Shown here piece by piece: positions 1 through 64,000 of a DNA stretch of 64,000 nucleotides (its first letter is position 1; each line of letters starts with the position of its first letter). The DNA is from Bolinopsis microptera (lineage: Eukaryota > Ctenophora > Tentaculata > Lobata > Bolinopsidae), in the NCBI RefSeq assembly GCF_026151205.1, contig NC_087081.1, forward strand, positions 16,170,837-16,234,836, read 5' to 3'. The notes under the pieces were generated by a model, which ran no database searches, was not told where the DNA came from, and worked only from the letters and a program-made list of their open reading frames with translations. Position numbers and translations under genes: made by a program.

Positions 1-345
1 TGCAGCCAACTGCAGCCTTACCTATTAGATGCAGCCAACTGCAGCCTTGCCTATTAGATGCAGCCAACTGCAGCCTCGCCTATTAGATGCAGCCAACTGC
101 AGCCTCGCCTATTAGATGCAGCCAACTGCAGCCTTACCTATTAGATGCAGCCAACTGCAGCCTCGTCTATTAGATGCAGCCAACTGCAGCCTTGCCTATT
201 AGATGCAGCCAACTGCAGCCTCGCCTATTAGATGCAGCCAACTGCAGCCTTGCCTATTAGATGCAGCCAACTGCAGCCTCGTCTATTAGATGCAGCCAAC
301 TGCAGCCTCGTCTATTAGATGCAGCCAACTGCAGCCTTGCTGTCA
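1..345. repeat. 29-bp minisatellite
   Basis: About 12 tandem copies of a 29-bp unit containing CTGCAG and CTATTAGATG, with only C/T changes between copies. It runs off the left edge of the window and lies upstream of the first visible exon of the PPP1R36-like gene, so it is probably intronic. There are no unique spacers between units. Confidence 0.95.
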
Positions 346-596
346 CGGCAGTTAGCCGGTTGGCTGTTTCAATCTGCACGCTGCAGTTGAGCACTTGCAA
401 CTTAACAATTATCCTAGTCCATTTTTTTTGCTCCATTTTCGAAAGGATAACCCTACATGATGGGTTAAAAATCGTTCTTCGTTCGAACAGCTGGATTAAT
501 ACGTTAAGATTGATCTTAAATGTGTATTCGTAACTTTACAGTTTGCATGTTTTGTTAGATGAAAACAAGTCTGCATTATACATTTTTCATTTTCAG

Positions 597-3500
597 CGGT
601 TGCTATCTCTAGATTGAGTACGGAGGGAGGGTCAAGTGACGATCTTTATGAGTAAGACACATCGATTTCAAACATCTTTCTTATAATGAATGTTACGGTT
701 TTGAATTTAAATTATTCGATATTTATTTTAACGTAAGACATGCAAGCAAAATCTATTTTCAAGGTTTGATCACGACTAATGCCACTAATCGGGCTCTCAT
801 CCTATCTCAATAAAATTATAAATTGTAGTATTTGTTTCAGTTCCCCGCTAGTAGACGAGATGATTGCATGTACTCTTAAGTTCTTCAATTGTTATTTCAA
901 GATGGAAGAGAACAACAAGCCCCGCCCTATGATGGCGTAAGTAATTTAGAATAATTACTCTAATTACCTGAGTACGGGGTTGGTAGCGGACCTGAAAACC
1001 TTTAAAAAACCTTAAAAATCGTGAAATTGCCAAAAAACCTTAAAAAGAGCGGTTTCAGCTCAAAAAACCTTAAAAAAGGAGAACAAAACCTTTAAAAGTT
1101 TTTGAGAACCTTAAAAAAGCGTTCAAAAAACCGGGATTGGCATCTTCTCAAATTATACCTAGCAAGGTGTATCTCGGATTGAATTTGAAATTATACCTAG
1201 CAACTTAGCAAGGTGTATCTCGGATTGAATTTGAAATTATACCTAGTAAGGTGTACCTTGGTTGGGCAAAAAAACCTGTGACCTTTTTTTCTTTTTTTTC
1301 TTTTTTTTGGTCTTCACAAATAAACTGTAGTTTATGTGTCAACTTTCTTTTTTTCTTTTTTTTTGCGATACGGAAAGAAAACTTGCAAAAAACAACCTTA
1401 AAAACAAGCAAGTCACGTGGTGTAGGACACGTGGTAACTAATGGTAACTTGTAGGTCACGTGGTAACTAATGGTAACTTGTAGGTCACGTGGTAACTAAT
1501 GGTAACTTGTAGGTCACGTGGTAACTAATGGTAACTTGTAGGTCACATGGTAACTAATGGTAACTTGTAGTCACGTGGTAACTAATGGTAACTTGTAGGT
1601 CACGTGGTAACTAATGGTAACTTGTAGGACACGTGGTAACTAATGGTAACTTGTAGGACACGTGGTAACTAATGGTAACTTGTAGGACACGTGGTAACTA
1701 ATGGTAACTTGTAGGACACGTGGTAACTAATGGTAACTTGTAGGTCACGTGGTAACTAATGGTAACTTGTAGGTCACGTGGTAACTAATGGTAACTTGTA
1801 GGTCACGTGGTAACTAATGGTAACTTGTAGGTCACGTGGTAACTAATGGTAACTTGTAGGTCACGTGGTAACTAATGGTAACTTGTAGGTCACGTGGTAA
1901 CTAATGGTAACTTGTAGGTCACGTGGTAACTAATGGTAACTTGTAGGTCACGTGGTAACTAATGGTAACTTGTAGGTCACGTGGTAACTAATGGTAACTT
2001 GTAGGTCACGTGGTAACTAATGGTAACTTGTAGGTCACGTGGTAACTAATGGTAACTTGTAGGTCACGTGGTAACTAATGGTAACTTGTAGGTCACGTGG
2101 TATTATAAAAACATGAAATAAGCTGCAGTATACTAACAAGCTACCAGTCTAATGGTAACCCTAAGCGAGCAGAGTATCGAAGAAGCGGAGAGTGAGGCAC
2201 GTGACAATGACAGACTCAATGAAGCTCACAAGATGTTGTCCTCTGTTTACGGAGCGGTGCTGCTGGGACATAGGAGCCCAGATACTCATCATCTCTGCGC
2301 TGGCAAGTCAGTCAGCTTTCTGTTCATTATTCTTATTTAGTTTTTAGTGTTTATGTTTAGGATCCCCTTTAGGACTCTTAATACGGTAATTAAATTTTAA
2401 AGATATATCACGTGGCGGGGATATTTGATTAAGGCATTTATTTTAGTTTTTCAAAGTTCAAAGTTTCACAGTTCCAGTTCTCTTTCTGTCGTCTTATTAA
2501 ATTATATAAAATAAGTTATTTTATATCATTTCTTTTAATTTTTCGTGTTTCGTGGACTCCTTATTTTAATTAAAATCGGTTACAGGTTAAGATATTCTAA
2601 AACGAGAAAAGACAAAGACTTCTACGAAAGTTTGTACCAATGCCTCACTTACTGTGCTTGTCTCACATTTGTAGAAGCAGATCCTGATGTTATCAGAACC
2701 GAAATGGGCAGGCAAGTCACGTGGGCGTTTTGAGAGAGGTCACGTGGGTTTTGAGAGAATCTGTAATTCCATCTGTGACTGTGAGAGTTCGGCGTTATGA
2801 GTGTGTGAAATACGTGATTTGAACACTGCCAATTAGCGAATATGTGAGCATGACTTTCTGTGCGAAAGATAGTGAGCCAGCATTTGATATGAGGTGAGAA
2901 GTGAGAAAATTCAAGATTTGAAAATACTTATTCAGGTTCATCTTCCCCATCTTTAATAGCAGATTGCTTAATGCTTATGTTTTGTCAAGTAGATTTAGCT
3001 CAGATGTCAGTAATGAAACTGTAACACTAAATAATAACATAATTAGTTAATTAATTAATCAACTGTAACACTAACCATTACAGACTGTTCCGATCAGACT
3101 CGTTCAACATAAACCAACGAGTGCTGTCCCAGAAAGAGTTGGAGGAGAAGTACCCGGACTACTTCAAGTTGAAGGGACTAAGTGATCCTAATAGTGGTCC
3201 AAGTGCTGCTGAATACCGCCGACTAAGGAGGTTATTAAACCGTAGTACATACATATTACATTACACTGGATCGAGCTTACACAGTGTAATTTCCTCCAGT
3301 CTGCGCCGCGCGCCTACATAAACGTAGGCAGACTGGAGATAATTACACTGTGTAAGCTCCAGTGTAATGTAATATGTTAATGTACTACGGCTTTAACCAT
3401 TTGAGAGTTTACTTATATTTAATTTATCACATTACTTTTGTTTTGAAAATGGAGACGTAGTCCCGTAGTCCGTCCGTCATTCGATTTTTTAATTTTTAAT

Positions 3501-3990
3501 AGCCATCTTAAAATCCCGATTTTATTATTCATTCTTTGACCAAACACTTGTAAATTTCAGTAAGCGAAGTCCGTTCGGTAAAGCCATCAACATGCACTCC
3601 CCAATGGTTGAAGCAATGTTAAATAACCCACAAAATGTCTCTACTGATGTGACCTCTTCTGAACTTACCTGCTATGGTATTGGCATCATCGGTATGTAGG
3701 TCTTAGTTTTGTGATTATCAATTAGAGGTTTTAAACAGAGATTCCTCGACTGGACCCACATTTGTAGGTGGGGAAAATGTTTTTTAATAATTTTAAAAAT
3801 TAAAAAAATGTTATTTAATAATCAAACTTCTTCAGGAAAGACGATAAAAGACTACGATCTGAGCAATTTAAGGAAACTCGGGGAAAAGGAAAAGAAAGAG
3901 CTGGAACTCAACGAGAACTTTACCTCTCGTTCTTCGTCGGTTGCTGGTTTGGATTCCAGAGAACCTACTTCTGTTCCTGACAACATGTAA
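597..3990 (+). CDS. PPP1R36: PPP1R36-like protein phosphatase 1 regulatory subunit (5' partial, 7 exons seen)
   Basis: Seven exons join in one frame: 597-651, 841-936, 2148-2306, 2586-2711, 3084-3230, 3561-3691 and 3836-3990 (stop TAA). Every junction phase matches. All introns are GT-AG except the one after 2711, whose donor AG|GCAAGT makes it GC-AG. The product is about 289 aa and lacks its N-terminus, which should lie left of the window. Features that recall the PPP1R36 family, from memory of the family and not from a search, are a DTHHLCAGK segment, FYESLYQCLTYC, then EMGRLFRSDSFN, and late NMHSPMVEAMLNNP. PPP1R36 binds the PP1 catalytic subunit and is known mainly from testis and ciliated cells. 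No classical RVxF motif is evident in the visible part. The gene converges on the TruB-like gene, with stop codons about 1.4 kb apart. Gene structure is firm; the family call is moderate. Confidence 0.62.
1140..1255. repeat. short tandem repeat, three copies
   Basis: Three imperfect copies of a unit of about 40-50 bp containing AAATTATACCTAGCAAGGTG, in the intron after the second visible exon. It is followed by a T-rich stretch to about 1375. Confidence 0.8.
1407..2102. repeat. 29-bp minisatellite carrying an E-box in nearly every unit
   Basis: About 24 tandem copies of a unit of the form GTCACGTGGTAACTAATGG plus ACTTGTAG. Almost every unit contains CACGTG; one has CACATG. It fills most of the intron between exons 936 and 2148 and ends about 45 bp before the 3' splice site. 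Confidence 0.95.
3239..3392. mobile_element. fold-back MITE, TTAA-type (copy 1)
   Basis: A 154-bp element whose two arms are almost perfect inverted repeats. The ends read CCGTAGTACAT and ATGTACTACGG. TTAA flanks it on both sides (3235-3238 and 3393-3396), the target preference of piggyBac-type elements. It begins only nine bases after exon end 3230, so the splice donor GTTATT abuts it. A sister copy is at 18929-19089 and a right-end remnant is near 6091-6119. Confidence 0.85.
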
Positions 3991-5413
3991 TATTATCGTC
4001 ACCGGATTTTGTGATGACGTCATAGGATTTTGTGATGAAGTCACGTGGCTACTTAATTACGTTAACTGATCATTCGATCACGCGCCATGCTTTGTATTCT
4101 CATATAAAAATTAGACTTGCTGTACAATTTTAATGAGACTCTAATGGAATTAGAGGGTACGTTTTTCAATGCCAGATAAATTCTGTTTATTCCAATCTGT
4201 AGATGCAATCATAAATTTATATCATGAAGTCTATATAGATATGAACAATCCTTGTTCATATCAAAATCTTTTCTACTGATCCATGCAGTGCGATCGTTTT
4301 GTATTTGTAATATAGCAAGAACGTTATAATAAATTTCAAATACTTTTCTTAGCTTAGATTGCAGTATAACTTTATTTTCCGCTAGATATTAAATAACAAA
4401 CTTAAGAAAATTTGATTAAGAAACTCCCCAAACTTTATATTATTTCTTTCAGTCCCACTATTTTTAGAATTAGATACCATTTATCAGTGTTGTAAGTTAT
4501 TAAGTTTTTACATGTAAATAAATGTATTTATAAAACTTGTATAAATAGGTTTAAATTTATGTTTAGTTCATTTAATGTACGGTTTTTCATTTGTTTTGAT
4601 AAACGGAGGGTCGGCTAGAATTAAAGCTATCTAGACATTTGGCACTGATGCCATTCCAGTTATAATTTATTAAAAAATGAATGCTCCTCGTAATTGTTTG
4701 ATTTTACTATATTATCATTAATTGGGAAAGAAAATTCAGTTCATTCTGTTTCACGAAACGAGCGTAGCTATAGAAATAATGATACTCTTTTAAAGTTTAA
4801 GTCCTTGAAATTTGAATAGCATTAACAACAATAAATCTTAAAACAATAACGAATATCACTATCAAAATCCTCGTAATATAAGTAAAATCTTTAAATTGGA
4901 AACTACCAGTGGCTGAAACTCAGATTTAGTATACTGGTTCATAATTTGATTTATGTTTGCCGTGACTTTTAAGGTCAGGACAACAGTGAGACCTTGAAAC
5001 GGCAAAAAAAAAGGAGAAATGTTTTTGAGAACTGAGCTAGAAATTACAAAATATTTCGACAACATTCCGAGAGGTCTTGGTTAACATTGATATAATCAGT
5101 CGCAATACACCCTACAGAAAAATGTCGACCCCATTAAGATAACATTAAAGATGGTATAATCTCGTTAAAATAATGTAAACAGATCTGAACAAATTATAAC
5201 AAATAAACTTGCAAATTAATAATTAACAATCGTATAAATAACGTACATAAGTTCAAAACAATAGTAATTACATAATACAACATGGTTTAGACCCAACTAA
5301 TGTGTCTCCATGGGAATACAATAATTTCAGGGCTGTATTTCGTACAACAATCATAAAATCTCCCGAAGAATTTAAAATCCCCTCTCTGTAACTTCTCTGT
5401 AACTTCTCTACAA
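3991..5413. other. intergenic, AT-rich
   Basis: Spacer between the convergent PPP1R36-like and TruB-like genes. It is AT-rich with no coding exon, RNA gene or clear repeat that I can support. Confidence 0.6.
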
Positions 5414-8400
5414 TTATTTAGGTGGTTTGCTGAGTTCGGGATCGTTACTTGGGAGGTACAAGTTGTTTTGCACCGTCTCTTCGTTCCAATCGTAGTAATG
5501 CAAAGCTTCCTTGAACCCAAAATCTCCCTGGTGAAAGTTTAGAGTTTAAAAATTTGATCATTTGGCACAACTGACTGAAAATGTAGCTGCTAAAACTAGT
5601 CGAGTTCAAAATTATCGAATATAAAATTGTAGAGCCTGGTTTTGTTAAAGCATCTAAATGTACCTGTGACACCCTGCACAGATGGGTCAGATGAGCCGCG
5701 GAGTCCAGAATTTCTCCTAGGTCGTTTAATAAACTAGTCGCGTACACCCTGTTAGTGAAACATACTTCAAACTTTTGTAAAACACATTACAATATAATTA
5801 GATACAATCATCGGACAAATCATCGGTAATTTCTGGCAAACACAAGCTTAAATTAGATGAAACTGATTGCTAATTTACCTTCCAACACTGTGGATGTGTA
5901 GCTGAAAACTAGGAGGTTCGAACTCAACAATCTCAATACCGTTAATCGTCACTTCACAAGGATCTCTAGAAACTAATCTCCCTTCAAACAACTTGCTTTT
6001 TTGCAGAAATCTGCGATGTCAGATTGAAATTATTAAAAGATATACGTGTAAATAAGAGTATGTAACTGTCAGCTATCATAAATATCATGTAGTGTAATAT
6101 GTATGTACTACGGCTTAACGCTTCTAATACGTATCATGAAGTTGTAACCATACGTCGAGACTAATTTTCGAAAACGTGGCCGGAAAACTATTTGAACATC
6201 TAAAATCCAACCTGAAAGAAGGTAAGACGGGTGGAATTTGTTGAATATTCCCAACATAGCACTCATTCAGTGCTTCTCTCATATCATTTTCCGACACGTG
6301 TTTATACGGTGAAACTCTGGAGTAATCCCCACTAGCATCGTAAGTGTTAGTAGCGACCCCTAACATTCCTCGGACCAGGTACATCCTGGTATGTCCTCGT
6401 ATAACCTGGAGTGTTCACAACATTGATATAAATAGGACAGCAGTAGAATATAGAACGTATAAATATAGTTGGTGGATTTAACCAACTGCGGGTGTTTCTG
6501 TGTTTGTAAAAATAAACTGGGATCAATGGAAAGGAGGTATTGCAACGTACCGGAATATATTTGACAGCCTTTCCGACTCCGAGTACCATTATTCCCTCCG
6601 AATAATTGTTCAGCGCTCCGGAATGTGCTATCTGAAATGAAATGCGAATTGACTGGCTGTCACAGAATCTAAATCGAGATCCCGTCGTATCGATCAGATC
6701 ATCTCGAAAAAATAAACAAACCCTAGCGCGCATTTGTTAACTGCGCGCGGATTCAACATGAAATAAATGTCGCAGCGCGTTACGTTTATGAGAAGAGATT
6801 TGTTCCTCTAAATATAGACCGGCGAAGTTAACCGGAAGACATTGTCCAACAGATTGTTTCGAATAGGAAATTTACCCCAACAGTGTACAAACATGTACTG
6901 AGCTTTACCACCTGACTCATGACTCCTAAAACTAACACTACATAAGTTGTGGTAGCTGGACTGTGCACAATGGATAGAGCAATCCTACTTTTAAAATCTC
7001 ATGGTAAATTCTCGTTCATACTGGTCTGTTCCTTCTATACTATTATTATCGCAGCGTGCAATATCGAGCACGTTTTGATATTTGTAGTTGAGGTTATTAC
7101 CGATTATTGAAATGATATTCGAATAGAAAACGGTCAACATTTTTAGCTGATGTGAATATTATCATATGATCATAGAATGAATTGAATCAGTGTCATTACA
7201 CCTTTTTTTTTTAAAGTAAAGATTAAACATAAAGTACCCAACAAAAATAATTCAAATTGTCCATAAGGAGGAAATTAAAATAATCAGTAAAAATGTTTCC
7301 TCCTAAAGTCTCTAAATGATCCTAGAGTCTAATCTGCAAAAATCATGGAGAATGTCACTAAGTATTGGTGCATTGTCACATAAAACCTAAGTCCACTTTC
7401 ATTCGTTATTCATATTCATGTAAATATCCTCAGGAATGGCATTCTGTTTCAGATCAGCGATTGTACAGTATTCCACATTCTCTCTCTGGGTCATCTTCGT
7501 CACCTCCCGTGTTCGTAGTCCCGAAGTTATCACTAGTTCTACACTTGCGTACGTGTCTTCTTCTTCCCCTCCTTCTTCTTCTTTTTCTTCTTCTTCTCCT
7601 TCTTCTTTAGCCCTACTGCAGACACTGTTGTTAATTTGAAAATTTAAAGCAAGTTTGGTTCAAATTCAATCATTTGTACTGTTATGGTATACAAACAAAA
7701 CTTCCAATCTTCTCTGATGATCTCAGTAATAAGTATACAAGGTATCTCACCTGTTGTCAATGTGAGCTTTAGGGGTTTCATCTTCTTGATGAACTCCGAT
7801 ATCATTCATGTAAGAGCAGTGCGAGTTCATCATTTTGGGTGCCTGACAGGGCCTTTGTGTAGTTGATGATCTTCCCAAGCACATGTAGGCATCCTCTTTC
7901 TCACCTTCAAAACTAGGTTCTCTTTTCTTTTCACCTAAAGTAGCATAGGAAACATCTTCTTTTACAACATCATCTTTAACAATCAGATGATCTCTATTCA
8001 GCACACTGAATGGTAACTCAACAGTAGGTTCCCCATCATTGCTTTCGTTTCCGGTAGTCTTGAAACGGATCACAGGTTTACTAGCCACAAGGGTAGCATA
8101 AGTGTTACCAGAGTCCTCTAAGTCGAGCTTTGAGCGAAAAGTTGCTATCTCTAGGGCATCAAGACCGATAGCTCTTTCTCCGTCTGTTTTTTCTAATTCA
8201 GTTGATGAAGCTGAGTTAGAAGAATCATTCTTTACATTTTCCTTTGTTATACGTGGTGTTTTCTTGCAGAGATTAAAGTATAACATGATAACGAGACATA
8301 TCAAGAGAATTAGAAACCCTCCACTACCAGCTCCAATACGGATGTAGAAATCTGCTCTGGAGCAGTCTTGTTCAAGTTTTGAAAACGCTAAACTGTTCTT

Positions 8401-11400
8401 TCCTTTGGGGCATTGGTTACAATTATTTCCATATCCAAACTGCCCACCTGTGCAATTACTTATATCAGGGAAGCAGCCAGCCTTTTTCTTTGTAAATGCA
8501 TAGCTTGTGTTTCCATCAGGACACTGGGTACAATCATTTCCATAGCCATATTGACCTCTGGTGCAGTCACTTAAATCAGGGAAACATTCTTGTTCTTTCA
8601 CGGTACTGGGCTTGCTGGTCTGATTTTCTGGACACTGATGACAACTTTCCCCAGTTCCCCACTTTCCTTCAGGACAGGAACTGTTTCCAGTGTAGCACTC
8701 TCCAGCACCAGCTATACTTGTTTCTCCCGTTGTACAATCCTCACAGTCTTTACCAACACCACCTTCTCCTGCTTTACAATTGTACCCGACTCTAGTGATC
8801 TGACCAGTTTGCAGGTCTTTGTCATTATCTTTGAGAACACAGTTCACCACATCTAGATCGGTCAGAGATAGTGTCATTATTAGCCGGGGAGGTGTTGAGG
8901 TAGTATATCCACTCTCGTCTCTCGTTATATTAACATCATCTCCACAATCTAGTGTCACCTGTTTTAATGGCCAGCCTTGAACAACCCACTGGAACTCAGT
9001 GTCTTTGTCGTTGGCTTTGTAGTAATCAAATTCCGGAGAGTGGAGGAGAGATACTTGGTGGGTGTACTGTAACACATATGTTTTAGTAACATTGTCTCCG
9101 AAGTTCTTGTTGAAGAAAGTACAGATCCAAGTTCCCAGGTGATCAGACGTGAGGCTATCTATAGAGACTGTAGATGTGATCTTGTGATCTGCCTTAGAAG
9201 TCTCAATAGAGTTGATTGGGTTTATGCCAGTAGGATCATCGTCTTTAGTCCACTTAACATCCAGATAGGGAGCTCCAGAGCCAGTGCAGGTGAGAGTGTA
9301 GTTAGAGCCCAGGTTCACATCTTCTGTCTTACTTTGGTCTTTGTCACAGAGTCTTGGTGTGGGATCAGAGCAGGCTGATATGTATTCGTAGACAATACAT
9401 CTTCCCCCATTCTTTATCCTTACAACATCTTTTAGTTGTACGTTGTTGTTCTGGAACCAGTTCCAATTTTGAGTCGATTTAAAGTTGTAGTCCAAGCTTG
9501 CAGAATTGCCAGGGTCTCCAAGATAGATCTTGTAAAAGTCGGAATATTGGTCCGAAATCTGGAAATTAGATGCTTTTCCAGTTATCTCTTCACGTATCTC
9601 TCCAATAATTTTCCCGTTTTGACCATCTTCGTCCTTTCCTGAAACTTTAAATATGGTGTACCCACTAGACTCGGAGTAAATATATATCTGAAGTACAAGA
9701 GCTTGATTCGACTCATCAGTTCCATGCACGTAGAACCTCAAGAAGTCATATATTTGATAGTCGGCTGTTTTATAATCACACGAAGGGAATGTATCAAAAC
9801 TAGCGGATATGATGCCAGCAACTTTGCCTTTTCCCACTGCATCTTCAAAGAAAGTATCGTCTATGCTAGAGTGACTTTTCCAGTCATGTCTGGGATTATC
9901 ATAAAGAAACTCACAAACCGTCTCACAGCTTTTAACGGCCCCGTATAAAACAACAAGCAATACCAGCACAAGTAAACTCCTCATAACGAAAAGCAATCTT
10001 AGAAACTGAAGGAAGAGTAAAATATGACCAAGTTTTGATAAGGCAAAACCTTACTCAGGACTTTCTACTATCATGCGATATTCATATTTCTAGTTTTCTC
10101 GAAATATTTCATACGGTTTAGACTTCCTTACTATTAACAATCATCTGCCAGCACGATGGTAAGATGGTTCAATGTAGCTACTCAGTATACACATTTCGGC
10201 ATTTCCCTTTTCCTATTACACGAACAATAACGCAGCTAGTAAATGAGTGGGTAAAGGTGTTAGCTTGTATCACTCTTGGGGGTGAGGGTAATGTGAATTC
10301 AGGATGTGACATGACATGTGGATTTAAACATTTACTAATAAGGGAGAAATTATTAGAGTTATACGGGTATCGGCCTTACAAAATGACACGAAAAAGGAGA
10401 TGGCTCTGAAATGCACAAAAATGAGTTTTGTTCATGTTTTATTATCCAGATAGGTAGTTCAACAGGTATATTTTTCTTCCCGGGGGTTGATTTGATTGAA
10501 AAACCGTAAATTTTGCGATAAAAATTGTCATCTTTGAAATCTTCCAAAAAAACATGCCTTACAAAATGACAATTTCGTCACGGCTGTCATTTTTTAACAG
10601 CAGCCTATAGAAATTTGATTTTACCTAGGACAGTTAGATAAATATAATAGATTGAAGATTAGAATAGCTTTTACAATAAAAAGGATGATTAAAAAAAGTT
10701 GGGCAATTTCGCGTGAGATAGTGCCTTACAAAATGACAACCCAAAACGGCATTACTTCAAATCCGATTTGGGAAAAAGTTTCATTATTCTTTCACGTGTC
10801 TTACTGTTAGATATATATGTTGTTTATATTATACCAGTTCTGTTTTTACCAAAATATATTTAAAAAGGAACATTTTCATACTTTGAAAAAATTTTAATAC
10901 TTGAACACAGTATTTGGTTATATTTGATATTTTCTATGACTGGATAGATCACTTTTCAGTGTTTAGTTAACGTTTGACATGTTTTAGGAGTTGTTATTAC
11001 TCTCTGCTTTCACAAAATAGAAGCTTTATTTCGTTGAGTTTTGAAATCAGAGTTTGAAATCAAAGAGTTTGAAATCAAAGTTTTGATATCAGAACTGCAC
11101 TTTTTTAATGCTACTTGATTGTTAACTGTCAGATTATGATTATTTTTAACTCCTTCTTGTATTGACTGTCTCTGATCCATTTTAGATGATGAAAATAATT
11201 CAATCTGAAACATTGTCATTTTGTAAGGCTTTTCGGTGTCATTTTGTGAGGCATTTTGATCAAAATTGATGATCAAACAAACACATTTAGGCTCATCATA
11301 AGCTTACTGGGTTTAAGAATACCAATAATTAGGCAAGGGGCATCCAATATAAATATGCCATCTTTGTATCATAAAATAAAACTGTCATTTTGTGAGGCAT

Positions 11401-14400
11401 AACACTGTCATTTTGTGAGGCTAGGTCATTTTTTTGTCATTTCTTCTACCAAAGTCACTAAATCAGTTTTTTTATTTGACCAGAGTAGTCTTTGATTGAC
11501 ATAAGTCATGGTAGTACCTGGTTTTCTGGGGTTAAATTCAAAACTTTGGTCTCCATTTTGGGTAACAGTTAGGCGGGGCAATGACTGAACAGCAAAAACG
11601 TCCATATTTATGTAAGAAATATAGATTCTATGTCATTGTCATTCCTTGGGAAGTGTTAATTAATGCTTTTTCTTTCATACAGTAAAAGGAATAGGGTTCA
11701 ATGTATAGGGAACCTAAGCTACAGCATGGTCTATGTGGGCTGTCATTTTGTGAGGCCTGTCATTTTGTAAGGCCGATACCCGTAATCAAATTTACACAGC
11801 AATACAATACAAATAGTAAATAAGACGCTTCGATCTGCTGTGCAGGACATTCAAATCAGTCAAAAACTGTTAATAGAATGCCCTTCTAAGGATTAAGAAT
11901 CAAAATATATAATATTATGATTATAAATAAATAAATTATGGTAGGGTGGGTTAAAACATCTCCACAGATAAAGCTATAATGAGAAACATTATGAGTCAAA
12001 AGACGAAAGCTGAAAAGACTGGATGACATACCATATAAAATAAAGCGATTCAAAAAGGTAGAAATGCGTTAATAAAAACACAACTGCGGTCGTGTCAGTT
12101 GTGTTTCTCTGGATGGGATGTATTATAAGAATTTGCATGTAACTGTAATGTACATTGTAATGTACATCGTAATTGTAATGTACATTGTAATGTACATTGT
12201 ACATTACTGACACCTCTCGGTCGGAACATAGTCCGATCTACGCCATATAACCCTCTCCTTGGAGTTTACGTATAGTAGTACTATTAACTTAGTGAGAAAA
12301 TGGAAATGTGAATCCTGACTTCTGAGTAGCTACACGGTACCATCGTATTGGAAGTATTCACTAGTGTTCAGTAAGGAAGTCTCAACCGTATGGAACATTT
12401 CGAGAAAACTAGAAATATGAATATCGTATAATAGTAGGAAGTCCTGAGTAAGGTTTTGTCTTATCAAAACTTGGTTATATTTTACTATTCCTTCAGTTTC
12501 GAAGATTGCTTTTCGTTATGAGGAGTTTACTTTTGTTCGTATTGATTGTTCTTTCATTTGGGGCCGTTAAAAGCTGTGAGACCGTTTGTGAGTTTCTTTA
12601 TGACAATCCCAGAGATGACTGGAAAAGTCACTCTAGCATAGACGATACTTCCTTTGAAGATGCAGTGAGAAAAGGCAAAGTTGCTGGCATCATATCCGCT
12701 AGTTTTGATACTTTTTCATCTTGTGATTATAAAACAGCCCACCATCAAGTAAATGAATTCTTGAGGTTCTACGTGCATGAGTCTGATGAGTCGAACCAAG
12801 CTCTTGTACTTTGGATACATTACTCCGAGTCTAATGGGTACACCATATTTAAAGTTTCAGGAAAGAATGGAGATGATGAAGTCGGGAAAATTATTGGAGA
12901 GATACGTGAAGATGTAACTGGAAAGGCAGCTAATTTCCAGATTTCGGACCAATATTCCGACTTTTACAAGATATATCTTGGAGATCCTGGCAATTCTACA
13001 AGCTTGGACTACAACTTTAAATCAGCCCAAGATTGGAACTGGTTCCAGAACAACAAAGTACAGTATTACTACAAAGCCAACAACAAAGATACTGAGTTCC
13101 AGTGGGTTGCGCAAGGCTGGCCACTAGAACAGGTGACACTAGATTGTGGAGATGATGTTAATATAACGAGAGACGAGAGTGGATATACTACCTCAACACC
13201 TCCCCGGCTAATAATGACACTATCTCTGACAGATCTAGATGTGGTGAACTGTGTTCTCAAAGATAATGACAAAGACCTGCAAACTGGTCAGATCACTAGA
13301 GTCGGGTACAATTGTAAAGCAGGAGAAGGTGGTGTTGGTAAAGACTGTGAGGATTGTACAACGGGAGAAACAAGTATATCTGGTGCTGGAGAGTGCTACA
13401 CTGGAAACAGTTCCTGTCCTGAAGAGAAGTGGGGAACTGGGGAAAGTTGTCATCAGTGTCCAGAAAATCAGACCAGCAAGCCCAGTACCGTGAAAGAACA
13501 AGAATGTTTCCCTGATTTAAGTGACTGCACCAGAGGTCAATATGGCTATGGAAATGATTGTACCCAGTGTCCTGACGGAAACACAAGCTATGCATTTACA
13601 AAGAAAAAGGTTGGCTGCTTCCCTGATGTAAGTAATTGCACAGGTGGGCAGTATTGATATGGAAATAACTGCACCCAATGCCCCAAAGGAAAGAACAGTT
13701 TAGCGTTTTCAAAACTCGAACAAGACTGCTCCAGAACAGATTTCTACGTCCGTATTGGAGCTGGTAGTGGAGGGTTCCTGATTCTCCTGATAGGTCTCGC
13801 TATAATATCGTGGACAGTTATCCGGAAAATAAAAACCACCACCCCTGAAGATATCAACGTCGAAATGAAAGACACAACTCCTGAAGATACCTACATCAAC
13901 ATGAATGCACAAGACACAACTCCTGAAGATACCTACATCAACATGAATGCACAAGACACAACTCCTGAAGATACCTACATCAACATGAATGCACAAGACA
14001 CAACTCCTGAAGATACCTACATCAACATGAATGCACAAGACACAACTCCTGAAGATACCTACATCAACATGAATGCACAAGACACAACTCCTGAAGATAC
14101 CTACATCAACATGAATGTACAAGACACAACTCCTGAAGGAACCTACATCAACATGAATGCACAAGACACAACTCCTGAAGATACCTACATCAACATGAAT
14201 GCACAAGACACAACTCCTGAAGATACCTACATCAACATGAATGCACAAGACACAACTCCTGAAGATACCTACATCAACATGAATGCACAAGACACAACTC
14301 CTGAAGATACCTACATCAACATGAATGCACAAGACACAACTCCTGAAGGAACCTACATCAACATGAATGCACAAGACACAACTCCTGAAGATACCTACAT

Positions 14401-17400
14401 CAACATGAATGCACAAGACACAACTCCTGAAGATACCTACATCAACATGAATGCACAAGACACAACTCCTGAAGATACCTACATCAACATGAATGCACAA
14501 GACACAACTCCTGAAGGAACCTACATCAACATGAATGCACAAGACACAACTCCTGAGGATACCTACATCAACATGAATGCACAAGACACAACTCCTGAAG
14601 ATACCTACATCAACATGAATGTACAAGACACAACTCCTGAAGGAACCTACATCAACATGAATGCACAAGACACAACTCCTGAAGATACCTACATCAACAT
14701 GAATGCACAAGACACAACTCCTGAAGATACCTACATCAACATGAATGCACAAGACACAACTCCTGAAGATACCTACATCAACATGAATGCACAAGACACA
14801 ACTCCTGAAGATACCTACATCAACATGAATTCACAAGACACAACTCCTGAAGGAACCTACATCAACATGAATGCACAAGACACAACTCCTGAAGATACCT
14901 ACATCAACATGAATGCACAAGACACAACTCCTGAAGATACCTACATCAACATGAATTCACAAGACACAACTCCTGAAGATACCTACATCAACATGAATGC
15001 ACAAGACACAACTCCTGAAGATACCTACATCAACATGAATGCACAAGACACAACTCCTGAAGATACCTACATCAACATGAATGCACAAGACACAACTCCT
15101 GAAGGAACCTACATCAACATGAATGCACAAGACACAACTCCTGAGGATACCTACATCAACATGAATGCACAAGACACAACTCCTGAAGATACCTACATCA
15201 ACATGAATGCACAAGACACAACTCCTGAAGATACCTACATCAACATGAATGTACAAGACACAACTCCTGAAGGAACCTACATCAACATGAATGCACAAGA
15301 CACAACTCCTGAAGATACCTACATCAACATGAATGCACAAGACACAACTCCTGAAGATACCTCATCAACATGAATGCACAAGTCACAACTCCTGAAGATA
15401 CCTACATCAACATGAATGGACAAGACACAACTCCTGAAGATACCTACATCAACATGAATGCACAAGACACAACTCCTGAAGGAACCTACATCAACATGAA
15501 TGCACAAGACACAACTCCTGAAGATACCTACATCAACATGAATGCACAAGACACAACTCCTGAAGGAACCTACATCAACATGAATGCACAAGACACAACT
15601 CCTGAAGATACCTACATCAACATGAATGCACAAGACACAACTCCTGAAGGAACCTACATCAACATGAATGCACAAGACACAACTCCTGAGGATACCTACA
15701 TCAACATGAATGCACAAGACACAACTCCTGAAGATACCTACATCAACATGAATGTACAAGACACAACTCCTGAAGGAACCTACATCAACATGAATGTACA
15801 AGACACAACTCCTGAAGGAACCTACATCAACATGAATGCACAAGACACAACTCCTGAAGATACCTACATCAACATGAATGCACAAGACACAACTCCTGAA
15901 GATACCTACATCAACATGAATGCACAAGACACAACTCCTGAAGATACCTACATCAACATGAATGCACAAGACACAACTCCTGAAGATACCTACATCAACA
16001 TGAATGTACAAGACACAACTCCTGAAGGAACCTACATCAACATGAATGCACAAGACACAACTCCTGAAGATACCTACATCAACATGAATGCACAAGACAC
16101 AACTCCTGAAGGAACATACATCAACATGAATGCACAAGACACAACTCCTGAGGATACCTACATCAACATGAATGCACAAGACACAACTCCTGAAGATACC
16201 TACATCAACATGAATGTACAAGACACAACTCCTGAAGGAACCTACATCAACATGAATGCACAAGACACAACTCCTGAAGATACCTACATCAACATGAATT
16301 CACAAGACACAACTCCTGAAGATACCTACATCAACATGAATTCACAACACACAACTCCTGAAGATACCTACATCAACATGAATGCACAAGACACAACTCC
16401 TGAAGGTACCTACATCAACATGAATATTGAATAACAAATGAATAAAAACTTAAGTTCTACGTGATGTCATTAGTACTTTTATTCATGATTTTTGTCGATT
16501 TTGATTTAGACTCCAGAGCCATTTACAGAATTTGAGATATACATTAGAATTATAATTAGAATCAAATTTACACAGCAATATAATAAAAATAGTAAATAAT
16601 TTAGAGATGCTTCGATCTGCTGTGCAGGACATTCAAATCAGTCAAAAACTGTTATATCAAAAAACTGTTAATATAGAACATAAAAAGTATTGACTGATTA
16701 GTTTAATTCCACACCTCCTTGACAATATAATATACAAATTTTGTTTGAGATTTGCAGTTCTTGCTCATACTGTATTAAATTGATTGGGTGATATACAGTA
16801 AATAATTAATAAGTGAAAGGAGAATCTTACTTTAATTGTTTACATTTTTAATTGCTTTCATCTTCTGATAAAACTTATCAAATTCATTCTAGATGGTACT
16901 ATGTTTTCATTCATTATCAGCTTCCAGATTTTACCGTTATCTACAGAGTATCATTTTTTATAATTACGAATAAAACCAGCTGCATAATATGGGACAAAAT
17001 GTGTTCGAAATTGCTTATATTGGAGCAATTGTGAGAAAATACCATGGAATTTTAAGAGTAGGAATGCCAGAGGTATTCCATAGGTTTTTTGCACTACAAC
17101 AAGGAATTGCGAAAGGGATTTTGGATGTTTTTGCCATTTTAGGAATGACGATAGTGGCAAAATCTTAATATATGAATATCCCTCTAGCTTTAAATTACTA
17201 ACCTTATCGGTGCCTAGATTCGATTTTATCTTCTTTAGTATCGAAGAAGTTGAACAACCTGGAAGTGTTTAAGGGTATTATAAAAAGTAACAATCTAAAT
17301 GTAGCACTATTACTTTTGTCACTAATACTCTATGATCTGCAAAAAGAAAGCGATGTGTTCAAGTCTAGACGTGAATTGACAAGAAGTCAAAAGCATCTTT

Positions 17401-17557
17401 AAATCAAGTAAGAACAGTTGCAAAGGTAACTAAGTTTATTCGCTTGTATACCATTTATTTTACTTAAGGGGGTCGGGGGTGGGGGCTGTTACTAACACTC
17501 ACCAGCAGGTTTATAGATTGGGAACACTCCGTACAGGTTCTTGGCAGCAGCAGACAT
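5414..17557 (-). CDS. TruB-family pseudouridine synthase-like protein, active site degenerate (7 exons)
   Basis: Seven exons on the minus strand join without a phase conflict: 17557-17503 (ATG), 17258-17203, 6631-6551, 6405-6212, 6010-5879, 5748-5664 and 5527-5414 (TAA). The 717-nt CDS gives 238 aa. TruB enzymes convert U55 of tRNA to pseudouridine; animal TRUB1 and TRUB2 act on tRNA, mRNA or mitochondrial RNA. Fold markers are present: N-terminal GVFPIYKPAG followed by TSSILKKIK, then VLGVGKAVKYI, YLVRGMLGVATNTYD, a GNIQQIPP segment and a C-terminal YATSLLNDLG. Key residues are altered. The catalytic segment reads HSGALNNYSEG where the family has HGGTLDxxAxG, so the catalytic Asp is Asn. PPxYSAxK is PPVLPSFR, and the Arg of YIRSL is Thr. 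Intron 2 (about 10.6 kb) contains both receptor paralogues. It is probably a pseudo-enzyme; whether TRUB1- or TRUB2-derived is unclear. Confidence 0.78.
7399..9984 (-). CDS. receptor A: Ig and cysteine-rich single-pass receptor with multi-tyrosine tail
   Basis: Two exons, 9984-7751 and 7615-7399, joined in phase 2 (donor CAG|GTGAGA), encode 816 aa. I chose the ATG at 9984 because a hydrophobic signal peptide (residues 1-19) starts there. The ectodomain has an unrecognised N-terminal domain (about 20-205), an Ig-like domain with C233, W244 and C288 (about 212-305), a second beta-rich region (about 310-400) and GCC2/GCC3 or TNFR-like Cys repeats (about 402-541) of the form C-x(4-5)-G-x-G-x-x-C-x-x-CP. 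A TM helix spans about 550-571. The 245-residue tail carries YATL at 629, VSYATL at 680, YMCL at 700, YMND at 725, TYASV at 767, VEYCTI at 794 and a terminal YMNM at 810. VxYxxL/I matches ITIM consensus; YMNM matches PI3K/GRB2 SH2 sites as in CD28. It lies inside TruB-like intron 2, co-oriented with the host gene. The ligand is unknown. Confidence 0.85.
9985..10361. promoter_or_regulatory. 5' flank of receptor A, shared with receptor B
   Basis: About 150 bp upstream of the receptor A start is closely similar, in reverse complement, to about 12350-12517 upstream of receptor B. The duplicated block therefore includes probable promoter and 5' UTR sequence. No TATA box or initiator is assigned. 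No coding sequence is evident up to the inverted-repeat element at 10362. Confidence 0.5.
10362..11784. mobile_element. non-autonomous DNA transposon with 26-bp perfect TIRs
   Basis: TIRs are exact reverse complements: 10362-10387 begins TACGGGTATCGGCC and 11759-11784 ends GGCCGATACCCGTA. A short motif, CCTTACAAAATGAC or its complement GTCATTTTGTGAGGC, recurs inside near 10555, 10722, 11214, 11234, 11385, 11405 and 11742. No transposase ORF is visible. If the outer TA pairs are read as target duplication, insertion was at a TA dinucleotide, as for Tc1/mariner-type elements. It separates the head-to-head receptors. Confidence 0.8.
11785..11885. repeat. dispersed repeat, copy 1 of 3
   Basis: A block starting ATCAAATTTACACAGCAATA and containing CTTCGATCTGCTGTGCAGG recurs at about 16560-16660 and, more degraded, at about 18030-18110. 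All copies lie in the same orientation around the receptor pair, which suggests duplicated flanks or an old mobile element. Confidence 0.7.
11886..12517. other. spacer and 5' flank of receptor B
   Basis: Non-coding. It contains repeated TGTACATTGTAATG units at about 12140-12205. From about 12350 to the start codon it is homologous, inverted, to the 5' flank of receptor A. Confidence 0.5.
12518..16434 (+). pseudogene. receptor B: paralogue of receptor A with about 61 tandem YINM units; two disabling lesions
   Basis: The start and signal peptide match receptor A, followed by the same N-terminal domain to about 13060. The whole Ig domain is then missing: WNWFQNN is followed directly by the second beta-rich region. 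Cys repeats follow. At 13655-13657 a TGA replaces the GGA (Gly) of receptor A. The same frame then continues through the last Cys repeat, a TM helix (about 13760-13830) and a short RKIKTTTPED linker into the array. The ITIM-bearing middle tail and the intron of receptor A are absent. At about 15361 a one-base deletion (CCTCATC for CCTACATC) shifts the frame; the array continues from 15370 in the new frame and ends MNIE-stop. It is either a pseudogene or a locus with two sequence errors. If both were corrected it would be a single-exon Cys-rich receptor with a giant phosphotyrosine tail. It lies inside TruB-like intron 2 on the opposite strand. Confidence 0.8.
13871..16434 (+). repeat. 42-bp coding tandem array, about 61 units
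   Basis: Each unit encodes D-T-T-P-E-(D/G)-T-Y-I-N-M-N-(A/V/S)-Q. The Tyr context YINM is invariant as far as I can read. Variation is concentrated at two sites. A unit ending in NVQ is regularly followed by a PEG unit, which points to amplification of a multi-unit block. Near-identity at DNA level implies recent expansion or gene conversion. One unit at about 15361 is a base short. Confidence 0.95.
16435..17202. other. 3' flank of receptor B and intron of the TruB-like gene
   Basis: Just after the receptor B stop is AATAAA, and the sequence resembles the region after the receptor A stop. A dispersed repeat lies at 16560-16660. No further exon is seen before the TruB-like exon at 17203-17258. 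Confidence 0.5.
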
Positions 17558-18928
17558 GACGACCACAAGATGTTAGAAAGAGACAAAAGGACACTGTTCA
17601 GAAACCCAGCATCCACTGAATTAATTAGCTGAGCAAGTTCTCACTCTGCTATCTTTAAATCACTGTTATCTTTCCAGATTGATTGATTACTCAAATGTAT
17701 GGTTTTCTAGCTTGATAATCTTTGTATCACATGTGTTTTTCTATTAACACTGGTCACTTAATATATAATAGTCACTGTTGTCACTCTTGTTTTTAGCCTC
17801 TTTCCATCAACTAATAAATGGGGGGAAATGCATTAATTGCTGGAAACCTTATGAATAATTGATATTAATTGAATTATTATTAATAAGCTGTTTCAGAATT
17901 TATAATTTGAATAAAGACGTCACGGGCGACGTCACAAAGGGTTGGAAAGTCTTTTAGAATTAGAATTAGAATTAAATTAGAATTAGAATTAGAATTAGAA
18001 GTAGAAGTAGAATTATAATTATAATTATAATTATAATTAAACTTACACAGCAATACTATAAGAGTACAAATAATTTAAAGAAGCTGTTAGAATTAAAAAA
18101 ACTGTTAGGAGAATACCCTTCTAAGGACATAGAATCAAAACATATTATAGTATGAGGTACAAATATGTATGACATGCAACCTACACAGTTCAATTTAAGC
18201 TTAGATTAAATTGTAGGGACTCACAATGAAACAAACGCCTCAGATTGAGAGGGAAAAAACTAATATAATTAGCATACAAATAATTTTCATAAAAAAGTAA
18301 AAGTAAGTAAAAGGTAATAAAAAAGACTTATAAATTGGGTGTCGTGAAGACTCACTGCACTAGTAAAAGAAAGTCACTAGCCCATGCATAAAATTATAAT
18401 AAATAAGCAATTTTTCTTTACAAATCTTCGCATAATAGAAATTCATGCGGTACCAGTTGAATATATTATATATAATAATAACATTACCTATATTTGCCAC
18501 CTTAGCAGGCCTAACTTGCTCTACCATACCGCTTATTTTAAACTTTATAGATAGTAGTGCATAGAGAGATTCGATCTCTTCCAACATTAATAGAGTGTAT
18601 TTAGGGAGAACATAAAAATAACAAACAGTTAAGATAAAACTTTGTAAAACTAAACTACAAATCAACAGGTTTAAATACATGCTATAATTGTTGCAGTGAT
18701 GGCAATAATACCACAATCTTTCATTCTGCTGTCGACATTTAATAGTCTAATGACCAGTGACCACTACAATAATAATTTAATTAAATATTTATCAATATTT
18801 ATAGAAAGTTTATGTACCAGATACAAATGCCACAGATAAGAGTATACTGTGATTATAATTATTCAACTCAAAACTTGACAGAGGTTATAAACTAAGAAAG
18901 GAGGCAATAACCATTGAAATCCCCTTAG
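17558..18928. other. intergenic, simple repeats
   Basis: Upstream flank of the TruB-like gene. It holds an AATTAG microsatellite at about 17950-18040 and a degraded dispersed-repeat copy at about 18030-18110. Otherwise it is AT-rich with no supported gene. Confidence 0.6.
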
Positions 18929-19089
18929 GCCGTAGTACATACATATTACATTACACTGGAGCTTACACAGTGTAATTTCCTCCAGTCTGTGCCGCGTACG
19001 TTTATATAGCCGCGCGGCGCAGACTGGAGGAAATTACACTGTATAAGCTCCAGTGTAATGTAATAATCATATTATGCATGTACTACGGC
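18929..19089. mobile_element. fold-back MITE, TTAA-type (copy 2)
   Basis: Sister of the element at 3239-3392, with perfect 10-bp ends GCCGTAGTAC and GTACTACGGC and long inverted arms. The right flank is TTAA (19090-19093); the left is TTAG, one mismatch from a target duplication. It ends 31 bp beyond the stop codon of the Ig receptor gene and lies in its 3' flank. Confidence 0.85.
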
Positions 19090-19120
19090 TTAAGTGTTAG
19101 CGACAAATATTATAGTAAGC

Positions 19121-20608
19121 TCAAGCATAAGTTTGGTTTGGAAGAACATTATATCCTGGCGGGGGACTAGCAGCAGAAACTACCGGGGCAGTGTTGGGCA
19201 CAGGGCACACAGGGTTGTTTACTGTAATGGTAGGAGTTCGGGTGTCTCCAGGGTTTGTAAGACAAGAGCACATTCCCTCACAACACCAATCAACACAGAG
19301 TCCACCCCGACAGCATGCAAGCACAGACGCAACAGAGAAGAAAAGAATCGTTACAGTAGGAATAACAATACCCATATGATAATGCATTTCATTTTCAAAT
19401 TGCCAACGTGAATATCCATAGATCTCATAATAAGGCATTTCAGAATAAGAATCACGTAGGTGTTCTCCTCTGGATAGTAACTTTCCTTCAGAATCAGCAC
19501 TGCAGTATATATCGTATCCTTGATCAAAAATACAGACATTCTCGAAAAATATAAATGACTCAGTTATATTTGAGACTTTGTGACTCTTCTCACTGTAGCT
19601 GAAGCAATTCCAAGCATCGCTTTCAGTTGTAGTTTCTATGGGTTGAATAGTTTCGGATTTTGTTTTATTTGTGGTACTGAAAAACCAAAAAACGGGGCCA
19701 TTTTCAACAACACACTGCATCAGAACTTTTGACTTCAGACCAATATTGAAGTTTCTTTTAAAGTATGTGATGTTTGTGGGTAATTTCTCATCAGATGCCG
19801 AATCAAGAACAGTGATATTTAAAGATTGAGGTCCATCCCATCTCGAACGAGAGCCCCAGATGCATTTGTAATCACCAAAATCATCCTCTGTGACATTGCG
19901 TATTGAAAGAACCGATGTGAAGCATTTGGTTCTTCTTCTGTTTAGAGTAAATCTATAATACTCTTCAAGACTTTCAGTAGTGATGTCCATTGCTTTAATG
20001 ATGTCTGATCCTCCTTGTAAGATCTCACAGTAGTCATAGGTCAGGAAACTGTAAATTTCATAATTGGCATCTTCAGTTGATATAGCTTCTCCCTTCCTTT
20101 CCCATGTGTAGTTACAAGAGTGTTCGTTTTCTTCAACTGTATAACCATTTTCGTTGTTGCAGTAAATCCGTAAATTAGAATTATATTCTTGTATAATCTT
20201 TGAGCATCTGAAAATCTCATGATTATCTAAAATTAGCCAAATTCTTGAAATATTACTCTGTAAAGCAATCATTGGAATTAGACTATTCTAGGTAACAATC
20301 ATAACAGCACAGTGGGTATCTAGTGCCCAATAAGGCTATAAGCTCATGCAAGAACTCTGACTTAACCCACTAAAAAGAGTCAACTACAAATGATGTAAAT
20401 GTAAAAAATGTAAATGATCAATTATACATTGCTTTTAAAACGTATTCTTCATTCACCTGATTTCAAGTGGTGCTCCAATAATAGCAGGAACTTTTCTCAG
20501 AGTAGTGTGAGAGAATAACTCTTCATTCGAGGAGATAGGTAGTACTCCCAATAGGATGCATAACCCAATACTAATGAACATACTGAGAAAAACAAGTTTT
20601 AAATTCAT
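19121..20608 (-). CDS. Ig-like single-pass receptor with Cys-rich juxtamembrane and PPPGY tail
   Basis: Two exons, 20608-20457 and 20282-19121, join in phase 2 to give 437 aa. The ATG at 20608 begins a hydrophobic signal peptide (MNLKLVFLSMFISIGLCILL). The ectodomain shows an Ig-type DDFGDYKCIWG followed by SLNITVLD, then a second Cys-containing domain with many N-glycosylation sites. A TM helix (VIPTVTILFFSVASVLACC) is followed by a cysteine cluster with CC, C and CC pairs, then a Pro-rich tail with PPPGYNVLP near the C-terminus. PPxY binds WW domains; PPPGY is close but not exact. No ITIM is evident. It is on the same strand as receptor A and the TruB-like gene and could belong to a local receptor cluster. 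No named family is recognised. Confidence 0.75.
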
Positions 20609-20629
20609 CCTTATATTATATTATATTAA

Positions 20630-22060
20630 TTTACAATAAAATTGTATAATAAAATTTTTAAACTTCTGTTGACAGGTTTGAACAGTGGCGTAATGAAGTG
20701 CCCCGCCGACCCTGCTGTGCTGAGGGGCGCCAAATCGTCGTTTGAATGTAGGACAATTTTGAAAAACTTAACTACGGTACATCTAATTTGTTCTTAATTC
20801 TAAAGCAAAATTTTTAATTAAAAAAATTTTATTCTATACCCTTAATCAATTCATATTTAGTTGAAATATTTTAAGTCAAAGTAAACATTTCACAGAAGTG
20901 GTTTTATTATAATAAAATAATTTATGATATGTGATGAATTAATAAATTTTAAAAAAACACAAGTTTTACTTTGCAACACTGGTTCTGCACGTGGCTGATC
21001 AAAAGAGTTTGGTTTACATTTCTGAACTACAGCGTACATTAAAAGCTAACTTACTAAGACTGAATCATTTTTAATACATATTAAATTGGACGAGGTTCAA
21101 TGAATTAGCCACAAAAATGTTCAAATTGTGTAGGAGGGTAAGGGCACAATTACTAATAATCGAAATTGACTTTACAATTATAGTTGTTTTTGATAGACTG
21201 ATAGAGGGAAACATTATTTATCACCTGCTTTAGGAACCATGGGGAAATATTGTTTTTAGCTGGTCAAGGATCAGCTATTAATAAAGAGACCTAATATAGA
21301 GAGACACAACAATTATTATATTTCTGGTTTCATCCTTGTCAGTTAAACAAAAATTTCAGTTAAACAAAAATTTCAATTTTACGCCATTTATCACAAAGTA
21401 AACAAGTGTGGCAAAGAAGCTTTTTATAAATCTTTATATTTCACTGGGAAGTTTGATTAGGTTTTTAAATAAATGAGCAATACAGGTACATTTTTCCTTT
21501 ACTGACATGAAGATGTAACTAGGTCAAGAAAACAACAATTCCAAGAAAACAACAATTTTATTTAGTATCAATTAAAGCAAACAAAAATATATGTCATGTA
21601 TAACTAGCAGGGCCTTTATACTTGTAGACTTGTAGTAGCAATAGAGTGGCTAGAAGATATATACAACCTATCACAAAAATACGTCGAAAAGAATCCGCGT
21701 GATACAGGATCGGAGAATGCAGACCGTGAAGCTTACGCACCCAGCCTTGCCTCCTGAGTTCTTGGTTGGGTAGGCATTTATACGAATTTGGTCGTTTTTA
21801 CTCCGAGTCTCTTTGTTAAAAAATAATAAAATATATCTCAGGAGTTAACTTCATTCAACAATATCAATATTGATATCAACTAATCAAATTAACTAAAGTA
21901 CTTTCGAATAAATTATCAAATATAGGTTCAATATGATATAAACTAAAATATTTAATAATCAAAAACATTTTTTAAAGCATTACATTTAGTGGTTAAAAAC
22001 GATTTAAAAGCTTTTCAGCTTATAGTTTAATCATGATAGTAACAATAAACGTTTGTGCTT
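20630..22060. repeat. degenerate transposon-derived sequence
   Basis: No coding exon is supported. Segments near 20740-20940 match about 32165-32480 in inverted orientation. About 21160-21290 matches 32735-32855 directly. These are probably remnants of one dispersed element family. Confidence 0.55.
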
Positions 22061-22063
22061 TCA

Positions 22064-22345
22064 TGTTGACGGATGTTACTCGTCTAGACGTCGAAATTTC
22101 GTCGAAGTAGCGCGCGCTATTATGGCCCGATGGCAAGTACTACGAAATAGCGCGCGCTGGGCCAGACCATTAACAACGGTCAAATAAAAGTGCAGCGCTT
22201 GTAGTGCGATGCGCTATATTACTGTGCCGCGCCGAGCTGCGATGAATTGACATCGTCAATTAAGTGCGGCGCGGCGCGCGCTCTTCTTCGAAGAAATTTG
22301 ACAAGTACAGATGCAGAGTTACATCCGTCAACCTTACCATTGACA
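22064..22345. mobile_element. GC-rich fold-back MITE, copy 1
   Basis: Begins TTGACGGATGTTACTCGTCT and ends with the inverse near 22321-22340. The arms carry repeated GTAGCGCGCGC and TTCTTCGAAG blocks. It is the same family as 23257-23744. Confidence 0.65.
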
Positions 22346-23255
22346 AATATTGTAGCGTAATGCACTACTGGGCCGCGCTGCGCATCAAATAATTAGTCTC
22401 GCGAATTCTTCCGTAGGTCGGCCGAGCGTGCTAAATCACTCTACAGTCGATCTTCGAAATTTTTCTAAAAGGCCCCCCGACAGTTGAGACCAAAATCATT
22501 CGATGTATTTTCGGACGCTGATTCCGAATCACCCCCATGACATAGGGTTAAAATGCTCCCCTAGCGAGATATTGGCGAAAAACTGTCTTGATCACGTGAT
22601 ATGACCATATACGGAGGTTAGTCTAATTTCTCGTTAGGGTTAGGGTTTCAGCATATGCTTTTGTTAAAGATTGGGTTAGGGTTAGGGTTGGGATCAGATT
22701 AGAGGGCTATGATTTCGAATAGTCATTCAGGGCCACCAAGAGAACGTGTTTAAAAAGTCACGTGACAGTCGAGTGTAGAGTGATTAATCATCATCCTAGG
22801 TCGGCGAGATGCACTACTGGGCCTTGCTTGTATCACGTCGTGACCCCCACGGTTGTTTCACTTTCGTTCTTATGATACAGGGGCCGGAGCCGCGCACGAC
22901 TCTCGTGGGTGGCGGATCATACATGACAACGTATGACAGTTATTAACTTGCGGACATCCACAAAATTTTTAAAACACTTTTGACATTTTGATTGGTTACT
23001 GGGCGGCACTCAGCCGCGCCTGTCATTCCGCCGAATCTCTATTCTCTGATTAATTATTTTGAACATAAATGTAATAACCTGGGGTCCCCAGGTAAAGTAG
23101 CGCGCGCCGTTTTCTTCTCGAAAGGCAAGTGCTACGAAGTATATAGCGCGCCGAGCTAGTCGATTAACAATGGACCAACCTATATGTCAATATGGGGACC
23201 GGACGTGTACTTTACCATGGTAGACATTCTTAGACATCAGCTATTACATAAGAAT
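22346..23255. repeat. GC-rich repeat mosaic with short TTAGGG runs
   Basis: No gene is seen. It contains short telomere-like GGGTTAGGGTTAGGG runs at about 22636-22692. A segment at about 22838-22945 is the reverse complement of a dispersed repeat also present at 45312-45425 and 47922-47995. Confidence 0.5.
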
Positions 23256-23256
23256 T

Positions 23257-23744
23257 TGACGGATGTTACTCGTCTAAATTTCTTCGAAGTAGCGCGCGCC
23301 GCTTTCTTTTCGAAATGTTGGCCCGACGGCAAGTGCTACGAAGTAGCGCGCGCCGGGCCTGACCATTAACAATCAACAATGGTCAATATAAATATTAACA
23401 ATAGTTATATGCATGGTTGATGTTGAGCTAAACTGTGCAAAAGCTGCGCGCGCAATGCAAACTACAAGCGTTTAGTTGCAAATCAAGGTCTACCGAACTT
23501 TGTAGGGCGCGAAACGTTTTTATCTTGACGTGTTTGTGCGTCCTGAGTAATCAGCTCGCGGTGGGTAAGAGGTCTAATAATGACAACATTTTTAGACCTC
23601 TTAAATTTTTAGACCTCATATCTCATTGGGAAATTTTTTTGACCATTGTTAATGATCTGGCCCGGCGCGCGCTACTTCGTAGCACTTGCCAAGAAAGCGG
23701 CGCGCGCTACTTCGAAGAAATTTAGACGAGTAACATCCGTCAAG
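23257..23744. mobile_element. GC-rich fold-back MITE, copy 2
   Basis: Outer ends are TTGACGGATGTTACTCGTCT and its reverse complement. Each arm of about 115 bp contains GAAGTAGCGCGCGCCG and GGCAAGTGCTACGAAG, oriented inward. The centre (about 23380-23640) is unique AT-rich DNA. No ORF of substance is present. Confidence 0.75.
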
Positions 23745-24040
23745 GAAATTTTCAAATGCGTGATGCGAGTAAAAGCGCCGCGCGGTAAGACCCCCTGACC
23801 CCTCCAATTTCATGCTAGACATAGCAGAGGTTGGAGGAGCCATAGTAAGTGAAAAGAGCTGGAATTGTTTGTTTCTGCCCATTGGTGGTACCTGTATCAT
23901 GTATTATGTATATAACGATGATGTTCATGTATAAATTTGGGGATTGAAGTAGTTTGAAGTAACCAGAGATATGGTTAGATGTATACATTTGGGGATAAGA
24001 TAAGATAGCTGAATTGTGTTGCTCCATAAATATTATCTGA

Positions 24041-25006
24041 ATGTTGTTATGTTACCATGAACAAAATGTTCATGCTGAACATTTTGCTGTGCTGCAAATA
24101 ATTAAGATAAAGGGCAGAGTAGATTGCCTCAAGTTAGTTAAAGAATTACGCTTGAAGAAGGAGCTTGCTGAGATAATGAGTGAAGTGGATGAGAATACCA
24201 GGGAGTCATTGCAGCTGGTACAAGAGCATGGGTCAGGAGCTTGGCTAACATGTCTTCCCATTCAACAGCTAGGGTATGCTTACAGCAAGCAAGACTTCAG
24301 AGATGCTGTTCATCTCCGGTATGGTTGGGACATCCCTAACACCCCAAGATTCTGCGATTGTGGAGCCAAGAATGATCACAATCATATCCTCAACTGTAAG
24401 AGAGGGGGGTATGTGAACTACCGTCATAACAACGTGAGAGACTCCGTTGCTGAATACCTTAGGCTGGTGACCAAGGATGTGAGGATTGAGCCCCTTTTAA
24501 CACCTATAGAATCGGCCAACTTCCAACAAAAGGGCAACAATGCTGATAAGGCTAGGCTTGATATATCAGCAAGAGGAGTGTGGAGCACATTTGAGAGGAC
24601 TTTCTTTGATGTGCGCATTTTCAATCCTAAATCGCCTACATATCAAGGAAAGACCATGCCACAGCTCTACACTCTGCACGAGAATGAGAAAAAGAACCAG
24701 TACATGAACCGAGTGCTACAATTGGAGAAAGGGTCATTCGTCCCCCTTGTATTTACCACTACAGGAGGAATGGCACCGGAGGCCAAGCGTTTCATAAGGA
24801 GACTTGCTGTGTTGATAGCCACCAAGACAAAGGAGGACTACAGCCAGGTGATGTGTAACATCAGGACACGCCTGAGCATGGATATAATGATGAGTGTGCT
24901 AGTAGCAGTTAGAGGTGTACGTGGAAAGGCAAAGAAGGCATGGACCGCCCCTATATTCAACGTCTCCTTCAACCTGATACCTGAGGAGAAGAGCTACGAG
25001 GGATAG
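24041..25006 (+). CDS. retroelement C-terminal fragment with CCHC-like motif and restriction-like endonuclease domain
   Basis: A 321-aa ORF that starts mid-protein; no reverse transcriptase is visible upstream. It has a WLTCLPIQQLGYAYSKQ segment, then a Cys/His cluster FCDCGAKNDHNHILNC, then YRHNNVRD, then ARLDISARG and FFDVRIFNP followed by a KGSFVPLVFTTTGG strand. A Cys/His knuckle followed by RHN and acidic D...D motifs resembles the C-terminal restriction-like endonuclease of R2/NeSL-type LINEs, a PD-(D/E)XK-fold nuclease. Similar ORFs are frequent in cnidarian and sponge genomes (family knowledge, not searched here). The ORF is uninterrupted, so insertion is recent or the sequence is retained. 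Confidence 0.6.
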   Translation: MLLCYHEQNVHAEHFAVLQIIKIKGRVDCLKLVKELRLKKELAEIMSEVDENTRESLQLVQEHGSGAWLTCLPIQQLGYAYSKQDFRDAVHLRYGWDIPNTPRFCDCGAKNDHNHILNCKRGGYVNYRHNNVRDSVAEYLRLVTKDVRIEPLLTPIESANFQQKGNNADKARLDISARGVWSTFERTFFDVRIFNPKSPTYQGKTMPQLYTLHENEKKNQYMNRVLQLEKGSFVPLVFTTTGGMAPEAKRFIRRLAVLIATKTKEDYSQVMCNIRTRLSMDIMMSVLVAVRGVRGKAKKAWTAPIFNVSFNLIPEEKSYEG

Positions 25007-25081
25007 ATGATATCTATTGCTCAGGATTTACGATTGTGCTCTGCCAATTGCATCACTTGATTTAATTTATTGTATATATAT

Positions 25082-25424
25082 CACCCTACGCGCGTGGGGT
25101 GGACTCCTGGGGTGGACTTTTATTCAGCGCGTATTTTGTAGCCTGTTCAACTTGACGTTTTGAATCGTTACTATCTCAATGTCACAGATACACAGAATGT
25201 GAGGTGATCATCTTAAAGAGAAACGTCTCAGCTTTCACCTGGTGTAAAGTTTATCTTTGTACTCAAAATATAGCTCGCTCAGTGTGCAATAGAAGTTGAC
25301 AATACAATAACCAAGTCCGCGACCGGTCGTCAGATACCGGAGTCTTGCACAAAATTGGGTCCCTAAATTAAAATTCTATGACACAGTTACCATGCAGAAA
25401 TGTCTGGAGTAACATTTGGTGAAA
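25082..25424. repeat. inverted dispersed repeat, left copy
   Basis: A 343-bp block starting CACCCTACGCGCGTGGGG. It is nearly the reverse complement of 30801-31141. Downstream to 25550 the GGGGTGGACTC motif recurs. The two copies bracket the ankyrin gene and the hAT element. Confidence 0.85.
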
Positions 25425-25984
25425 ATTTGAAGGGTCTACTGTTAATATTGCAAAAGTTATTGAAAACAAACTAGCTTAATCAGAAGTTTTTGGGAAAATT
25501 TCAAATTTTGTACGTAGTGGGGTCTACTGGGGTGGACTCTCGTGACGCGCATCTGATGGCGTGGCTTTTTCAACAGCAGTCAGTACGGCCAATATCAGAG
25601 CACAAATTATTGTGAGTAAGACCTTAATGGTCAGCTATGAACCCCTCACTAGAATAGTAACCGTATCTAAAAACAAGGAAATGTTATTCCGTCAAAGCTC
25701 AAATTTTTTACTCTTCTCAGTGCAGTTACTATGAATGTACTAGCTAAGTATCGTTGATCGTAGCTGCATTACACAGTAAAAGGTAACCAAGGAAGACTGC
25801 TGATTAACGAAGCAATTTCAACGTGAACAGTTCCAAAATACATATTCATGGCGACGATAGTTCAACTTGAACCTTTATAGTTTTTACAGTCTAAGATCAC
25901 AATAAAATCACGTGAACTGCGAATCACAAAATCAAATCACTCAAATCTGATACAGTCCCGTTACAGTACGCTTTCGTGACAACC
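25425..25984. other. intergenic
   Basis: 3' flank of the ankyrin gene. The start is still repeat-related (GGGGTGGACTC near 25519). The rest shows no supported gene or RNA. Confidence 0.5.
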
Positions 25985-27079
25985 TCAACGCTTAAAAAAA
26001 TAAATATTCTGCAGTCTTGTGACCACCGATGGCCCTAACTCTCCCTTGTCCGCGAGGAGCATCGTTGCGACCATGGGTTTCAGTTCTTTGTTCTTCCCAC
26101 TCGGCTTCGATAGATCGAATTGGCTGGAAGTCAATCTATCAGAAAGACCTTTGTCGATCTCAGGGGCGTGGTAAATTGTGGATGTCGGAGTATAAAGCTT
26201 CCTGAAAAGATTGAGACATTCACTCGGTCTGTTGTAAATATCGAATAGTCCTTGTAGGCCGAGATTTAATTTATGTTGGGTTTGATAACTAGAGAAGGCG
26301 ATTTGATATTCATTGATAGTATAAGAGTATAAGCATATAAGCATAAGTGTTAAGTTTATAAACCCCCTTTATGGTACCTCGATATCAGTATTGAGTAATC
26401 ATCACTCAAAATCTACTTATTAAATTTATTAACTAAACAAGTTAATGTATTACCGTCCTAGAGAGGTTTTCCTGAGAATTTGAAGTCTCTGTAGGTTGCT
26501 GACATGTCTACTAAGCTCTTCGATTGAGGAGTTTTGGACCCCTCGGCGGTCCAAATGATTTATAATGCTGTGGGCATTTTCAACATCTATCGAGCTAAAC
26601 GCCCTCGCAGCATAACCTGTAGAGAATGAACATGTCATCAATGCAAAGTTCAATGATAAAAATCAGAGTGGCCGATTTCAACGGGCAGAATTCGAATATC
26701 ATGGCCTTGGGGAATGGACTATTTTTTGTCGATTTTACTAACCAAACTGGCAAACGATTGTTGATTTTCGTCACTAGTCTAAAATGAAAGCAAACGTTCG
26801 GCCGAACATTTACATGATTAAAAACTTACCGGTTTCTTTCGTTATTATGTACAGACATAGCCGGGCTTGGGTTCCGCATACGATATCTTCTATCAGATTA
26901 AAGTTGAACCCACACTTTGTACTGCTCGTGGGAGGAGAAAAGCAAACTGATACCTTTTCCATGAGCATCTCGTGTAGTACCATCATCATTTCGATTCTGA
27001 TATCAGCTGCAAAATTCGTCTATTACTAAATGCTAGCTTTTCGAACTTCGTATCTTGGAAATAACAATTTCTATGAAAG

Positions 27080-27121
<42 letters not shown>

Positions 27122-27198
27122 GAGACACACTCACACACACACACACAGACGCACAGAGACACACACTCACTCACACACACACACAGACAGACAGACAC

Positions 27199-27231
<33 letters not shown>

Positions 27232-28497
27232 TACACACACCCACAAACACATACAGACATAGACACACAGACACAGCATAAACACAGACACACACAGACA
27301 CAGACGGACACACAGACAGACACAGATACACACAGACATACACACACACCCACAAACACACCCACAAACACACACAGACACATACACACACAGACACATA
27401 CACACACAGACACATACACACACAGACACATACACACACAGACACACACACATAAACACACATAGTTCACTTCAGTACACTACATTACAATTACAGACAC
27501 ACGCAGTACAATCAGAGACACACACTCGATACAAAGACAGACACAGGCACAAACACACAGAGTACACTTCAGTACAATCACAGACGCAGGCACAAAGACA
27601 TATACAAGAAGAGCAGATTGAAGTACCTTCATTTGCAGATGTTGACGCATTGATCTGTGGGATATGTTCTTCAGTCTGTAACTGATCATCTGCTAGAACT
27701 GTCTCATCTGGATCAACCGGAGGAGTATCTTCCGGCAGGAGTCTGAGTGGGTCTATCGGGACAGCCATGGATCGCTCTCCGTACCTTGCTGAAATAAAGA
27801 CAAAGGTCAACGACGGATGTCGCATGTCAGTCCTGTAACTAAATGTAATGCAAAATAGTGAATAAATAATTTTTACATCTGAACGATTGTTCATTGATTC
27901 TTTGAATCTGTTCATTGATTCAAAGAATCAATGAACAAAAGTTCAGGATTTTACCTTCTGTTAAGCTGTTAGCACTGACTCTAGCCCCCTCTCCCTACAA
28001 AACGACCATATCTCGGGCTGAAGCTTTCAACCGTCTTGCCTCAGCAGCCATCTAGCACAGTCGACCTGTCCTGTTAATTATGTGATCATCAAGTTACCAA
28101 ATTTAATCCTTCAATATTCAAATAATTGATTATCAGACAAAACAGAGTTTAGAGCTCGACGTATGCTTCAGGGTTTCACACTGTGCTGTAATCAAACGCA
28201 TGACTAAAACCTCTTGCTACTATTACCAATGTTAGATAAACCCATATTGTTAAGGCGGTCAAATGATTTACCTGAGTTGATCGCGTCCATGAAAGGGTTC
28301 AACTGCGCTCTGTCCAGCTTGTTAATGTCCGCTCCAGCAGCCAGCAGTGCCTCCGCCTCCGTCACTCTCCCTGCTTTGCATGGCCAGTGAAGCGTAGAGC
28401 TCCCCTCTAAGCTCTGTGACGATCCGACGAAGGATCCAGATTCCCTTCTTTTCTTTTGAGATTGCTTCAATTCTTCCTGGAGTATGCGGATTACCAT
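25985..28497 (-). CDS. ankyrin-repeat protein (5 exons)
   Basis: Five minus-strand exons join in matching phases: 28497-28272, 27788-27627, 27006-26830, 26616-26454 and 26288-25985 (TGA). The total is 343 aa. The N-terminus is basic and Ser-rich. An ankyrin repeat follows with [19 protein letters not shown] and AAGADIN, then the start of a second repeat ([10 protein letters not shown]). The middle is Pro/Asp/Glu-rich and likely disordered. The C-terminal half is helical, with [20 protein letters not shown] and a conserved-looking end. Ankyrin repeats mediate protein binding; no enzyme motif is seen. A LQRLQILR stretch is only loosely like a SOCS box and is not claimed as one. Intron 2 contains the CA/CAGA microsatellite. 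An upstream 5' UTR exon is possible. I do not recognise a named family. Confidence 0.75.
27079..27465. repeat. CA / CAGA microsatellite
   Basis: Long purine-pyrimidine alternating tract, mostly CA with CAGA interspersed. It is in intron 2 of the ankyrin gene. ORFs of poly-Thr/His or Cys/Val here are artefacts. Confidence 0.97.
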
Positions 28498-28953
28498 TTT
28501 TATACTTCCATACAGGGCGCGTGAACAATCAGCAATGAATTATCAATTAATCAATCTAGTTTTTGAGTAAAAAGTCCACAGATTGTGATACATTGGATTT
28601 GATATTGGAAAAGACATGGCTCACCAAGTACCTTTTCATGTGCTTTTTGGAGGACAGGGATGACTTATTCCCAAGGGTCGACCGAGTCCTCGGCCTCGGC
28701 CTCGGTTTTACCGAGGAATGGCGATTTTTCCTCGGCCTCGGCCTCGGCCTCGGTCAGGAGGACAATTCCTCGGTTCGCCTCGGCCTCGGTCAAAAATAGA
28801 TTCGAAATTCCTCGGCCTCGGCGAAATTTGACGATTTTACCGAGGATTTGACCGAGGATTTTTGTAAGGTTTGTGAGGTTAATGTAAACGAATTTGTAAA
28901 ATTGAAAATAAAACGACCAATTGACCAGGACACAAAACTAAAAATATCATAGT

Positions 28954-29267
28954 CTAAGATTCATCGTCTGATGAAATGACAATATCTGAGCACTCTGAAT
29001 CAGAATAATCTTCTGTGCACAGCTCAGAAGAAGGGGGACAGTCCTCTTTATTTGGGGCTTCAAATTCATTTGGACAGGGGCCGAAGTTGTCCCCAAATGT
29101 TCCGATGTTCTTTTTGAGAAACAAGCACCCCTCAAAGTTTGTTGGCTTAAGGCTGAGGCGATTTAACTTCAGGATGTGCCCTGCTGTAGAAAACAATCTC
29201 TCTGGTGCTGCTGAGCTCGCCGGCGCAGATAGATATTTCCTTGAACGCTCAGCAAGGTTCGGATAGG
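28954..29267 (-). pseudogene. hAT transposase C-terminal dimerisation domain, split
   Basis: The minus-strand reading contains YPNLAERSRKYLSAPASS, then ERLFSTAGH and FEGCLFLKKN, the hallmark of the hAT C-terminal dimerisation region (family pattern RKYLSIPASS...ERVFSTAG...). It ends with an acidic tail and TAG stop. The reading resumes beyond the nested element (after 29769) as GHANKQS. The N-terminal catalytic part is absent. Confidence 0.8.
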
Positions 29268-29768
29268 GGTGGGCGACAATTGACCCCCCGACAATTGACC
29301 CCCCGACAATTGACCCCCGACAATTTACCCCCCGACAATTGACCCACGGCTGACCTTGACCCTGACCCAGGACCCAGGACCCAAGACCCAGGACCCAGGA
29401 CCCTGACCCTGACCCTGACCCTGACCCTGACCCTGACCCTGACCCTGACCCTGACCCTGACCCTGACCCTGACCCTAACCCTGACCCTGACCCAGGACCC
29501 TAACCGTAACCCTAACCCTAACCCTAACCCTGACCCAGGACCCTAACCCTAACCCTAACCCTAACCCTAACCCTGACCCAGGACCCGATCAATTGACCCC
29601 AGTGTAATTACATGGGGGTCAATTGTCGGGGGGTCAATTGTCGTACTAAACCCTAGATTTCGCGACAATTGACCCCAGTGTAATTACATAGGGGTCAATT
29701 GTCGGGGGGTCAATTGTCGGGGGGTCAATTGTCGGGGGTCAATTGTCGGGGGGTCAATTGTCGCGGTA
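29268..29768. mobile_element. nested fold-back element filled with telomere-like repeats
   Basis: The flanks read CGGATAG on both sides (29261-29267 and about 29770-29776), consistent with a 7- or 8-bp duplication of hAT type. The ends carry several inverted copies of GACAATTGACCCCCC. The core (about 29355-29585) is CCCTGA and CCCTAA hexamers with interspersed CCCAGGA. Confidence 0.75.
29355..29585. repeat. interstitial telomere-type repeat (CCCTGA/CCCTAA)
   Basis: Tandem CCCTGA units grading into CCCTAA. CCCTAA is the complement of the animal telomere repeat TTAGGG. It sits inside the nested element and is therefore not a chromosome end. Confidence 0.9.
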
Positions 29769-30112
29769 CCTCGGATAGCTCTGCTTATTAGCATGCCCAC
29801 TCCTGACTCTTGGCGAACTTGCCCCTTCATAATGATTGTAACGTGTGTACACAGTATAGTACACAGTACAATCTGATTAGGTACAGTGCGCTTTTCCTAA
29901 TAAACAATGCCCTTTTTCCCAACAATTTTTCTGCCAAAATTCCTCGGCCTCGGCCTCGGCCTCGGTCAAAATTTGCACTCCTCGGCCTCGGCCTCGGCCT
30001 CGGTCAAAAAAAGAAACCTCGGTTGTCCTCGGCCTCGGTCTTAACTAACTGTATTTTCCTCGGCCTCGGCCTCGGTCGAAAATCCTGCCCTCGGTCGACC
30101 CCTGCTTATTCC

Positions 30113-30800
30113 TGCGTGCCATTTCACCATAACTATCTGCTGTAACAGCAAAAATTAGAATTATGTCGGACATAATTCTAAAAAATTGGAACATTGTAGT
30201 TAATCAGTGTGGTGCTAACAACAGAGAGCGATTTGAACGGTAGGCAATTTCATAAATTTCATTAACTCGATATAAGGATGATTGGAACAGGCTAAAATCT
30301 ACAATGTGGCATTAATAACTGGCTATATCGCTGCATTAAACGATTAAAGTATTGCTAACTATGGATATTCTAAGTGATCTAGGCAGAGGGGAACCGGCAC
30401 AGCCAGATTGCGTTGTCTTCACTTTCAGTGACTAAGTTTCACGATAGAAAGGGGAGTAGGGGATTATGACGGAGTGAAATTTATTTAGCAGGGCAAACAA
30501 AAAACAACTGACAGCACTGAGCAAGTGAACTGGAAAATTGAGGAACGAAAATAACAGTGGTTGTCAGCCCTTTCCGTAGCAATCAGGATTTCCCAGGAGA
30601 TCGATCAGGCAATCAGGATTTCCCACGAGAATGCTCGAGTCAACGCGCGCACTTGTGTCACGTGACGGCCACGTGACGCTCTAATCGTTGTCACGTGGTA
30701 CAGAAGGGATGTTCTGATAGCGTCGATCTCGACAAGAGGGAGTTTCTCACGGTTTATCTTCAATAACTATCGCTATTTTTATAGTAGAGAGTTGAAACTT
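30113..30800. other. intergenic, no gene seen
   Basis: AT-rich spacer beyond the hAT element. It contains three CACGTG-type sites at about 30658-30700. No coding sequence is supported. Confidence 0.5.
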
Positions 30801-31141
30801 TCACCAAATGTTTCCCTAGACATTTCTGCATGGTAACTGTGTCATAGAATTTTAATTTGGGGACCCAATTTTGTGCAACACTCCGGTATCTGACGACCGG
30901 TCGCGGACTTGGTTATTGTATTGTCAACTTCTATTGCACACTGAGCGAGCTATATTTTGAGTACAAAGATAAACTTTACACCAGGTGAAAGCTGAGACGT
31001 TTCTCTTTAAGATGATCACCTCACACTCTGTGTATCTGTGACATTGAGATAGTAACGATTCAAAACGTCAAGTTGAACAGGCTACAAAATACGCGCTGAA
31101 TAAAAGTCCACCCCAGGAGTCCACCCCACGCGCGTAGGGTG
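30801..31141. repeat. inverted dispersed repeat, right copy
   Basis: Nearly the reverse complement of 25082-25424, ending ACGCGCGTAGGGTG. The arms are about 5.4 kb apart. Confidence 0.85.
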
Positions 31142-32550
31142 TATATACTGTTTGACATTCTCCCGTTTTGGGCATTCATCAACAAAAAAAAATAATGTGC
31201 CTGTAAGACTATTTAGCCCAGGATACCAAAATTAAGTACATGTTTAATGCTACTATTTTAGGATGCACGAAATTTAAAACAATTTTTAATGAATAGAATA
31301 TCTCCAAAACTAAGCACTATAAACCCTATGTTGCTTTATAGCTTGTATGTAAATTTAGCCTTTCCAGTTAGTATGACAGCTAAAAGAGAGGCCCCTACAA
31401 CTTTCAGAAGCCGAGATACAAAAGTCATATATTTGCGCTTGAGGGTAATTTAGAAATTTCCCCCAAAGGGTTGGGACTACTGATAGAAATTGTGTACCTT
31501 ATCAATTCTGATCCAGAATGACCTTACAAAGGACCTGGTTTCTAGAAAAGTTGTAGACACCAAACCGCATACTCGATTTCATTCAGCTTCTTATTGTCTT
31601 TTCAAAAAATTGTCTTTTCTCTAGAGTAGATTTTTTTCACTCGCTCCAGTGAAAATCAGTTTTTGTGGATTTTTTCCAAAAGTAAGCATTTTTGGCCTTT
31701 ATAACCTTTGTAGTGTCAATTTAAACATAAAACATGTGTATTGCAGTCATTTTAAGCTAAAAGTTTGAGTCTCTAAGACCTTTAGAAGCTGAGATACAAA
31801 TTTTATGAAATTTGTGTCTACGCCTGAGCTTAAAATTAGTTTTTTTGCAGATATCTCGAAAACAAACAATTTTAGACCATACATCGATTAATAAGTTGTA
31901 TATAAATGTGGCCATTGCGGTAATTTTAAGCTAAAATTTAAGTCTCTATGACCCTCAGGAGCCGAAATACAAAAATCCTGTATATACGCGACTGAGGTTA
32001 ATTTAGAAAATTTGCCCTGTAGGGTTGTCTCTAGCGAAACAAATTGTGCACCTAAACGATTTTGGTTTAGAATGACCTAACAAACAACCCTGTGTTGTCA
32101 GAACTTGTGGACATCGAAGTGCACACTCAACTACACTCTGCTACTAGAGTACTTGTACACATATCACAAATTATTTTATTTTTATAAAACCACTTCTGTG
32201 AAATGGTTATTTTGACTTTAAATACTTGAACTAAATATGAATTGATTGTGGGTATAAAATAAAATTTTGTTTTATTAAATTTTGTGTTATTAGACGGTGG
32301 AGAATGTTAGGACATGTTTTGCAGGGTCATGTTGATGGACTAGCAAATTCCTCAAGGGCATAATATTGCATGTTGGCCCCTGTTTCTAGAGCAAAACACA
32401 CATCCTTGCTATTAGTTAATAGTTAAAAGTTAAGTTTTTTTAATTGTCGCACATTCAAATGATGATTTGACGCCTCCCTAAGATACATATAAGATGCATG
32501 TAAATTTCAATTTATAAACCTTATTTCTTTAGGTATTTAATGATAAGGAA
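31142..32550. repeat. diverged repeats upstream of TMEM87
   Basis: At least three diverged direct repeats (about 31290-31430, 31690-31830 and 31860-31970) share a GTCTCTA...GAGATACAAA core. About 32165-32480 matches 20740-20940 inverted. No gene is seen. The TMEM87 promoter presumably lies at the right end. Confidence 0.55.
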
Positions 32551-43071
<10,521 letters not shown>

Positions 43072-44459
43072 AACATATTACCATACCAACTGGTTACCAT
43101 ACCAACTGGTTATCATACCAACTGGTTACCACACCAACTGGTTACCACAGCCACTGCTTTGGGACTGCTTTAGGACTCATTTTCCCCGATTAAATTTTAT
43201 TGTATGGAAGCAGTTTAATTTATTTTCGTAGATTTCACTCACAATTTAAAGTCTGTAAAACCCACACTGGAGTATTTGTGATTGTCATTTTGATAAATGT
43301 AGACGTTTTCAACAGTGTGCACTTCGCTGAGTTTTATTTTGAAATCAAGGATTTTATAAAGATTACAGCTTGGTGTGAGAATAATTCGAAAAACGCTGGT
43401 CAAAAATGTTAACATAAATATTTATAAATTTTCACCACAAAGTTTTGATTATGTACAGCTGGACTTGATGATCACATAAACATTTGGACTACATTTATAA
43501 ATAACCAACTTATCTCTTTTATTTAATGATATTGAACAGATATTAGCTGTCTGAGTTAACAACAACAGGCTACACGTGTTTATTTTACTGTAGAGTTATT
43601 CATATCATTTCATGCATGTTTTAGTTGTTTTGGAATTGGTAAAATTCGACCGAGAAAAATCGTCAGATTAAACAAGTTTTCATTTCTCACGGGGCAGAAT
43701 TAATATCATGACTAAAGTTAGATTTCCTCTTAATTAAACATACAAATGTACTTCCCGCGAGTTACTCCCGTTTTGGTCAAATGTTAATTAATTAATTGAT
43801 TAATTAATTAATGTTTATGTCTTGCATGTCAATGAATTTGCTTTCGGGGATACATTATTATTTGTTTTGCGCTCAATCGTTGCTAAAATTTGCTAACATT
43901 GTGTTACATTTGTTTATGTCAATGTTTCCTTGATGAATGAATAAGTATCTTCACTTCTCTGACTGATAATAAGATACGTTAATAAACCAAACCTCGATTG
44001 CATGATGAAAAAAGTGACACGCCCTATTTAAGGGTGTAATACCCATAAATGATAATGCTTGTAAAAATTTCTGATTTGTCAACGAAATTCTATAGGTCGA
44101 ACATAAGTGTATAAATAGATTCGTGTACAATTATGACATCACGAGAAGCTCAAATGATGATCTCAACTGATAGCTAATGGTAAAATATGTACCAAGAAGA
44201 CTTTATGGTCCCATTTTCTGTGAAACATTTTATTTGTTTTGTAGAATGGCCTATTCTTGTGGTCATACTTGGCTCAGAAAACGCTGTCTTCTTTCGTTCC
44301 TGATTGTCTCACAAAATTTACAGTATTAATTAGAACACCATATCTACCAGATATATATTTGATCATTACAGCATGAGGTCGTAGAAGTGGTATCTTAGAC
44401 GGATCTTTAGCGAACTTAACTGCCTGATATTGGCAAGAAACTTCACGTGTTTGAGGTGG
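43072..44459. other. 3' flank of TMEM87, intergenic
   Basis: Immediately after the stop, CCAACTGGTTACCATA-type units repeat four times (about 43085-43150). The remainder is AT-rich, with a TTAATTAA run at 43785-43812, and shows no gene. Confidence 0.6.
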
Positions 44460-45040
44460 TACAAAAAATGGTGATCGGAGTTGGACTTTCTGTACCAAAC
44501 TGTACCATGGTACAATATTTGACGAAAGTCGATTATCTCGAGATCTATAAGACGGATAATCTGAGCGAGTTTGGGCGAATTTCTATGTGCCAAACTTGAG
44601 ATATGACTTCAAACACAAGTAAATATTTCAAATTGGCGGTTTCTAGCGGTACGCAGGCATATATTTCGAGATCTGAATGATAGAATTTTTTAAAACTTTC
44701 CTGATAGTTACATGGCTATAAGACGGATAATCTGAGCAAGTTTGGGCGAATTTCTATGTGCCAAACTAAATATATATCTGTGTTCCGCTAGAAACCGCCA
44801 ATTTGGAGATATTTTCTTGTGTTTGAAGTCATATCTCCATTTTGGCATATAGAAATTCTCCCAAACTCTTACTCATTATCTGTCATATAGCCATCTAACT
44901 ATCTGGAAAGTTTAAAGAAAATCTATCAATCAGATCTTGAGAAAATCGAAAATGTATTCTAAGTTATTCACTAAAACATTCGATTTTCGACCATTCCATA
45001 TGGTACAGTTTTGTCGAAAGTCCTTCTGGGTGATCGGAAG
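44460..45040. mobile_element. fold-back element, family also at 59.8-60.6 kb
   Basis: Left end ATGGTGATCGGAGTTGGACTTTC and right end GAAAGTCCTTCTGGGTGATCGG are inverted. Internal inverted blocks include TTTGGGCGAATTTCTATGTGCC and the GTTTCTAGCGG/CCGCTAGAAAC pair. Related sequence flanks the 60206-60533 MITE. Confidence 0.65.
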
Positions 45041-45311
45041 TTATCAACTAAACTGTAAGGCGCGACGACATTTTATTGATCTAAGTACATTAGCCTATGG
45101 TTAACTCTGCCAGCTAGTCGCGCGTGCGCGCCACACCATAAGTAGAATGTTTTGAGTTTTTGGAGCCTTAGGACGTCCGCCAAAATCGCACATTTTCAGA
45201 CCACCCTCCCCTTGTCTGGGAGTGTCCGAATTTTCAAAACCTCTCCCAGGTTCCCAGCTACTTTAAAGACTTGCTCTAACCAGAGCCCTCTCGCTTGCAG
45301 TTGGCAGTAGC

Positions 45312-45425
45312 GCGCAACTTGTCATACGTTGTATGACCCGCCGCGCACGAAGTGCGCGGCTCCCCCTGTATCGTCAGGACGATAAAGTGAAACGACCGTA
45401 GGAGTCGCAACGTGATACAACGCGC
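45312..45425. repeat. dispersed GC-rich repeat abutting the LINE tail
   Basis: Contains GTCATACGTTGTATGAC, GCGCGGCTCCCCCTGTATCG and a GTGATACAACG end. A second copy at 47922-47995 lies on the other side of the LINE. An inverted copy is at about 22838-22945, and the last part recurs at 48629-48647. Confidence 0.7.
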
Positions 45426-45434
45426 AACCGTGTC

Positions 45435-47878
45435 AGTAAAGTAAAGTAAAGTAAAAATTATGGCATAACATCATCACACATGTCTACAATTAAAGTATCA
45501 AAACACTACATGGAAAAATATAAATATCTTACCACCAAAATTAAAAAAATATTATATATATATATATATATAACTCTAAAACTCTGGTCACAAGAGCAAC
45601 TGCCTAAACGTGCAGAAGTGAAAACAAATAAATAAAATACTAGCAATCCTTTAAATTCGCAATAAATAAGTTCGTTCAATGTCATTATATAATTCTAAAA
45701 CCACATATATGTGACCAGTAAATAATTTAATTGGTCTATAGACTACTGTATGAAATTCTCAATATAAACTTTTAAACAATAATAAATTAATTAAAAAACA
45801 CACAACAACCTTTGGTGTGTAAGAATGATTAAACAGCCTCATTTTGACACAAAATATCTTCATAATATTATAGTATATGCTATAATATTAGAACTGTTAA
45901 GTTGAGTTCAGGTAACAGAATTTAACTGTAATAGAACCTCTGCTGTGTTATCCACTGTTGAGATGTAGCCATATCTTCGTCCGGTCTAACATTGACCCCG
46001 GCTCATGAAATATATGCTTCGTCCGGTCTAACATTGAACCCGGCTCACTAATCATAGGGATGGTGTAGTTATGGTAGTTGGAATATAATCAACTGTTTAA
46101 AGTTTTATCTCTATTCGAAGGAATTCTTCTGCATCCTTTGTTATTTCCAGTGCTAGATCAAAGAACTCACGAAGTCTGCTCCATGATATCAACATTGAGT
46201 TCCCACCATAGCCTTGGTTTTTGATGTTGTGGAAAGGGTGTCTTTCAAGAAGCTCACTCATTTTGTTCCTTTTATCTGCTTGTACATCAGGACAGTCGGT
46301 AAGCAGGTGAAGTGAATTTTGAGCCCCTCGCCTACAATCACACAGTGGAGAATCAAATTTACTGCTTTTGAAGCGATGAAGAAATTCATTCATTATGTTG
46401 TTCGGATAGAACAAGCTTAGAAACAAGGTTTCAAGTTGCCTTGATGTTTTGGGCGGAAACTTGAGCTTTGTGGCGCTCACTGTAGGTGCCTCTGTATACC
46501 CTTCCAGCTGGTATTGGCTGTTTATGGACGATTGCCAAAGCTGTTCACTGTAATGTTTCATCACTGATTTACTGTAGCTGCATCCTTTTATTGATAGACT
46601 GGTGAGTTTTTCTAGATCATGGTTATTTATGATTTTTAGATCCTCATTAGTGAAGTGTTCAGGAAGTATCGAAGATTTCCACAATAGAAACTGAAATACA
46701 TCTTTTACTTTTCCAGTTAGTGCGCTGTAACTGCCTGATTTCATTTGGTCATCAATAAGGTGTTTCAGTGGATCCTCTTTATTCGGGAATATATTCAGTT
46801 TAAGGATGTGCTTCACTGAGTTCACTTTGTTTGATATGTTGAGTGGCAACACACCAAGTATCATTTCAGCTGTAGTTAGTCTTACATTGAACACTGCACC
46901 CAAAGCTGCTTTTATAGTCCTATACCAAGCGCTTTCAATTTCTTTGATACTTCTATTATTGATCCAGACAGTTCCAGCATAGTGGATCCGTGAATATATG
47001 AGAACTTCAATTAGCCTTACAATGACATGTTGTCTGAATCCCCAGTTGCGGTTTGTATACTTGCATATTGTAGCCCACCGACCAAGTATCTTTCTGTTAA
47101 TATCCTTTGCGTGCTCGATGTAGGTGAGCTTTCTATCCATTATCAAGCCTAGTACTTTGGTCTTTTCGACGAATTTGATCTCGTTGCTACCAAGACGAAA
47201 TGACAACGGAAGAAGCGTTTCATCGTTTTCTGCAGTTCCGAATCCAATTAGTTCAGTTTTTCCGGGATCGCAGTTTATTATCATTCTCCATGTTATACTC
47301 CATTTATAGATAGCATAACATGTCATCTGTAGATTGAGAAGACACTGGTGTGTTGTTTCACCTCTGACCCTTAATGTTCCATCATCCGCAAACTTGAAAA
47401 CCCCTATATCTGGGTTGAGGGTGAGATCCTGTGCAAGGTCATGCAAAAAGAATTTGAATAGAATTGGAGACAATGCTGAACCTTGTGGTAGTCCAAATTC
47501 TCTACATGCTGTAATGAAGCCAGTATAGTTGTTGAATACAAGACGAACTTTTCTGTTGAAGAGAAAGCTGTTTATAAGTCTCCACATACTTCCGGATACT
47601 CCAAAGTCGGACAACTTTTTCATGAGACCTTTTTTCCAAACACTATCAAAAGCTTTTTCAAAATCTATAAAGAGACAGATGACCGTGTATTTCTTCTGAA
47701 GATGACTACGAACATCATTATCCAGTCTGTTTAGATAACGAACAGTGTTGCGCTTTTTTGTGAACCCTTCTTGATACTCATCGCTTAGGCCCTTCTTTCT
47801 AAGGTGCTCTTCTAATCTATTAGCAATTATTTGTTCAAATACCTTACCAATATAGGATGTTATAGAGATCGGTTTTAA
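45435..47878 (-). mobile_element. 5'-truncated non-LTR retrotransposon (LINE)
   Basis: Minus-strand element with an open reverse transcriptase reading to the stop at 46097. It ends in a (TTTAC)n tail (GTAAAGTAAAGTAAAG on the plus strand at about 45437-45453). The 5' end is lost at about 47878. GC-rich repeat copies lie on both sides, so it probably inserted into or beside that repeat. Confidence 0.85.
46097..47875 (-). pseudogene. LINE reverse transcriptase, N-terminally truncated
   Basis: About 590 codons remain open, the first about 85 upstream of the first internal ATG (47623). RT landmarks in order: PISITSYIGKVFEQIIANRL, GFTKKRNT, CLFIDFEKAFDSVW, GLPQGSALSPILF and FADDGT (the FADD catalytic box). 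A C-terminal Cys/His segment CDCRRGAQNSLHLLTDCPD follows. The endonuclease domain is absent. The order and the GLPQGSxLSPxLF form fit the Jockey/CR1/I group. The reading is intact over its remaining length, which suggests a fairly young insertion. Confidence 0.88.
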
Positions 47879-48704
47879 TTAACTACAACTTTATTAAAAA
47901 ATTTCAAATAAATTCAAAAAGCGCGGCTCCCCCTGTATCGTAGAAACTCTACACCAAAGTGAAACGACCACGGGGGTCACGACGTGATACAAAAATTCAA
48001 TATGAAAATTCAATAAAAATCTTAGTAAGTTAAGTCAAATTTTATTCTTTTCGTGATATATGATAAATGTCATTGCCTCACTGTATCTTTGACCTAAATG
48101 GAATCTCCAACGGGTCAGCGTTATTCAGACTCAGTTACATATCTTAGAAAGCGCTTGCGCTTTGAGGTATTAAAGACAACAGTTATTTCGATAAGGGGGG
48201 ACAGAGGGCCCAAGTTGCGACATAAACCAGACAATATTGAAGATTTAGATTTAAATATTGAGCCCTTTGGCTAGAGAATACTTTTTTTTGATATTTTGGA
48301 CAGTTTTTAATATTGGTAATGTTAATGAATTGTAATTTATTGATATGTAATATTTAGGCCCGTGGCCAGTTACTTTTCTGCTGTCTTTGACCTTACTGGG
48401 CTGCGCTCAGCCAGTCATTCCGCCAAATCTTTATATGTTTATGAAAATAATAGCCTGTGGTCCCCATGTAATCTTTGACCTAATTTTCTAGACATTCTAT
48501 CAGCTAACTTTTGCTTCTCTTCCCATTCCACCTGTTGTTGATACTGTAATAACTTCGCTATTAAAGTACACATTTAACTTTATACCCCCAAACGAGTCGG
48601 AGTATCCATGGATACTCCGACTCGTTTGGGGGTCACGACGTGATACAAATAGTGCAAGTGTTGAGTTAAGTCTCATTAACGTTTTCCTAGCCTTCATTGT
48701 TCAT
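47879..48704. repeat. repeat-rich spacer with a 48-bp perfect palindrome
   Basis: A dispersed GC-rich repeat lies at 47922-47995. A perfect 48-bp palindrome spans 48585-48632 (arm CCCCCAAACGAGTCGGAGTA plus TCCA), followed directly by the GTCACGACGTGATACAA end of the same dispersed repeat. No gene is seen. Confidence 0.75.
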
Positions 48705-48705
48705 A

Positions 48706-49084
48706 AGGGGTCGTTCACATATTACGTAATCAATATTTTGGCAATTTTTACCCCCCCCCCTCTGCAATCAACCGGGGGGGGGGGGGGGGGGTTCAAGACC
48801 GAACCCCCTATATTACGTAATCAAGGTTTGACCCCCCCCCGTAATCAAGACCAAACCCCCCTCCTATATTAAGTAATCAAGATTAGACACACCCCCCCCC
48901 CCCCCCCCATCGCAAAGCACTTACTAAACGAAAATTGGTTTAAAAAACGAAAATTTTGATTACGTAATCAACGACCAAAACCCCCCCCCCCCCCCCGTAA
49001 TCAACCGTAAGCATTTGAAACCCCCCGGCCCCCCTCGGCTGATTACGTAATATAATATAATAATATAATATGTGAATGACCCCT
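48706..49084. mobile_element. MITE with C/G-homopolymer core
   Basis: Ends are inverted: AGGGGTCGTTCACATATTAC at the left and ATATGTGAATGACCCCT at the right, each with TTACGTAATC nearby. The interior has long C and G runs and several GTAATCAA blocks. There is no coding capacity. Confidence 0.75.
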
Positions 49085-49584
49085 AAATCATGATGCATGA
49101 TGTGCAGATGCATTGCCTATATAGTCATTGTAGATATTCCCAGGAAACCTTACTGTTAGGGGCCTAACTTCGGAAGTAAAAGAGATAGAAACGTCCGGTT
49201 TTCAACAAAATGTCCGTCTCGTAAAACTAAAGTAGCCAAATTCAAAACAATGTAGATTTTGAATTATCGCGAAAAGTTTGATTTTGGGCTAAATAAAAGA
49301 TCGCAGCTTTTAAACTTTGCGAAGTAATGTCGTTGTCATGACTCCAGATTGTAATTCACGCGAGCGAGCGAGCGATCATGCAGTGAACGTTACGTCACGC
49401 GCGCTGACACACGTGCCATCGAAAAACAACCACCTCTAGTACCACGGCCAGCCGGTAAGCTTTTCTGGGTATAAATTTTGTTCTGTGAATGAGGCCTTTG
49501 GTCTACAAGCTCAATTGGTTAAATCTCGGCTCACCTTCCCCAGATTATATATTGAGTTTTCACACTTTTTTAATTCCAGGAGCA

Positions 49585-50597
49585 ATGTCAAAATCTTCAG
49601 TAACTAGGGTTGCTCTTGGACCCATGGAAATGGGAAAACGGATGAACTTTGAAGATAGTGAAGCCTTTCTCAAAAAGTTTCAGGAGTTTGGGCATACTGA
49701 ATTAGACACAGCCTACATGTATGCTGGCGGAGCAGATGGAGGTGCAAATGGGGGACTCACTGAGGAGTTTATGGGTAAAATTGATACTGTAAATGGTTTA
49801 AATGTTGCTACAAAAGTAAATCCAGCTGGTGGCAAAATGTTTCCTCCGAAAAGTGTCAGGCATCAACTTGAGACATCTATGAAAAAGTTAAATACTGAGT
49901 GTGTTGATTTGTTCTATTTACATTGGCCCTGCATGGATGTTAATCATTAATATCGAGGATACTCTTTGCGAAGTCAACAATCTCCACAAGGAAGGGAAAT
50001 TCCAGAGATTTGGTCTGTCTAATTTCATATCATGGCAAGTGGCTGAAGTTCAGCAAATCTGCATACACAATGGGTACATTCAACCAACTGTATATCAAGG
50101 AATGTACAACTGTCTCACAAGGTTGGTAGAAAAAGAACTTTTCCCGTGTCTTCAAAAGTATGGAATGAGCTTCTACTCTGGCTGGTGGTATACTTACAGG
50201 TAAACACATTAGAGATGAAAATCCAGAGAAGGTGAGTGAACCAGGAAGATTTGCAGGAAAGGCATGGGGAAAAGCTTACAAAAATAGATTCTGGAGGGAT
50301 AAGTATTTTGATGCTCTTGATATCATACAAGATGCCTGTAAAAAGGAAGGAGTTGCTGTAACATTGCATCTGCAGCGTTGAGGTGGGTCACACACCACTC
50401 TGCTTTAACAGGAGACAATAATGATGCTATTATTGTGGGTGCAAGTAATATCTCTCATTTGGTTTCTAATCTTGATTTTTTTGAAAGAGGGACCACTTCC
50501 AGTTTCGGTTGTTGATGCTATTGAGCAGGGGCATGAGCTTACAAAAGGCCATGGTCCCAACTATTTTAGAAACGTAAACATGCCACATGCTGTATGA
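49585..50597 (+). pseudogene. processed pseudogene of an AKR7-type aldo-keto reductase
   Basis: Intronless and broken by several frameshifts. Reading across frames gives an almost full-length AKR7 (aflatoxin aldehyde reductase) order: RVALGPMEMG, ELDTAYMYAGG, VATKVNPAGGK, CVDLFYLHWP (49585-49950); KFQRFGLSNFISWQVAE and PTVYQGMYN (to about 50175); GGILTGKHIRDENPE and KNRFWRDKYFDAL (to 50382); then ALRWVTHHSAL, VGASNISHLVSNL, and after another shift ELTKGHGPNYFRN with a TGA at 50597. The family is NADPH-dependent, and Asp/Tyr/Lys/His catalytic neighbourhoods are partly visible. At least four frame changes rule out a functional gene unless the sequence is faulty. AATAAA lies about 170 bp past the stop. 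The lack of introns suggests retroposition; no clean poly-A tail or target duplication was found. Confidence 0.85.
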
Positions 50598-51703
50598 AGT
50601 GCTAAGTATGCAAGTTTAAGATGTATACTATGTCAAGAAATGTGAAATCATATTAATTTTTTTTTATGATTCGATTGGTTTGTTCAAAAGTTTTAATCTG
50701 TTTTAAAGATGGTATGCTATTGTTTTATATGCTATTTTTTAGCTGAAAATTGTAATTTATAAATTGTAAATGAATAAATTGTAAAAATATTATTTTTTCC
50801 TAATCTTTGATGTTTTATTGCCGGGTAAGGTATTACCGTATATTATTTTTTCCTTAGAACAATAATTTGCAAGTTATTGTTAGGAAAATAGATTTATTGT
50901 TTTGAGTTTCACCACTATTAAAATTGCACAACTCACTGATCATACAAATTTTATTGAAATGTCGTCAACCTGTTTGTCATTGGTATGGCAGCTAGCAGCT
51001 CTTTCTATAAATAAACGATGGTTCCCCTACTGTCAATCACATCAGACTGATGTTTCTGATTAGATTTCAGCACATCATTGTATCAGCGCAATGAAAATAG
51101 TTACGCCAAGGCATCCAAGACAACTTGAGTTTGTGCAGCTTAGCTGTCCTGAGGTGTAGCACGTGTGTTGTTTTGAGAACACACCTGTTCAATAGTTTTT
51201 GTGTCTTGATGCTGACTTTTATTAACAAGAGATACTTTAATTTTTTCCCACATTAACAGGAACTTAAGTTTTATAGAACAGTCCCACTCAGAATTGATTT
51301 CGCCTGGGATTTGTTTCTAGCTTGGTGACCATAAGGTGCAACCTGATAGAAACAAGAAACCATGCAATTGTTCCTCCCATAGTATATACCAGTCATCACT
51401 GGCAGCGCCATTAGTGCTACCTTTTAAACCGATCGGTTGGCTAACAGATAGCACTTTAAGTAGAAAGTACAGATTCGTTTCTTGCAAACTGAATTTACTT
51501 CATTTAGTGCCAGACTTAAATAATCAAGTTTATGTAAAATTGTTAGATTCTCGGATTTGACGGTCTATCCTCTCTTACCGTTACTATTTGGATGCTTTTT
51601 GTATGAAATTAAATGCTCTGACCTCAGCTGTCATAGTGACTATGTTTGACAGTACATTTTGCTCTTAGGAGGATAGTTGTTGTCATGGTTACCAAGTCAG
51701 ACC
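50598..51703. other. intergenic, AT-rich
   Basis: Nothing coding is supported between the AKR7 pseudogene and the next predicted exon. The promoter of the downstream gene may lie at the right end. Confidence 0.5.
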
Positions 51704-59014
<7,311 letters not shown>

Positions 59015-59215
59015 CGTCATAACACGTGTTATGACGTCACAATTACAGATTTAGATATAACATGATACAACCAGTGGAAATATGGGATATTTATTAGGAA
59101 TACACGTGGTGTGACGTCATAACACGTGTTATGACGTCACACCACGTGTTATGACGTCACAATTACAGATTTAGATATAACATGATGCAACCAGTGGAAA
59201 TACGGGTTATTTAAT

Positions 59216-60197
59216 AGGAATGTACTTGAACCAATACGAAACTATTTAGTGTGTGCATTAGTTTTATATGTGTTAAAGTATCCAATAGGTTAGATACGGT
59301 CAGTATCTGCCTATTTAGAAACACAGTATGTTTTTCCACACTGCAAACTTCACCAGAATTTTAATGTTTGGCAACAGGATACAAACAAGTGTTGATAGTA
59401 TATATTGCCGAATTTGTTTATATTACCAAATACTCCAAAGGGTGATTATAAATTCCAATTAACATATGCAAATTTGCCGCCCTGGACGCCATATTACAAG
59501 GTCACTACATTTTACTTAACACTTTTAATACACCTACCAGCCTTCCATCTTGTAACTGATTTAGAGAATACCATCAGAGTGGTGCCCTAGCCAGTATCCA
59601 GATAGTCCCGACACATGGACATTGGACAGTTGTCCACAAACATCTTATGACATCATATGACCACATAACAGTACACAGACACTGGATTAAGCAGGGTTCA
59701 CATCAGCACAAGCACGGTTGATTCACATCATCGCACGCGAATTTCAATCAACTAATTACCAACATTGAATGGTATATATTGTTTCTATTTGTTCCGTGAA
59801 ACAATATTTTAAATGCGGTAAATTTTCTCAAAACTGGAATAAATGATTTCTATCTAACTTTGCAGATAGTAAGATGATTTCTATTTGCCAAATTTTTGAA
59901 ACACAAAAAATATCTCTAAATCAAATAATTGTAAGTGATATCTCAAATTTTACACATTAGTAACTTGCACATATTGTCAGTTTTATACTAATCTTACTAT
60001 CTGAGAAGTTTGTAGAAAATCGTATGGTATGATCTGTACATAATTGCATGCGTTCCGTAGAATTCGCAGATCTGGAGATATTTTGCTTGCGTTTGAAGTG
60101 ATATCTCAAATTTGGCCAATATAAATTTACCCAAACTTGCAGATATTGCTAATATTATACTTATTTTATTATCTGGAAATTCTGAACGAAATCTTAT
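59216..60197. other. spacer and left part of a fold-back element
   Basis: No gene is supported. From about 59870 the sequence (ATATCTCAAATTT, GTTTGAAGTGATATC) belongs to the family at 44460-45040 and resumes after the MITE at 60542. Confidence 0.55.
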
Positions 60198-60205
60198 GGC
60201 AGGAT

Positions 60206-60533
60206 GGGGGGGTACCAATGGCATAAATGGCATAATGGAGAATTGGCCAATAAAAATTTCCATTTATGCCATAAAACGTATGCCATTTATGCCATTTTTG
60301 ATATAATACATTTCTAGTTTATTTATTTGTCATATGAATCTTTAATGATCATTCCAAGCGTTATAAAGCATGAAACATGTCTCTTATTCAAGTACTAATA
60401 ATAATTTGCGAATTTAAAGTCAAATATGAAGACCTAAATTCATGGCATAAATGGAGAATTGGCCAATAAAAATTTCCATTTATGCCATAAAACGTATGCC
60501 ATTTATGCCATTTTATGCCATTGGTACCCCCCC
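60206..60533. mobile_element. hAT-type MITE with 8-bp target duplication
   Basis: GGCAGGAT flanks both ends (60198-60205 and 60534-60541). TIRs are GGGGGGGTACCAATGGCATA and its complement. Internal repeats GAGAATTGGCCAATAAAAAT and ATGCCATAAAACGTATGCCA occur twice in the same orientation. There is no ORF. Confidence 0.88.
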
Positions 60534-60541
60534 GGCAGGAT

Positions 60542-62200
60542 CTGGGAGAAATTGTTCTGAGTAGTTGTTTAAAACTTCTAATAAAAAATATTCAATGTAG
60601 CGCGCGAAGACATTTTACTGATAAAAACAATATTGCTCTTGTTTACTGTAATGGAAATTGTGGCGGCGCGCGCACGTAATGCGCAAATACAACGATAAAT
60701 GATTAGCATAAAGGTTAAATTAAACATTAAATTGATTTATAATTGCATATTTTATACAAGAGAAACGCTTATTTCGGACGTGAGGAGAGTTAGGACTCCT
60801 CCAATTATGACAATGGCCAATAACTGTTCAACTGATTCTGCATATACTTCATACTCACGACTTTCTTTCAATTATACTTCTTAGATTAATTTAGTTTCTA
60901 TGACTATATAATATAATACTACATAATGATGCATATCAGTTTACTCACAGAACTCGATTACATATATTAATTAAGAGTCCCAAATTTGCGATAAAACTGC
61001 AAACGAAACTTATCATCACACATTTATCAGTTTCCATGTTTTGATGTACTAACTCAATCGCTATAGGGTTATAGCAGCTATAGGTTCACTCATCAAATTA
61101 ATTATCAAATAAACTGATAATGAATTTGTTTGTTCTATGTCCAATTTCATATCACATATACTCTGGAAACTCAGAAACTAGAAAAGTTTTATTTTTCAAA
61201 CATTGAACCACTGTTATGTATAGTAATGAGTAATGGTGATCCGATAATGTCGTGCAGTTGGGATGGCATTGATATCAATTGTATGTTTGGCACATTTGAT
61301 TTAAAAGTATTTTTAGATTTAATAACAAATAAGTTGATGTACTGGTTTTTGGTAAGTGTACTTGTCAGAAATATTCATGACTGACGCCGCGCAGTGCGTG
61401 TACAATAAACTGATTTGGATAGAGAAAATAACTTTGCAAACAAATAATCTGCCAACGCGCGCTCAGCATTGGCGGCAAGAAATGATCTAACGCGCTATTC
61501 TTCGAGGACCATTCTGACCATCACAACCAAATTGAAACCACTCACAGCTTGACATATTGTTGAAAGGTCGTCGTCATGTTGAGGTTCGACGAACTTCCGA
61601 CCCTGATCTCCTTGCATGCTATACCGTTATGAATGGCGATTGTTTTCACCATGCCTGATCAAATTCCCCATGAAGTAATGGGCTAATGACGAGCCTTTGT
61701 TCCCTGCCAACATTCCATTAACTAGTGCTGTCTGCGACCGTAATTCGATTATTTCATTACCCACTGATCGCCGTGCTCAATTCATTGTAATCCAAATTCC
61801 TGAGGGTTCTGGATGGTTCGTGATTATGTTGGGAGAGTAACGGCAAAATACCGTGGTCCGTAACTGTGTCGGTGCTTTAAAAGTAGGTCAACAATTTGCC
61901 ATCATCAGTAAGGATTATTTCTGTAAAGTTTGCTCAGTTGGGCTATAAAATGGCCAACATCAGAACCATTCCGGATTGAGGTAGATCTGGAGCCAGCTTA
62001 TTCATAATCGTTCCGAAATTTATCGTGATTTTAATCACTGCAGCATATCTGGGGCCTTTATTACGATTAGCCTTTCTTTAAGGGTATTTTGCCTTCGACC
62101 ATGACATAACTAAATATTCCGAAATTTGGTTAGCCTAGACGTTCAATAGTTGACACTGTTACTCGATTATTCGTTTTCTGCTAAAGTGCTCAAGATATCG
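60542..62200. other. intergenic, no supported gene
   Basis: Remainder of the fold-back family to about 60560, then AT-rich DNA. A short plus ORF at 61130-61384 is not supported by splice or domain evidence. Confidence 0.5.
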
Positions 62201-62224
62201 TTAGTTTTTACCTCGTTCGTTAAC

Positions 62225-62345
62225 TCCGTGAACATTCCTTTTTATAAGGGGTGATGTTATTCCGTTAAACCATGAGAGTCCAAGTATGAAGTCATCCTTA
62301 TCAATCAAAATTTACCTAGTTTCCCATCAACCTCCCACGTCTTTC
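62225..62345 (-). pseudogene. retropepsin-like scrap of a Gypsy-type retrotransposon
   Basis: The minus strand reads DKDDFILGLSWFNGITSP, resembling the C-terminal motif of Ty3/Gypsy aspartic proteases (D-x-ILG-x-x-W-L). Flanking sequence is too decayed to extend the reading. No LTR is identified. Confidence 0.35.
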
Positions 62346-64000
62346 CATTCCTGTTCTGACTCATTGCAAACCCTGCTCGCTTGAGGCGCAATGAGATTAA
62401 CACCACTAAGATCTCAGTAGGTGTCATTTAAAACTTAGGCTGGTTCTCTTTGTAATTCCGCATTCACTCAACCTTAACTTGTTGGTGACTGTCGCGGACG
62501 CCCCTCACTTTATCTCCATCTCGCGCCATTTTCAGCCACGGCACCTTCCTTCTCAAGGATCAATTATCAGAAAAATGCAAAAAACCAATCAAATCAACTT
62601 GTTGAAAGACGTAATTTTTTTGACGCTTCGTCTGGAAAACGTTTTCTACAAATCTCATCTCCCTTCTAGAATAACCTCTTTATTTCCAGCACACTTACAG
62701 TTTAACACCGTCTACCACGGCTCATTGTACACCATAACCGTTTAGGATCCCTGTCTCTCCCTCCCAGAGTTAGGAGAGCTAGTGGGGATAATTGTAACTG
62801 TAATCGTCGAGTGAGAGCTGGTCTCTCAGCTACTCGGTTACCTGCTCTTTTCCCTCAGCTAATCGAACCAAGACTCAGCTCCGGCTTATTATACCACTTT
62901 TATCTCAACTCTTCACCGCCATTCTCTCTATTTTCGTGAGCTCATCAACTATGACTTCACCTGACTTGACAAGGCTATTTGTACTGGCGCTTCGTCTTGT
63001 CATGATCTATTGTAAAGAATGTTACTTAAAACAGTGTTCATCACTTATTCAGACGGAGGTGATGAATTCTCGCCCATAAGATCAGATCTTGTCATAATCT
63101 CCTAACTTTTCATTTCCACCTCGGCAATTTCTTGAAATACTTTCCGTCACTATGACTGCCTAATCATTTCCACTATTTGAACATAGATCTTTTCTTGACT
63201 ACTGATTTTTAATTTGCATTTAAAACATGAAACCACGAAACATGACATCACATCTTTCAATTCGCGACGTTTTATAATCTCAGCAGTTCGTTCCAGAAAC
63301 ATCCAGACATCTCTGCATTTCCTTGTTCTTCGAAAGAACCCAGTTTTTAGCATCGATAACCCTTATCTAGTTTCTTACCGATAATAAGCCCTGTTTTAAC
63401 CTTTTCTGATAATAAAACCACCATTGCTGGGAAAACCACCATTTCTGGTATTAAAGCTCCATTTTAGGTTTAAAAAAACCCGGTACTGATCAGGTTAATA
63501 TTACGTTATGTCTTCCTCACTAGTATCTGGTATTACTGTAAGGTCTAGTTCTTATTAGATTACGATTCATAGCGTCATCTCAGATAACGCTAATTGCAGA
63601 TAAGGTAAGTGAAGGTACATCTAGTCACCACCACCACAACCGGTATAGTTTAAAATGTAATTTTCGTGATTCTCAGGTTGTTCGGAATCCGTTTATCTTC
63701 TCTTTTTAAGATTTCATTCAGAGTTCTTCAATACCTCTTTCTTCGGTTCCAATTTGATCCATTGTTAAACATTTCCATCTAGATATCTCCTTTATCTGCT
63801 TTCTAATATTATTACCAATGGACACTGGGACAGTTTATAAAGCATAATGCCTACGATTTTACGCCTTGTTGAAACATTCGAATAATTTTTCTACATATCA
63901 TGAATTTTACAATTTGCCCTGAACTCCTAATGTTCCCATGTAAATGTTCTACTTGTAGTATACAAGTATGTCTCACTGCCAAACATGACGTAAGTTCCCC
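62346..64000. other. no supported feature
   Basis: Moderately AT-rich, possibly further decayed retrotransposon sequence. No exon, RNA gene or clear repeat is supported. Confidence 0.5.

What the first reader, a model, noticed from the sequence alone, without database searches (positions are those of the whole stretch)
13871..16434. About 61 tandem YINM phosphotyrosine units in a receptor tail
A 14-residue unit centred on TYINMN is repeated about 61 times directly after a TM segment. pYxxM is the PI3K p85 SH2 consensus and pYxN the GRB2 consensus (as in CD28 YMNM). Such a density of dual-specificity docking sites in one tail is, to my knowledge, not described. The Tyr-Ile-Asn-Met core is invariant while flanking residues vary, which hints at purifying selection or very recent expansion. 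Whether it is translated is unknown because of two lesions.
Basis: partly seen in the sequence, partly recalled or inferred. Interest (0 to 1): 0.9.

Follow-up and report, generated by a model that had tools for sequence, protein, structure and literature searches.

The report
Comb-jelly receptor with 61-fold signalling tail
In a comb jelly, one copy of an immune-type receptor gene lost its usual tail and instead carries about 61 near-identical copies of a short 'YINM' docking signal that its near relatives carry once; whether the protein is made is not known, because the gene copy in this assembly has two breaks that may be real or assembly errors.

Summary
The array is real in this assembly: 61 units of 42 bp (TTPEDTYINMNAQD) at 13874-16434, right after a transmembrane segment. 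The genome is very probably Bolinopsis microptera, a ctenophore. The host gene is the inverted duplicate of a receptor gene at 9984-7399 (-). That family has an N-terminal domain, an Ig domain, Cys-rich repeats and a tail with ITIM-like and YxN sites. The + copy lost the Ig domain and the ITIM-like tail. The family's last exon encodes ONE C-terminal YxN[M/V] site in 4 of 5 last exons read; here that segment was amplified. The 3'UTR is homologous to the paralog's, so this is a coding-exon minisatellite formed in place. An ED-x-Y-[IM]-NM pattern has 45 matches in the genome: 44 in the array, 1 in the paralog's last exon. YINM is the DAP10 motif. Evidence for function is limited: an in-frame stop, a 1-bp deletion, no expression data. 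Core invariance is weak evidence of selection: unit diversity equals that of a nearby non-coding minisatellite. Best reading: an exonic VNTR that would turn an ITIM-type receptor into a multivalent YINM receptor; a recent pseudogene is the serious rival.

The parts
12518..13654 (+). Array gene, ectodomain part 1: signal-peptide-like start, N-terminal domain, Cys-rich repeats; the Ig domain present in the paralog is missing at 13062/13065
   Evidence: ORF; alignment to paralog
13655..13657 (+). In-frame stop (TGA) where the paralog has a glycine codon
13658..13822 (+). Last Cys-rich repeat, juxtamembrane stretch and TM segment (hydrophobic core 13766-13822)
13838..13873 (+). Diverged 12-codon unit without Tyr (TTPEDINVEMKD)
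   Evidence: read from sequence; translation
13874..16434 (+). 61 tandem 42-bp units, TTPE[D/G]TYINMN[A/V/S/G]QD, ending TTPEGTYINMNIE-stop
15344..15384 (+). Unit 36, 41 bp: 1-bp deletion shifting the frame; two other singleton changes lie within 57 bp of it
16435..16545 (+). 3'UTR homologous to the 3'UTR of the minus-strand paralog
   Evidence: local score 47 against a maximum of 36 in 500 shuffles
7751..9984 (-). Inverted paralog, long first exon: ectodomain with Ig domain, TM, tail with ITIM-like site VSYATL
   Evidence: exon end inferred from a splice-donor-like sequence
7399..7615 (-). Inverted paralog, inferred last exon: DTYASV, VEYCTI, and the single C-terminal site PEDIYMNMNNE-stop
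   Evidence: exon limits inferred from splice-like signals and homology to P0003

Best explanation
This is a coding-exon minisatellite in a ctenophore receptor gene. Step 1 (shown; its timing inferred): a receptor gene was duplicated in inverted orientation. Step 2 (shown): the + copy lost its Ig domain in frame and lost the ITIM-like part of its tail. Step 3 (shown): the 42-bp segment encoding the family's single C-terminal pY-[IM]-N-[MV] site was amplified in place to about 61 copies, keeping frame in all but one unit, the stop codon and the 3'UTR. Step 4 (inferred; most likely mechanism if translated): on ligand binding, Src-type kinases phosphorylate many of the acidic-flanked TYINMN tyrosines, which recruit GRB2-type SH2 adaptors (pYxN) and possibly PI3K p85 (pYxxM). 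This makes a highly multivalent DAP10/CD28-like output in place of the paralog's mixed ITIM-like tail. Unit number would set signal strength and vary between alleles. The stop and the frameshift would be consensus errors or features of this allele.
For: Origin: the window paralog ends ...VEYCTIADLKQNAIPEDIYMNMNNE*, L047 ends ...VQYCTITELREKTTPDSHYINMDSK*, L043/L044 end in NTEDIYMNVGKD*/NTEDIYINVGKD*; 3'UTR homology; the ED-x-Y-[IM]-NM pattern occurs in the genome only in the array and in the paralog's last exon. Receptor: TM; Ig domain of the paralog, Pfam E=1.6e-8; paralog ectodomain model with mean pLDDT 86.2, pTM 0.64. Paralog dN/dS 0.45, bootstrap 0.30-0.74: one nonsense and no frameshift over about 430 ectodomain/TM codons despite dS 0.13, so much of the history was under coding constraint. 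Period 3x14, only one of the three + frames open, 59 of 60 spacings exactly 42, whereas the three largest other arrays of the window have periods 29, 17 and 7. Lesions: the published B. microptera assembly used wtdbg, gap closing and pilon polishing (passages of PMC10232365), a route that can leave indels in arrays where short reads cannot be placed (inference); 3 of 5 singleton changes, the deletion included, lie within 57 bp (P=0.014, post hoc). Motif: YINM is listed for NKG2D/DAP10 (passages of PMC10715270).
Against: Two lesions in the only copy seen. No transcript or protein evidence; none of the 7988 scored candidates in each of two searches was a ctenophore protein with the array, although proteins or records of the window's own genome may be left out. 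The PI3K p85 iSH2 profile PF16454 gave 0 matches in the genome (blind to introns, and the control genomes rang in 1 of 14 with none over the cut-off, so inconclusive); the SH2 search PF00017 did not complete. More amino-acid changes on the array copy's lineage (18) than on the paralog's (7), 16 unresolved, fits relaxed constraint as well as adaptation. Unit diversity equals that of a non-coding minisatellite.
Confidence: 0.5

Rival explanations
1. Recent pseudogene: the duplicate is dead or dying, and the array is a passive minisatellite that grew by slippage or unequal exchange, with no signalling role.
For: Stop and frameshift; loss of the Ig domain; the window is rich in uniform minisatellites (29 bp x 23.6, 17 bp x 48.1, 7 bp x 233), and the 17-bp one has the same unit diversity; faster protein change on this lineage, 18 against 7.
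Against: One nonsense and no frameshift across about 430 ectodomain/TM codons at dS 0.13 with dN/dS 0.45; frame kept in 60 of 61 units; the frameshift sits in a cluster of singleton changes, and the published assembly route can leave such errors.
Confidence: 0.38
2. Assembly artefact in copy number: the true allele has far fewer or more units, because the assembler or gap closer mis-sized the array.
For: wtdbg assembly with gap closing and short-read polishing (passages of PMC10232365); 2.5-kb array with 3% unit diversity.
Against: Several unit types in a non-trivial order, the longest recurring mixed block being 6 units in a scan of blocks of 4-12 units, argues against a simple duplicated join; 2.5 kb is shorter than typical long reads (general knowledge).
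Confidence: 0.1
3. Translated, but the tail is structural (a long acidic spacer) rather than a phosphotyrosine dock.
For: About 510 residues with net charge -102 from just after the TM to the frameshift; no kinase or SH2 data.
Against: The amplified piece is the family's Tyr motif, kept in 4 of 5 last exons read, beside other Tyr motifs in the paralog tail.
Confidence: 0.1

Closest known systems
DAP10 (HCST) YINM adaptor tail of NKG2D
   Same: Identical YINM core; the motif is listed for NKG2D/DAP10 in passages of PMC10715270. Binding to p85 and GRB2 is recalled.
   Different: DAP10 has one motif in a short adaptor (recalled); here about 61 lie in a receptor's own tail. No homology was tested or is claimed.
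CD28 YMNM tail
   Same: Dual pYxN/pYxxM logic; YMNM recruits SH2 and/or SH3 proteins (passages of PMC5852078). The window paralog ends in a single YMNM.
   Different: Single site, unrelated ectodomain, vertebrate (recalled).
Engineered PD-1 chimeric switch receptor (ITIM/ITSM replaced by YINM or ITAM)
   Same: Replacing inhibitory motifs by YINM (passages of PMC12131497) is what deletion plus amplification did here to an ITIM-like tail.
   Different: Laboratory construct for NK cells; not a tandem array as far as the passages say.
Tubulanus polymorphus 'cubilin-like isoform X2' (P0042)
   Same: Receptor-like protein whose C-terminal part has 19 E-D-[T/D]-Y units, mostly 13-14 residues apart.
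   Different: CUB ectodomain; Tyr followed by I/V, none YxNM; another phylum; presumably convergent. Its TM was seen by eye, not computed.
Ctenophore Ig/Cys-rich receptor family (P0001-P0041; B. microptera LOC134817205; Mnemiopsis ACHWQZ_G012961)
   Same: Ectodomain, TM and C-terminal YxN[M/V] exon are homologous.
   Different: Relatives read carry one C-terminal site or none, plus ITIM-like sites absent here; 4 of 41 proteins (P0024, P0026, P0028, P0029) have instead a single YANM in mid-tail.
Multi-YxxP scaffold p130Cas; bacterial EPIYA-repeat CagA (recalled)
   Same: Several phosphotyrosine motifs whose number matters.
   Different: Cytosolic scaffold or injected effector, fewer and more varied repeats, other motifs.

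Membership tests
Ctenophore Ig/Cys-rich receptor family | Homologous N-terminal domain and Cys-rich stem | tested here: met
   96.5% DNA identity over 739 bp and 91% over 696 bp to the paralog; 64 matched stretches in the genome, a lower bound
Ctenophore Ig/Cys-rich receptor family | Ig domain | tested here: not met
   Pfam Ig at E=1.6e-8 in the paralog, none in the array copy; deleted between 13062 and 13065. The copy is a derived, Ig-less relative by descent
Ctenophore Ig/Cys-rich receptor family | C-terminal exon with a pY-x-N-[M/V] site and family 3'UTR | tested here: met
   the site itself is present in 4 of 5 last exons read, so it is common but not universal
ITIM-bearing inhibitory receptor | [S/I/V/L]xYxx[I/V/L] in the tail | tested here: not met
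   Paralog has VSYATL and VEYCTI; every full unit of the array reads TYINMN, which does not fit
DAP10/CD28-type YxNM signalling | YxNM motif in a TM protein's cytoplasmic tail | tested here: met
   (in the DNA; translation not shown)
DAP10/CD28-type YxNM signalling | Tyr phosphorylation and binding of GRB2/p85 | not testable with these tools
   No biochemical data; PF16454 search negative but inconclusive
DAP10/CD28-type YxNM signalling | Homology to DAP10 or CD28 | not tested
   No direct sequence comparison with DAP10 or CD28 was made; likeness in motif only
Translated gene | Open frame across ectodomain, TM and array | tested here: not met
   TGA at 13655 and a 1-bp deletion in unit 36 in this assembly

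The most novel reading that the evidence does not exclude
A natural inhibitory-to-activating tail switch: in a ctenophore, a duplicated ITIM-type receptor dropped its inhibitory motifs and its Ig domain and acquired a ~61-valent YINM tail whose length is a hypervariable, allele-specific gain control for GRB2/PI3K signalling. With the nemertean protein, it would mark tandem acidic-Tyr tails as a recurrent invention.
Probability: 0.3. Interest if true: 0.85.

Novelty: new variant of a known kind. Interest (0 to 1): 0.62.

Why it matters
If translated, it would be by far the most multivalent YxNM tail I know of (from recall), and a natural counterpart of engineered switch receptors. It would let one ask how docking-site number sets signal strength and clustering, using natural length alleles. 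It also shows that a YxN[M/V] site like those of DAP10 and CD28 occurs in ctenophore Ig receptors beside ITIM-like sites, which bears on how old, or how easily reinvented, this signalling code is. Even if dead, it is a clear case of a minisatellite born in place from a single SH2-motif exon.

Tried and rejected
Rejected: the long open frame as evidence by itself. The unit has no stop in the coding frame, so openness costs nothing, and one minus frame is nearly open too (2 stops over units 1-35). Rejected: Pfam hits of the array to DUF3467 and DUF2192, which have whole-protein E-values of 4e-12 and 6e-9 but no single significant stretch, as expected of a repeat. Rejected: core invariance as strong evidence of selection. 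Of three control arrays tried, the 17-bp one is used; the 7-bp one has no diversity at all (0.0), and the 29-bp one gave 0.27 in fixed register, probably from a register slip, and was dropped. Uninformative: Foldseek of the family ectodomain gives mostly generic Ig proteins; Rfam at gathering threshold finds nothing in the window; phage records have no match. Led nowhere: array protein searches gave no ctenophore protein (7988 scored candidates each); literature searches gave no such array. A 24-residue TYINMN query found nothing, not even the array, so it shows only that this search misses such repeats. PF16454 search negative without a working positive control.
Full report
Observation. The array is as described: TRF reports 13869-16425, period 42, 60.9 copies, 96% matches, 0% indels. 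Sixty-one unit starts are found from 13874 on; 59 of 60 spacings are 42 bp and one is 41. The codon unit is TTPEDTYINMNAQD. In the 59 full units (unit 36 and the terminal unit left out) nine of fourteen codons never vary and two vary only synonymously (GAA/GAG, ACC/ACA). The other three are D/G at codon 5, A/V/S/G at codon 12 and a single D-to-H at codon 14. The last unit reads TTPEGTYINMNIE followed by a stop. A diverged unit without Tyr lies between the TM segment and unit 1. Of the three + frames only the coding frame is open over units 1-35; one minus frame has just 2 stops.

Where it is. The window lies on G000:C10. Contigs C1 (26,206,493 bases) and C2 (23,028,209) of that genome have exactly the lengths given for the contigs of the B. 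microptera proteins P0003, P0016 and P0026, and the last exon of P0003 is found on C1. The species is therefore taken as Bolinopsis microptera, a ctenophore.

What the gene is. The array gene (from 12518, +) and an ORF on the minus strand (ATG at 9984) are an inverted pair: 96.5% identical over 739 bp and 91% over 696 bp. The minus copy has an Ig domain (Pfam E=1.6e-8). The + copy lost it between 13062 and 13065, in frame. Of 41 homologous proteins (7996 candidates scored), the 8 that carry a name are all ctenophore: 3 B. microptera and 5 Mnemiopsis. 64 matched stretches occur in the genome, on C1, C2, C3, C4, C8, C10, C12 and C13 (a lower bound). AlphaFold gives the ectodomain of the minus copy a mean pLDDT of 86.2 and pTM of 0.64 (546 residues); Foldseek returns mostly generic Ig proteins.

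Where the unit comes from. I read 13 family regions of the genome (two pairs overlap). A last exon was recognised in 4 of 13 (L043, L044, L047, L048), and in the window paralog. Of these five last exons, four end with a Tyr site: YINM (L047), YMNM (window paralog), YMNV (L043), YINV (L044); the fifth (L048) ends without it. Of the five named Mnemiopsis proteins, three (P0004, P0009, P0014) end shortly after the preceding Tyr site, without it, and two (P0010, P0033) have a different short tail with a TYDN site. YxNM occurs in 5 of the 41 proteins: P0003 at the C-terminus, and P0024, P0026, P0028 and P0029 as a single YANM in mid-tail. The array's last unit and stop sit where the paralog's do, and the following 3'UTR aligns with the paralog's (score 47 against at most 36 in 500 shuffles). 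A degenerate E-D-x-Y-[IM]-N-M pattern has 45 matches in the whole genome: 44 in the array, 1 in the paralog's last exon; the backwards control has 0. So the array is the family's C-terminal docking site, amplified in place. The paralog's tail also has the ITIM-like sites VSYATL and VEYCTI. None of these remains in the array copy, whose homology to the paralog stops at about 13803, in the TM segment.

Timing. The array copy and the minus copy are about equally distant from P0001 (N-terminal part 67.1% and 67.9%, stem 86.5% and 89.2%). P0001 is an unnamed ENA protein. In G000 the next best match of the array copy's stem after the window pair is at 62%, so P0001 is presumably from another ctenophore, and the duplication is younger than that split (inference). 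Among aligned differences 18 amino-acid changes fall on the array lineage, 7 on the other, 16 unresolved.

Selection. Paralog dN/dS is 0.45 (bootstrap 0.30-0.74), which shows coding constraint for much of the history but does not say on which branch. Inside the array all 5 non-synonymous codon variants (6 with the one in unit 36) lie outside TYINMN. With 54 of 98 possible non-synonymous changes outside the chance of that is about 0.05 (0.03), by hand, and the test is post hoc. Unit diversity is 0.031, against 0.030 for a non-coding 17-bp array in the window; the 7-bp array has none, and the 29-bp array could not be used in fixed register. Short mixed blocks of up to 6 units recur, as unequal exchange would leave them.

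The lesions. A TGA interrupts the last Cys-rich repeat at 13655, and unit 36 has lost one base, which ends the frame after 35 intact units. The published B. microptera assembly used wtdbg, gap closing with TGS-GapCloser, and Illumina polishing with pilon (passages of PMC10232365); that G000 is this assembly is inferred. Short reads cannot be placed uniquely inside such an array, so an indel there may well be a consensus error (inference). Three of five singleton changes, including the deletion, fall within 57 bp (the terminal unit's own differences left out; P=0.014 by simulation, post hoc), which suggests a locally poor consensus or a locally decayed patch. The stop cannot be judged here.

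Mechanism. If translated, the tail offers one TYINMN every 14 residues on a strongly acidic chain (net -102 over 511 residues). YINM is the motif listed for NKG2D/DAP10 (passages of PMC10715270) and YMNM is that of CD28 (passages of PMC5852078). That pYxN binds GRB2 and pYxxM binds p85 is established knowledge, recalled. In the last exons read the constant part is Y-[IM]-N and position +3 is M or V, so GRB2-type binding is the safer ancestral guess; p85 binding would apply to the M members. Loss of the ITIM-like sites with gain of YINM sites resembles an engineered PD-1 switch receptor in which ITIM/ITSM were replaced by YINM or ITAM (passages of PMC12131497). The genome search for the p85 iSH2 profile was negative, but it is blind to introns and its control genomes rang in 1 of 14 with none over the cut-off; the SH2 search did not complete. 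Downstream partners in this animal are therefore not shown.

A parallel. The only database protein that matched the array (1 of 7988 scored candidates) is a nemertean CUB-domain protein with 19 E-D-[T/D]-Y units, mostly 13-14 residues apart, in its C-terminal part after a hydrophobic stretch. It looks like an independent invention of a similar tail. Papers describing such arrays were not found in the searches; of these I saw listings and abstract starts, and passages of PMC11797021, PMC12131497 and PMC10715270. The library holds open-licence papers only.

Verdict. The array is real, its origin is now clear, and it is unusual. Its function is unproven, with a pseudogene as the serious rival. 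Interest 0.62; new variant of a known kind.

Noticed in passing
P0042 (database protein): Tubulanus polymorphus cubilin-like isoform X2 has a C-terminal part with 19 E-D-[T/D]-Y units, mostly 13-14 residues apart: an apparently independent tandem acidic-Tyr tail.
   Followed up: partly
window 19121-20287 (-): A 388-codon open frame with weak Ig-like similarity (Pfam Ig_3 E=1.3e-4, below the curated cut-off) and a hydrophobic stretch; possibly another receptor beside the pair.
   Followed up: no
window 55488-57118: 233 copies of a 7-bp unit (ATAGAGT) at 100% matches: very recent expansion or an assembly artefact.
   Followed up: no
window 1421-2102 and 40207-41023: Minisatellites outside the pair (29 bp x 23.6; 17 bp x 48.1); the 17-bp one served as the diversity control.
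   Followed up: partly
L043, L044 (family last exons): Partial duplications just before the C-terminal Tyr site (L044: ENIENTEIENTEDIYINV) and GAAGAAGGA-type repeats at the exon start: the last exon looks repeat-prone in these relatives too.
   Followed up: partly
P0024, P0026, P0028, P0029: A second, mid-tail YANM site in a subfamily of the same receptors.
   Followed up: no
window 46097-47878 (-), 28954-29499 (-), 49489-49950 (+): Reverse transcriptase fragment (PF00078), hAT transposase C-terminus (PF05699) and an aldo/keto reductase exon (PF00248).
   Followed up: no
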